Part shown: piece by piece, positions 1-64,000 of the stretch
How the letters are laid out: every line of letters begins with the position of its first letter
Position numbering within the stretch: position 1 is the stretch's first letter
Assembly: GCF_949628265.1 (NCBI RefSeq)
Contig: NC_088787.1
Span: 19,768,501-19,832,500 of the forward strand
Reading direction: 5' to 3'
Source of the DNA: Cloeon dipterum
Lineage: Eukaryota > Arthropoda > Insecta > Ephemeroptera > Baetidae
Length of the DNA: 64,000 bases
The notes under the pieces: generated by a model
What the model was told of the DNA's origin: nothing
Database searches by the model: none
Seen by the model: the letters and a program-made list of their open reading frames with translations, nothing else
Program-made: the position numbers and the translations under genes

Positions 1-1460
1 ACCAGCTGCAAAGAGTAACATTTTGCAAATCTCGAGCTTTTTCACTGGGAAAATTAAGGCTGCTTACCGCAGAGCGGGCAGCAGGGGTGATGAATCTGGC
101 GGCGGCGTACATTTTTATTTTGTTAGGGGGCTTCTGGAGGGCTGAGACCTGCCTGAAAATAATATGGTATCGATCAGAAAAAATAATATTACTTTATGAG
201 TACCGGCTTATTATCTTTCTTGTTTTTACACTTGGGTAATGACTACATTCTCAGTAAGACTGATTAGGTTGAAAATAGGACATTACTTAGAAACAATCCC
301 TGAAAATAAAACAAGTCTGGAAAAAGCCGGACGTTTCGTTCATAGGAATCTGTCCCGTGACGTAATTTTATCATGGCCCAGCTGCTAAGGGCAGTGCAAA
401 GGCGTACCGAAAGTTCAATACGTTTTTCGGATATGAAGAACAGATGTTTAACACAAAACAACTTTTAAGCCGAAATTAACTCCAGCAATTTTTTAATTTT
501 CAGTCATAAAACTATCGCCAAATGTTGAAATTGAACCAGAAAACTGATTTTCTTTTGCGGCAGGTTTAAAATGGCCGAGTTGAAGCAATTTTTCCGACTA
601 GCCGACTTTCAAAGTCCGATAGAGTAAAATTTACGATTAATCAACAGAAACTTCAACTGGAATCAAATCGTAAAACTAGTAGAGAGTGTTATGAAAAATA
701 ATTGTTTGGCCGATGGATTTATATTTCCAAGAAATTTAAAGATAAAGCCGGATACTCAAGCGAGATCCTTACTCACCGAAGAACAGAGCAGAAGAACAAG
801 TTTCGACGAAGTGGACGAGGTGAATGGTTGTTTCTCTCGGACGAAAGCCAATCAGCGTCTACGTAGGCATTCGTCAGTCGCTCAATTTTGTAGTTCTTCT
901 CTTATTGGATGTAAGTAAGGCCAATCCACCAATCACAGCTGCTGTACTAACAGCAGAACATGATGGTGCAAATGAGAAGCGGAAAGCGCCCTCTCAAATT
1001 CGGCGCTAAATTCAAAGTATGTGACCTTTTGCCTTTTAAAAATGATGGTTCCCGGCTGAAGGTCAAATTTAAAGATTTTTTGGGGTTCCTTTCTCAATTT
1101 GAACTAAACATAGCATGTTTAACGTAAAAATGAATGATTTTAATGCAAAACATCGGTATTTTACCATTTCCAAAAATTTTAGGTCATGTTTGATCGATCA
1201 AATTTGGTCTCATTCTCTCCGCTGGCGCTGGAGGTGCTTCCGAGTATGAGGCTACAGACGGGCGAACATATGAGCGGGCACCAGTCTGATCGGCCCAGGC
1301 ACGGGCGAAACGTCCCTTGACTACATGGTCTAAAGGGAGGCATGTACAGAGAAGAGAAGCAAAAATCTCTGGTAATTTTTCTTCTACGAAATGTTCCACA
1401 GTGTTTGTGTGGGAGGCATAATAATTTCGTTCGTTTCTAATATTAAATCAAATTTTACAG
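1..1460. promoter_or_regulatory. Upstream region and probable 5' UTR of JAZF1
   Basis: No coding region can be supported here. The first JAZF1 coding exon opens right after a splice acceptor at 1459-1460, so at least one untranslated exon must lie upstream. A strong donor-like GTAAGT at 911-916 is the best candidate for the end of that exon. A GC-richer stretch at about 1200-1340 looks promoter-like or UTR-like but has no motif I can name. The short open frames at 691-918 and 824-1009 carry no recognisable protein. Confidence 0.4.
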
Positions 1461-1467
1461 ATACGAA

Positions 1468-3076
1468 ATGGCTGTGTTTTTGTTAAATACGTGCAAGTTT
1501 AATGGATGTGGCCGGAGCTTCAGTCACCTTGGAGAATTAATTCTTCACATTGAAGAAAAGCACATAGGTAACTAAGTATTTTTTCTCTTGCATTATTTGC
1601 TGTATTTTCATAATTTACTCACTGCCTTAACTTAGCCGGGTGCCGGGCCTATATCGCATTTTAATTTAACAATAGAATAATAATATTGTTTTCACCGGCA
1701 AGTCAAAAATATTATTTATCGCTTAAAAGGAAAAACATGTTTTTTTTCAGATTATGATCCAAGGGTATTAGAGCTAAAAGAGCAGCAACAGCCTGCATGC
1801 CTCCCTTTGAGTTACATCCTTCGCTTTTACTCTGAATCTGCGAGGAAAGAATTTTCAAAAAATTCGCCTGCCAGCCCGCCTCGGACACCAACCAAAACCA
1901 TTACCACTTCACTCAACACACCAGTTATTCACATTAAAAGTCCGCCAGGTTTGTGAAATGAATAAAACAAGAAGGCGTTGCATTTAATGTAACTTTTTAA
2001 AACAAACAGAAAGCGACTTGGAAGAGGAAGAGGGTGCGTCCGAGAGTGGAGATGATAGTGATAATTCGTGGACCACATCTGAGGAATTCAGTGCTGAGTT
2101 TATTCTAAAAGAAGGCAGCAAGTAGGCTTTGATCACAAGGAAACCCCACTGTTTTCTGCCCTTTAAATGCAATGTTTTAAACAGCTAAAAATTCAAAACT
2201 AATTTAAAAACTCAAAAAGTAGGATTGTTTATAATTTTGATAGTTTTTGTTCAAATTATTGATTTTGGTATGGTGAAATATTAAAAAAATAGTCTCTTGG
2301 CAGGACCCTTTTAGAATTAGCGAAAAAATTAAATATCAATCAAAATTACAGTAATTGATTGAATTGCCTCCTCAAGAAGAATCTGCATTTTATTATTGAA
2401 CAAAAACTGCTCATTTTTAAGAAAATCAAATTGTAAATTCCCTTAAGACGCTAAAACTGGTTCTAGATATAAATTTGTATGAGTAATTTTCCTCTATTTC
2501 CATTTTTATGTTTTTGAATTGCAGAAGATAATCAAGGTTTCCTTGTTAATCTTTGTGTCTGGCGGAGCTAACCTTTTATTTCTCATTAACAGGAGTGCAT
2601 CAAACAACGTTGGTGAAGATAGGCCTTTCGTGTGCCCGGTACCTGGATGCAAAAAGCGATACAAAAACGTCAACGGCATAAAATACCACTCGAAAAACGG
2701 CCATAAAAAAGACTCTGGAAAGTATGTTTTTCGATGAACGGGTTGTCTGGAGGAAAATTAAAATGGTAATTTCCTACCTAGAATCCGAAAAGCTCACAGG
2801 TGTCCGTGTGGCAAGAAATACCGCACGCTGGCTGGTCTGAAAAACCACACGCAGGTGGTGCATCAAGCGTCGCCTGACGGAGTGAAGACCCTGCCGGTGC
2901 GGCAGGTCAGCAGCCTCTCTGTGCTCGAGCAGGGCTTCACCCTGGTGGCGAAGGGCCGGCAGGGCAGCATGGTGCAGCTTGGCATCGTGGCGCCCAGCCA
3001 GCAGCCCTCCAAGCTGACTCTGACGCCAGTCGCTCACAGTCAGAGAGTGCACAACAGTCCGTCTTCCACCGGTTGA
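1468..3076 (+). CDS. JAZF1: JAZF1-like C2H2 zinc-finger protein (5 coding exons, 277 aa)
   Basis: Exons 1468-1567, 1751-1948, 2010-2121, 2593-2721 and 2782-3076 join in phase to 834 nt. Vertebrate JAZF1 is a nuclear cofactor of NuA4/TIP60 chromatin and of orphan nuclear receptors, about 243 aa long. The first exon encodes an N-terminal C2H2 finger (CKFNGCGRSF, then HIEEKH). Next come a linker containing DPRVLE and QQQPACLPLSYI and an acidic Ser/Glu stretch ending DNSWTTSEEFSAE. Exon 4 holds the hallmark finger CPVPGCKKRYKNVNGIKYH, almost identical to human JAZF1, and exon 5 adds a third finger (CPCGKKYRTLAGLKNH). The C-terminal tail is about 35 residues longer than in vertebrates and Ser/Val/Gln-rich. 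The ATG at 1468 is chosen because it directly precedes the first finger. The family assignment is very secure; the function is inferred from it. Confidence 0.93.
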
Positions 3077-4694
3077 ATAAGTGGCCGGCTTTTGCTTTTC
3101 CCTGAGGCAGGGAGAGAAAGAATTACACAATCACAGTAGTTGAGAGAGATAGTTCGCTTCGATAGCGACGAGGTAGTATGAATTTTAGACTGCGGAAGCA
3201 GGGTCTGTAACAACTCTGCGACTACAAAGGAAAATGCTGCAACAATAATATGCAAAGGAACAACGTGCCATTCACCGACGATGCTATTTCACTAGACGTA
3301 GAGCGGGTGCTGAGCAAATAATAAGCCGAAATTACAAAAATTACACTCACAGACAGGGTCTTTGGCTTTCCTATTTTTTCCTACGCTCTCTGGAAAACCA
3401 GTCTTGCCTGCGAAATGCTTGATTGACGGAGAGCAGCCAAGCCGGTAGTAAAATTAGTTCCAGCATTATCTTAAAAAAATGCTGCACTGACTTTGAGAAT
3501 GAAAAAAGGCAGACCATACATTCAACGCTCAAAGTACACACACAAGAAAAGCTTCATAGCACACGGAATTGTGAGATATATATCGTCAGATATGGCTTTG
3601 GAAAATATTTTGACAATGCATTTCCTCTCATCCCATTATTAGTCCTGACTAGAGCAATTTATTTTTCTGTTGCTCTGTTTTATGTACCTGTAGTCAAGTT
3701 GTTAGCATTTATAAAAGAATTATTGAGCAGCACACAACGGACATTTAACACATACAAACTCTGCATATTACTGGTCAGACACGTGTTCTCAAGAAAAAAT
3801 CTAGTCTGTTTATTGTGATTGAAAACAAATTTATTATTATGTATTAAACAATGCTGTTAAAAAAACTGCATCTTGGCTGAAAATATGCTGTGTGTTCATT
3901 AAAATAACAAACAGTAGGTGGTAGCTGTCTGCCAAGAAAATGTTATTCAAATGTTAAAATTGATATATTATATATCCACAAACTGTAATCACGTTAAAGG
4001 AAGTTGTTATAGATATTTTGTGCGACTGAAAACCTAAGGGTAGACATGGGTTTCTTGAAATATTGTATTTAATCCGTTTATTTACATGCTATTAAAAATT
4101 TATTTCACGAAACAGACCGCTCTGATAGAAATTGTCAAGTGCAAGACTGCCGCGCTCTTAGCTATTTGAAGCGATTTTCATTATAGAGAGCAGGACAACA
4201 TGCATTACGTTCACATTCTCTGAGTTATCCACAAAAAAGCAAGAAGCTTAATTCCACAACAGAAACACGATAAAGTACGGGAAAATATTAAAATAAGCTG
4301 CGCTGGCTAATATAAAATTGTTAACCATTGGAATATTCCTTGCTTTGCTCACAAGTACGCTTAAACATCGTAATTTAATATGAAATTAGGGCTGGAAAGG
4401 GTTTTTTAATTGGCGAATAAAACTAACGACGTTGAACGTGAAAAAACAAAGCCCGTGTGTGTTGCGCGAATATAAAATTTTTTGCCGATCAAAAGGAGAA
4501 TAAATTGGAACTGCGCTGAAAATTAATTTAATTGCTCATCATTACACAGTTAATTCCCTTTATTTTCTTGAAGTAACATTTTTGTGGCCAAAATGGGCCC
4601 AAAATGAAACGTCATATAAATGCAAATTTTGAGTATTCTTTTTTATCATTGTCAGTTTTAGATTATATATAATTATGTTATTTTCCTTATCAAT
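3077..4694. other. JAZF1 3' UTR and intergenic AT-rich DNA
   Basis: No gene can be supported. An open frame at 3423-3818 (131 codons) resembles no protein family and has the composition of the surrounding AT-rich DNA. An ATTAAA at about 3841 and other poly(A)-like hexamers are possible JAZF1 cleavage signals. The rest shows no repeat or motif I recognise. Confidence 0.35.
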
Positions 4695-4922
4695 TTATTT
4701 AATTTCATCAGAAACCAAAGTTAGGGTTAGACTATTAATGAAAAGGCCAAAAATACTTCAAAAATTTATTATGTAGTATGTACTTCTTAAATATTAGAAT
4801 TTGAATTTACCTAATTTTCTTTTGAATTGTTAATTTTTTCTAATTAAAGGATTTATGGAAGGAGTAAAACAACAATAATTAACCGTAAAAACATTTCATC
4901 TTCTCAATAAAATGGAACACAT
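4695..4922. repeat. Left flank copy of segmental duplication (partner 12495-12716)
   Basis: This segment matches 12495-12716 closely, in the same orientation and with the same order of landmarks: ATTAATGAARAGGCC, TTATGTAG, TCTTAAATATTAGAAT, TTTATGGAAGGA and ATGGAACACAT. In the second position the match runs straight into the duplicated kinase unit. Here it is separated from that unit by 3.2 kb holding the minisatellite gene. It therefore marks the left edge of the tandem duplication described at 8150-17060. Confidence 0.85.
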
Positions 4923-5147
4923 TCTTTTATTGCCGCCTGTTTTCTAGTATCAATCACATAATCAATTATAACAACGGCAATCAATGCGCGACAACTAAAT
5001 TTAGCACACTTAATCACAAAACGAATGAAATTTCGTACTTTACCATAGAATAACTTAAAAAGTCTATCATCTACACTCTTAATTTCATCTAACTCATCTA
5101 ACTTATGTATATATATTATATACAAATATAAACACACACTGTATACA

Positions 5148-6541
5148 TCAAGGTGAAACATCTAACATCTCACTTCCCCCACGGAGTTTTAGCACTACCC
5201 AGCCAGTTTCGAGCTCTGCTTCCTGTTCATCCTTCAGCTGCAGGACGTCCTCAACCTTTGGTTGCTGGACGCCCTCAACCTTTGGTTGCTGGACGCCCTC
5301 AACCTTGGGCTGCTGGACGCCCTCAACCTTTGGCTGCTGGACGCCCTCAACCTTGGGCCGCTGGACACCCTCAACCTTGGGCTGCAGAACGCCGTCAACC
5401 TTGGGCTGCAGAACGCCTTCAACCTTGGGCTGCAGAACGCCCTCAACCTTGGGCTGCAGAACGCCCTCAACCTTGGGCTGCAGAACGCCCTCAACCTTGG
5501 GCTGCAGAACGCCCTCAACCTTTGGCTGCAGAACGCCCTCAACCTTTGGCTGCAGAACGCCCTCAACCTTTGGCTCCTGGACATCCTCAACCTTTGGTTG
5601 CTGGACGCCTTTAACCTTTGGCTGCTGGACGCCCTCAACCTTTGGCTGCTGGACGCCCTCAACCTTGGGCTGCTGGACGCCCTCAACCTTGGGCTGCTGG
5701 ACGCCCTCAACCTTTGGCTGCTGGACGCCCGCAACCTTTGGCTGCTGGACGCCCTCAACCTTGGGCTGCTGGACGTTCTCAACCTTGGGCTGCAGAACGC
5801 CCTCAACCTTGGGCTGCAGAACACCCTCAACCTTGGGCTGCAGAACGCCCTCAACCTTGGGCTGCAGAACGCCCTCAACCTTTGGCTGCAGAACGCCCTC
5901 AACCTTTGGCTGCTGGACGCCCTCAACCTTGGGCTGCAGGACGTCCTCAACCTTTGGTTGCTGGACGCCCTCAACCTTTGGCTGCTGGACGCCCTCAACT
6001 TGGGCTGGGTGACGCCCTCAACCTTGGGCTGCAGAACGCCCTCAACCTTTGGCTGCTGGACGCCCTCAACCTTTGGCTGCTGGACGCCCTCAACCTTTGG
6101 TTGCTGGACGCCCTCAACCTTGGGCTGCTGGACGTCCTCAACCTTAGGTTGCTGGACGCCCTCAACCTTTGGCTGCTGGACGCCCTCAACCTTGGGCTGC
6201 TGGACGTCCTCAACCTTGGGCTGCTGGACGTCCTCAACCTTTGGCTGCTGGACGCCTTCAACCTTGGGCTGCTGGACGTCCTCATCCCGCAGCGGTGTGA
6301 GTGGCCAGGAGTCAGCCGCGCTGAGGCCGTTACTCCCGAAGATGGCATCTTCCCTGTTCCGCAACAAGTGTGGCATATTCAACCATTGACAATGCCTCAC
6401 AATGTCCCAACACTCTTCCTGTTGTACTAATTGGTCGTAGTTGGGTTTCAGTAATATTTGCTTGTTCAAGCGCATCTCATTGACTTGCCTCCCGGGGCTA
6501 GCCAATAAATCGGCCATTGGTCGCACGCTGATAATGGGCAT
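5148..6541 (-). CDS. Unrecognised protein with about 44 octapeptide repeats encoded by a 24-bp minisatellite; frame slips once
   Basis: I do not recognise this gene. An exon begins after a good acceptor (polypyrimidine then CAG at 6550-6552) at 6549. The first ATG at 6541 opens about 80 non-repetitive residues (MPIISVRPMADLLASPGRQV, later YDQLVQQEECWDIVRHCQW and MPHLLRNREDAIFG). Then comes an octapeptide array, VEGVQQPK and variants (VEDVQQPK, VEGVLQPK). After about 12 units one base is missing near 5999-6000, which moves the rest of the array into a basic frame (LRASSSQR, LRAFCSPR) that stops at 5234-5236. Past the array the original frame is open again and encodes an ordinary-looking tail (LKDEQEAELETGWVVLKLRG, then SEMLDVSP) ending at 5148. 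The span from ATG to this stop is 1394 nt, one short of 465 codons. A poly(A)-type AATAAA (minus strand) lies at 4926-4931. Upstream exons may exist. A real frameshift, a polymorphism and an assembly error in the repeat all remain possible. Confidence 0.5.
5238..6286. repeat. 24-bp coding minisatellite, about 44 units
   Basis: Head-to-tail units of 24 bp, consensus on the plus strand TGCTGGACGCCC followed by TCAACCTTNGGC. There are two main variants: CTGCTGGAC (minus strand reads Gln-Gln) and CTGCAGAAC (Leu-Gln, contains a PstI site). The variants occur in blocks. The variant unit CTGCAGGACGTCC followed by a TTTGGTTG unit occurs at 5238 and again at 5934, exactly 29 units apart, which points to duplication of a whole block. 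Only one unit, near 5995-6012, departs from 24 bp. The consensus is free of stop codons in all three plus frames and in two of the three minus frames. Confidence 0.95.
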
Positions 6542-6549
6542 GGTGCGAG

Positions 6550-7157
6550 CTGTGAACAAAAACAAATGGATATTTATTTTAATTTGAATGATGTTTAAAT
6601 TTTTATGGGGATCGAATCGGACGCCCGCAGGTATTTTTTTACCATAGACGTTATCCTCATCTTCCTCATTTGCGGACCGAATTTTTCAGTAAAAATAAAT
6701 TGTTATAACCCCCCCCCCCCGTAAGTGAATTAGGAACTCATTTTAAATAAAGTATCTGAATTGGTCTCTAATTACTAATGAATCTAAAATGATGTGTTTA
6801 TTTGAAGTATCTGCCAGTCAAGATGCGCTAGCTAATTTTGGGTCACGTGGGCAGCCGCCGTGACTTTGGCTAAGTTGGCAGTGCAGGAGAAAAAATTGTC
6901 TTTAGCCCATCAAGTCGTCCCAAACACTCAAAATTTACTCTTAAAATTTTCACAGCCGCCGTTTTAACGGTCATTGAAAAGGCACCTCTCGCCTCTACTG
7001 GGACCTATTGATGTTTGTGCGCGGGTAAAAGGAACTCCCATATATAATGACTATGAGCGACTACTACTTGGGACGATTTCGTTTTCCATTTTCGTGCTCT
7101 GAAATGTTAAATGCTGTTCTTTATTGCAAGGTACAAGGAAATATATTATTGAAAGGT
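6550..7157. other. Region upstream of the minisatellite gene; poly-C run
   Basis: Intron or upstream sequence of the minus-strand minisatellite gene. It contains a run of ten C at about 6711-6720. No coding exon can be supported, although an upstream exon is implied by the acceptor at 6550-6552. Confidence 0.35.
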
Positions 7158-7525
7158 GCGATGCTGGGGATGCGTGAAAAATCACGAGTAAACCGTTCTT
7201 GGATTATCATCTACAAATATCAAAAATCAAGTGATGGAAATTGTTATGCCGTACACCCAGTATTCTAAATAAAAATTGATTTTAAAAAGTTAGCAATCAC
7301 AGGAAACGATAATTGAGTGTGCATTTATTTATACCTACAAATCGCAGTGGAATGGCAAAATTGGAACGGTTAAATTATCAGGAAGGAACAGTTGTTTTTC
7401 TTGCGTTCGAAGTTTAGTGCTATATATGGAAAAGAATAATGGAATCACGCACTTGGCCATGTTTAGTGGATGAGAATCCAAGAGCGCGCGGTTCACTCCT
7501 GATTTTTCACGCACCCCCATCATTG
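7158..7525. repeat. Inverted repeat with arms of about 55 bp
   Basis: Positions 7158-7213 and 7466-7525 are near-complementary. Both arms contain GTGCGTGAAAAATCA-like and TCTTGGATTNTCAT-like cores when read in the same sense, with weaker complementarity continuing inward. The spacer is about 250 bp. It looks like a worn non-autonomous foldback element. Neither target-site duplication nor transposase was seen. The short open frames across it (7047-7268, 7335-7535) are not supported as genes. Confidence 0.6.
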
Positions 7526-8149
7526 TCAAGCACACAAAGCGAGCGGATGCAAAGAGCCTGACCAGCGGCTACTTTTCGCGCCCCCTTTTTCCTGCACCTA
7601 CATACTGCCTACATTCCTGCACGGGCTAGAAACACCCTGCAGGGAGGCTGCGGCGTTGCATGCTCGTCACATTTTCTCTCCTGGAATTTTTTACTCTTAT
7701 ATATGTATGTGTGTGTGTGTTATATATATATGCCAGCGCTAGTAATTTTATGTAGACGTGGTATTTAAAAACGCACTGCTCATTTTGAAAATTTCACATG
7801 AAAAAAGATGCTCTTTTCTTTTATGACACCCAGGTTATTATTTTGAGATAGAACATTCCTTCAGTCAGAAATTCAACATATATTCGGAAAAAAGTAAGAG
7901 ATATCTTGTTTTTTGTCATTTTTTATCAGTGTATTACTGCTTACTTTTATTATGTACGTATGTAATTCACAGCTCCTTGCAAAAGTCGTTTCGCGTGAGC
8001 CAAAAATTTTAGAAATCTATATTTTCGATGTTATTTTCTCTGCGTCCAAACGGCAGGACCTGATCATTAGGAAAAAAAGCTTAGATCGGTATAACGGAAT
8101 CATATCGATTACAATGCAATAAAATAATTTGCACGTACCTGATCTTAAA
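7526..8149. other. Intergenic DNA with TG/TA microsatellite
   Basis: No gene is supported. A short (AT)n(GT)n(AT)n microsatellite lies at about 7698-7731. This stretch is absent between the flank copy at 12716 and the second kinase unit at 12718, so it belongs to the block present in only one duplicate. Confidence 0.4.
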
Positions 8150-8321
8150 CGGCGATGAAGGATGAAAAAAGGCAGCCGAAAAGTTTAGCCGAGTCCGAAA
8201 TGACTGAGCAAAATGTTACTGGCCACGAGTTTTTTTGCGTCTGCTGTGATCTCCTTTTTACTATATATGTGCTCTGAGCTGTTTCTCCTTTATGAATGAG
8301 CTGCCGCTTTACTGCTACTGC

Positions 8322-8785
8322 CTAGAGTGCTTATAACGAGAGTGAGATGGCTAGGCCGACCGACGCGACACTGTGGCCTGCGCACTGCCGCTTCCCTATC
8401 TCTCCCCATGTTAAAATGCGCGCACGCGGTTGGCGCTACAGCTAAATTCATGAAGCCACCCGCGGACTTATTGGTGTCAATCGAACGAGCACGAGTCGTT
8501 TTATCATATAACTCGGAACCGAGCCTGAAAACAAAAGCGCTTTCAAAGGATTCCACCGCTGAAATCTGCCCATTTCCAGTCAACAAGTAGTGTATTTCAC
8601 TTGTTGTCTGGTTGCCATGGTGATGCGTGCTTCGCCGACAGCCGCTGGCGCTCGGGTGCGATCGTCGCTGTCGGAGCTCGCAGCGAAATGGTTAGATTTC
8701 AGCGGTGGAATTCTCGAAAGCGCCACAGTCGCATCGGTCGGCCTAGCCATCTCACTCTCGTTATAAGCACTCTACTGCCGCTGCT
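8322..8785. mobile_element. Foldback (inverted-repeat) element inserted in kinase unit A
   Basis: The outer arms at about 8322-8376 and 8722-8785 are complementary; each starts TAGAGTGCTTATAACG when read inward. Inner arms at about 8537-8578 and 8685-8722 are also complementary, around a core reading TTTCAGCGGTGGAAT. The left half has about 160 bp without a partner. The corresponding place in unit B (about 12853) lacks all of this, so an empty site is available for comparison. The flanks repeat imperfectly as ACTGCTACTGCC and ACTGCCGCTGCT, consistent with a target duplication. No transposase is present, so it is a non-autonomous element of undetermined superfamily. Confidence 0.75.
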
Positions 8786-9068
8786 TTCTTCCTGTCTTCC
8801 TCTCCCCTCAACAAAACTAACCCATATATTGAGTATCGATTTTTGAGAGTATAATTATATTGCATCGTAAGCAATTCAAAATAACAAAAATATTTTTTGA
8901 CCACAATAGGTGTTGTTTTTAACCCTCTAACTAAAACGCAGTATATTTACTAGCCTATACTGATTTACTAAGAAGGAATAAAAGGTCTGAAAACTGGTCA
9001 TCAACTTTCGTTACAAATAATTAGTTTTTATTTTGCCTAATTAATAAAGTCGCGTCCAGAGAGAATTT

Positions 9069-11656
9069 TCAAATCATGCCAAAGTCAGCCGCGAGTCTGG
9101 TCAGGTCGGCTAGCCGCTTCCTGCCCTCAGGGTCAGTGACGTCTTTGAACTGAGTGATATCGACGAGCGGCACAGGCTCGTTACCGTCGATTCTGTCCAG
9201 GTCCTGTACATCCTCGGTCTCAACCACGGAGAGCAGCACTAGCTCCAGCGCTGATGAAAAGCCCAGCCGGCCATTGACGCGCCACTGCTCCAGCAGCTGC
9301 TCCCAACTCAAAGGGCACTCGTCTAAGCCCAGTTCTTTGACGCTCCTGCATAGCACCTGAAAAGCAGGGAATTTAATTTTGATTTAATTTACACGATAAT
9401 GCTTATTGAGATTGAGGCATAAAATTATTGAAGGTTAAAACTAAAAAATGAAAAATTCCAATTAATAATTAAAATTGTAAGAAGAGAATTTTAGTAAAGC
9501 TCAATATGTTTCATTCATTATTAGTAATTTTTACATAGATTAACAACAATTAATTAATCTTGAAAAGTTTCCAGGTGCTCAGGAAAAAATAGAAAATACT
9601 ATTATAACATTTTTCTTCCATAGAACAGCAATATTATTATTTTTAACTGCTGAGTTTAATTTTAAATCCACGTTTTCAACAGTTTAAATGAATAAATTAA
9701 CTTACCAAAATTAAGAACATATTCTTCCATAATTTCCATTATAATTTTTTTTAAAATATTTTACAATAATTAATCTCCCTTTTTTGCTGATAAATTTATC
9801 TAAAAGCAAAAATTGTAATTAAGTTGATACCAAAACAAGGGTGATTTGGGGATGAGAGCAATTAAATTTCACGATTTTCTGGTGGTAACAAATGGAAAAC
9901 TAAAAATCTCACTTGGTAATAATCGTCGAGAATGGCAAGCATGCCTCCAGCATCAGCCCGCTGCTCTTCAGTGGTGCAGGAGAAGATAAAGAGACTAACG
10001 TCGGTCATGGGCGAGGCGTGTCGCATAATTTGGAAGTCGATCATCATGATCTCGTCCTGCCGGCCGAACAGGAAGTTGGTGGACCAGGCATCGCCGTGGT
10101 TGATTACCGCGGGCCCGACGTGCCGCATCGCGTCGCACATGTTTTCAAACAGCTTTTTTGCATCGGGACCGAACTCGAGGAACTTGCGCCAATAGTCGGT
10201 GCCTTGCAGTTCATCCTGCAGAGCACGCTTCCAGATGTTGTACAGCTTGAACATGTAGGCCTCGTAAAAAGGCGCGAGCGGTTGAGAAAACCACGGCTCT
10301 GGAAAGGCTTCGGCCGTCGACGCTAACTTTTCTGGCTCGAGACGCAATAGGCCGTACGAGAGGGCGTGGAAGCGGGCAAGGGTGTGCAGCAGCCCTTGCC
10401 TCTGCGCCACCGTGGGACCGGACACGCGGTCCGTCATCTCGTAGCCCAGCGTCTTCAGGTCCTGGAAAACGAGGAAGTCGTTTTCGCCGTCGCTTACCGC
10501 ATGGTAGCACCTGCCAAATGAATGACACCGATTCAATTTTCTGGAGACGAGGTTTTTAAGATGAATTTAATAATAAGTTATGAATATAAAAATTACTCAG
10601 ATGAAATATATTACTTCGGGTTTAAGAGAGTTTGATGTTAGAAAAATTAAAATTTGAAAGAAAATTTAATTACTAAGCATTTTCTACGGTTTTAATTTTC
10701 AAACGGCAGGACCGAACTGACCGAAGCTGTGAGTCGAAAATTCTCAAATAGGCCAAATATTCCAATTAAATTTATTATTTCCACTAGGGGGGTTAAGTTA
10801 AAACCGTAATATGTATATGAAGAGAAAACTTATATAGGATTCTATATACATTTTAGTTAGTTATTTGGTGAATTTATTAGGAGTTAGTTTATATAATAAT
10901 TTCTATACAGGTATAATGTACAAAAATTAAGGACTGAATAAAAGCTCTTAATTTTAGAATTTGCCAGATTCTCGAAAAATGAATCATTTTCGCTTGATTT
11001 TGATTCATTTCGTTACAATCAATCCAAAGGCGTGCGAATATTGATGAAAAATACCCTAAATAAAGAAATAAATAAATCGTGTTTTTACAATAAAAGGAGT
11101 CATAATGATCGCCGCTTAGTTACATGCAAATTTTACTCAGAAATTTCAACAACAATTAATTGAAGAATATATTATAGATGGGATAGTAAATATCTTTTTC
11201 TGATTTTTCACAGCACCTAATCACTTAAATAAAAAAATCAACACCAGCAATTCATCATTTTTCTCAATCTGACCTGGCGATGGGCATGTAGGTGTCCACA
11301 GCGACCTTTTCAACGCCGCGCTGCTTGAGCTCAAACTCTCGAAACAAGGGTGCCACTTTGGTGAAAAAGAAGACCTCCTTTTCGAAGTAGTAGTCGCAGC
11401 GGAAGGTCTTACGCCTCACAACATTCTCCGGCATGCCCTTGGCAATCAGACTGAGCTCGGAGCCGTCCGACAGCTGCACCCTGATCCTGTAGACGACGCC
11501 CAGGTAGCCGGTGCCCTTGTCGGCACCCAGCTCCACCGAGTGGCCCACGACCTTGAGCCCGGCAGGCCTGCCGTCAGCCTCCAGGGCGCGCCGCACCGCA
11601 TCCTCGAGCACCTCGATGGTGAACAGCTTGGACACAGAGCCCAACGTCAGCGACAT
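9069..11656 (-). CDS. Ecdysteroid-kinase-like protein, copy A (3 exons, 422 aa)
   Basis: Exons 11656-11274, 10510-9913 and 9356-9069 join in phase (383+598+288 nt). It belongs to the EcKL/CHK-like family (PF02958), cytosolic relatives of aminoglycoside phosphotransferases and choline kinases. Characterised insect members phosphorylate ecdysteroids; others are implicated in detoxification. Visible family marks are the nucleotide-site hinge FLVFQDLK (about residues 140-147), the catalytic Brenner motif HGDAWSTNFLF (266-276, with the expected His, Asp and Asn) and the metal-binding DFQ (286-288). The length is normal for the family. The start is the ATG at 11656, which follows a promoter region conserved with copy B. 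A poly(A)-type AATAAA lies about 35 nt past the stop. All expected motifs are present, so it looks functional; the substrate cannot be told from sequence. Confidence 0.93.
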
Positions 11657-12494
11657 CCTTCCTGCGTGAGGTTCACAGCCCGGCTGAATGATCCTTCATG
11701 CCGACAATCAGATAAAACCAGAGCAGAGAGGCACTCGAGGGCCGGCTGCTGGAGTCGATTTGTTGTTGATTTTTGGCTCTGGAGTGCCAGCTGACATCTC
11801 GGTTTGGAGCCGAACACTAAAATATACTGCGCGGTTTCGCATATTATATCTTATCGCAGCGGGCAATATTTGCGAATAATTATATGGAAGTAAATAATAC
11901 GTGGTCACTGATATAATTATTATATAGAATCAATGTGCTACTGCGGTTTTATCTCAGATTTATTCCAGTGTTTTCTTAAAAGCAGATTCAATCTGGAGAC
12001 TGCCAAATTGAAAAAAAATGAATAAAACAATATAAAGCTAAAATACAATTATTGAGAAATAAAGACAGATATACAATAAGAGTGATTCAAAAACTGTATG
12101 ATAAAATGTGATTTTATTTTCGTTTGTTTGGTCTCTTTCATGTCAGTAACAAAAAAGGAGAAAAATAATGAGGGAAAAACGTGATAAGAAATAAAAATGC
12201 CCAGACTAAAAATTTCATCATAAAGAACCTCGTAAACACCTAGCGATAGTTGCGCTGGGAGGGAAACTGTGCCGCCGAGCAGTTGTTTGTTGCGGGGTTG
12301 CATGAATTATTGATCAACAGCGAGGGCTCTGAATTTTTGACGATTTTTTTTAGTACCGTTTGTACGTATTTGAAAACATCACAAGAGATTGTTTTTGAAA
12401 ACCTTTTTCATCTATTTTTTTAATTCATTGAAGGATTCGTTCATGCATGAACTTTTTTGTTTTCTTGAATAATTGATTTTTTTATTTAATTAGA

Positions 12495-12716
12495 TCAATT
12501 TTATCACAAACCGAATTTAAGGTTATATTATTAATGAAGAGGCCAAAATTACTACAAAAATGCATTATTATGTAGTTCTTAAATATTAGAATATGAATTT
12601 ACCTAATTTTTTTAAATTGTTATTTTTTTCTAATTAAAGGGATTTATGGAAGGAATAAAACAACAAAATTTGAGTGTAAAAATGTTTCATTTTCTGAAGA
12701 AAATAATGGAACACAT
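12495..12716. repeat. Flank copy of segmental duplication (partner 4695-4922)
   Basis: This copy matches 4695-4922 in the same orientation and ends at the shared ATGGAACACAT. It is joined directly to kinase unit B, whereas the first copy is separated from unit A by about 3.2 kb. It forms the junction between the two duplicated units. Confidence 0.85.
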
Positions 12717-13177
12717 GGCAATGAAGGATGAAAAAGGACAGCCGAAATGTTTAGCGCGGAGTCGGGAAAGACTGAGCAAGAAGTAACTGACTATATATAT
12801 GAGCTATGCTGTGATCTCCTTGCTACACTGTTCTCCTTTATGAATGAGCTACTGCCACTTTACTGCCGCTGCTTGTGCTCTTCTTCCTGGCTTCCTCTCC
12901 TCTCAATACAAAACTAACCCATATATTGGCTATCGATTTTTGAGAGTATAATTATATCGCATCGTAAGCATCATTAAAAATGACAAAATTATTTTTTGAC
13001 CACAAGGTGTTGTTTTTAACCCTCTAACTAAAACGCAGTATATTTACTGGCCTAGACTGATTTACTTAAAAGGAGTAAAAGGTCCGAAAACTGGTCATCA
13101 ATTTTCGTTACAAATAATTTGTTTTTATTTTGCCTAATTAATAAAGTATATCACTTGGTCGCGTCCAGAGAGAATTT

Positions 13178-16100
13178 TCAAATCATGCCAAAGTCAGCCG
13201 CGAGTCTGGTCAGGTCGGCTAGCCGCTTCCTGCCCTCAGGGTCAGAGACGTCTTTGAACTGAGTGATATCGACGAGTGGCACAGGTTCGTTACCGTCGAT
13301 TCTGTCCAGGTCCTGTACATCCTCGGTCTCAACCACGGAGAGCAGCACCAGCTCCAATGCCGACGAAAAGCCCAGCTGGCCATTGACGCGCCACTGCTCC
13401 AGCAGCTGCTCCCAACTCAAAGGGCACTCGTCCAAGCCCAGTTCTTTGACGCTCCTGCATAGCACCTGAAAAGCAGGGAATTTAATTTTGATTTAATTTA
13501 CACGATAATGCTTATTGAGATTGAGGCATAAAATTATTGAAGGTTAAAACTAAAAAATGAAAAATTCCAACTATAAAATAATTAAAATTGTAAGGGAATT
13601 TTAGTATATAATAATTTGTAAATAGATGATGAACAACAATTAATTAATCTTGAAAATTTTCCCGGTGTTGAGGAAAAAATAAAAAATATGGTATTATCAC
13701 ATTTTTCTTCTATAGAACAGCAATATTTTTATTTTTAAACTGAGTTGATTTTTAAATCCACTTTTTAAACTACTGTATTCAATTTAGATATTTTTTTTAA
13801 ATTAATAAAAAACTTACCGAAATTAAGAACACATTCTTTCACAATCTCCATTTTTAAAAAAAAAATTTAAATGTAACGATAATAAATAATCACTTTTTTT
13901 CCTAATAAATTCATCTAAAAGCAAAAATTGTAATAGGGTGATGCCAAAACAAGGGTGGTTTGGGGATGAAAGAAATTAAATTACCGATTTTCTGGTGGTA
14001 GCGCAAATGCAAAATTAAAAATCTCACTTGGTAATAATCGTCGAGAATGGCAAGCACGCCTCCAGCATCAGCCCGCTGTTCTTCGGTGGTGCAGGAGAAG
14101 ATAAAGATACTGACGTCGGTCATGGGCGAGGCGTGTCGCAAAATTTGGAAGTCGATCATCATGATCTCGTCCTGCTGGCCGAACAGGAAGTTGGTGGACC
14201 AGGCATCGCCGTGGTTGATCACCGCGGGCCCGATGTGCCGCTTCGAGTCGCACATGTTTTCAAACAGCTTTTTTGCATCAGGACCGAACTCGAGGAACTT
14301 GCGCCAATAGTCGGTGCCTTGCAGTTCATCCTGCAGAGCACGCTTCCAGATGTTGTACAGCTTGAACATGTAGTCCTCGTAAATAGGTGCGAGAAGCGGT
14401 TCAGAAAACCATGTCTCTGGAATGGCTTCGGCCACCGGCGTGAACTCTTCTGGCTCGAGACCCAGTAGGCCGTAGGAGAGGGCGTGGAAGCGGGCAAGGG
14501 TGTGCAGCAGCCCTCGCCTCTGCGCTACCGTGGGACCGGACACGCGGTCCGTCATCTCGTAGCCCAGCGTCTTCAGGTCCTGGAAAACGAGGAAGTCGTT
14601 TTCGCCGTCGCTTACCGCATGGTAGCACCTGCCAAATGAATGACACCGATTCAATTTTCTGGAGACGAGGTTTTTTAGGCTGAATTTAATAATAAGTTGA
14701 AGAAAAAAAAATACTCAAATGAAATATTACTTCGGGTTTGATGTTAGAAAAATTAAAATTTGAAAGAAAATTCAATTATTAAGCATTTTTTACGGTTTAA
14801 ACTTTTCAAACGGCAGGACTGGAGCTGCGAGTTGAAAATTCTCAAATAGGCCAAATATTCAAATTAATTTTATTATGTTCACTAAGTGAAATCTATAATA
14901 TCGTTAAGCGTCCGGAAAAAAGTATATATGATATATTGTAATATATGCGAAGAAAACTTGCAGGACTCTATACGTTTTAGTAATTTAGTGATTTTTTAGC
15001 AGTTTAAATAATAATCTTGTGGCGCCTTCTCGCCACTGCTGTCCTAGTAGTAACTACTATAGTTTGCATTTTAAACTGTATCGCCATGTGGCAGTGTAAA
15101 GGTGTGCAATAAGCTTTGCACCCTTACTACCCCTTCTCCCCCACTTCAGCAGTCGAAACGAAATGTTCTCTCTCCGGCAAGGATGAGATTTAGTGCGAGA
15201 AAATTCTATAAAATTTGATCTCAAATTATTCAGACCCGCACTACTTACGGGGTAAGAATTTATCTAACTTTATAATAATTGTAAATGTTTGAAATTGATA
15301 TTTTCGTGTTTTTAATTATTAATTGAATTGTGATTTTAATTATTTGTACAATTTCACAGTCCTAGTCTTGATCTTGATTCCTGATCTTGAACTCTAAATA
15401 AACAAAATGATTTCTACCAAAAGACGCATTTCTGTCACGGCTCCTCAAACCCACAATCTCTATACAATGTACAAAAATTTAATCAGGACTGAATAAAGTT
15501 TAATTTCAGAATTTGCCAAATTTCTAAAAAAAAAATGAAAAATCTAAGTTTTTGTTAAATCATTTTTGCTTGATTTTGATTCCTTATTTCGTTACAATCT
15601 ATCAAATGGTGTGCGAATATTAATGTAAAATACACTAAATTAAGTGAAATAAATCGTGATTTTACAATAAGGAGTCAGTGATCGCTGCTTGGTTAACACG
15701 CAAAATTTTCTCAGAAGTTTCAACGACAATTATTAATAATTGAAGAATATTTTGGAGCAAAAGCAAAATAATTTTCTGATTTTTTTTGTTCACCTGTACA
15801 CTGAAATAAAAAGGTCAACACCAGCAATTCATTATTTTTCTCAATCTGACCTGGCGATGGGTAAGAAGGTGTTCATAGCGACCTTTTCGACGCCGCGCTG
15901 CTTGAGCTCAAACTCTCGAAACATGGGTGCCACTTTGGTGAAAAAGAAGACCTCCTTTTTGAAGTAGTAGTTGCAGCGGAAGGTCTTGCGCCTCACAACA
16001 TTCTCCGGCATGCCCTTGGCAATCAGACTGAGCTCGGAGCCGTCCGACAGCTGCACCCTGATCCTGTAGACGACGCCCAGGTAGCCGGTGCCCTTGTCGG

Positions 16101-16233
16101 CGCCCAGCTCCACCGAGTGGCCCACGACCTTGAGCCCGGCAGGCCTGCCGTCAGCTTCCAGGGCGCGCCGCACCACCTCCTCGAACACCTCGATGGTGAA
16201 CAGCTTGGACACGGAGCCCAACGTCAGCGCCAT
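13178..16233 (-). CDS. Ecdysteroid-kinase-like protein, copy B (3 exons, 423 aa)
   Basis: Exons 16233-15851, 14628-14028 and 13465-13178 join in phase (383+601+288 nt), with intron positions and phases identical to copy A. It is a tandem paralogue of the EcKL/CHK-like family and keeps the catalytic HGDAWSTNFLF and DFQ motifs. It differs from A mainly in the middle of exon 2, around the segment that reads EEFTPVAEAIPETWFSEPLL here, which includes one extra residue, and at scattered sites in exon 1. The C-terminal exon is nearly unchanged. Clustering of changes in one surface-like segment between otherwise similar enzymes could reflect substrate divergence, but that is inference. The promoter and 3' end are duplicated with it, so both genes may be similarly expressed. 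Confidence 0.93.
15018..15455. mobile_element. Solo LTR of an LTR retrotransposon, in intron 1 of kinase copy B
   Basis: A 438-bp insertion, absent at the matching place in copy A. It starts TGTGGCGCC, ends CCCACA, and is flanked by a 4-bp direct repeat ATCT (15014-15017 and 15456-15459). A TATA-like CTATAAAA at about 15207 and an AATAAA at about 15398 fit LTR organisation. No internal coding part is present, as expected after recombination between two LTRs. The family (Ty3/gypsy or BEL-like) cannot be fixed. It is younger than the segmental duplication. Confidence 0.8.
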
Positions 16234-17060
16234 ACTTCCTGCGTGAGGTTGACAGCTCTGCTGAATGGTCCTTCATGCTATATAATCAGTATAATCAGAT
16301 AAAGCCAGCAGAGGGGCACTCCAGGGCCGGCTGCTGGAGTCGATTAAATTTGTTTGTGGATTTTTGGCTCTGGAATGGCAGCTGACATCTCGGTTTGGAG
16401 TCGAATACTAAAACATACTGCGCGGTTTCGCATTATATATCATATCGAAGCGGGCCATATTTGCGAATATTTATATGGAAGTAAAGAATACGTGGTCACT
16501 GCGATATAATTATATAGAATCAATGTGCTACTGCGGCTTTTTATCTCAGATTTATTCCAGTGTTTTCTTAAAAGCAGATTCAATCTGGAGGCTGCCAAAT
16601 AGAAAAAAATGAATGAAACAATAAAGCTAAAAGTACAATTATTGAGAAAAAAAGACATAACTACATATACAATAGTGATTCATAAAATGGTAAAATATTT
16701 TTTTTATTTTTGTTTGTTTTGTCTCTTTTATGTCAGTAACAAACATGAGGGAAAAACGTGATAAGAAATAAAATAGCCCAGACTAAAATATACGTCACAA
16801 AACCCTTGCGCTAGGAGGAAAACTGTGCCGCCGTGCAGTTGTTTGTTGCGGGGTTGCATGAATTAATGCTCAACTGAGCGCGTGTATTTTTGACGATTTT
16901 TTTGTGTTCCGTTTGTAAAGCATACATACTTGATCTTGGTACATCACATGAGATTGTTTTTGGTAACCTTTTTCAACTATTTTTTAATTAATTGAAGGAT
17001 TCGTTCATGTATGACCATTTTTGTATGTTTTTGTTTTCTTGGAAGAATTGATTTTTTATT

Positions 17061-17614
17061 TAATTTAAGGAAAAACATGTTTATTTTACAATTTACAAAT
17101 AAAGAGACAGGTAAGCAAGACTGACGTTTATCACATCTGATTTAAAAGCACTATAACAATTTTATTTTAAAATTATGTATCAAATGCAATTGTATGAGGT
17201 CAAATAATTTTGAATTAGAACGTTCTGATTTGCTAACGATGCATGCAGTTGCAACAAGACTCCTTTTTAGACGATTTTAGCAGAAGAGACGATTTTAAAG
17301 TGAGGGTGTTAAATTGTTTCATTCGTGACGATTGCGGGAGCTGTAAGAAAAAAGAGATTATTGTCTAAAATTCACAGCAATATTATAACATGACGTTATA
17401 TTCATGGTTGATTTGGCTCAAGACAAACAAGACTGTATTTCATTTTCAATAAGTTAATTAAAAGACCTGAATGGTAAAAATGCTGTAAATAAGTGAAATG
17501 GACGGATTCACGCACCAAAATTTTACCGTTTATTGTAAATTAAATAATATGAAAATAAGAGTATTAAGAGCTGCCTTACAGCTAAGAAGCATAAAGTGAT
17601 TCTTAGATTTGAAA
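17061..17614. other. Intergenic DNA, no gene seen
   Basis: AT-rich DNA between the end of kinase unit B and a dispersed repeat. I see no open frame, RNA gene or repeat in it. Confidence 0.4.
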
Positions 17615-18003
17615 TTGTCTGGACTGTTTTTGGGATCTGTTACTGGCTGTTTAATGTCAGAGATGGCAGAAAGTGGTTAAGTTACTCGCAATGCTCAAAT
17701 AGTTCACCCGGCTGGGAGGCGCACCGGCGCTGACTCGCCACTTGCAGGTTTTCGCACTTTTTCCAGCGGCTTAAGGGATAAAAAAAATAATGTCTGTCGA
17801 CTCTAGCGTTTCAATAAAATACCTCGGTACGAGAAGGCGACTCTAGCGTTTCAATAAAAGACCTCGGTACGAGAAGGCGAAATGATGACCACATTGGGCA
17901 CAAGCTCCTCTGCGGCCATTCGGGTCCAATGTTGTCCGCTTGGTATTAAAAGATAGGCAGCTCATAGCCCACACGGGATGTGCTGAGCAGAGGTTCTAAA
18001 CAT
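17615..18003. repeat. Dispersed repeat, copy 1 (partner 53440-53765), with internal 40-bp tandem duplication
   Basis: It shares with 53440-53765, in the same orientation, the blocks TGTCAGAGATGGCA, AAGTGGTTAAGTT, GGCTGGGAGGCGCACCGGCG, TTTCCAGCGGCTT and TTGGGCACAAGCT, and an ending GTGCTGNGCAGAG. Copy 1 has a perfect-spaced 40-bp unit twice (17798-17837 and 17838-17877), differing at a single base, which copy 2 lacks. The overall size and the A-rich end of copy 2 suggest a short interspersed or MITE-like element, but no RNA polymerase III box or terminal repeat is convincing. Confidence 0.65.
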
Positions 18004-18983
18004 AAATATTTTTCTAACAAAAGTGATTTTCTTAAAATAAAGTAAGCAACGCTAATTATTCTCCCTCGTTTTTTAAAGTTCTAATTTCAAGCTGAAATCA
18101 GGTGCTGCTTGAGTACTTTTCAAATAATTAAGAGAAATCAAGTAATTTCTTAAACAATTTCAAGGAAACCATCATTTCACCATATTTTGTAATTCAATTA
18201 AGAAAATAAATACCATTCTCATCAAAAAGTTATTACGGAATAGATTTGGGAGCAGTACAAGATTTCATGTCAACCAAGCCATGCGCGTTTGAATTATCAT
18301 CGATCTTTTGTTAAAAGTAAATATTTCTTCATGATAAATATGTTCTGGTGAAATAATTGAGCTAAGGCAACAATTCTGTAAACCAACAGCGCTATTTTAA
18401 ATCCCACCAGAAAAAATTAAAATGTGCTGGTAACAGTTAACAATTCATCTCATTAAAACTAAAAAACAATTAAAACAAACTCAGATTAAAAATTATAATG
18501 TTTCTCGGTCAACAATTGAATGTCATTATAGTGTGCAAGACGAGCGTGGCCCCGTTACTTTATCAAGCATTCACAAAAGATTAGAGTTTATCAAACGCAT
18601 GGTGCTCTCCCCGAAAGTAAAAATTCCCCTGGCCGCTGAATTGTGTGGGTTGGTGGGTGAGCGTGAGCGCCGTGAGCGGCGGCCGGGTCCAAGGCGAGCC
18701 GTGTGCGCCTGCTCGGCTCAGCGTGCACTCATCCTCACCACCAGACAGCTGCTGGGCTGGAGGTCTTAGTTGTTGGCGGAAGGGCGTCCCGAGCACAGGT
18801 TGTGTGTGCTTGTTTGTGTCGCAGCTCTCCGCGTTGGTGCTCTCTTTTTGCAACTAGCGAGGCTAAAAATACTAAAGTGCAGCATCACCATGAACTTTGC
18901 TGTGCGAATTTCCAACTAGATTTTCATTTTCATTTCCGAACGGCCTGTCGCTAACCAGATTCGCTTTCGAAGGGCCTAGAAAC
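18004..18983. promoter_or_regulatory. Upstream region and 5' UTR of MFSD8
   Basis: AT-rich to about 18530, then clearly GC-richer from about 18600 to 18960, just ahead of the first coding exon; this is the probable promoter and 5' UTR. The short open frames here on both strands have no recognisable protein. Confidence 0.45.
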
Positions 18984-21900
18984 ATGGACCGAATTCTCTG
19001 CTGTGTCACCAGGTATGAGGAATTATTCTGGAAATATTTCATTTTGTGGGGAAGGCAGTATTAATTAGGAAACTTTAATATTTATTTTTAGTTTGGTTAG
19101 GAGGAAAACCCTTGCCATGAGTGTCGTTTTATTAGGAATATCAATATTTTAAAGAAATTATCGAATATGGTGTCTGAACCGCAATAAAGTTACTTTTGAA
19201 TCTAATTTCTATAATATTATTATTAAATACTTTAGTTTTAGTGGAATATATTTATACCAGCTTTGGATAATTTCTTGTTAAAATATTTTTCAAAAAATAT
19301 CAATGATTGCTAGGATATCGATTTGCTTGTGTTTTTTATTGTTTTGCTGACACAAATATTTCATATTAAACCACAATAATATGTTCGTTGTCTCTAGATA
19401 ACTTCAAACAAGATTAGAGTTTCAATTTCGTCCGAATTTAAACAAATAATAATAAAAAAGAAATGATCGTTTACCGTTCTTCCACAAAAACAATTTCACA
19501 AAATTATGCTTTGAATCCACCTTGAATTTTAAAAGTTAGTGCAATTAATTATTTAAAATAAAGCTTGTTCGTTGGTGCGTATTAAAAAAATTAACATAAC
19601 GCAACAATGTTGTAAAGGGAACGCGTGCAAAGTTCTTTCTGTCGACATTCGGATCGCTTCCAATTACTCCAAGGCTGTTATTGAGCTGATGTGAACGTCG
19701 AGCTTCCTACCAGGAACCATCGCAATTAATGCGAATAAAACACTTATACCTGCGGCACGCACGTTCTCGCATTCGTTGGCTCTCTCAACAAACACAAAAG
19801 AGAGTGAAGGACGCTTCTCACTCATTGTCGATGGGATGGTCATCGTTGACAGCTCAAGAGAAAACTAGAGGAATATCACTCGCGTTTCCTGCAAAAGATA
19901 AAACCAACGAGACCTTATCTGCACTTCTTGAATTTCGCGAGCAGCGTTTTTTTTCTTCTCGGAATTATTTAAACACAGAGTGTCTGCTTTGTTGTTCTTC
20001 CCCCGAGCAACGATAGGCTGAGCGCATCATTAAATAATTTAAACTCGAAAAGTAGTTTTAGTTACTAGGGCCGCACGTGAAAGCAAATGTTTGGAAACCT
20101 TGACTCCCAGTGCGTCGAGAGCGAGCGTGTTGCTGTTGCTTAATCGAATCTTTGATTTCGGCTTCTTGAACTGGGGAATATGGGGATTCATATGGTTGAG
20201 GAAAAGCTGCCTGGCGAGACACGTCCTTGACACAGTGCTCGAGTACGTTGCCACTCGAAAGCCGCGTGTGAATATTAATCAGAACTCGAGTCCCTCGACC
20301 CTTTCCTGTGTCACAACTAATTCCGAAAGTGCAATGTGAAACTGTCGCGCAGTTACAGGCTCGAAGTTTTTAAAATGACATTTAAATTCCAAAGGACTTT
20401 ATCGATAGCAATTTTTAAGATGTTGAAAAAAAGAAAATAAATCTCTAGATGTAGTAAAGGGAAATTTTCCAAGATTGTAAATTGCAAGTAACTCAATAAA
20501 AATAATCTGCGGTACTGGATTGTATCGCAATTTCAGCTAATCCCAGGCCTCATCGGCTGTTTTTTGTATTACTTTTAAACTGTTCCACCTGAAATGTGAT
20601 TAAAAACCACAACTTGCAAAGCACAAAGCAACCCTTTCTTCCTCCCTCGGCTCTGAAAATGAATATTTCATGCATTTTCCAAGGGCTGTTCGAGCCTCGG
20701 CTTTGATTTCCACGCGAAAGGCTGATGAAAAGCTCGCTCGCGGCTCTCAGAAGGCGAGTTTCTTTTCATCCCAGCTGGTTTCATTACGTATCCAGAAAAA
20801 AAGTGGAGATGAGGGGGTAGTCGCGTTCAATTCACGCAGCAGCAGAGATATGGGCTTGAAGTCCCCTTCGCTGGTTACCATGCGAGCGGCAGTCACAACG
20901 CTGTCAAAGCACACATCCGAGAGCAGAGCAGACTCTCCAAATCCAAACTCGGCACGTCGGCCGTGAAGGTCGCCTCCCGCCGCGGCACTACCTGTTTGAT
21001 GCTCTCTTTCACAATTTCCTCATCAATTGTATGCACGAGTGCCTGCCTACCGGCACGAGCAGTTTAACAGGTCTTTCCGGCATTTTTCAAAATTATACCG
21101 AAAAAATACTGCTCAAAACGCTCAGAAGTGAAACATTTTGATGAAATTCGATCTCATTAAATAGAGGTAGAATACTTTTTTCTAAAGACTGAAACGTTTA
21201 ACGAATCGAAATTAATATTCCAATTTTACCTGTTCGCGTGGGGGGCTGTGGAATGTTGCCTGGACCGTTTAAAAATCAAAATAGACTTTAAAACATATTC
21301 CGTGTAGTATAGACGGAACAGGAAATTGATTGATTTTCTTGCACAATTTTTAAATTGCCCTGCCTGACCATACAAGTAAATGGAAAATTTTATCCTCTTA
21401 CTAGGGAATGTTTCTGTACAATATAAAATAAAATGAAGAAAAACTAGATAAAAAATAATTTTTATTTGTAAACAAGTTGTTTTAAGGTGAAATTATATAT
21501 GAAATTCCCAGAGAAACATGCCTCTTTGAAACAAATATATTATATTGAATAATGAAACATGTGTATAAGATAAGAACACCAATCTATTCTTCAAAGAGCA
21601 TATCTCCAAATATGTATGGCTTGAACTGAACTCGATGGAACTCATTTTGGTTGGGGGTCGTCGGATTTTAATTCAATTTAGTGGAAAAGTTGCCGTATTA
21701 GACCTTATCCTTATAGTCTTACCTATAAAAATTTCAGGATGAAATTCTAGGAATTGCCCATTTTACAGGAGCTTAAAGTTGGAAACTCTTTTGAAAAGCC
21801 ATCCTCCAGATGCTTCAGGGGAATTAACGGGTGGATTTAACCCCCAACTACCATCTCGATGCGGTCAAAAATAATAATGATGAACCAAGCTGTGATTAAA

Positions 21901-24900
21901 TTTGACCGAAATATAGGTGGATATTATGCTCGAACCGCAGTTTAACGTCACTCTCATCTGGTATAAAAATTGCTCGCTTCTCTAACTTTGGTCGCGAACA
22001 TCTAAAAAAAAAAGAGATAATGCGCACCACCAATATTTGATTTTCCATTAAGTAGTGAGGCGCATTATGGCTCTCTCAAATGTGAAAAATTATTTTCAAA
22101 ATGCAGGATTTTTTAGTTTTTACTCAAAATTTCATGCCCTTGACCTTTGACTTACAAAAAAGACCACCATGGAAAATTTGTTGGGAATTTATTTTTTAAC
22201 ATATCGACAAAAAAGACTGTCGATCTTCTGAATAAATTTAGCTTACCGCAGACTTGCTCCTGTAAAATAGGCAATTCTTGTTATTTCATGTTGAAATTTA
22301 CAGGTAAGACTATGGTTTACTAGAGCAAAATCTCCACCAATGTTCATCAAAATCTGAAGACCCCACGCACAATTAAGTTCAAGCCGTATTATCAAGTGAT
22401 ATGAAAAACATTCAAAATTAAATGCATTGAGCCCTGCTTGTCAGTCGAAATCCATGAGTCACGTATCCAATTTTTTCTTATTTTATAAAATGGTTTTGAA
22501 ACTGCAAGTGCAATACGTGTCAATTATTGCTTGTCATTCTTACATCAGACCAATTATCTTTGCTCAGTTACTCGATGAGGCGTAATCATTGATTTCAAAA
22601 TTATTCCTGGATCTCAAATTGTCCTAAATTTTAAAGAGGAATTTGACCTCTTGATAAAGTTATCTCGGTATATTATTTTGCCGATTTGATCTTTAACCCA
22701 AAAATCTTATCAAAAATTAAGCTGTAAACAAAAAAAAACTATTTCGAAAGAGCCACAAGACAAAACGTGCTACAATTAAACAATTATTTAAATTCAAGCG
22801 GGTCAGAGATCAAAAAGTCCTCGAACTGCAGTCGATTGATCGCAATTCTGATTTAAATTCACCAGACGCGGGATGTGAGAGAATTTCCTCACTCTCCATC
22901 CTTCTGCTTGATGCAATTGAGTGAGTCAATTGAACTCTTTAATTCGCTCTATTGTGATCGCCGAATCTGCGGACTTTGGAGTCATCCCGCATGGGAATGT
23001 TCCAGTGAAGCCTCTCTCAATCGCTAATTTCGCACGGTAATGGACTTGAGCACTGCGCAGGGGCTGATGAATATTCATAAATCACAAATGGAACCCGGCA
23101 CCCGACTTCCAGTCGATTGTACGCGCGTGCTCCTACTTTAAGAATAATTAATTGCCTGCCTGGGAGTGACGAGTCGTTTGAAACAGTTAATATAAAGTGA
23201 GTTTAATTGTTAGGAACATTATTTTTGTTATCCGCAGCTGCTCTCAAATTCATTTGCGCAAGCTTTGTGAAGTGCTGTGGTGGCCTTCTCCAAGTACATT
23301 ATTATTTTTTGCTTGCAAACAGAAAGTTGCAGCAATATGTATGTTACTGACCGAGAGTATTACTCACATGCAGGTTTATTGTTGTCAAGGAAAACTCGAG
23401 AGAAAAATACGACGCACTTTGAATCAATTAGCGTTGTGGTTCCAATTGAGATTGTACACTAAAAATGAACTCAGAGTGACACTTGATAAGTTCTTTATGT
23501 GTTCGGCAGGTTTTATAATATATTTCAATTTTTTTATTTAATTAAAAGGACTTGATTCAGCAGCTGCCAGTAAAATTTAACGTGGTTTGTAATTATTAAA
23601 AATTAATTCTGATCACAAGTAATTTTAAAGCGCAGGGCTGTGAATTTTAGACGGCTCTTTTGCAAAATATTAGACAATTTTTGGTGCAAAATAGACTGGG
23701 TTTGACTCTTTTTGACACACATCAGTTAAGCCAAATTTACACGTTTTTAATCGTTGAAATGGTAATTTTTAATTTATATATAAGAAACCAAACGCAAGAA
23801 GTGAAATTTTAAAGTTATGCAAAGAGATTAATTTTTCAAAATCTAATTTGTCAAGGCAAAATTCCGTAACTTATCATGTGAACAGGTAAAATTTGAATAT
23901 TAACTTTAATTAACAAACAATTTCTGTGCTGGGTTTTTAACCCATGGAAATTCAAACTGCAACAAATATATGTTTTGAAATAGCAACAAAACCGACTTTC
24001 ACGCATGTGCAAAAGAAATGCGCGACTGGAAACCTGATCATAAATAATTTTGGGTCACACAATTCCTCAAAAAAATTAAATCGTGAGAAAAAGTTCCTCG
24101 CGTGAAACTTTTCTTGTACATTTAACTAGTTTCGGCGATCTCGAGGATTTTATGTGTGGTTAAAATAGCTTAAAATTTCATGATCCATGCTCATTAGATC
24201 ATCCCATCATCTCATGCTGATTGGAAGCTCACTCAGAAAAAAAGGCAAGTGTTTCAAATTCACTGCCCTCTCTTAATAAGTAAAAATAGGAAAATATAAA
24301 TTCAGCCTGTGATAATTACTAAGAAGTTTAATTTTAAACATGATGAAAATTCCTAACCATATTATTTTTATTCAGCTGAATAATTCCATATTGCACGGTG
24401 TAATTGTAATTTTTCCTTTATGCGCGAACGAGGGCCCTGAGGCGTCTCGAGTCGATTGTTAAACCTGCTGCGCCACACACGCTTGCGGAGGGCACAAGAA
24501 GAAGTGCAGCAGAATGATAAATGACAATGAGATATACGAGGATCGTTTCCGTCGGGTCTGCTTGTTGCTACAGCCGAGTGACACTATCATTACATGGCTG
24601 TTAGTCATAAAATACGCGGAGTGAGCCCTATTGCCAGAAGTGGTCGGCTGTACGCTTGGATAAAGCGGCGCAAGATGAGTCACGATCGACGGATACATCA
24701 ACAATCAGCAGAAAATTGTGTATCATACAGCGGGTGCCGAGCACAACAAAACATTTAAAATTCGTTCCCAGCATTGAAAAAAAATCAAAAGACTCGTACG
24801 GAGGTTAATTTGGTTTAGGGGAACGTCGAAACTCAAATATTATGACATTAGCCACTGTCTAAACTAATTTGTGGGTTAGGTTTTTAATATTTAATAATTA

Positions 24901-27900
24901 AAAAAGAATAAATATGGGGTCAATAATTAAGAATATTTTTTTTATTTCAGGCAGGACTCGAGGAAGGTGAACAAGACCATCGGCTTGGAAACGTTTGAGG
25001 AGCGGCGGACACGATGGCGGTCCATCAGACTGATGTATTTGACCATGTTCGTCATGTCCACTGGGTTCACAATCATCTTGACTGCGGTCTGGCCTTATCT
25101 CACCAAGGTGTGTATTATTAAGCGTACACCCACTGAACACAGTTCATTCTATAATTGTAACTGGTGCGTAGAAAAACAAGTAGTAGTGCGCATTGCGGTT
25201 GAGAAACGCGACACTATTGTTGTACGCGGTGTAAACATTTCACACTCGCTCTGTTTTCGGCATCATTTCGTTCGAACTGAGTGTATTTAAATTCAGTGCT
25301 CAACGTGATGCTTCAATAATTTCACATTTAGAAATTATGTCATGCGTGCAAGAATAGAAAGGAATAATAAAATTGCACTGCTTGCTGTGGTCAATTGATC
25401 TTGACACAGTGAATTGAAATTGCACACCTTCACTATAGTTTCTTTATGCAATCAAGGCTTCTATTTCTGTCTAAGCAAAATGCAGAGCTTCTTTTCTAAA
25501 AATATAAGAAATAGCTAAAAAAATCCAGGTCGCGCTGTTTAAATTCCTGAATAAATCAGCTTCAAAATTTGCATGCTAATCAAGCGGCGACGCTGTCTTC
25601 TTGTTGAAAATCATGATTTTGTTTTGCCAGAAAGGAAATTTATCTCATAATTCTCACACTGTTGGAAAAATCGTAAAAGAGAAATCGAAATCAAGCATAA
25701 ATTCTTCGTCAAAACGTTCAATTTTTTGATAAAATTTGCAAGATCTTATCTTCAACTGTTATTTGGTTATTGAGATTATAGCAAATTTAAGAGACAAATA
25801 TTATTTTTGATTCCGAAAAATAGATCCAAATGGGCCCTTAAAGAGTCAACACTTAATGTTGATAATTTTCGTTCTGCAATGATTCACCTAAAAAAAAAAA
25901 AAATTGAAATTCCAGCTGGACCCGAACGTGGGCAAAGAGTTCCTAGGTTTTGTAACAGCCGCCGGTCCATTGGCTGAGACGATTTTTTCGCCCATCCTTG
26001 GCTACTGGAGCAACAAGAGCGGCTCTGCGCGGCAGCCGCTGCTCGCCACCCTGGCCCTGATGGTCATGGCGAGCGCCGGCTACTCGCTGCTTGAGGCGTT
26101 CCCGGCCTCCACTGCCAAATACTGGATGATCATCACGCGGTTCCTCATTGGAGTCAGCGCCGGTATCTCTTTCCCATATACAACAATGGCCAAAATTTTT
26201 AACGTGTTTTGTTGTTTTCAGCAAACGTTACTGTGATCCGATCGTACATCTCCGCCGCCACCACCCTGGACGAGCGAACGGGGGCTACGAGCATTTTGGC
26301 TCTTTGCCAGGTTATGGGCTACATTTTTGGTCCAGGTGCGTCAATTTTACGGACATTTTTTAACATTATTAGAAATAGATAAATAATTGCATGACATAAT
26401 GAAAAAAGTAACACAAGGAGGAAAGCTTTTTCTATGGCTATAAAAGCTATGAATCTTGAAAATCGATTGACAAAATAACATTTTTAAAAATCATATGAGA
26501 TTAAGGAGCATGAGTTTAGCTTTTTCTTATAATTCAGCGGCTATGATTGCTCGAGCAAAAATCTTGGCAAAGTCGCATTAAAGCTTATGAAACTTGCAAT
26601 TTTTGTCATACTAGCTGTTCTGGTAAAAATTTGCCCTTCCCAATTTCCTGGAAAAGCCGTTTTAAAAATTGACTCATTTTACCAGAAACCCCCACTCAAA
26701 ACTTTTATAAGGCCAAAATAAAAGCTTGATTCTATGAAAACTTTCTTATAAAAAAGTTTAACTGTACTACATTTCTGCACGTGATTTTCCCAGAGCATTT
26801 TTCTGTTGTGAAATATTGGAAAAATCATAAACTTTAGCAATAGTGTGAAAATCGCACATGTCATTCAATTTGTCTATTAGCTCAGCAGATTCCAGTAATT
26901 GAAATCAATCCATATTTAAGAGGTATAATCATACCATAATAATCATAATAATTGCAAACATTACCATAAAATATTTGAAATAGGAGTAACTTGAGTAATT
27001 TCATAATAAATATAAAATATTGAACTGCCATTTTAGTTGTCCAGTCGATCCTGACGTCTCTCCTTGGAAACGACGGATTTCCAATAATCGAGGACTTCAT
27101 CTCAATGAACATGTACACGTCGGTCGGCTGGGTCATCGTGGTGCTCAGCTCAATCAACTTTGTGCTGCTGCTACCACAGTTTTTCACAGAGCAGCACATC
27201 GCCGTCAGGGAGGAGATGAAAACGCAAGGGATTTCGACTCTCCTGCCAGGTACACAAAGAGTGCTATACCTTTTAAAGTTATAAATTAATGAAAAAAACC
27301 AATCTTAAATAGATTCTCAGCCTGTGTGGAAGAAGTCAAAACTAGACTATTTGGCCGCTTTCAGTTTGATCTTCGGCTACTTTGTTCTTGTTTTTAACAT
27401 CGCTCTATTGGAAAAGTACGATTTTAATATTTTAAATTTAATTCGAGGTTAGATTAAATCTTTCTTCCTCAGCTTGGGCATTCCGATTGTGATGGACCAG
27501 TTCGCATGGACCAACGAACAAGCCGTTTACTACATGGGCATCGTGATGGCTGTTGGCGCGATCATTTCCGTCACTGTTATTGCTCTGCTGAAATTTGTTT
27601 GCAAATAGTAATTTGAAAAACGATGATACAAAAGGAAAACCCCTTGAATCTTTCTTATTTCAGCATCAGTGAAGCGAATCTCGTCATTTACGGCGGCTTC
27701 CTCTTCATGTTCATCGGAAGGCTCGCGTACATCCCGTGGGGAGACGCTCCTCCGCAGCTTCAATTCTCGCGTAAGAAATTTCTGGATGGGTATAACGAAA
27801 CGGTTTAAATAATTGTCTTTTGAGCAGATGAGCATAACTTAACAAGCGCGGTAGGCTGCCCAGTGGTGGAGCAGCCGTGGTGCGAATTCACCCCAGCAAT

Positions 27901-28402
27901 GACCCTGCCGCAGGTCTTGATTGGATATTTGTTCCTTTCCATCGGATACCCCATTGGCGTCACGCTGCTCTTTTCGATATTCTCAAAGATTTTGGGCCCA
28001 CGACCACAGGTAAATTTAATTTAAAAAAATTAAATATGTAGTTTTAACGTTGCAATTTGCAATTAAATTAATCCCATTTTAAAATAATAAAAATTAAAAT
28101 TAAAGGGCGTTTGGATGGGCCTGATGATGGGCACCGGCAGCTTTGCTCGCGCCCTCGGAAGCATCGTGCTGAGCATCATGTACGTCGAGCTGGGCACGAC
28201 TCTCACGTTCTCGATAACCTCGGTCATGATTCTGGCTTACGGCGTTTGGTTGGTGCTGGTGCACAAGCGGCTCAAGCCGAACGACAGGGCCGTGTTGGCA
28301 TCACCGCGACAGGTGCGGATGATCGTCCTTAAAGAGAACATGAACGGCAAGGGCGGCAACGCGCCCATTGCCGACGAGGAGAGACAGGCTCTCAGACAGT
28401 AA
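18984..28402 (+). CDS. MFSD8: MFSD8/CLN7-like major facilitator, lysosomal membrane protein (10 exons, 527 aa)
   Basis: Exons 18984-19012, 24951-25107, 25916-26162, 26222-26335, 27037-27249, 27313-27415, 27473-27607, 27664-27770, 27828-28009 and 28106-28402 join in phase to 1584 nt. Human MFSD8, mutated in neuronal ceroid lipofuscinosis CLN7, is a 518-aa, 12-helix lysosomal protein reported to act as a chloride channel or transporter. Diagnostic stretches are [19 protein letters not shown] (helix 1), [10 protein letters not shown] with RQPL (loop 2-3, MFS motif A position), [20 protein letters not shown] (helix 4-5 region), [28 protein letters not shown] (paired cysteines in a luminal loop) and [20 protein letters not shown]. 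The first coding exon has only 29 nt ([10 protein letters not shown] up to the splice) and precedes a 5.9-kb intron that holds a foldback element. That tiny exon is the least certain part, although its phase fits. Confidence 0.92.
21600..22410. mobile_element. Foldback element, copy 1 (relative at 50390-51300), in MFSD8 intron 1
   Basis: The left arm (about 21600-21800) and right arm (about 22230-22410) are complementary over roughly 180 bp. Read in the same sense, both contain ...GGCTTGAACT..., a GTGGAAAAG/GTGGAGATT block, TAGTCTTACCT, GATGAAAT/CATGAAAT and ATTTTACAGGAGC. The same order of blocks occurs in the element at 50390-51300. No open frame is present between the arms. It lies wholly within the long first intron of MFSD8. 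Confidence 0.7.
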
Positions 28403-29847
28403 AGTGTGTGCCATAAAATATATCAGTTATTTTGTTAGGTGGTAAGAGATTAAATCAAACCGTATTTTTCTACCAAACGTAATCGACGAATTTACACACG
28501 AAAAGACTTTCATCAGTTGTGATCAAACGAAATGTTGTTCATTTATATGTAGTTCTGATAAAGGAAGCGCACCGATTAACCTCAAAACTGTTATAATTGA
28601 CTTTCAACCCTTTCCTCTTGGGCGAATTCCCTGTTGAGAGGGCAATTCCACTCACAATGGGGAGTTCGCGCCTTTGAGGGAATTTTTGGGCTTCCCTTGT
28701 GAGCAGAGAAGATTTTTTTGAATATATAATACTCAATAAAAGTGGAGTGAGTTTCATTGCTAAATAACACCAGGTTTTTAAGCTTTTTTGATTTCAATTC
28801 ACTTATAAAATTTCAATTTATTATCCTGCAAGATTGAAGTACATTTCCAGCATCGTCTGTCATAAATAGTTGTTGTTATGTACACGTTACACTTTGTCAA
28901 ATGAGCGTATAGCTGCATTATTTCTCAAATAATACACAAAAACAGTGAAGAAATTATAGTCATTAGAGTGTGTTAATGCTTGCTTCTTGGTGCGCAGCGG
29001 AGAAAAATACAAAAAGTTATCTATCTAGGGGACGACTTTAGTGAGGAAGTCTCTCATTTTACTTATCTAACTTTGGATACAAAAACTCCCCTGTGGTTAT
29101 AGTAATGTTGGAACGCCAAAATCGACAAGAAGCAAGAATTAATAAAAACTATACAATGCAGGGGGTGGTTAATCGACATCAAAAGCTTCAGCAATCCCAC
29201 GTACTTATTTACATTTTTCACAGCCTTGTACTTGCTGGCCTTTCTAAAAATAAATACACATATGGAAATAGCACTCAAAATTTAGGAAAAAAAACTAAAG
29301 TCTCAAACTGAATATAAAAATAAAAGAGCTGCCAGCACTTAAGAACTGTTATTCAACGCTGCTGCTGCCCGGCCATCACATTCTTTTCGTGGTAAACTCT
29401 AAATTTTAAACCCTACACAATTTCTGTAAAGAGCTACATAGTGAGTTGTTCAATTGAAATCCAATTTGGATTATTGAAGCAGTCGGCCTGAGACGACGGA
29501 AAATGTTTAAGAGGCTAAAGAAGAAAACAGACACAAACGTGAATGACTTAGTTAACACTCCGTCTCAAGTGTCCTTTTTTTTGTTTCCGGCATCCAAGCA
29601 AAAAGGCCAAAAAATTATCATCATAAAAAATGCCACAACATTGCAAAAAGCTGCTGCTAATCGAGAGATACATTGATTACACGAGCGCTGAATAAATTAC
29701 TAGACGCGCGCGCGCGGCGTTGTCAACAAGTGCACTTTTACACTGAAAGCGATTAGACTTGGCTACTCGTGTAGTAATCATCGGCAACGAACGCACTCGG
29801 CACAGTCAGAGAGTTGAGCCCGACCGACACACGTATATTTGTACACG
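28403..29847. other. Convergent 3' regions of MFSD8 and TMEM134
   Basis: Tail-to-tail intergenic space, AT-rich, with poly(A)-type hexamers on both strands. A CG-alternating tract (GCGCGCGCGCGGCG) lies at about 29706. The short open frames have no recognisable product. Confidence 0.4.
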
Positions 29848-32800
29848 CTAGTTGAAGAGCGGCAGGTGGTAAAAATCGAAGCCCTGCCACCCCTTGACGG
29901 CCAGGTAAATGTAGACCACGTGGTACGCACCGGGAATAAAGCAGATAGCGCCGGCAATGAAGAACACGGCCGACTGGAGGCCCTCAATCGGAAGCAACGC
30001 CGCCAGGAAGCCGGTTACCAGCAGTCCTGAAGCAATACAGAGCCAAATTCAATAAAAAAGGTTCCAAAGCTGACAAAACGACGGGTTTTTTATAAGTGCA
30101 GTTTTATTTTTTTTTATAAAGATTACAGATTAATATAATAAAAAGGAGCTGGATTAAAAAATCTTATAATTAATTATCTTAAACATCTTAAATTAAAAAT
30201 GAAACAGATTAAGAGATTTTATAGAATCCTTATGGTCTTCGAAACGAAATTTAATTTAATTCCTTCATATTATCAAATGTGCCTGGGGATTTTTAATTTG
30301 TTTTTGTATGATAAAAAGTTTAAAATAAAAATGCTAAAAATCTTGCTTAAAAAACTAAATTAATTCTGAAGCTAAACTCTCCAAAGGTCATGGGTTCTTT
30401 AAATCCCTACTAAATTTTTATTCTTGTGGTTTTTCAAGGAAGTTTAAAACAAATTAATTTAAGAATTAATAAGCTGTATTAAACTGTCTCTGGTCTCAAC
30501 TCGACTGAAACGGCAACATATTAACTTGATGCTATGTATCAAGTCCCCCCTAAAACTGCAAAGGTTGGAAAGAAAAAGGAACCGCTTTAAAATATATGCA
30601 GAACGCTAGTTTAACCTGTTATATTATGTGAATGCTTATTGGTCTCGGTAATTAATAATATCAAACAAACTTTTACAGAATCGAATTAAAAAAACATTGC
30701 CAAATTATTATTTAAAAAATATATTTCCGTACAATTTGACCCTTCGGTTCTCAAGGGCGAGATTGTGGGCAAATCAAGGTGTTTCCTGAGCACCCTGGTA
30801 GCTTTCAAAAGGTTTGATGGCACATAATTATTATGAAAGCTCTGAAATTTGCCTTTTCAACGGTGCGCTTATCTTAATTATTTAAATACTATTATAAACA
30901 CTTTGGTCAACATTTTTTGTCCCAATATACTTGGAAAAAAAATCAAAGGGACCCTTCTCAAGTATATTCGATTTAGAAAAGTACACTCAACAGTTACTCG
31001 AATTTGAAGTTTTCGTTTTACTTTGCCAATATAAAAGGTGTTGGGCGTATAAATAAGCATTACTTTGTGCAAAGAGATTTTTTAACTCCGGCAGGCCTGT
31101 TTTCCAAATTTCACCCTGCTTTTCGGGGAAAAGTAACTCAAATTTTTACGCGACACCACTCAGTGATTACGACCCCAAACAACATAAAAATAGAAATGAA
31201 GTAAAAACAAAATAAAAATCTCCTTGAAACACCTTTATTTTTTTCCCAATTAATAAAACGATTCTTCTATTGTACGGATAATCAAGTAAAAAAATAACTT
31301 ATTCTAAAATAATTACCGATTTAGATGTAAAGTATAAGAAATGTTTTTTGTGTCAAACACTGCGTCGTGTTGCCAAATATAAAAGCTTTCAAACGACGCA
31401 AGATGCTACTAAAGGGACGAGAGTGAATTTACGATGTTTTGGTAAGACAAAAAATGGCAAAGAGCTAGAGATGCAGCTGCCTCAAAATAAGCATGATCTC
31501 ACAGGGAAACGGTGTAACTCACAAAGACATTTATTTTCACGTAGGCTCAATTCCCAGAAGCACAGACTACTCTAAACCAATTTTAATAAACAACTTTAAT
31601 TTATAATCTCAGTTTGAAAAACAACATAAAAATGGAGTAAAATTCCAAATGACACGACTCGCATGATCTTATTTACTATTATTTGACACTGATATTCTTC
31701 TTCTTTTGTGCATTAACTTTAATCTCTGCGTGACCCAATGCCTTCTTAATAGAATGAATTGAAGTAATGCACTTTAGCAAATGTCAAATTCGCGATCTAA
31801 CCTCTCGTAAGGTCACATCATGTGATGCTCAGCAGATGCTAAGGACTTAAACTTTGTCGATCGAACAGGCGTTAAAAATTTAAATGTCTCAATCAGCAGA
31901 AGATCCCAACCAACCATGAAAAAATAAATGCTGGCTGCCATTTTTTGCTCTTTCTTTCAATTAAGAGATACTTAAAGAGAACGCTTTGATGTAAAAAAGA
32001 TTGACATTGAAGTTTAAAGGTCAACTACCATGAAAAGTCGTGCTTGTGCCTTGTAATCAAAGGGGAACTATTGTTTGTTTGTACACCTACAGGCGGATCA
32101 ATTCTGTCTGGGCCTGGGCTCTTGTGCTATCAACGCGGCGAGTCGATTTAGTACTTTGGGTAATTTGCATCCCCTACATTGAGTTAATTTCTTTCTTTTA
32201 GAAAATAGGTTAAATATTTGGTATTCCTATTAAAAAAATTAAAGTTTGCATTATTTACTATTTTGCAAACAATTCAACGGAAGCAAGAAAAATAATTTTC
32301 TTTTTACCAATTCCTATGAGCAGAAGCACGATGGCCGCGAGGACCATTTTCCAATTCTCCCTGATTTTGGGGTGCTGCCAGCACGACTTGGAAGGGTCAA
32401 ACATTCCTGGCGAGAAGTTTTCCTGGATGAGTGAGTCGCTGTCCCTGGAGGCAGTCTGCGAACGAGGCAGAAAAGGAAACGCATTTTAATAAACTTCACG
32501 GTACAACTTAATAGTCAGCAACTAGCACGCATTAACATAAATGAGTAATATGTACTTCTGGGTCTGACGGCATGACGTCCATTTTCCCCCCGAACAGAGA
32601 AGACTAATTGGAATGAGAATCACGCAGCAGGCTCATCCGTCCGAGCCCTTATCGTTGCGACACACACGCACGAATAAACAAAAAAGCGCAGGCTGCTAGC
32701 TCCCACTCAAGGCGATGAAGCCTTAATCGCGTTCCGTGTGTTTTTATCGCGATACCCAAATATAGGCGTAACCCACAGCCACAGCGAGGGACGCATTTTG

Positions 32801-33043
32801 TCACTCGATCGAATTCTCTCGGACACTTACGTCGTCCGGACTCTTGAGCGGGACGGGCGACCGCGGCTCGGCGTTGTCGATGCGCACCACGATGTTGTCC
32901 TCGGGAATGGTGCCGTTCGCCCGCACCTTGGGCTTCAGCGGCGACCGCTCCGTCGTCGAGCCGTACACGCGGATCGCGTCGTCCGTCTCCTCCTCGAACG
33001 CGTCCTCGATGGTGAACCGCCGACGATCCCTGCCCGCTGACAT
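29848..33043 (-). CDS. TMEM134: TMEM134-like two-helix membrane protein (3 exons, 179 aa)
   Basis: Exons 33043-32831, 32455-32308 and 30026-29848 join in phase (213+148+179 nt). The N-terminal cytosolic part starts MSAGRDRRRFTIEDAFEEE, matching the human FSIDDAFEL motif, and continues as a charged, Ser/Pro-containing region. Exon 2 carries SCWQHPKIRENWKMVLAAIV, equivalent to the human CSWTQHPLIQKNRRVVLASF, leading into the first transmembrane helix. Exon 3 has the second helix and the family signature GAYHVVYIYLAVKGWQGFDF (human GVYHVIFIYCAVKGHRGFQF). Human TMEM134 is 195 aa; its biochemical role is poorly defined. The 2.3-kb intron 2 (30027-32307) holds no recognisable gene. The start lies near a CTGT-rich microsatellite in the 5' UTR (about 33117-33160). 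Confidence 0.93.
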
Positions 33044-33939
33044 ATTTCCTCCTCCGTCCCTCCGATGTCCGACAAAAAGACTGACCGACACACTTCCTCG
33101 ACGCAGAACTCCACTATGTCTTTCTCTGTCTGCCTCTGGCTGTCTGTCTCTGTCTGTCTCGATTAGTGTTTTGAGTTTTCGTTTCGTGGTGTTGAGCCAC
33201 AAGTCCGCTAGAGGCGCGACGAACGTGCTCGCTTATGCAGGAATTCAGAGGACAATGAGACTGGAATAGCCGCCATGTTTTTCTTGAAACACTCTTAAAT
33301 AAGTTGCAACTATTATGGAATCTTCCCCGGTCCTGTCACACTAACTAAAGAGCAAGGTGATTGTGATGGAGGGGGAAATGGAAACATGCATTAATGCTGC
33401 GTAGGAAGCAATGCACGCAAAAACAATAATAATAATAGCAAAATAGGGATAAAAGACTACTTGAAGGACTTGAAGAGAACTCTGACGGTAAGAACAACAA
33501 TGCTGTAGAAATCACGAGAAATCGAAATCACGCGTTTTCGAATTTAGAAACCGTATTTAAAGCGAGGCTGTTAATAAATAAAACACCAGCTGTTTATTTG
33601 TTTTTCATTTTAATATTTTGATAGTTTTAGGAACATTTTAGACTAATACCTATTATTAGTCACAGTTCATAGTCTAATAGAAAATATTTTTCAAGAGAAA
33701 AAAGCGATAGCTTTACCGTGCCTTTATAAATCCCCAGTTGCGTATTAGATAGATGATTGAAAACTTGTAATTGGAGCACACCCCACCTTTTCATAATTTT
33801 TCCCTATTGAATTTATTGATTTTTAGATTATTGATGACTAAACAGTAACAAAATATCTCAATAAACAGAAAAAATAAATATTTGTTCCAATTTTTTTCAG
33901 ATACTTGAACTATTGAATACCAAATTGGGCTTACGTAAA
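33044..33939. promoter_or_regulatory. Shared head-to-head upstream region of TMEM134 and LYRM7
   Basis: About 0.9 kb between divergent start codons. The first 200 bp (TMEM134 side) is GC-rich with a CTGT/CTCT microsatellite; the rest is AT-rich. LYRM7 translation starts shortly after a splice acceptor at 33899-33900, so an untranslated LYRM7 exon should lie inside this region. A bidirectional promoter is likely but not proved by any motif. Confidence 0.5.
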
Positions 33940-34888
33940 ATGAGTATGCTGAGAAGAGAGGTAAGAGAGTGTAATAATAAATATAGTGATTTGTTCACTG
34001 TTTAGAATTACAAATAGGTTTCTCTAGAAAAATGAAAGGAAAGCCAAAAAGTTCTGACAGTTTATCCCCTGCTTTTTCTTAATTAGGCAATTTGCTGGGC
34101 ATATTTAGCAAACCGGTTGCATAATTTCCCCACGAATTCTGATGAAAATTGTTTTTGAAATTTGAAACAAATTTGGTTCATAAAAGAAATTGTAAAATTT
34201 CTGTAGTTTTGGTTTTAAAAATTCGCATTAAAAATAAATTGTTAAATCGCTTTAAGACAATATGGCTAAAATATTTTTGCCTTAAAATCTAACCAGCAGG
34301 GTGTTTATTTTTTTAATAAAATTTGAAACATTTTCTACCCCTAATCCCTAATATATTGCTTTTTAACTTGATGCAAGTAACGCAATTTAACAGGTTCTGC
34401 ACCATTTTAAATCTCTGTTGAGAGCCAGTCAGACTGCGTTCAAAGAGGATGCTCTAGCTCTGACAGGTAATCAAATATTTTTGTTGAGTCAAATTTAAAA
34501 TATCGAAATTTACCTCCAGCTTCTAGAAAGAAAATAAATGAAGAATACAAATCCAAGAAGCACGTTAAGGATCAAGATTCAATCAAAGAGGTAAATCGAT
34601 TACTCATTATTTGCCTTAGTTAGATTTAAAACGAAATGATTTCAGTTATTGAAATTCTCTAAAGATGTAGAGACTGAGCTAAAGCAAAACGTAATTCAGG
34701 CTAAGGAGAAATCACCAGGGAAATTTGGTATTTATTTTCCAGGAGACTAAAACAAACTGAACTGACCAATTTAAAATTTTACAGAATTAAGAATTCACGA
34801 GGGAACAGCCAAATTGATCAACTTCCCCTTTAGAGAGGATGCTGAGTTGCCTACTTTCAAAACTGGCCGACGGTGCAAAAAACCCTAA
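33940..34888 (+). CDS. LYRM7: LYRM7/Mzm1-like complex III assembly factor (5 exons, 116 aa)
   Basis: Coding exons 33940-33960, 34394-34466, 34520-34590, 34646-34727 and 34785-34888 join in phase to 351 nt. LYRM7 is a small mitochondrial-matrix LYR-family chaperone that stabilises the Rieske iron-sulfur protein UQCRFS1 before its insertion into respiratory complex III. The match to the human protein (104 aa) covers the whole length: LRREVLHHFKSLLRASQTAF then EDALAL, KKINEEYKSKKHV, DVETELKQNVIQAKEKSPGK, ELRIHE and a C-terminal stretch ending TFKTGRRCKKP, a little longer than in human. The start at 33940 (MSML) places the LYR-type helix at the N terminus as in the family. The exons are small, and the gene would be missed without splicing. 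Confidence 0.92.
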
Positions 34889-35610
34889 TCCTAATAGTGT
34901 CCCTCTTTAATGGCTGTTCGTAAGTTTAGTGGCAGTGAGACGCTGTTTTTTTTTTTCAAAATCTTTATTACAGAAGGTTGTTCTTGTAATTTTACAGTAG
35001 TTATTGTTAATTAAAATTACGTCTTTGCAAATCAAAATACCTAGCTTGAAATCTTTTGTATTTTACCAAATCAAGTGCAACCACTCAAAAACCTTTTTTC
35101 TGAACTAGCTGGTGAAGCAGCCTCGCGATAGCATCCGCTGGATCTCGGAATGAAATAAATCGATGAAGTAGTGTCATGGATTTCCCCGTGGTAAAAGCCC
35201 AAAGCCGCAAAATACCATCAAATCCTCTTTTATGAGTCTCACATTCCGAGAACCAATAAGTTTATTTAAATAGCATAACATGTGTTGTGAATTGTTTGCA
35301 ATTGATCAGTTTCCTCGCAAAAATGCATCAGCAATAAATAATACAAAAAAATGCATACAAAATTCAAATCGCAAGGCTTTTCGCAGTGATAATTTTGTCT
35401 CAACTAATTTAAAAATGTTTAAAAGTTGCGTTTAGTTTGCCTGCTGAGAAGACACTGATTCAAGGGAACAATAATGAAAAATAACAATGCGCATTATTAG
35501 TGTGGGGGAGATTTTTCACTAGATAATTGATTCAGTACTGTTATGAAGAGAGGGGAGCAGAAATAGGGGGCAGTCAACAACACATATCACAGACATGCCT
35601 CTCGAGTGAT
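34889..35610. other. Convergent 3' regions of LYRM7 and UBE2L3
   Basis: Tail-to-tail untranslated DNA. AATAAA-type hexamers on the plus strand at about 35152 and 35333 could end LYRM7 transcripts. No further gene or repeat is seen. Confidence 0.4.
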
Positions 35611-36665
35611 TTAGTCTGCGGGCCTTTTTTCACTGTGTTTCTTGGTAAATTCTTCGGCGTTTTTCACAAACTTCCTGCGATCCTTAATGTACTCTTCGGC
35701 CAAATCTGCTCTAAGTGGGTGTTCAGGTTCCGGATCGTTCACTAAGGCCACAAGTGCTTGGATCACTGCAAAATCGCACACGCACACATCGGGTTGATTT
35801 TAATTATTTTGTTTAGTCAGTTAAATTGCCATTAAATTGCTACTCACCCTGGTCTGTTTTGGTGGCTGGCTTCCAGTTCTCAGCCGTGATAATTGGTAAG
35901 CAAACCTGACCCTTCTCGTCGATGTTGGGGTGGTAAATCTTCGTCCTGAAACATATCTTGGGCGGCTTGAAGGGGTATTCTGCGGGGAAGGTGATCTCGA
36001 TGCGAAACGCGCCTTTGTTGAACGGAGGATTGTCCTGCAATTGCGTCATATGATGACAATACATTTCTTATAAATTTTGAAATATTGCTTACTGGCACGA
36101 TGAGGCCTTGCCACGAAAGGATGTTGGACTCGTCCACTTGGATGTCTCGAAAATTCCTCATGCCCGATTTCCGAATATCTTCAAGCTCCTGCGAAGAGAG
36201 ATATAATTTGCGTCAGTAATTCAATTTATAAATTAATGCCGAGCGCCAACGCAGGTGATCGGCGCCGAGTGTCACTCCCAACATGTTGTTTGTCAGACAG
36301 CACCCATTGTCCGAGTGATAAATAATTTATTCCGTACTGTGATACCGCAGCAATTTGCGAATTACTATCAATGATGCGTGTCGGTGTGTTTTCACTTGTA
36401 AATAATTCAAAGATATCGACTGAAATAGGCGACATAATACGAAACAAGTCTGCGTAAACGAGGGGCACAGCGACCGGGCCGCCAATATTCGATTTCAAAA
36501 TTTTCGCTACTCGTTCCATGCAGCGCTTCCGGGAAATGTTTTATCAGTTGATTAACTTTCAAACGTTTCAAATTCATCAACAAATAGGACCGAAATGAAG
36601 TAATTGCAGAAAAAATTAACGATATTTAGGGAGCTTACCTTCTGCAGTCTTCTTGTGGCCGCCAT
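35611..36665 (-). CDS. UBE2L3: Ubiquitin-conjugating enzyme E2 L3 (UbcH7/Ubc10), 4 exons, 154 aa
   Basis: Exons 36665-36639, 36188-36093, 36034-35848 and 35765-35611 join in phase to 465 nt, giving 154 aa, exactly the length of human UBE2L3. It is a cytosolic and nuclear E2 that passes ubiquitin to HECT and RBR ligases such as Parkin and HOIP. The UBC fold is complete: [50 protein letters not shown], the active-site segment [14 protein letters not shown] with Cys86 in the expected place, [13 protein letters not shown] and the tail [15 protein letters not shown]. Nothing essential is missing. Start and stop are unambiguous from full-length agreement. Confidence 0.97.
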
Positions 36666-37393
36666 CTTGCAATTTAATAATACCCAATGAAGTTCCGAGA
36701 TTGGCTATTAGGTTCCTTGTGGCGCTGTTTTTCAAAATTCGCGGCGCAAACAGTAACATTGTATAATAATATTATTCCTTAGGCTTATTCCTGAACAACT
36801 TGATAACTTATTATTTGATCGTGATTTTGAAACAAATAACGAAGGAAAATTCCCTTATAGATGGAAAATTTTCTCATTATTTCTTTTTGGTAAGGAATTG
36901 AAGAATTAAATACGCAGTTCATTCCAGTTAACTGGTTAAAAAGATTGATCATAATAATTTATAAATTGTAATAATATAAGAAACAATTATTATTATGCAT
37001 CGATATGTCATTGCAATATGATTAAGTTTTAATTTTTCTGTGCCTTGAATATTTTGATAATGCTGCATTTTTGTCTGGATTTGGTGATAAACAAAAAAAT
37101 AAGCTTCAGGGCTTGACAACACATTTATTGACACAACTGTTACACAAATAATATTTGAGTACTGCAGTAAATATTACGCATTTGCTTTTAGAAATTTTCA
37201 TTTCATTGTTTGCAACCTTCGAATTTGCGAAAAGCAAAATAGCGCAACTTAAAGTAACCTTATACTAAACAGTGAATGGCAGACATAAATGGGATGAAAT
37301 ATTAAGCTAAAAAAGGACGACGTTTTAAGTATTTGAGGACTCTTTTTAACCTTTTGGGAATGCCAATATCTATTTATAAAAGATCAATATAAC
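36666..37393. promoter_or_regulatory. Upstream region of UBE2L3 (and of the plus-strand micro-gene)
   Basis: About 0.7 kb between the UBE2L3 start and a divergent small open reading frame at 37394. It is AT-rich with no identifiable motif. It may serve both genes. Confidence 0.35.
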
Positions 37394-37750
37394 ATGATGA
37401 TGAATCCTTACAACACGAAAATGGGACAGCAGCCATCCAACATTGCCAGGCAGCAATCATTCATTTCAAAATCAGGTGACACAGGCCTTGCCTGCTATTA
37501 TTTAAGCCTTAATTTTAAGTCAGTGTAATTAGTAATTTAATAAGCCCGTCTAGAACTGGGAGAATCTAACAGATGCATCTCATACATCCATCTCTTTGGA
37601 GAATCAAGAGGTGAGGTGACCAATTTTCACATTAGTTGCAAAATGTTCGGAATATAATTTTTAATTCTTTTGGGACAATCTAGTCAAAATTATCCGTGAT
37701 TGAATCAGGTTGCCGTGCGTTTTTTAAACCAGCTCGGCGGTAGTTTGTAA
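37394..37750 (+). CDS. Possible micro-gene, 3 exons, about 53 aa, function unknown
   Basis: I do not recognise this product. A candidate first exon, 37394-37475, opens with three Met codons (MMMNPYNTKMGQQPSNIARQ) and ends at a GT donor in phase 1. A second exon, 37573-37610 (acceptor CTAACAG), and a third, 37709-37750, continue in phase (DASHTSISLENQE, then VAVRFLNQLGGSL and stop). An AATAAA follows 15 nt after the stop, at 37765-37770, which supports a real transcript end. It lies tail-to-tail with Sxl, 178 bp away. The weak point is exon 2: an alternative acceptor at 37552-37553 shifts the frame and gives a different short ending. Small size and lack of a known relative keep confidence low. 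Confidence 0.4.
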
Positions 37751-37927
37751 CTTGAAAATAATCAAATAAATCCACCTATTCAAGGGAATATCGAAATGTA
37801 CTTGTGACAATATAAAATCCGCCAGTGTCGTGCAGCCCAATTATCATTAAAGTTAAAAGTGAGCAAAATGAAAAAAAAATCGTTAAGTAAAACCGTAATT
37901 TAGGCCGTGATCGGCGTGGCAGCTCAT

Positions 37928-40424
37928 TCAGTTCCAGTTGTTGTTGTAATAGCCGCCAGGGCCACCGCCGCCACCCATGCCCATAGGGTTGAAGCGGCTG
38001 TTGTGCATCCTGTCAGGACGCATCGCGCCGCCCATGCTGTTGCCGTGCGGCGGCTGAGGCATGTATCCGCCGCCACCGCCCATGCCCATCTGGCCGTAGC
38101 CACCGCCGGGGGGGCCTCCTCCGCGCCCACGGAACATGTGCCCGGCGCCTCTTCCTGGTGGCCCGCCACGGACCATCCCACCTCCTCCCCTTGGACCACC
38201 TCGTCCACCTGGACCTCCTGGAAGGTAAAATGAAAATTAAGAGTTAGCTCTACAATTCAATCTGGCCTTAAAGATGAAAAATTGCCAAAAATTTCAAAAT
38301 AAATCGTTTCTTTTATCGTGGAAATCTGAAAGGAGTGCAGGTGCACCTTTGTCAATGTCAATGATCACTGATTCAAAATACTCTGCAGCTATAACACTAT
38401 GGTTATGAATTTTGTTTTGGAGAGAAAGTACTGCTGAGGCCTGCAGGGCCGAAACAGCGACTCTATGGCACAAGAGCACGTGATATTAAATTTAAATTAG
38501 TTTAATGCCTTCAATGCCTGGTTTTTGCTTGTGGAAGTAGCCATAGTAAAATCAGAAGAATTAAAAGAGGTTAAATTAGTGTGAATTTAGGTTTGAAGTT
38601 TAATTCACCATTTGCGAAAGCTTTTAGTATTTGAAGACGCCAGTAGCTGGCGCCAGCGGTTTATTTTTATTTTAAGGCACTGCCACTGATTTCAGACTTA
38701 TTACTACCTCTATGCATTCTACACTAAAAATCAGTTATTAGATGTGTTTGAAACAAAATCAGCCAAACCAATCACCGTAGAAAAGTCATATTGTTATTTT
38801 GAAGAGGTTTTTTGATTCTACAGCGGTTTGCAGGACCAGTTTTTGGTTTGAGCTCATCAAAAGAAATCTTTTGAAGTAAAGAATCCAGATTCATCTTGTC
38901 AATTTAAGTTAATATCAAATATTACAATGCCTGAAAATTAGATTCACAATTTGATTTTGCAACGATTCCTACCACGATCTCATTAGGATTTACGTTTAAC
39001 GTTCGGCGCCCCGTAATTCGAACACTGTTAAATTAAAAATGTATTTTCCCAAGGTGACATCTCCTGGTTGCAAAAAACCAGCATTTTTTTTTTATAAAAA
39101 AATGCAGTTTAAGTTTTTTAGTTTTTTTTTTAAATGCAGTGCAGTGGTAAAAAGGTTTTTTTTCAATTTTTTACCAGTTTCTTGCAGGCAATGTTTTCAC
39201 CTTATTTCTAATTATTAGCTTATAACCTCAACTTCAAAAATTGTCAGAGATAAATTTTTGGAGAAATTAAGGCAGCAAAATGGCAATTTAAAAGAAAATA
39301 TCTGCTCAGCGAAGGAAATTTTGAGCACTCCGACCGATATTTTAGATTTTTACAGAAGAAAAACGGAATAAACTAATTTCTTGCAATTCTTGCGCAAGAA
39401 ATTGGTAAAAATTGAGTGGCAAAAACCGTTAAAAACCAGTGGTGAAAAAACCGGGTGGTAAGCAAATGCAACCCTGCACCTCCTACTTGCATACTACAAG
39501 ATTTAAATAATTTTGCCACAAGCTTCAATTAGTATCCTTCATATAATAGGTGCTTAACAAAAATCAAAACAAAACATGACCAATTTTTCCAAGACCGAAA
39601 CGGTATATATGAGTTGGATGAGAATAAAGAATTGATTAACTTATGAAAAATTATTAAAAAAATGTATTACATGCTACGTAGATGTCTTAGAATCTCCAAT
39701 AATTTACCTCTGCTTTGTGTGAAGCCTGCTTGCCAGCCTGCATAGTAGGCGGCTTTTTGCTTGCCATGTTCCTCTGCTATCTTGACCTGAATAGGCTCCA
39801 TGCTTCCATCAGGAATGGTGCCGTTCAGGGCGGCTATCGCGTCTTCGGCCTCTTTGTTAGTGTTGTATCTGCGTATATTATGCACACCGATTGTCAGTTT
39901 GATTCAGTCTGGTTGGAGAGAAACACCAATCACCTAACAAAGGCGACCCCGCGAGGCATTCCAGTGGCTCTGTCCTTCAGGATGTTCTTCTGCACGATCT
40001 GGCCAAACTGGTTGAACATGGACTCAAGGTAATCGTCGGTGATGTCCCTTGGCAGGTTGGTGATGTAGAGATTGGTGTTCTTAATCTCGTCGCTCGAGGG
40101 TCGGGCGTACGACACCTTGATCTGCTTGTTCTGCACTTGCAGACCGTTCAGCGTGTTGATGGCCTTAAGGGCGTCATCTTCGCTGACGTAGTTGACGAAG
40201 CCAAAGCCGTAGCTGTATCCAGTCTTTAAACAAAAGATGAGTTGAATAAAGTTTTAAGAAATATGTGAGCTGCGTACTTTGAAGTCCTTCATCACTTTGC
40301 AGCTGTCAATCGTGCCAACTGTGCAGAACATAGCGTACAGCTCCTTCTCAGTCATACCTTGCGGAAGGTAGTTGATGATAAGGTTGGTTTTGCTCGTGTC
40401 TTGGTCTGGCTTGAAGTTGCTCAT
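37928..40424 (-). CDS. Sxl: Sex-lethal-like two-RRM RNA-binding protein with Gly/Arg-rich tail (4 coding exons, 295 aa)
   Basis: Exons 40424-40278, 40223-39934, 39868-39708 and 38217-37928 join in phase to 888 nt. The protein has two adjacent RRMs. In RRM1, RNP2 is NLIINYL (about 14-20) and RNP1 YGFGFVNY (54-61). In RRM2, RNP2 is NLYITNL (100-106) and RNP1 RGVAFVRY (140-147). The segment around DRATGMPRGVAFVRYNTNKE and EEHGKQKAA matches Drosophila Sxl better than ELAV/Rbp9, which also have a third RRM that is missing here. Outside higher flies Sxl is not the sex switch; it is a general splicing and translation regulator binding U-rich RNA. The last 95 residues are RGG/Gly/Met-rich (GGPPGRGAGHMFRGRGGGPP) and end GGYYNNNWN. 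Translation starts 12 nt after a likely acceptor, so upstream untranslated or alternative exons probably lie beyond 40440. Intron 3 contains a worn MITE. Confidence 0.92.
38625..38880. mobile_element. Degenerate MITE in Sxl intron 3 (relative of 56048-56459)
   Basis: It shares with the element at 56048-56459 the order TATTTGAAGACGCCA, then AAGGCACTGCCACTG with TTTCAGACT, CACCGTAGAAA, GATTCTACNNCG and TTTTGGTTTG. The right half is incomplete, so it is an eroded copy of the same palindromic family. Confidence 0.55.
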
Positions 40425-41696
40425 GTTGGCGCCTTTCTTCCGAATAAAAAAATATAAATAAAATTACTCTCAAGAGGGAAGTGGGCTCAGACAAAAAAAT
40501 CTGACTATAAAATCATGACTAAAGATACAAGAGGCGCCCGAAATCAGGCGAAACGTTTCAAACGGTGGGAACTCCGGTCGCATGGTGCTCAACCCGAATC
40601 CCAGCAGCAGCAGCAAAAATAAAACTTTGTTCCTGGGGAAAGAGATGAGAGAATTAATATCAATAGACTTCACAACATGCAAAGTGTGACATTTCGAAAA
40701 TTCAAGCCAAATTGCGGCACTGAGGAAAAATAATGATAAATAAACTTGGATATTACTTGTGGTCCGAAAAATGCAGATTGTCCGTCAATTTTCTAAGGAG
40801 CATGAAAAAATAAAATAAACACATGATTAACAATCATCAGTATAAATAAACAACGTATTTTCGTTTTCAGCTGCTAAAATTCATGTAAATCGGTTGCAAT
40901 AAAAATATTAAAATACATAATAATAGATAAATATTGTAAAAATCCGCAGAACCAACGTTCGACTGCAGCAGGATCTTGTCATAATCAAATTGACCTTCAG
41001 GAAGAGCAGTTCGGCCTTTGCTAACAAGTCCAAGCTGACGGCTGACGCCAAAATTATGTTGCCACCAAAACAATAAATGGATTTTAGACGCTCCCCAGCT
41101 TCACACCAATTATTTCTTGATGAGAAAGCTTCCATCAGTAGTATCTTTACTAAAAACATGATGTGTCCATCGAAACTGTCAACTGTCACACCTTATGTAG
41201 GAAAGTGGCATTTTTCAAGTGATACAAAGTGAATCTACCAAGTAAATTCTTTCAGACGAAGAAACCAACTTCAAACGGAGGCAAGACACCCTCCTGTTCT
41301 CAAAAACACCCACATGTTGGGCTTCAAATTTTAAGCTGATGAGCGCTATAAATCCTTCGATTCAGCGGTAACGCCATGATTTTGGGCCTGCTACTCGAAC
41401 TTGAGAGAAGGCCGAGTAAAATTAAAATACAAAAATTGATTAATAGTAGAGAAATTAAATACTTCAAAGAAAAGCATTTAAGATTAAACAACATAAAGAA
41501 AATAATTATTGTCCTTGACAGTTCTTGTCTTGAGAGCCGATAATATCCGCAATATCCATTAATATATATGATCATAGGGTCGTCCGAAATTTCACAAACT
41601 ACAAAAAGGCATGAGCAAAGTATGTTATTCATAAATAGAGTATGCACTTGAACAAAAATAAAAAATAGAGCTGTGAGAAATTTTCATATATAGGTA
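40425..41696. other. Region upstream of Sxl coding start; possible alternative 5' exon
   Basis: On the minus strand an acceptor (CTCATCTCTTTCCCCAG) at about 40636 precedes a stretch with four GCT triplets and an ATG reading MRPEFPPFETFRLISG. A GT donor candidate follows near 40530. This could be an untranslated or alternative first exon of Sxl, but its phase does not join cleanly to the main coding exon. The rest to 41696 is AT-rich with nothing recognisable. Confidence 0.3.
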
Positions 41697-42286
41697 TGGT
41701 GCCGTGACAGTAGGCATACACCTTGATGCTAGAAACTGTGTTTTAGCCACTCTGTGATTGGCCTAAACAATGTATCATATTTTCTTATCAACCAATGCAC
41801 TCCTCTGGCATTAAGAAATGTATTCCCGGTTAATTATAAAATGTTACCGCCTTAGTTAGTGAGATACGCGGTATAATCGGGCATAAGAATGGATTGCGGT
41901 AGGGAAACACAGATTTCAAGTAGCGATAAAATCACTCAATTTTCAAGTTTTGATGCTTTAAAACGGGTTCATTACCTTAATTGAAGAGAAAAGTTAACCA
42001 TCATGAGCAAAAAAGATTTTCAAAATGACTCGTATCAGTCTTTCGTGGTTGCCGAAAAAGTGGCAATAAACCGGGAAAAAGTACCTTGGGAATAAGTTTT
42101 TATGCCACCCACTGGCCCTCCATCTAATGGAAAAGTCACGAACTCTGTGTCAAATCATCACCAGATGTTCAAGTGATGTTCCTTGATTATATTTAACTTG
42201 ATCGGTGTCGCCTTTCTCAACTAAAATGGTAAAACGCCCTCTATTTGTTTCCCTGCAAGAACTGTTCGCCCACTGTCACGGCACCA
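41697..42286. mobile_element. 590-bp MITE with 19-bp terminal inverted repeats and TA target site
   Basis: The ends are TGGTGCCGTGACAGTAGGC and the complement of TGGTGCCGTGACAGTGGGC (one mismatch in 19), and the element is flanked by TA on each side (41695-41696 and 42287-42288). TA duplication and short inverted ends fit the Tc1/mariner superfamily. No transposase frame is present, so it is non-autonomous. It sits between NAA25 and Sxl. Confidence 0.85.
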
Positions 42287-43786
42287 TATCATTATTATGT
42301 ATACATAAATGTTAATGATGACGTGTTTTTTCCAACACAGTTTTGGCAATTATTAGTATCTCCCTCAAATATGTATTCACCTCTGTGTTAGGGAAATTGA
42401 ACCCAAAGAAATGTTTTTGCAAGTCTGCAAAAATATCAATTTAGCCGCTTCTGATATGTGTACAAACACAAACACAGCTAATCTCAACTCCAAACCCAAC
42501 AACGGATAGTGGGAAAGACGCTTCCAGGGGATGGGGATATTGAAAATATAGCAATAAAAAAGCCAAGCTTACTTGTGAGCCAAGCACTACTTTAGTCAAA
42601 GAGATCTGGTCTGGTGTCTGGTCTGATGATCAAACCTCAAACAATTATGGCAGCGTAGCATGCAAGCGAAGTCACTGATTGGGCGCGCGGAAATGGTTGA
42701 AAGAGGCGTGGCGTTGGCGCCAAAAACTTTAAAATTCCGTTTATGTTTAAACCGTGCACCAATAGTAATTTTGAACATTTTTTTATTAGAACATATAATA
42801 TGTATTCAAAGCATTATTATGTAATAAATATTTTTCCTCTGACAATACAAAAAAACGAAAAAACATTGTAAGAAAAAACTTGTATTGTAAAGGCACACAT
42901 TTAAAAAAATAATTATGTTAACATGGCACAAAAATTTAATAAAAAGCTCCCAATAAAATGTTTTTAAAATAAAGTTGACAGCGTCATTATTATGTAAGGA
43001 CGGGTTAAAAAAATTGCTGACGCTTCCATACACTATATTGCTCCAATTATTTCCTTACCAGATCTGAGAAACATTTCTTTCCGATTGCAAATTCACCATC
43101 CCTTGATGCCGCCACGCCACCGGTTAATTAAGATATTGATATATTTTCACTGTCATTCTGCTGTCCATTTACATTGCTTACTTAAAATTATTTCTTTAAA
43201 TTGGTCCAGTTAATATTCTTTGCTGATTTTTCACAGCAATAGTTACTGACAGGACTGATTTTAATTGTTTCCACTTCCAGCTTATCAATAGAAATAAGTG
43301 TAGAAACGCAGTGGCAGTATAAGTATTGAGGTTGAATGCCTTCAAAATTGTAATTAACTAGTGGTGCAGAATCTTGTGGCAGCCTCTCAAGCACTAAGGG
43401 GATTACTTTACTATATTTATAGAATTAGAATTTGAATCAAAGAACGCGATGAATCAGTTTTTAGAACAATGTTTATTGCCAGAGGAAACCTTCCAATAAT
43501 TAAATAGAAGTGACGCGAATTTGAGTCCTCTCAGAAAAATATTTTGGTCATTGCTGGACTGTGTTGTATTTCATGCACATGTTTTGACTTTACACAAGTG
43601 AGGCAATGCAAAGAAGAAGAGACACTGGTAGCGAGGAGATGAAATCTAAACAGTCCTAACCAACACTTTGAAAGAAGATATCCGCTTTTTATAGGGTTGA
43701 GGCAAAGGCACGCGCGCTGATGTCCAAATAATCGGCCTCTAGCTCGAATAATTAATAACAAAGTGTGCGAGAACAAAAGGCCGCAG
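42287..43786. other. Intergenic DNA between the MITE and NAA25
   Basis: AT-rich, without a supported gene. A palindromic TTGGCGCCAA (E2F-type site) lies at about 42714-42723 within a small GC-richer patch (42650-42730), which could be the distal promoter of Sxl. Some of the right part is NAA25 3' UTR. Confidence 0.35.
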
Positions 43787-46700
43787 CTAGGAAATGTAGG
43801 CCTCAAAGTGTTTGCATCTGTGGGAAAGCAAGTTCTGTAGTTCTTTCGCCGAAGTCATGTAACTGTGCCTGAGCTTGGCCACCACCGCCACAACCATCTG
43901 GTCGCGCCGCTTGTTCTGCTCGTCGCCGCCTCGGTCGCTCTCCTCGGCCTCGTCCAACGACCACTTGCACAAGTGCTCGTTCAACTTGTCCACCAGCGCC
44001 ACTCGAGCCTCCCAACGACCGACGCTCTCGAGCAGCCTGCTGCAGCAGTCATTCAGGTGCTTCGCCAGCTTCGTCAGACTCTCGATCAGCTTTGGCTGGA
44101 AATGAATTAAAATTATTGAAATATAGTTTAATATTTGTGCTTGGTTCCGACCTGCGGCTGGTCGGTTGCTTCTTTCTTCTTCTTGCCCTTTTTCGAAGGT
44201 CCTGCTGCTGCTGGCTGGACGAGATTTTTGTAAACTCCGCAAAGCAGTGCCAAAAAGCTAAGCGTCTGTAAAAATCAATTATGAATCAGGTTGGGAATTT
44301 AGGATGATTGCCTTTTTTCTGCATGTCTGATTTTATTTTAGACATCAGATAAGCATAATTAAAGGTTTTAAAGATTCAGAGCATAAAATATTTTTTTTTG
44401 CATATTTGTCTACCACTGTCTAAATCTTTTAAAGAGCCTTAAATTAGACGCAATGTTGGTGCAAAAAATATCTTTTGTTTCTGGGTCTTGAGATTTTGGT
44501 TTAATAAAAAATGGTGATTTTTTGGACTATGTAACTTTTCAAATGGAGAATAAATTCAGTGCTTTTTTTAAAGCCTTAGATACTTGATATATTGTGTACA
44601 CACATTGTATTCTTCGCATCATCAATTTAAATAGGATATAGTTTTTTGTTCAATTAAAAAGATCTGAAACTAGTTGAAAAAAATCGACGCAGTTATACCA
44701 TTATTTTTACTACTCTTCTCCCCCAGACGTAAAATCAGTTACACTGTTACACTAACTTTTCATGACACATAAATATTTTACGAACTAGAAAACAGACCAA
44801 ACAATATTTCAGGGATGAAAAACTCCACCTTCAAATTAAAGACTTAAAAGGAGTCAAAATTCAGCAGGTTTATGGTTAAAATGTTTTAAAAATTGCATGA
44901 TTTGAGCACATTTTTCCTGTGACGATTGGGAGATCAGGAAAAATAATCATTTTTACTTGGCAGCCCTAATTTTATTTGTATAAATACCTCAAATGAATTA
45001 GTCGCCGTTTCTAGAGCGCTGCGTCTCATCAGAAGACTGTGGTCGTTGTCTAAAGATTCCTCAGCTTCGTTGCAGACCTGACTGATTTCCTCAGTCACTT
45101 TTGTCTGGAAGAATAAAATCACATAAAATAAGAAATATCGACTTCTTAAAAAGGTAACTGAACGCACCATGGAGTTAAGCGCGGCCGCATCGTTGCCTTG
45201 CGGGTCTCTCCTCAGTTCTGAGAGCTGGTAAGCCAGCTGCAGAGCGCGGACAAAGGCGGGCAGATGTCTGGAGCCATGGATGAAGTCTGTCCTCGACTTG
45301 ATCGGGTAGTTCAGTTCTGTGGTGGGGGCTGGGAACGCCGGCAGATTCATCACGGAAAGCTCGCTGATGAGGCGCGGCAGCAGATCGTCGCAGCTGCCGT
45401 TCGCGTCCCCTGAGGCTGGTTTTAAGAGGTCAAAGGCGGCGGCAAGACAGCGCAGTTGCAGTCGGCGCAGTTTGATCACCTCCACCTCCCGCAAGAACGT
45501 TTGCTCCATTTGCTCTGGGGTCAGATGCTTCTTCTTTGGGTCGAATGAGATAATCACATCCAGGTCTCGATTGTCTCGCAGCTTCTCCCACGCTATGTTG
45601 TCATCCGATGGCGTAATATCCATACGTCCTATTGCCTGCGTTGACATAAAAATTTAAAAATAAGTCTCATCTTGATTGAAATTAATTTTCACTTTCAATT
45701 TAATTTAAATGAATATTACCACGAATGTTCAGAGTGAAAAACAGGAAATTGTGTGTTAATAAAAAGTTTTACCAGAATAATTTGTGCAGTTACGAAATAA
45801 ACATCAACATTGCTAGAATGAAAATTTTGAACTGATGATATTATGTAAGCATCACAAGAGTAAAAAATGTATATTAAAGCAGACCCAAGGATCTCTTGTT
45901 AGATTTAAAAATGTTAAGTTAAAATTTTTACATTAAACCCTTATTGCAAAGTTTGAAAATTGCTTTCTCATGTCCAACTCACTTCTAAAGCTTGTTCATG
46001 AGTTGAAGGCATGAGAAGCTCGCTGAGCATCCGCTCGACGCTGCATCTTGTGTAGTGGTGGGAATTGTGCAGACGGTCACGGAACTCTACAAACTCGGAA
46101 ATCTTCAAGAACGATCCGTACTTGTAAGAGTAGGTAAGATGGTCTAAACTCTGCTGCAATCAGGCCATTAGAGAAATTATTTTCCGGTGCACAAATGCTC
46201 ACTTACATCTGAGTAGTTGGCAGAGAAGAATTTAAGGGCTGCTTCGCAGTGCGCTGATGCTAAGGACACGAGGCCAGTGGAAGAGAGGTGTGCGCAGTGC
46301 AACCAGCCCAAAGAGTCCAGCTGCATGTGCTTGATGTCAAGCAACTCATACGTTGACTGGGCAGCATTTCCTGCTCCTAAGCGTAAAAAGTACTTGTGAG
46401 ATTATTTTAATTAAAAGAAAAAATTAAGATAAAATGCAAAAAACATATAAATGAAAATAGCAATCTAAGATTTCCATTACCAATCATGGAGTAAATTTTG
46501 AGCAGAAGTAACTTAAAGTGGAAATTGGATGGACTGTGATTGAGCGCATGTTCCAGAATGGCTGCAGCCTCGACAAGTTTGTCCTCTTTCTGTTCATTGA
46601 TGCTCATTTCGTGCAGAATGTGACTCGCGATTAGAACATACGCGTCGTGAATTCTGAGAAGCAGAAATATTAAATCAAGATTATTTAAAACCCTTGAGGA

Positions 46701-49050
46701 GAGGTGTACGGAAAATCTGTGGGGTTGGCGACTTGATCGATGGAAGCTCCGTGATCATACCGCCGGAGCAGCTCTTTGACTAGACTAATTTTGTCTTCGC
46801 TGCTGAGATTCTCCTGCAGGCCAAGGCTTCGTCTGATTTTCGTCAGGTTGATGTGCCTCTGCATTTGGTATTTCTGTGACAACACGATTCATTAAATAAA
46901 TATAGTCGAGTTGAATTAATTTGCTCACGTTTTCAGGGAGTTGGTTTTCTGTGAGATCATACGACAATGACAATTTATTCATCAACTCACTCGCCCTGAG
47001 GCTAGGTACAAGAGGCAAGTAGATTTGCAAATCACTGAAACAGCATGGTTTTGATCCAAATGGCACAAAGTAGTCATTGATAAGCTCCATGACGTCTCCT
47101 AGTTAAAATAACTTAGGTATGAAATTAAAAAAGACAAATTTTCTACCAAGTAATTCTTCAGGATTCAATTCTTTCTCCGTCATAAACCTGAAAAGCTCAA
47201 GTTTGGCCAAAAAGGGTGCTCTGAACATCTTTGAGCCTTGCTCAAGGTTGATGTCTGCCAGCAATTGCAAGAATTCGGCGATTTCTTTTGGACAGACGTC
47301 TGGTATGTGCCACAGTTTATCTGTTTGCTCTCTGCTATGCTCAGCTTCGCTCGTCCTCTCGCTTTCCACTTTGTTCCAAAGCTTCATGGAAGTTTTGAAA
47401 TATTCCTGGTAATAATTCCACCTGTCTAGACTGTTGTAAAAAAGATAACGAACAGTCAATGAAAAATGTGGAAGGACTCACTCTTCTCTGAGCAGTTTCT
47501 TGTACATCATGTGAGCCTCTTTCCAGCGGTCGAGACGGGCCAGAAGAGCGGCTTTCTTTGTGTGCACCAGACCAAGGTTAGACACGATTTTTTCACCCAG
47601 AGGCCCGTTCAACACATCCAGCGCCTCTTTGATTTTGTCCTGAACAGCAACAAATTATTTTTGGAGTCAATATCACAAGAAAATCCGCATAGTTACAATT
47701 TTTTCTTTTGATTTAAACGTTAATAACTTAATGAATCTAGAAAAAATGCAAAAATTTAAATTAGCAAAGTTTTTTATGCCAAAGCAAAAAAGGTTTCCAA
47801 CCTAGGCTTGTTTGCCAAAATTTCCTTGTGAATAAAATTGAAATTTATATACACCATTTTAACACTAAAAAATTGCTTTATTAATATTAACTGTATTGAG
47901 CAAGAAATGTTTAGATAAAATAAATAGCTGAAGATGTGAAGACACCTTGATGATAAAATCTCCGAGAATTTCAGAAAAACTAGATCAATTCCCCTTGTCA
48001 AGGTAAGTCTCAGTACCAAAATATTTCTTGATTCAATAAAAATTGATTTTGAAATTCCAAGTAACCAATACAAAAGTGAAAAAATGTATATTGCCTGCAT
48101 TTCCAAAATCATGAGGTAAAGCTGCACTTCCTGCTCAGCTTCGACTTTTCCCTGCTCGATCATTTTAACAACCATCCGTTCTGCCAAGGGCAGAACCACG
48201 GAGCGTGCCATGTTCTCAGGCACCTCCCTCGTCTGCATCACCACTGACATGACTCCCCAGAAGTAATAAGGATTCTTGTTTCGAATTTTGTAGAGAGCCA
48301 TGGCAGTTTGCTGCTGCTTCTTGAAGTCTCCCACTCGGACGTAAGCCATGAACAAATGCGTCAGCAGATCTTCACTGTTTGGCTCTTTCTGCACAGCATT
48401 GGCGTAAATACTGCATATATTTTGGACTGTAGAATGAAATTGGTGAGTAATTGGGCAGGTTTAAGTGCCAATAAGCAGGACTCACAGCGGTGCATTTCCC
48501 TGTAAGCTATGGTCATAGCTTGCAGAGTTGGTTCGTCGACAGGAACTTCTGACCGCACCGACTCCAGAATCGAGTCACACGTGTCCTCTTTGCCATTTCT
48601 GAGAAAAGCAAGAGCCCTTAATACCTAAATTCAAACCAGATTTGTAAGCAATATAGGCTGGAAATAAAACGTCTCACTTTGGCGCACAAAAAATCCGGCT
48701 GTTTTTTGAGCACTTTGTCAGCTTCCTGGATGGCCTTCTTGTAGTTGCCATTGTCCAGCCAATCTGCAATACACATTTAAATAGTTCGATCTGAAAACTC
48801 ATTGATGACATAAAAATTCATCGAGAAAAGAGCTATGTATCCAATGGAACACCCGGCATGAATGGAGCTTATTGCTGTTCCGAGCAAATTCATCAACTGG
48901 CAGCCAAGAAATCGAGTTTTCCATTTAAGGTTTAATTTCTCTTCAAGCCCATCAAAATTGGATATTAGTTTTCTCCTCGTTCTCACCGTAAATTGGACGT
49001 AACCGACGTTCGGCAACGACAGAATCCACATGGGTTTTGTTCGCAGCCAT
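43787..49050 (-). CDS. NAA25: NatB N-terminal acetyltransferase auxiliary subunit NAA25/MDM20 (15 exons, 978 aa)
   Basis: Exons from the start: 49050-48987, 48763-48678, 48624-48486, 48426-48095, 47639-47482, 47430-47147, 47098-46929, 46873-46692, 46653-46481, 46376-46207, 46153-45983, 45635-45168, 45104-44988, 44265-44152 and 44095-43787. They join in phase to 2937 nt (human NAA25, 972 aa). The TPR-rich subunit anchors catalytic NAA20 to ribosomes; NatB acetylates Met-Asp/Glu/Asn/Gln N termini. Matches run end to end: [125 protein letters not shown] and a lysine-rich KKGKKKKEA segment near the end. Intron 4 (47640-48094) appears to use a GC donor, since the colinear match to human needs the exon to end at 48095. 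The initiator follows an AT-rich upstream stretch. Confidence 0.95.
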
Positions 49051-50389
49051 TTTTGGGCTGATTTAATATTTGGCCGCTTTGAGGGCACCATCTACACGCG
49101 GTTTCAAATTGAGCCGCCAATGCCATTCGCGATCAACTAGCATGGCATTACTATAGGAGAAGGACTGTCAGGAGAGTCAGGGCTGTGAATTTTATCAATT
49201 ATAAACGTTCGACGAATTTATAATAACGTTTGAATATTTTTCTGGACTTCCAATCGTCATAATATATGGGACGATTACACGAGCACAAATCAAGCAATTC
49301 TAAGTTAATATATATAACCATAAAATTTATTAACAACGATTATTACAACCGTCTTAGTCAGCTAAACGTCTGAGCAGGAATTTCACATATCATTATTTAT
49401 TTATTTAAAGAAAAGCATAAATAATATAGCATGTGCCATCGAAAATCGAGATGGTAAATTTACACTTTCTAAATTCTTTTTTTTTTAGAGAATTGCAGAC
49501 TGCAGCCTGCAGACTATTAGAAAAAATATTCCGATAGAAATATTACTATCGCAAAGAACCGATACTCCTCTCAGGGTACCAGATTTTACCGGTAATCGAG
49601 ACGCGTAAGGGATGCTATTTAAGCTGCGGGTGAGTTTGTGAAGAGCACAGTCGTATAAGAGGAAAATAGAGGAGAGGCAGAAAGGTGGTCAGGTTCGTGG
49701 AGGGTGTGAGAGGCAGAAAGGGCCCACAGCAAAGCTAGGGCTTTTGCTGAGTGCTAGGCGTACAGATATAACGCGCGCACTTGTTGAAGCCTGCACACCT
49801 CCGCTAATTTTTCAACCATCCGCCCTTGCTGCCAGCTTCCAAGGTTAGTTTTAATTATTCTCAAAATTTCACTGTACTTCCCAAGGACCACCGTTTTATG
49901 TATTATGTAAAAAAATTGCTCGCGGTCTCGGCGGCGGCGCCTTGGGTCTGCAGACGCGCGTTGGTGTCTCAAGTCCAGGGTTCACACAAAACCGTTTTTT
50001 CTTAAAAACCCACTACATTGCTAAAAACCTATTGCGGGTTTTGCTGCAATTTGGCGCATTTTTCCGAAACACGTGAATTTTTATTGAAAATAAAAAAAAT
50101 TCACATGATGGTTGACCAAATAAGGGATTTTTAAAAGTCAGTAAAAATGCCACTGGTTCCACCAAAAGACAGACAATTGTAACACAAACCGCAATTTTCT
50201 AAAATATCCGACTTCTTATTACGAAATGTGATCTTCTCGGGGATAAATTCGGAAAAATGTAGAAAACCCGAAAACTGGTTATTTGCGCAAAAAAACCGTG
50301 TTGGATTTTTGCAAATTGCGAAATTGGCGAACCCTCTGAACCAGTGGGGGTTGACTGGGCCACCAAAATAATCGGCAGTGACCCCAGAT
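49051..50389. other. Region upstream of NAA25; possible promoter for a plus-strand transcript
   Basis: Holds the NAA25 promoter. A TATTTAAG box at about 49617-49624, followed by a purine-rich stretch to about 49735, looks like a core promoter plus 5' UTR pointing right, possibly for the ankyrin gene; no coding exon can be shown. The open frame at 49754-49972 (-) is not recognisable as a protein. Confidence 0.3.
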
Positions 50390-51300
50390 AAATCAATATG
50401 GAAGGATCCATATTAAGTGAACCCCTGTTTGGCAAGTGGTCTTCAGATCTTGATGAAATTCGGTGGAGATGATGCCCTAGGGAACCTAAGTTAAACCCTA
50501 AAATATTAGGTCAAAATTCCAAAAATTGTTCATTTTACAGGGGTTCAAAGTTTGAGATTTTTGAAAAAGGTGATGTTTTCGGCGATTTTTAACTTGGACT
50601 CTGTTTATAGTAAACACAAAAATTAGGTATCCAAAATATTTTACGTTTGATGCCAAACAACTTTCCCACGATGACCAACTTCGTAGGTCAAAGGTCAAGG
50701 TCACTAAATTGGGGTCAAACTTTTCAAAAAAATCCCACATACCCAAGTACATAAAATTTGGGAAATTCAAAATAGCCAAAATGTGCCTCATATCCATGGT
50801 AACAACATATAAAAAATTGGCGATGCGTTTTTTTCGTTTTCGAGATATTTTGAATTGAGTGTTTAAAATCGATGTTTTCCGGGTCTTCTGATCATAAATA
50901 AAAACACGTTTTCCGCTTAATCTCAGCTTCTATGGGTCCGATTTACAAAAACCGCACACCGTTTGATACGTAATGACCTCCCCTAGGTAATGCAAGTGAT
51001 CATAAGGGTGCCCACCCCCTTCAAACCCTTAACCACCCCCTGAAAATCCGAAAAAAATATTTTTTCATATTTTTAATCTCTATCTCGATAAATTAAGCGT
51101 GACACCAATCAAGTATGTTCCAAAATAGTTACAATAATAAATATTATTATTTTCTTTGTACAGTAAACCTTCAAAAAAATAAAGGGTTTAACTTAGGTTC
51201 CCTAGGGCATCACCTCCACCGAATTTCATCAAGATCTGAAGACCACTTGCCAAACAGGGGTTCACTTAATATGGATCCTTCCATATATTTTTGGTATTTT
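50390..51300. mobile_element. Foldback element, copy 2 (relative at 21600-22410)
   Basis: The left arm (about 50390-50505) and right arm (about 51180-51300) are near-perfect inverted copies. Both read AATATGGAAGGATCC, AAGTGAACCCCTGTTTGGCA, AGTGGTCTTCAGATCTTGAT, GAAATTCGGTGGAG and CCTAGGGAACCTAAGTTAAA in the same sense. The interior contains TTCATTTTACAGGGGTTCAA, matching the inner arm of the element in MFSD8 intron 1. About 680 bp of AT-rich DNA without a gene separates the arms. The arms match better than in copy 1, so this copy is likely younger. Confidence 0.75.
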
Positions 51301-52788
51301 TGTGCCCAGCAGGGTCCAGGTCCTTTTGTAACATAGCAGCTTTCTTCCCCGGCTCCTTATTCTTGCTACATATTGTTTATTTTGTGCTCACGCGAGAATT
51401 TCGTGCTAAAACAGCAAAGAGAACGCTTTGTCACACTCTCCTGCAGGGTTTTGTTATTCTTGTATGTCGCAAACCTATTGAAAATAAATGAAACCAGGCT
51501 CCCTCGTTGCTTAAAATACTTCCTTTTCATCCCTAAAAGGAACAATAGATGGTTTAGAAATTGTTCTTTAGCTTTTGCATTTTCAAGGTATTCCAGGTAT
51601 CCAATTTTGACCATATACATCGAGAACAATTGATCGATTTCTCCTCCTTTTTTACTGTTGCTTCATGCAACAGCAGGGGTTACACAAAAATAATCCCTAG
51701 GCGAGCGGTATTGTCATTACTACGCTCTTTCTGAGGCACATTAACTGCTAGTAGCACGCAAAGTAATTTCATGACGGCAAATATATATTTTTTTTACCCG
51801 CCTATTCATTCTTTTTCTGAGAAGGTCATTGCGTTCTTTTGGTTTTATTTTGTGCGTGAAAATTAAAGCTGCACGCTGCACTTGTTGCTGCATATTGACC
51901 CTCAAATTTTTTAACATCTTGAACTTTTTCAGCCTAGCCCGCGTAGAAATTTTTTATTCCATAAATATTCCGGTATATTGTATGGGATGTACGAGACAAT
52001 AAAATGTAATTCATGTATGTTCTTGGTTAATACAGTGATGTGCTTCCAAATTAAATGATTAATTGAATTTATTAATTGCGCACATTTAAATAACGATCAA
52101 GAATTAATTTTTCACGTTTTTAATTGATCCCAGATTCATCCGAGGATGTTCCTAAAAATGATAAAAGAATATTCCAGAAATATTCCTAGGAGGAAAGCAA
52201 GAGTCTTTTGACATCCCCTATGAACATCCCTGGGACATTCTTTAGGGTTATCGTCTTTTTGGGATGTTCCTTGGATTTAGTTAAAAAGCGTCACAAATAT
52301 CAGGCCATAATAATTGTTCCTGTGGATTAATCCTCGACTAAGGAGGTATATTCCTATAACAAAATCCTGGACTAGATTTTTCTGCGCGGGAGCAGTGTGT
52401 TGCTCAAACAAAAATCCAATATTATACATAAAACGGTGTTTCTTACTTTATATAGTGTCCGACAACTTTTCAAATATTTTGTACGTTTATAGGTTTAAAA
52501 AATATGCTTATTATTTCCAAAAATTAACATTATTATTATGTAAAATAAAACAAAACCCTTCGAAAAGATATAAAAAACTTAAATATAAATCAGGAAAAAC
52601 TCCAAGATTTTTTTTGCGTCGGAAAATTTCAAAATATGTTGCATTTATTTATTTCTTTTGTATGAATGTCATAAAACTGCAACATGTACGGATAGAAAAA
52701 CTGATTTCAATAAATGCTTTTTAACCATTTAATGAAAAAAATGTATTTAACATATAAAGTGACCAAAAATTGTTCTCTTTGTCCACAG
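51301..52788. other. AT-rich DNA upstream of the ankyrin exon
   Basis: No gene is supported. The open frames at 51366-51633 (both strands) and 52314-52724 (136 codons, very Lys/Phe/Tyr/Ile-rich) have the composition of random AT-rich DNA. This stretch is probably intron or upstream DNA of the ankyrin gene, because an acceptor lies at 52787-52788. Confidence 0.35.
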
Positions 52789-52806
52789 ACCAAGCCAGCC
52801 GTAAAC

Positions 52807-53247
52807 ATGTGGATCAGAGTGAGGAGCATTGCAGAGCTGCTGCCTGCACCCACCATCCAGCAGGACGAGGAGTTGGCACATCTTGGCCACCAACTACAAA
52901 ATTTATGGCATCAAGAGGATGCCATCGAGTCTGCCATCGAGGCATTAAAAGAGACGTGTAACGACACGCCACTCCTTCACGCCGCAGCTTTGCTTTGCTC
53001 GGTTGAGGTGGTTGAGCGCCTCCTCGAACTCGGCCTCAACGTGCACAGCCGAGATCCAGCAAATGGCACGACTCTGCTCCATATGGCTGCATTAAACTCG
53101 CAGCACGGAGTAAAAATGGTCCAAATCCTCTTAGGACTCGGCCTTTCCAAGCTGGCTGAAGACGACTGTGGCAAGAAGCCAATCGACTTTGCTAACGAGG
53201 GCCAAAACGAGTCAGTTTATGAGCTGTTGAGAGTGTTGAGCTCATAG
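52807..53247 (+). CDS. Small ankyrin-repeat protein (terminal exon, 146 aa)
   Basis: The exon starts at 52789 after a good acceptor (TTGTCCACAG). The first ATG in frame, at 52807, gives 146 residues. An N-terminal helical, acidic part (MWIRVRSIAELLPAPTIQQD and on) is followed by about three ankyrin repeats: NDTPLLHAAALLCSVEVVER with LLELGLNVHSRD (about 52-83), GTTLLHMAALNSQHGVKMVQ with ILLGLGLS (87-114) and a partial CGKKPIDFANEGQNESVYEL (121-140). The TPLHxAA-type signature and GADVN-like turns are clear. Ankyrin repeats bind proteins; no enzyme domain is attached and I cannot name an orthologue. The reading frame is open to the acceptor (TKPAVN before the Met), so an upstream coding exon is possible. 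Confidence 0.75.
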   Translation: MWIRVRSIAELLPAPTIQQDEELAHLGHQLQNLWHQEDAIESAIEALKETCNDTPLLHAAALLCSVEVVERLLELGLNVHSRDPANGTTLLHMAALNSQHGVKMVQILLGLGLSKLAEDDCGKKPIDFANEGQNESVYELLRVLSS

Positions 53248-53439
53248 TCACAAATAATTGTGATTTTTGTTTGATTAATTTTTGATTTTGGGAATTTAAA
53301 AAAAAGTTTTTCGTTTTTTTTTAAATCAACTTTTAATAAGTTTTTGCGGGGCCACTTGAAATCTCAGACTGCCCGTTTTGGCTCGCATTGTTATAAGGCA
53401 TTCTCAGGAGTGTCAAAGCAATGGGAGATGTTTGAGCAG
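53248..53439. other. 3' UTR of the ankyrin gene
   Basis: Short T-rich stretch after the stop codon with no other feature seen. Confidence 0.3.
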
Positions 53440-53765
53440 TCCCGGGATCTAATGCTGGCTACCCAATGTCAGAGATGGCAAAAAGTGGTTAAGTTTAGTA
53501 ACTCAAAATGCTCAAATAACACAACGGGCTGGGAGGCGCACCGGCGCCGTCTCGACACTTGCTGGTTTGCGCACCTTTCCAGCGGCTTTATGGACAAATA
53601 TGTCTCGGTGTGGGGAGGCGAAAAGACGGCCACATATTGGGCACAAGCTTAATTGCTTCGGGCCACTCGAGCACCCGTGTTACCCGCTCGCTCAGCGGTG
53701 TTATTGGGACCTGGCACCCAGTGAGCTCGCCCACGGAATTAGTGCTGTGCAGAGTTTCTAAAAAA
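53440..53765. repeat. Dispersed repeat, copy 2 (partner 17615-18003)
   Basis: Same-orientation relative of 17615-18003, sharing GTCAGAGATGGCA, GGCTGGGAGGCGCACCGGCG, TTTCCAGCGGCTT and TTGGGCACAAGCT. It ends in an A-rich tail at 53760-53780, like an element made from RNA. It lacks the 40-bp tandem duplication of copy 1. Short open frames inside it (53344-53652 and others) are not genes. Confidence 0.65.
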
Positions 53766-55455
53766 AAAGAAAAAAGAAAAGATTTTTAACCTGAATCAAC
53801 CATTAAGTGTTTAAGTCAGCACAAAAATATAAAACGAGTAAAAAATTTATTCACTAAAATTTCCTTTCGATAACAAAATTTATTTAATCTCAGTCCTCAT
53901 ATAAGTTCCTACTTTCAAATTTAACGAAATTTAAAAAAAAGTTAAAATCAAAATAGCAATATAATTGATTTAAACCCCAATTTTATGATATAAATAAGCT
54001 GACAAGTCTTGTATGACAGTAAATTGTTTTTTCGTTTTTAGAACCTTTCAAAATGCAATAAAATATTGTGTAAATATATTATTTGAGGGAAATTTTCTCT
54101 TAAGATTTATTGACTCGCTTCAAAGGTGCCTTTTAAAAAAATATTGTGTTTTCTGTTCATCATAAGTGTACATCAGATGCAGACCAAAATTAGTCTTCCG
54201 TGTGTAATTCCCAATTAATGTATTAGTTCTAAAAAAATATGAATGTTTATTTTCCTGGCCGCTCTGCACATCTTCCATACGTATAAAGTGATTTAACGCA
54301 TAAGGAGGGGCCAAGAGCTGATAGATTTGTCCTTTTATGTGAACATTTTTGAAACGTGGAAAATTGTCAAAGAGTGAGATAGTAAATGCTGCAAAACTAT
54401 GTTAATTTTCAAAATGATTTTTGTTGAAATGTTTCTTTTTTATCACAAATTTGAATTTTCATTGTTAATGTATACATTAAATTCAGTATTAGACGGTCCT
54501 GTAAGCATTTCACAATGCAACATTTTTTGTGAATTTGAATTGGAGAAAGTCTGTAAAAATACTTAACTCAATAATGCCATTTGAGTACATAGTCACTCAA
54601 TGTACATAGTACATAACAGTACAGGAAATGTTTATAATAAAATTTATCTGTACAAACATTTAATTTTTTCTTTCAAAATTACTTTATATCGAAAATTAAA
54701 TTTATTTGCATGATTTTGAAGGTGAATTCTAGTTTTTTAACAAATAAAAAAATTATCCATTCAACGCAGGGCGTAAAAATAAAATTGACACCCATCATAT
54801 AGAAATTCCAGCCTGCTATTCAGCCTCCAAAATTCTCGTCTTTGGCCCTGTCAGACAACCTCGCACTAAAAAATGGATAAGCCAGAAATACAAACTTCAA
54901 GTCAGCGAGACCAAATTAAAAAATTACTCACAAAATTGGAGATGGTGTGGGGCAGAAAAAGCTAACATATTAATCTGAAGGGCAAAATTAAAACACGATA
55001 CATTGTTCATTTCTTATGTTTAATATTTACAGTTTTATGAATTTGAGCGTAATCCTGTATTTTATTTAAATTTAAATGTAAAGCTTCTAAGTAAATATTA
55101 TACAGATGTGTGAGCAAAAAAAATAACAAAAATCTTAGCTGAGCGTAACAATGACTAAACAGTCAGAGCGAGATAGAAAAAATTGTGTATCACAAGTTTA
55201 GCAGCTGCGTTGGTGTGTTCTTGCGAGAATAAAACGTGAAGAATGCCAAGATTGTGGATTAATTCACATGTTTATATGTCATCAGGAAAAAGAATTTACG
55301 AATTAATTACACGCCTTTGCTTATTTAACTCTGATGAACACATTATCTCTTACTGCAAAGTATTAATACTAAAATTATCACTGAAATTGGCAGCAGTCTG
55401 TGGGCAGCAGGAGATTGGAAGGAAGCAGATTTAACACCGGTAACAACGCAACAAA
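53766..55455. other. Intergenic AT-rich DNA
   Basis: No open frame, RNA gene or structured repeat can be supported. It lies between two convergent genes and probably contains the 3' UTR of the charged-protein gene at its right end. Confidence 0.4.
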
Positions 55456-58400
55456 TCAAGATTGCGATTGAGTTTCTTCCTCTGGCAAATCTGCGAAAAT
55501 GAAAAGATAAAATTAACTATAAGCAGATAAAATTAAGATAACATTAGAAGCACATGAAATCACCTTAATATTTAAATTTAAGAATTTCAGAGTAAAAAAT
55601 GAATCATCAATAGATTTATCATGTCAGGCGGAGTGCTAGGTTGAAAACTTTGAATTGGAGGTCCATGTAAAAATAAAAAAAGCAAACATATTGTAAGAAA
55701 AATCCCGTGGAAGGTTCCCATATATATGGTAATTTAACTTTTTGTATTAAAATGAATACCATTTTCAATTGGTAATAGGAAGTCAAACTCTAAATATTTC
55801 CAGTCTCAACATTTTTTTATAATCAATTATGTGGCTGAATAAAATCAACTCACCTTCAGGATTGGAACCAATGGATCCTTGTGACCATTGGTGTTCGTTG
55901 AAAGGCTGGTCCGGAAGGTCGATTAAGTGTCCATTTTGCTTTGTTGTATCTTCAGGATTTTTGCTCTCTCTAAAAATTGAGAAAGCCAAATCAATTTTAA
56001 ATAACTCTCCAAAAAGCTATTTGGTGACGATAATTAATTAATTGACCAGTTGCGTAAACCCTTAGTGTTTGAAGCCGCCAACAGATGGCGCAACCACAGA
56101 CTTTCTTAAAAAATTTTGTTATAAGCGTTTTTAAGGCATTTCCACTGCGATTTCAGACTCAATCTAGCTATTTAACATTCTTCAATTAATTTGCTTTTTT
56201 TGACGTGCTGATAACCAAAATCGGTTCAGCCATTCACCGTAGAAACGTTGGAAAATATTTTTTTCTCAATAATTAGTTTTTCACGATTCTACGACGATTA
56301 GCTGAACCGATTTTGGTTTGCAGCATGTCAAAGAAAACATATTTATTGAAGAATGCACAGTAGCTAGGTTGAGTCTGAAATCGCAGCGGAAGTGCCTTAA
56401 AAGCAGAAGTCTATGGTGGCGCCATCTGTTGGCGGCTTCGAACACAGGGTTTATGCAACTAGTGAATTCCATCCAATGGACAAAAATTTCCAAACAATTT
56501 AACTTCAAGCTCCAAAATTACCCTGTTTCCTTTTCGCTGGAGGGCTCTCTCTGCTTCTCTTTCCGCTTCTTTTGCACGCAGCTGAGATAGGTTTCTGTCC
56601 GCCGGCGCTGCAAAATTTGATTTTCAGATACGCCTTTCAAAGCAAAGAGAGCAATACCTTAGAGTGGTCGGCCTTAGGAATTTCCAGCAGTGGATGTTTC
56701 AGGGCATACTCTGCTTTGTATTTCTGGACGGCGTCGGAAACCTGACTTGATCTCTCCAGCGTCACCAGTCCTGCATAAATTATTATATTATTTAAGATTA
56801 AATTTCAAACAGAAAATAAAAATTAATTTTGTTTGAAATTTGTTCCCAAAAAAAACTGATTTTTTAGTTAAGATAAGTGCTCAGGAAATGCAGTTCTGTC
56901 CATCTAGTTTATTAATTAATTATTTTTTTTTACAAAAAAACGTCTAATTTATTACAATGGGAAAATTTCTACAATTTTTATTCATTTTTGGAACAAATTA
57001 CCAGAAATTGCAAGTTTAGGATATATATTGTGGGTTTTTTAATGTAATTTACTTTAGATATTTTCATAATATTGGGAACTTCCAAAAAATCATGAAACTC
57101 GGAAAAGAATCAGTTCAAAAATGATGGAAGTTTTCAGTTTGATTTGTTACAATATACAACAATTTGTTAGAAATTTATACTGTTGGAATAAAATACTTGA
57201 AAGCTAGGAACACGGTAATGAAAAAAGTGATATATTAAAACTTAAAATAAAATTATTACTCTACCAGGTGAGGAGTCAAAAGTTGAAAATGTTCTCTTGA
57301 GTGTTATAAGATGAAATCAAAAGAACAATATTTGAGCGTCTTAATGAAGCCAAAATATACTTAATTAGTAGCAAAAGAATTTCGTTTTTTAGTTTAGCAA
57401 ATAATTTGAAGTTTTCTTCATACTTTCTGTAGTGTAGTGGTGGATATCTAAATTAATTGGTATAATTATTGCGAAATTTAATTATTGAAGGAAAGGGCGG
57501 GTTTTCCTAAACAACTCTGGACACAGACATAAATTCAATTTTCCTACTTTTAGCCAAACATTGAAAAATTATAATTACCGATGCAAGATAGAAATCTCTC
57601 TTTCTCGTTCAGTTTCTGTGGCTCAATGGCAATTCCAATATTCTTGTCGACAGAATGGGCAATGTTTTCCTTCTCCTCCTCAAACTCTTCCATCAATTTC
57701 CTACACAACCTGAATGATATTCAAGTATAAAATTTATTTATAAATTCAAACAGTCATAGTCTTACCCAGCGCTGCTTTCAATTTGCGTCTCAACCTTTGG
57801 CTGCTCCTCTTCTGCAGGAATTTCTTTTCCGGCCTTAAGCTTCACTTCCTCCTCCAGGCGCATCTTTTTCTCAGGAACTGCCATTGTATTATCTCTGCTC
57901 TTGGTTTTTATTGCATTTTTCATCCGCAGCAGCTTCATATACGGCCGCTAGATATTATTTTTTCAATATTAGTTATTTGATCTTTATGTTGAGGGGAGGA
58001 TGAGTTATTTATAAAGGGAGTTAAAAATTTAGAAAATTTAATCAATGAATTTAATGCAGCAACTTTCTTTAAACAGGTTTTATTTTGCAGAAGAAAGAGT
58101 TTTTTCTCTATCCAATTTCTAAAGAATATTGATTTAATGTTTTATTACGATATTTATTATTCATGAGTTATAAAAAAAATATCTTTACTATATATGCAGT
58201 TTTTGTATAAAAATTGAATAATTTTTCTCTTTATAAATAAATCATCTTAAGAAATTGATAGATTAAGAGTTAATTGCCATTATAATGAAAATAAAATACA
58301 AAATGGGACCCTGGGAAATAATTAAATAAATTCAACGAATTTTTAAATGAGTATTATGCAAACATATTATGTTTAAATTGAATTAAAAATATTTTATAAT

Positions 58401-59904
58401 TCTACAACTTCTACTTTGAACATCTAATTAAAATAAGCAATCCACTGCAGACATCAGCTGAAGCAAGGATATTTCTTAATTTTTCCTAGTTTCCATGGCT
58501 ACATATAGGCGCCTTTTAACTGTTTTTATTGTCCAACTTTGCAAACTACTACAGATCAAGCAATGGCACGGTGCTAGTGATTAATTTATATCGCATATGT
58601 ATAAAATTGTTATTAAAGTTAGAAATAATGGAAAGCTACGGGGAGAGAATCGAAAGGAGCATTATTTGGAGCGTGTGCTGTGCTCGATTGGGCTGCGCAA
58701 CAGGACACACCTCCTTCCCCCGTGCCCCTCGCTGTGTAGAGCAAGGCTAAGATTTCGACTCGCGTCAATAAAATCAAATAAAGCCGTGAGGAAATATGAG
58801 TTATTATAATATCTCTTCGATAGACTCCGATCGTCCAAATTCGGCTAAAAATTTGTGCTTTCGGTCATAATATTATCGTTTCATCCGAATAAACAAAGAA
58901 TTCCGTGTGTGATAAACACCAACAAACAAATATAGCAGACCGCGGCGTGATTTTATTTTCGTCAAGATCATCTGAAAAAATTGTTAGACTTTTGCGATTT
59001 TTACCTGAGAAGCACCCAGGTTCACGATGTGCTCCTTCATGGCGTTCAACTCTTTCCTGACCTCTACATTCTGAAAATTAAAATTAAAAACTCAATTTAA
59101 AAAATCTAGACTTCTCAGCCAGAAGCTTATCTAAAAATTATATCTTATCCTTACCTCACGATCAGCGCTGAGTCTCCTCTGCAAAATCTGAAAATTTGCG
59201 TAACAAGTGGTGAGGGAGAGTCAGTGAAAAATGAGTATGTATGTATGCATACTTCTTGTTTATTTTCTGAAAACGCTTTATTAGCAACATGCAATGGAAA
59301 AGCTACAGTTTTCGCCGCCGAGTTACAGTTTTCGCCGCCGAGTTACAGTTTTCGCCACCCCTACTTTTACATGGGATTCTCATAAGAACTGGCGAGATGT
59401 GTAACGCGGCAGAAACTGTAACTTTACCATATACATACACATCAAATTGGGATGTAAATCTTATCGAGTAAGTGCGAGAAAAACTTTGCCAACACTTTTT
59501 TTATTGAGCTTGCACATAACCCGATGTATCTAGTTGCATTGGGGAACATTAGTGGCCATGAAAACCTGAAAACCACGCATTTATTTCGCTCGAAAAACAT
59601 GTTGAAAATAGTCTCATCTCTGCTGCAAAAGCACAGACTTTAAGCCAAACTATTCAAACTGACGTTTTGAGACATTAATAGCTTTGGTTGGCGTGAATTT
59701 TTCAAAAATCAGCTCATTGAAAATCATACGTGCACATAACGAGTGAAGGTTACAAAAGAGAAAAAATGAGAGTGCTTAGTTTCAGCAAAATGTTTAATAG
59801 AAACATATTAATGTAAAACGCACCTGATAGTCAGCGATGGCTCCTTTAAACTGTTGCTGGATGTTCATAAGGTATGACTCGATACTTTTTGACTGAGCCA
59901 TCAT
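55456..59904 (-). CDS. Unrecognised nine-exon charged, helix-rich protein (280 aa)
   Basis: Exons 59904-59824, 59187-59155, 59070-59005, 57947-57766, 57709-57579, 56770-56658, 56607-56522, 55969-55854 and 55490-55456 join in phase to 843 nt; all have good donors and acceptors. I do not recognise the family. The first 60 residues look like a coiled coil (MMAQSKSIESYLMNIQQQFK, then ILQRRLSADRENVEVRKELN). A basic stretch (RPYMKLLRMKNAIKTKSRDN) and a Glu/Lys-rich segment (MRLEEEVKLKAGKEIPAEEE) follow. The middle is probably the conserved part (MEEFEEEKENIAHSVDKNIG, LNEKERFLSCIGLVTLERSS and VQKYKAEYALKHPLLEIPKA). Then come a basic segment (RRRTETYL, KKRKEKQRE) and a polar tail ending DLPEEETQSQS. 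No signal peptide, membrane helix or catalytic motif is seen. The start is the first of two adjacent Met codons. It is head-to-head with NUP50, and the intron before exon 8 hosts a palindromic MITE. Exons 2 and 9 are very short and so less certain. Confidence 0.7.
56048..56459. mobile_element. 412-bp palindromic MITE in an intron of the charged-protein gene
   Basis: Nearly the whole element is one imperfect palindrome. The ends read AGTTGCGTAAACCC and AGTTGCATAAACCC inward, followed in both arms by GAAGCCGCCAACAGATGGCG, AAGGCA(C)TTCC and CGGTTCAGC blocks, with the centre near 56253. There is no open frame. A degenerate relative sits in Sxl intron 3 (about 38625-38880). The superfamily is undetermined because no clear target duplication is visible. 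Confidence 0.8.
59294..59356. repeat. Three tandem 20-bp repeats
   Basis: The unit AGTTACAGTTTTCGCCGCCG (first copy begins AGCTACAG, last copy diverges after TTTTCGCC) occurs about three times head to tail, inside intron 1 of the charged-protein gene. Confidence 0.8.
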
Positions 59905-60694
59905 GTCTCGATGAGCGAAATAATTTTTTTAACTTTGACCAAGGAAATAATCTTCGCTAGAAGAACAATATTAAATACACACACCATAGCAGGCAGTCTG
60001 GCCGCTTGATAGATGCGATGCTAACGCCATCGAAGCAGGTGATTTCGAATTAGAAAACTGGCTGCATTCAGCTGCACCTGAGATTCAATTTGGTCCTCTG
60101 TTGGCTAAACTGTTAACTTGAAGCGCGGCCGGGCAAAGATGGCAGCGTAATACCGCGTTGGCCTAATAACCGCGTGTATGAGCCTGCTTGATATATTCTT
60201 AAAATTCTTAAAAAATGAATTAAGGACAATGATTTTGAATTATTTTGTAACTTAAGAACAGTGGATTATTTTCAAGTTTCATGAAAACGGCTGAAAGCTA
60301 TTAAAACTGCTATATAAACTCTCGAATTTCTTTTTCGAATAACCGGTGCTAAACTTCTTAGCCTAACCGGTTAACAGGCGAGCTTGTGTTTTGTATTGTA
60401 GTTTTCGTAACCGAACTCGCACACCACACATTGCGAATTTGCGGGTCTTTAAATTTCGACAGTTCGTAAAAGCAAATTTTGAGGTTTAAATTGCACACAT
60501 ACGCGAGGAAGGCAGTGCTGCTGTGACGATATAAAGATTTTTAAGTGGTAAATCACAGTTTCATGAGAAATCTTTTGTTATTCCGCTTGTATCAGGTGCT
60601 GGAAACCACGGCGGGAATCGGCATTGCGATCGTGTCTGTCAGGAATCCACGTGTATCTTGCATTTTACGCAGTTAATTCGGCTTACCAATCAAG
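59905..60694. promoter_or_regulatory. Shared head-to-head upstream region of the charged-protein gene and NUP50
   Basis: About 0.8 kb between divergent start codons. The NUP50 start follows a possible acceptor (TTTTACGCAG at about 60662-60671), so an untranslated NUP50 exon probably lies within it. No specific motif is identified. Confidence 0.45.
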
Positions 60695-63487
60695 ATGTCG
60701 AAGCGGAGACCGACCTCGGAGCTCAACCATGACAACTGGGACCAGGAGGACGAAGAGAAGGAAACGGCCGGCGAGTTCAAACAGGCGAGCAGCGAAGTGT
60801 TACAGGCTCGGAAGGTGCTGTCCGCTAAGAGAAAATCAGCGGCTAGCTCTGGTGAAAACGCACAGGTCAATTGTCTACTTCTGCAATTTGGATGGTTGCT
60901 GGAATTCTTTAATTTTTTTTTTTTTGCAGAAAACGCCGTTCGCAGCGTTCACAGGCTTCTCGAGCAGTACGCCGGCGGCCAAACCCAATTTCAGTTTTTT
61001 GAACTCGACGCCGGCCAACAAGACGAACGGACAGCAGCAGCAGGAGAAGAAGCAGGCCGCTTCGGCCGACGACTATTACCACCAGTTGAAAAGCCTGAAC
61101 GTGTCGGTGTCTTCATGGATATCCAAGCATGTCCAGAGCAATCCCTATTGCATACTGACGCCTGTCTTCCGCGACTATGAAAAGCACCTTGCTAATATAG
61201 AGAAGAAAAAGCCGCTTTTGCCAGCTGAGAGTGAAACTGCAGGTTGTTAATTTGTTTTTCTCTAATTTTTTTCTTGAAAAGTTTAAAGTACAAAAATATA
61301 ATTTTTTCATTTTGATTTTACAAGTAGCATACTATAATATCTTGAGATCGACTGGATTTGAGTCTAATCCTTCAGATTTAATTAAAATGATTTCGAATAT
61401 AAATTAAAAATTCTAGTCTAGGAACTAGAAATATATTAATTTTATCAAAAATTATCATTATCAGAGCTATTTAAAAAAATATTTTCTGTTGGGTAAAATC
61501 AGAACAAATTCTAAATGTTTTTTTCAAATATTTTCTAAAATTATTAACATTTAACACACTAAATCTTAGTATTGTTTTATATTTTAGACTCATCAAGTGT
61601 AACGGAAGGCGAGAGCACTCAGGAGCTGAAAACAGATGCCGCTGAAGTAAAAAAGGACGAGCCTGCAACTCCTGCGGCGGCGCCTGAGGCTCCTCCGGAC
61701 AAGGAAGAACTGAAGGTGGAGGAGAAAAAGGTGACCGAGGAGAAGCCGGAGGTTGCTGCTGGTGTCAATATTTTCGGCTCGATGGGCAAGGCCTCGACAT
61801 TCTCCTTTGGCTCTGCAAAGCCCTCCACTGCGGCACAGCCCAATTCCTTTGTGTTTGGCATCACGAATCCATCGACGACTAGCCTGTTTGGCTCAAATCC
61901 TAGCCCATTTGGGGGCGCCTCATTGTCAGGAACATCGGCGTTTGGCTTCGGAAGCAAGCCGGCCAGCTCTACTTTCTCCTTTGGCAGTACAGAGTAAGAA
62001 TTTAATTTTTGCTGCTCGTATTTATTTCCTGGGTTTGACCAAAGCTCAGAAAATTGAGAAGTTTTCTGAAAAAGTCAGCTGTTTTAAAATAATTATGGTC
62101 AAGCCCAAGCCAATTCTATCTGGTTTTTAGCCAGCTAAATTGTCTAAAGTTAGAGAAGTATGAAAATATTATAACAAAACAGCTTCACCTTGAATTTTAT
62201 AATTTTTTGACATTCAATTTTTCAAATTCAATTTAAATTATAGAATTTAATCTGCGTTAATGTAGAATACAACCTATTTTAAGCCAATAATTCCAACCAA
62301 TTAATGCCCGCGAAAAGTGTCTGGTTTTAATCACCCGTGGTTAAAACAAGCTGGTCAAAATTTGGAACACTAAAGTTGAAAGACTGTCATTGTGAGCATA
62401 GGTTTTTTTCAAATTTTCTTTTCTTCGGTAGGAGAGCCCATAATTTTTAAATTGACATCAATATGAACATAAATTAGACAGACAAAAATCATACGGAAAT
62501 GTAACCCAAAAGCAATTTAAAATCCTGTGTTCTACACGAGTAGTTCAAAATCATATTATTAAGCATAATCTATGAATCATAAAAAAATCTTCGAAAATAT
62601 TAAATTAAAATCGATTTTTGTTTTGATTTCTGTACCAATTTTAAGTAGTCTCATGTTTTCTCTAAAGCTTAAAGTTTTCAATGGCTTTAAAATTAGTTAG
62701 TCTTCTGTCCAGTTTTAAAAATTAAAAAAATTACAAGTTAAAACATTGATATTTCTCTCTGAGCTTTTGATCTGCGCGTTTAATAGTTTGTTGTGAATAC
62801 CTTAAAATATTCATCACAAAAATCCACTTGTTTTTTATTCCTCTATAAATTGTTTACCTTAAAAAATTGATTGAGCAATTGATTGTGAGCTAACTATGTG
62901 TTTTACAACATTTACATTTATTCCAGGCCTGCGTTTTCCTTCAGCAACATTGCCAAGAAACCAGAGGGTGGTGAGGGGGAGAACACTGAAGAAGCAGAGG
63001 AGGCTGAGGAGCCGCCCAAGGTTGAGTTCAACACGTTCAAAGAAGATGATTCCATTTTCGATATTAAGTAGGTTTACATTCTTGAAAACACAAATCGGTT
63101 TCCCAGTTCGTAAGGAAATCCAGTTTTCAACTAGCCATTTGAATTATTGTAACCATATCAAATAAATTGATGCAATTTAGGTGCAAAATGTTCGTGCTGA
63201 AAGACAAGGAGTACAAGGAGCGAGGCTTGGGCCAGCTGTTCATTAAGAGGAAGGACTCCGAGAGCAAGGCACAACTGCTGATTCGCTCATCAGGTGCCAC
63301 CGGGCAGATTCTGCTCAACGTGCTGCTGAACTCGAGCCTCGATCCTAAGAGGGTGGGAAAGAACAACGTTCAGATGGCGTGCATCGCGCTGCCCACTGAC
63401 AAGGAGCCGAGCGTTGTGATGATTCGTGTCAAGACTGGGGAAGATGCTGACAGTTTGCTGCAGAAGATCAAGGATAACCAGATGTAA
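60695..63487 (+). CDS. NUP50: Nucleoporin NUP50 (5 exons, 445 aa)
   Basis: Exons 60695-60865, 60930-61242, 61588-61993, 62927-63067 and 63181-63487 join in phase to 1338 nt (human NUP50, 468 aa). NUP50/Npap60 is a mobile nuclear-basket nucleoporin that binds importin-alpha, Ran-GTP and importin-beta and speeds cargo release. The N terminus has the importin-alpha-binding motif (MSKRRPTSELNHDNWDQEDE, human MAKRNAEKELTDRNWDQEDE). The central NUP50 domain follows (YYHQLKSLNVSVSSWISKHV, then VFRDYEKHLANIE). Exon 3 has an acidic/Pro-rich linker and about seven FG dipeptides (FSFGS, FVFGI, LFGS, FGFGS). The C-terminal Ran-binding domain begins at EFNTFKEDDSIFDIKCKMFV and ends IKDNQM. Full colinearity supports start and stop. 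An AATAAA at about 63685 is the likely poly(A) signal. Confidence 0.95.
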
Positions 63488-64000
63488 AACCACTATGCAC
63501 CGACCATAGACGAGAGAAGGATAAAATGGGAAGAAATCGCGTTTTTATTGACGTTGTCCGACAAATTCAGGCAGGAATCTGATCGACTTTGTATTTTCCG
63601 TTTTTCTGTTACGTGTAAGCTTCTAAAGAAACCTTTATGAAGCTATACGGAATTCCTGTGCATAATTATGAAATATTTGAGAAGAATAAAGGATATATTC
63701 GGCTACAAGGAGTCAAACTTACATTGTTTACTTACAAAGTGTCAATTCTGCTTGTTGATTTTCAAGAGTAATTTTGTTATTATCATTTGAGGAGGGAAGG
63801 TTTGATTTTCTTGGCAAGAATAACATCAACAGATAATATCAACATCTAATATTTCAAAAGTTAGAATGGAATTTTTGATACAAAATTTCAAATAAAATAT
63901 GAAAAAATGAAATTTGTATAATGGTTAAATATTGAGCTTCCTTTTTTGGGTAATTTATTACAAAATTTTCTTCTTAAAAAATGGTTGATTTGTATGAATT
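63488..64000. other. NUP50 3' UTR and window end
   Basis: Contains the probable NUP50 poly(A) signal near 63685. The remainder is AT-rich with nothing recognisable. Confidence 0.5.

Follow-up and report, generated by a model that had tools for sequence, protein, structure and literature searches.

The window, by which we mean the whole 64,000-nucleotide stretch of Cloeon dipterum DNA analysed here (C2:19768501-19832500), comes from a genome of 190.1 Mb in 10 contigs and contains no N. It includes two exons with similarity to ecdysteroid-kinase-like genes (Pfam EcKL, E 2.6e-37 and 9.8e-10) and another with similarity to NAA25 (PDB chain, E 7.7e-36); ARAGORN and Rfam (gathering scores), run over the whole window, gave no matches. 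Bacterial scans, which are unsuited to this genome, returned 3 promoters versus 2.8 in shuffles and 0 terminators versus 3.4. The EcKL genes lie within a tandem duplication on the minus strand (8782-12491 and 12876-17065), made of two pieces with 89% and 85% DNA identity. A segment of about 220 bp that is perhaps a mobile element occurs at 4701-4922 and, 84% identical, at 12497-12716, one copy starting beside the AATAAA listed below and the other beside the EcKL duplication. Two 104-bp stretches about 680 bp apart (50396-50499 and 51183-51286) are inverted copies with 99% identity and may be the terminal inverted repeats of a mobile element.

The array gene

On the minus strand, between an ATG at 6541 and a TGA at 5148, lies what we refer to as the array gene, with the following features.

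6550-6642, minus strand: possible 5' UTR intron of 93 nt, predicted by eye (GT at 6642-6641, AG at 6551-6550)
6287-6541, minus strand: non-repeated N-terminal part, 85 aa, beginning MPIISVRPMADLLASPGRQV, from sequence and translation
6023-6286, minus strand: 11 full 24-bp units before the slip, cut by hand, in frame VEGVQQPK (unit 1 is DEDVQQPK)
6000-6022, minus strand: slip unit, cut by hand, 23 bp, with CAG changed to ACC and the 3' end one base short
5232-5999, minus strand: 32 full units after the slip, read as assembled as LRASSSQR/LRAFCSPR, 254 residues, pI 12.0
5234-5236, minus strand: stop codon (TGA) of the frame as assembled, inside the last unit, from translation
5148-5231, minus strand: C-terminal tail DEQEAELETGWVVLKLRGGSEMLDVSP, 27 residues, plus stop, in the VEGVQQPK frame, unreached as assembled
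4926-4931, minus strand: AATAAA about 220 nt past the tail's stop, a possible polyadenylation signal

The exon that follows the possible 5' UTR intron would restart 8 nt upstream of the ATG. Tandem Repeats Finder places the array at 5237-6284, with a period of 24, 43.7 copies, 91% matches and a score of 1529, versus 159 for the runner-up among its 7 rows in the window; cut by hand, the array holds 44 units, namely 11 full ones, one of 23 bp and 32 full ones. A 500-base query from the start of the gene found at least 6 matches in the genome, every one of them inside the array gene and its array. At 24 bp the unit contains whole codons, and we infer that the array is a coding tandem repeat; a bumblebee study describes coding repeats whose unit length is divisible by three (PMC6286909).

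The span from ATG to TGA is 1394 bases long and leaves a remainder of 2 on division by 3, so that it is one base short of whole codons, as the original prediction, made from the letters of the DNA, had stated. The shortage also lies where it had been placed, near 5999-6000, since the frame departs from VEGVQQPK at the AAG/GTT boundary 6000/5999. When the sequence on each side of the slip was translated as a separate piece, the N-terminal part, the 12 octapeptides before the slip and the tail proved to have VEGVQQPK as their common frame, which agrees with the earlier description, the tail being 27 residues long. The 32 units after the slip, read alone in the other frame, give mostly VEGVQQPK/VEGVLQPK and then the tail. 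As assembled, an indel that is not a multiple of 3 shifts these later units into another open frame for 254 residues; a new stop follows at 5236-5234 in the last unit, and the tail at 5231-5148 is lost. The frame that begins at ATG 6541 encodes 435 aa with a pI of 11.7. This product had been called half neutral and half basic. The basic half is borne out by the 254 post-slip residues (pI 12.0, predicted charge about +63 at pH 7), and "neutral" is nearly right: the N-terminal 85 aa have a pI of 6.7, and the 12 pre-slip octapeptides (96 residues) have a pI of 4.7 and a charge of about -5.

Six-frame translation of the three common unit variants left five frames without a stop, as predicted, and put 1 stop per unit in the third forward frame. 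That an array is open in most frames is alone no evidence for a gene, and the 27-codon open tail, taken alone, is weak evidence. We note that the opposite strand of the array (window 5262-6389, plus strand) is open for 375 aa of LLDALNLG-type repeats, as expected from the unit.

The N-terminal motif and possible relatives

The array gene had been described as an orphan, and this description does not stand, because its N-terminal motif recurs in a gene 91 kb away, here called L008, and perhaps in an ankyrin-repeat gene within the window. The N-termini of both resemble that of the array gene.

L008 1501-1887, plus strand: gene in the same genome (C2:19865967), 128 aa, N-terminus MIRVRPLEQLLANPGRQ
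52807-53247, plus strand: ankyrin-repeat gene, 146 aa, starting MWIRVRSIAELLPAP (Pfam Ank_4, E 7.6e-11)

A genome-wide search with the N-terminal part of the array gene gave a weak match to L008 (E 0.63), and direct alignment of the two found 18 of 49 residues identical (E 2e-7, for a single comparison). A 17-residue motif close to the start of L008 (IxVRxxxxLL), chosen post hoc from this alignment, scores 59 at the array gene versus best scores of 24-27 in six base-shuffled windows that served as controls. The 17 aligned codons encode 11 identical residues, of which 10 are specified by different codons, and the 20 nucleotide differences are distributed 5/2/13 over codon positions 1, 2 and 3. 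The motif looks, from this pattern, to have been kept as protein by selection. L008 and the array gene share both the motif and an acceptor-like site just upstream of the ATG; L008 differs in that its 128 aa hold no repeat array, and it has no convincing similarity to the array gene past about residue 50 and no match in Pfam up to E 0.1. Queried with the L008 motif, the start of the ankyrin gene scores 29, versus 24-27 in the shuffles and 25 at the next-best, unrelated site of the window; on its sequence it is perhaps a weak relative, of doubtful membership. About 200 bp past this gene lies one copy of a dispersed repeat of about 150 bp (53444-53598; the other copy, 81% identical, is at 17632-17782).

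An acceptor-like cacag precedes the ATG by 8 bases in the array gene, by 18 in the ankyrin gene and by 13 in L008, and these sites, together with the N-terminal motif, support a real gene start at 6541. It is possible that the three genes form a local family that has a common start module and differing C-terminal parts. The same observations bear on whether there is a gene here at all. A minisatellite that is open by chance in most frames could account for common units that are stop-free in five of six frames, but it would leave unexplained the L008-like motif, in which differences fall mainly at third positions, the acceptor-like sites ahead of all three ATGs and the pattern of repeat variants described below, and we regard the absence of a gene as extremely improbable.

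Searches with other parts of the array gene, or with the N-terminal part against other collections, gave little. The N-terminal part, taken with the next two residues, was considered as Spaetzle (E 0.064) and as APC_N_CC (E 0.18), both of which fall below the Pfam cut-off, and its single match in PDB (E 1.1) was dropped. The tail region (5148-5240) has no match in Pfam up to E 1, a scan of viral contigs with the N-terminal part gave pattern matches at 11 places and no relatives, and AlphaFold, run on the N-terminal 87 aa without relatives, returned a mean pLDDT of 43.

Which frame shaped the repeats

Variation among the units points to a time when the VEGVQQPK frame was read through the whole array. 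We define a shared variant as a difference from the unit consensus that is present in at least 2 of the 43 complete units, and there are 7 of these. Read as VEGVQQPK, 5 of the 7 leave the amino acid unchanged; the third forward frame has 2 such synonymous variants and the basic frame has none. With an expected synonymous fraction of 0.22-0.30, a count of 5 of 7 has P 0.008 to 0.017, depending on the weight given to transitions. The contrast is weaker when all types of variant are weighted equally (7/17 synonymous in VEGVQQPK, 3/17 in the basic frame, 6/17 in the third). Before the slip, 5/8 variant types are synonymous in VEGVQQPK and 0/8 in the basic frame (third-position test for VEGVQQPK, P 0.09), and after it the figures are 6/15 and 3/15 (P 0.20). 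These counts suggest that VEGVQQPK was the frame in use along the whole array as it grew. Support for this is moderate, given the small number of units and their origin from one another by duplication. Because synonymous changes predominate among the shared variants in VEGVQQPK and are absent in the basic frame, the slip would be either young or artefactual. The suggestion that the slip offers a route to a new protein consequently finds little support, and a functional new basic protein is a possibility of that standing.

If, on the other hand, the slip were old and fixed, the basic LRASSSQR/LRAFCSPR part would be a translated and maintained domain, and the gene a fusion of the conserved N-terminal motif, VEGVQQPK repeats and a retained new Arg/Ser-rich repeat domain. 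The basic frame is indeed open for 254 residues, though the unit makes such openness easy, and the private changes lean the same way. There are 13 of these, from which we left out 3 in the slip unit, 3 in the first and last units and 1 before the slip (synonymous in VEGVQQPK). The 6 that were kept, all after the slip, include none that is synonymous in VEGVQQPK and 3 that are synonymous in the basic frame, and they differ from the shared variants with P 0.021 (VEGVQQPK) and 0.070 (basic) by Fisher's test. They would fit a slip of some age, but six changes are too few to carry the claim, and the counts alone are not significant (P 0.16-0.22 for 0/6 without constraint, 0.15 to 0.24 for 3/6). With 0/7 shared variants synonymous in the basic frame and a slip unit that is unique, we think an old, fixed slip improbable, and the same holds for the fusion with a retained basic domain. 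Unit types D, F and G are not confined to one side of the slip (they make up 5/11 units before it and 16/32 after it), and among runs of unit types only three-unit ones (JGG, GGG) recur across it, which is too little evidence of block duplication for dating.

The slip unit

The slip unit is distinguished by more than its length. It carries 3 adjacent substitutions (CAG to ACC) that are absent from all other units, so that the clustered substitutions reported for it are confirmed and private to it. Taking the 13 private changes and the deletion together, four or more events fell within 14 bp in 0.7% of 100,000 random placements. Such a cluster beside a lost base favours one complex mutation over a single miscounted base. 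The unit is present once in the array, from which it follows that any growth of the array since the slip has taken place without copying it.

The alternative is that the true gene keeps a single frame throughout and that the slip is a fault of assembly or consensus calling, the array being repetitive and rich in GC. This reading accords with shared variants that follow the VEGVQQPK frame and with a conserved N-terminal motif, and coding VNTRs are described as difficult to genotype from short reads (PMC9379575; PMC5843638). One of the same sources reports that long reads resolve coding VNTR arrays (PMC5843638), which speaks the other way. So does the finding that the lost base is accompanied by 3 adjacent substitutions. 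The usual homopolymer miscount comes without adjacent substitutions; a local consensus fault can, however, resemble the cluster of changes seen here. We note also that the window is free of N and that three exons of the EcKL copies align unbroken (130/130, 216/224 with a one-residue gap, and 95/95 residues) with no frame break, though neither observation is a test of a tandem array. On balance we lean towards a real slip and hold an assembly error to be the less probable account, albeit one to be taken seriously.

Finally, the tail might still be made if the frame were restored at the level of RNA, either through splicing inside the array or through a ribosomal frameshift in the slip unit. Inspected by eye, the unit joints (AAG/GTTGAG) resemble a weak splice donor and the units hold CAG trinucleotides. 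A canonical frameshift heptamer has the form X XXY YYZ, and splice acceptors are pyrimidine-rich; by eye, the junction CAG CCC AAG TTG has no such heptamer and the units have no pyrimidine-rich acceptor. Restoration of this kind is, in our judgement, very unlikely.

Discussion

We favour the reading, to which we assign a probability of about one half, that this is a protein-coding gene with an array built in the VEGVQQPK frame, and that the sequenced haplotype carries a young complex mutation that makes it a damaged or segregating allele. Such a gene would have a short N-terminal motif that is conserved, then 44 octapeptides encoded by a minisatellite, and a short acidic tail; over its full length the array would have grown and been maintained in the VEGVQQPK frame, which was presumably read throughout in the past. 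In the sequenced haplotype, a single young complex mutation in one unit would have substituted 3 adjacent bases and removed one. With no stop in the basic frame of the unit, translation would run on past the slip; the last 32 units would be read in the basic frame, the native tail would be cut off and translation would end in the last unit. We suppose the array gene to be expressed, in which case the product would be 435 aa long, with 181 slightly acidic residues followed by 254 residues of Arg/Ser-rich repeats. Such a product is most likely that of a damaged or segregating allele rather than a new functional protein, and its basic part probably has no selected role. The original prediction had offered an allele or an assembly error as further readings of the slip, and both are likelier than its route to a new protein.

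The prediction had also regarded a repeat that tolerates changes of frame as an unusual route to a new protein. Tandem repeats that take up frame shifts and turn Arg-rich are already in print (PMC12871928), and the same anatomy is found in human MUC1 and CEL. In ADTKD-MUC1, insertion of a C in one VNTR unit leads to a stop shortly past the VNTR and to a frameshift neoprotein without the native C-terminal domains (PMC5843638), and a second report describes staining of the frameshifted protein in kidney tissue (PMC7248079). The likeness to the array gene is a one-base indel in one unit, with the later units shifted and a stop near the end of the array. The differences are that the MUC1 change is an insertion in a run of seven C, whereas here a base is lost along with substitutions, and that MUC1 is a human mucin with a product demonstrated by staining and a 60-bp unit, against 24 bp in the array gene. 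Homology between the two is not expected. MUC1 mRNA is also said to be translated in an alternate frame, as MUC1-ARF.

CEL offers a second counterpart, in which natural single-base deletions, located in different units of a 33-bp coding VNTR (DEL1, DEL4, DEL9 and DEL13), produce aberrant tails (PMC8692231). In the cultured-cell results given in that source, DEL1 and DEL4 reduced secretion and increased aggregation and ER stress, and DEL9 and DEL13 had no significant effect on secretion, aggregation or ER stress (PMC8692231). As in the array gene, a single-base deletion in one coding unit alters the tail downstream; unlike it, CEL is a human lipase that has a catalytic domain and an 11-aa unit. 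Across 50 proteomes, Osmanli et al. (2025) report a higher arginine content in tandem repeats whose frame is shifted, and the possibility that new functions arise in this way; the shifted sequences described there were generated by script, whereas the shift in the array gene is in an assembled sequence (PMC12871928). We found no closer precedent for the slip among the matches listed in the literature, which is no proof of absence. Judged by this comparison, the array gene appears to be a further example of the MUC1 and CEL anatomy and not a new kind.

If the slip proves to be an assembly error, the case is a useful caution: where several frames of an array are open, a wrong base count can escape gene finders. 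If it were fixed and the basic part retained, a new repeat domain would have been born from one frame slip in a minisatellite. If the slip is real, it adds to the human disease genes a natural example of a frame slip that runs on through a long coding array. The array would itself hold the record of which frame was under selection, so that a small number of further individuals could serve to test how old the slip is.
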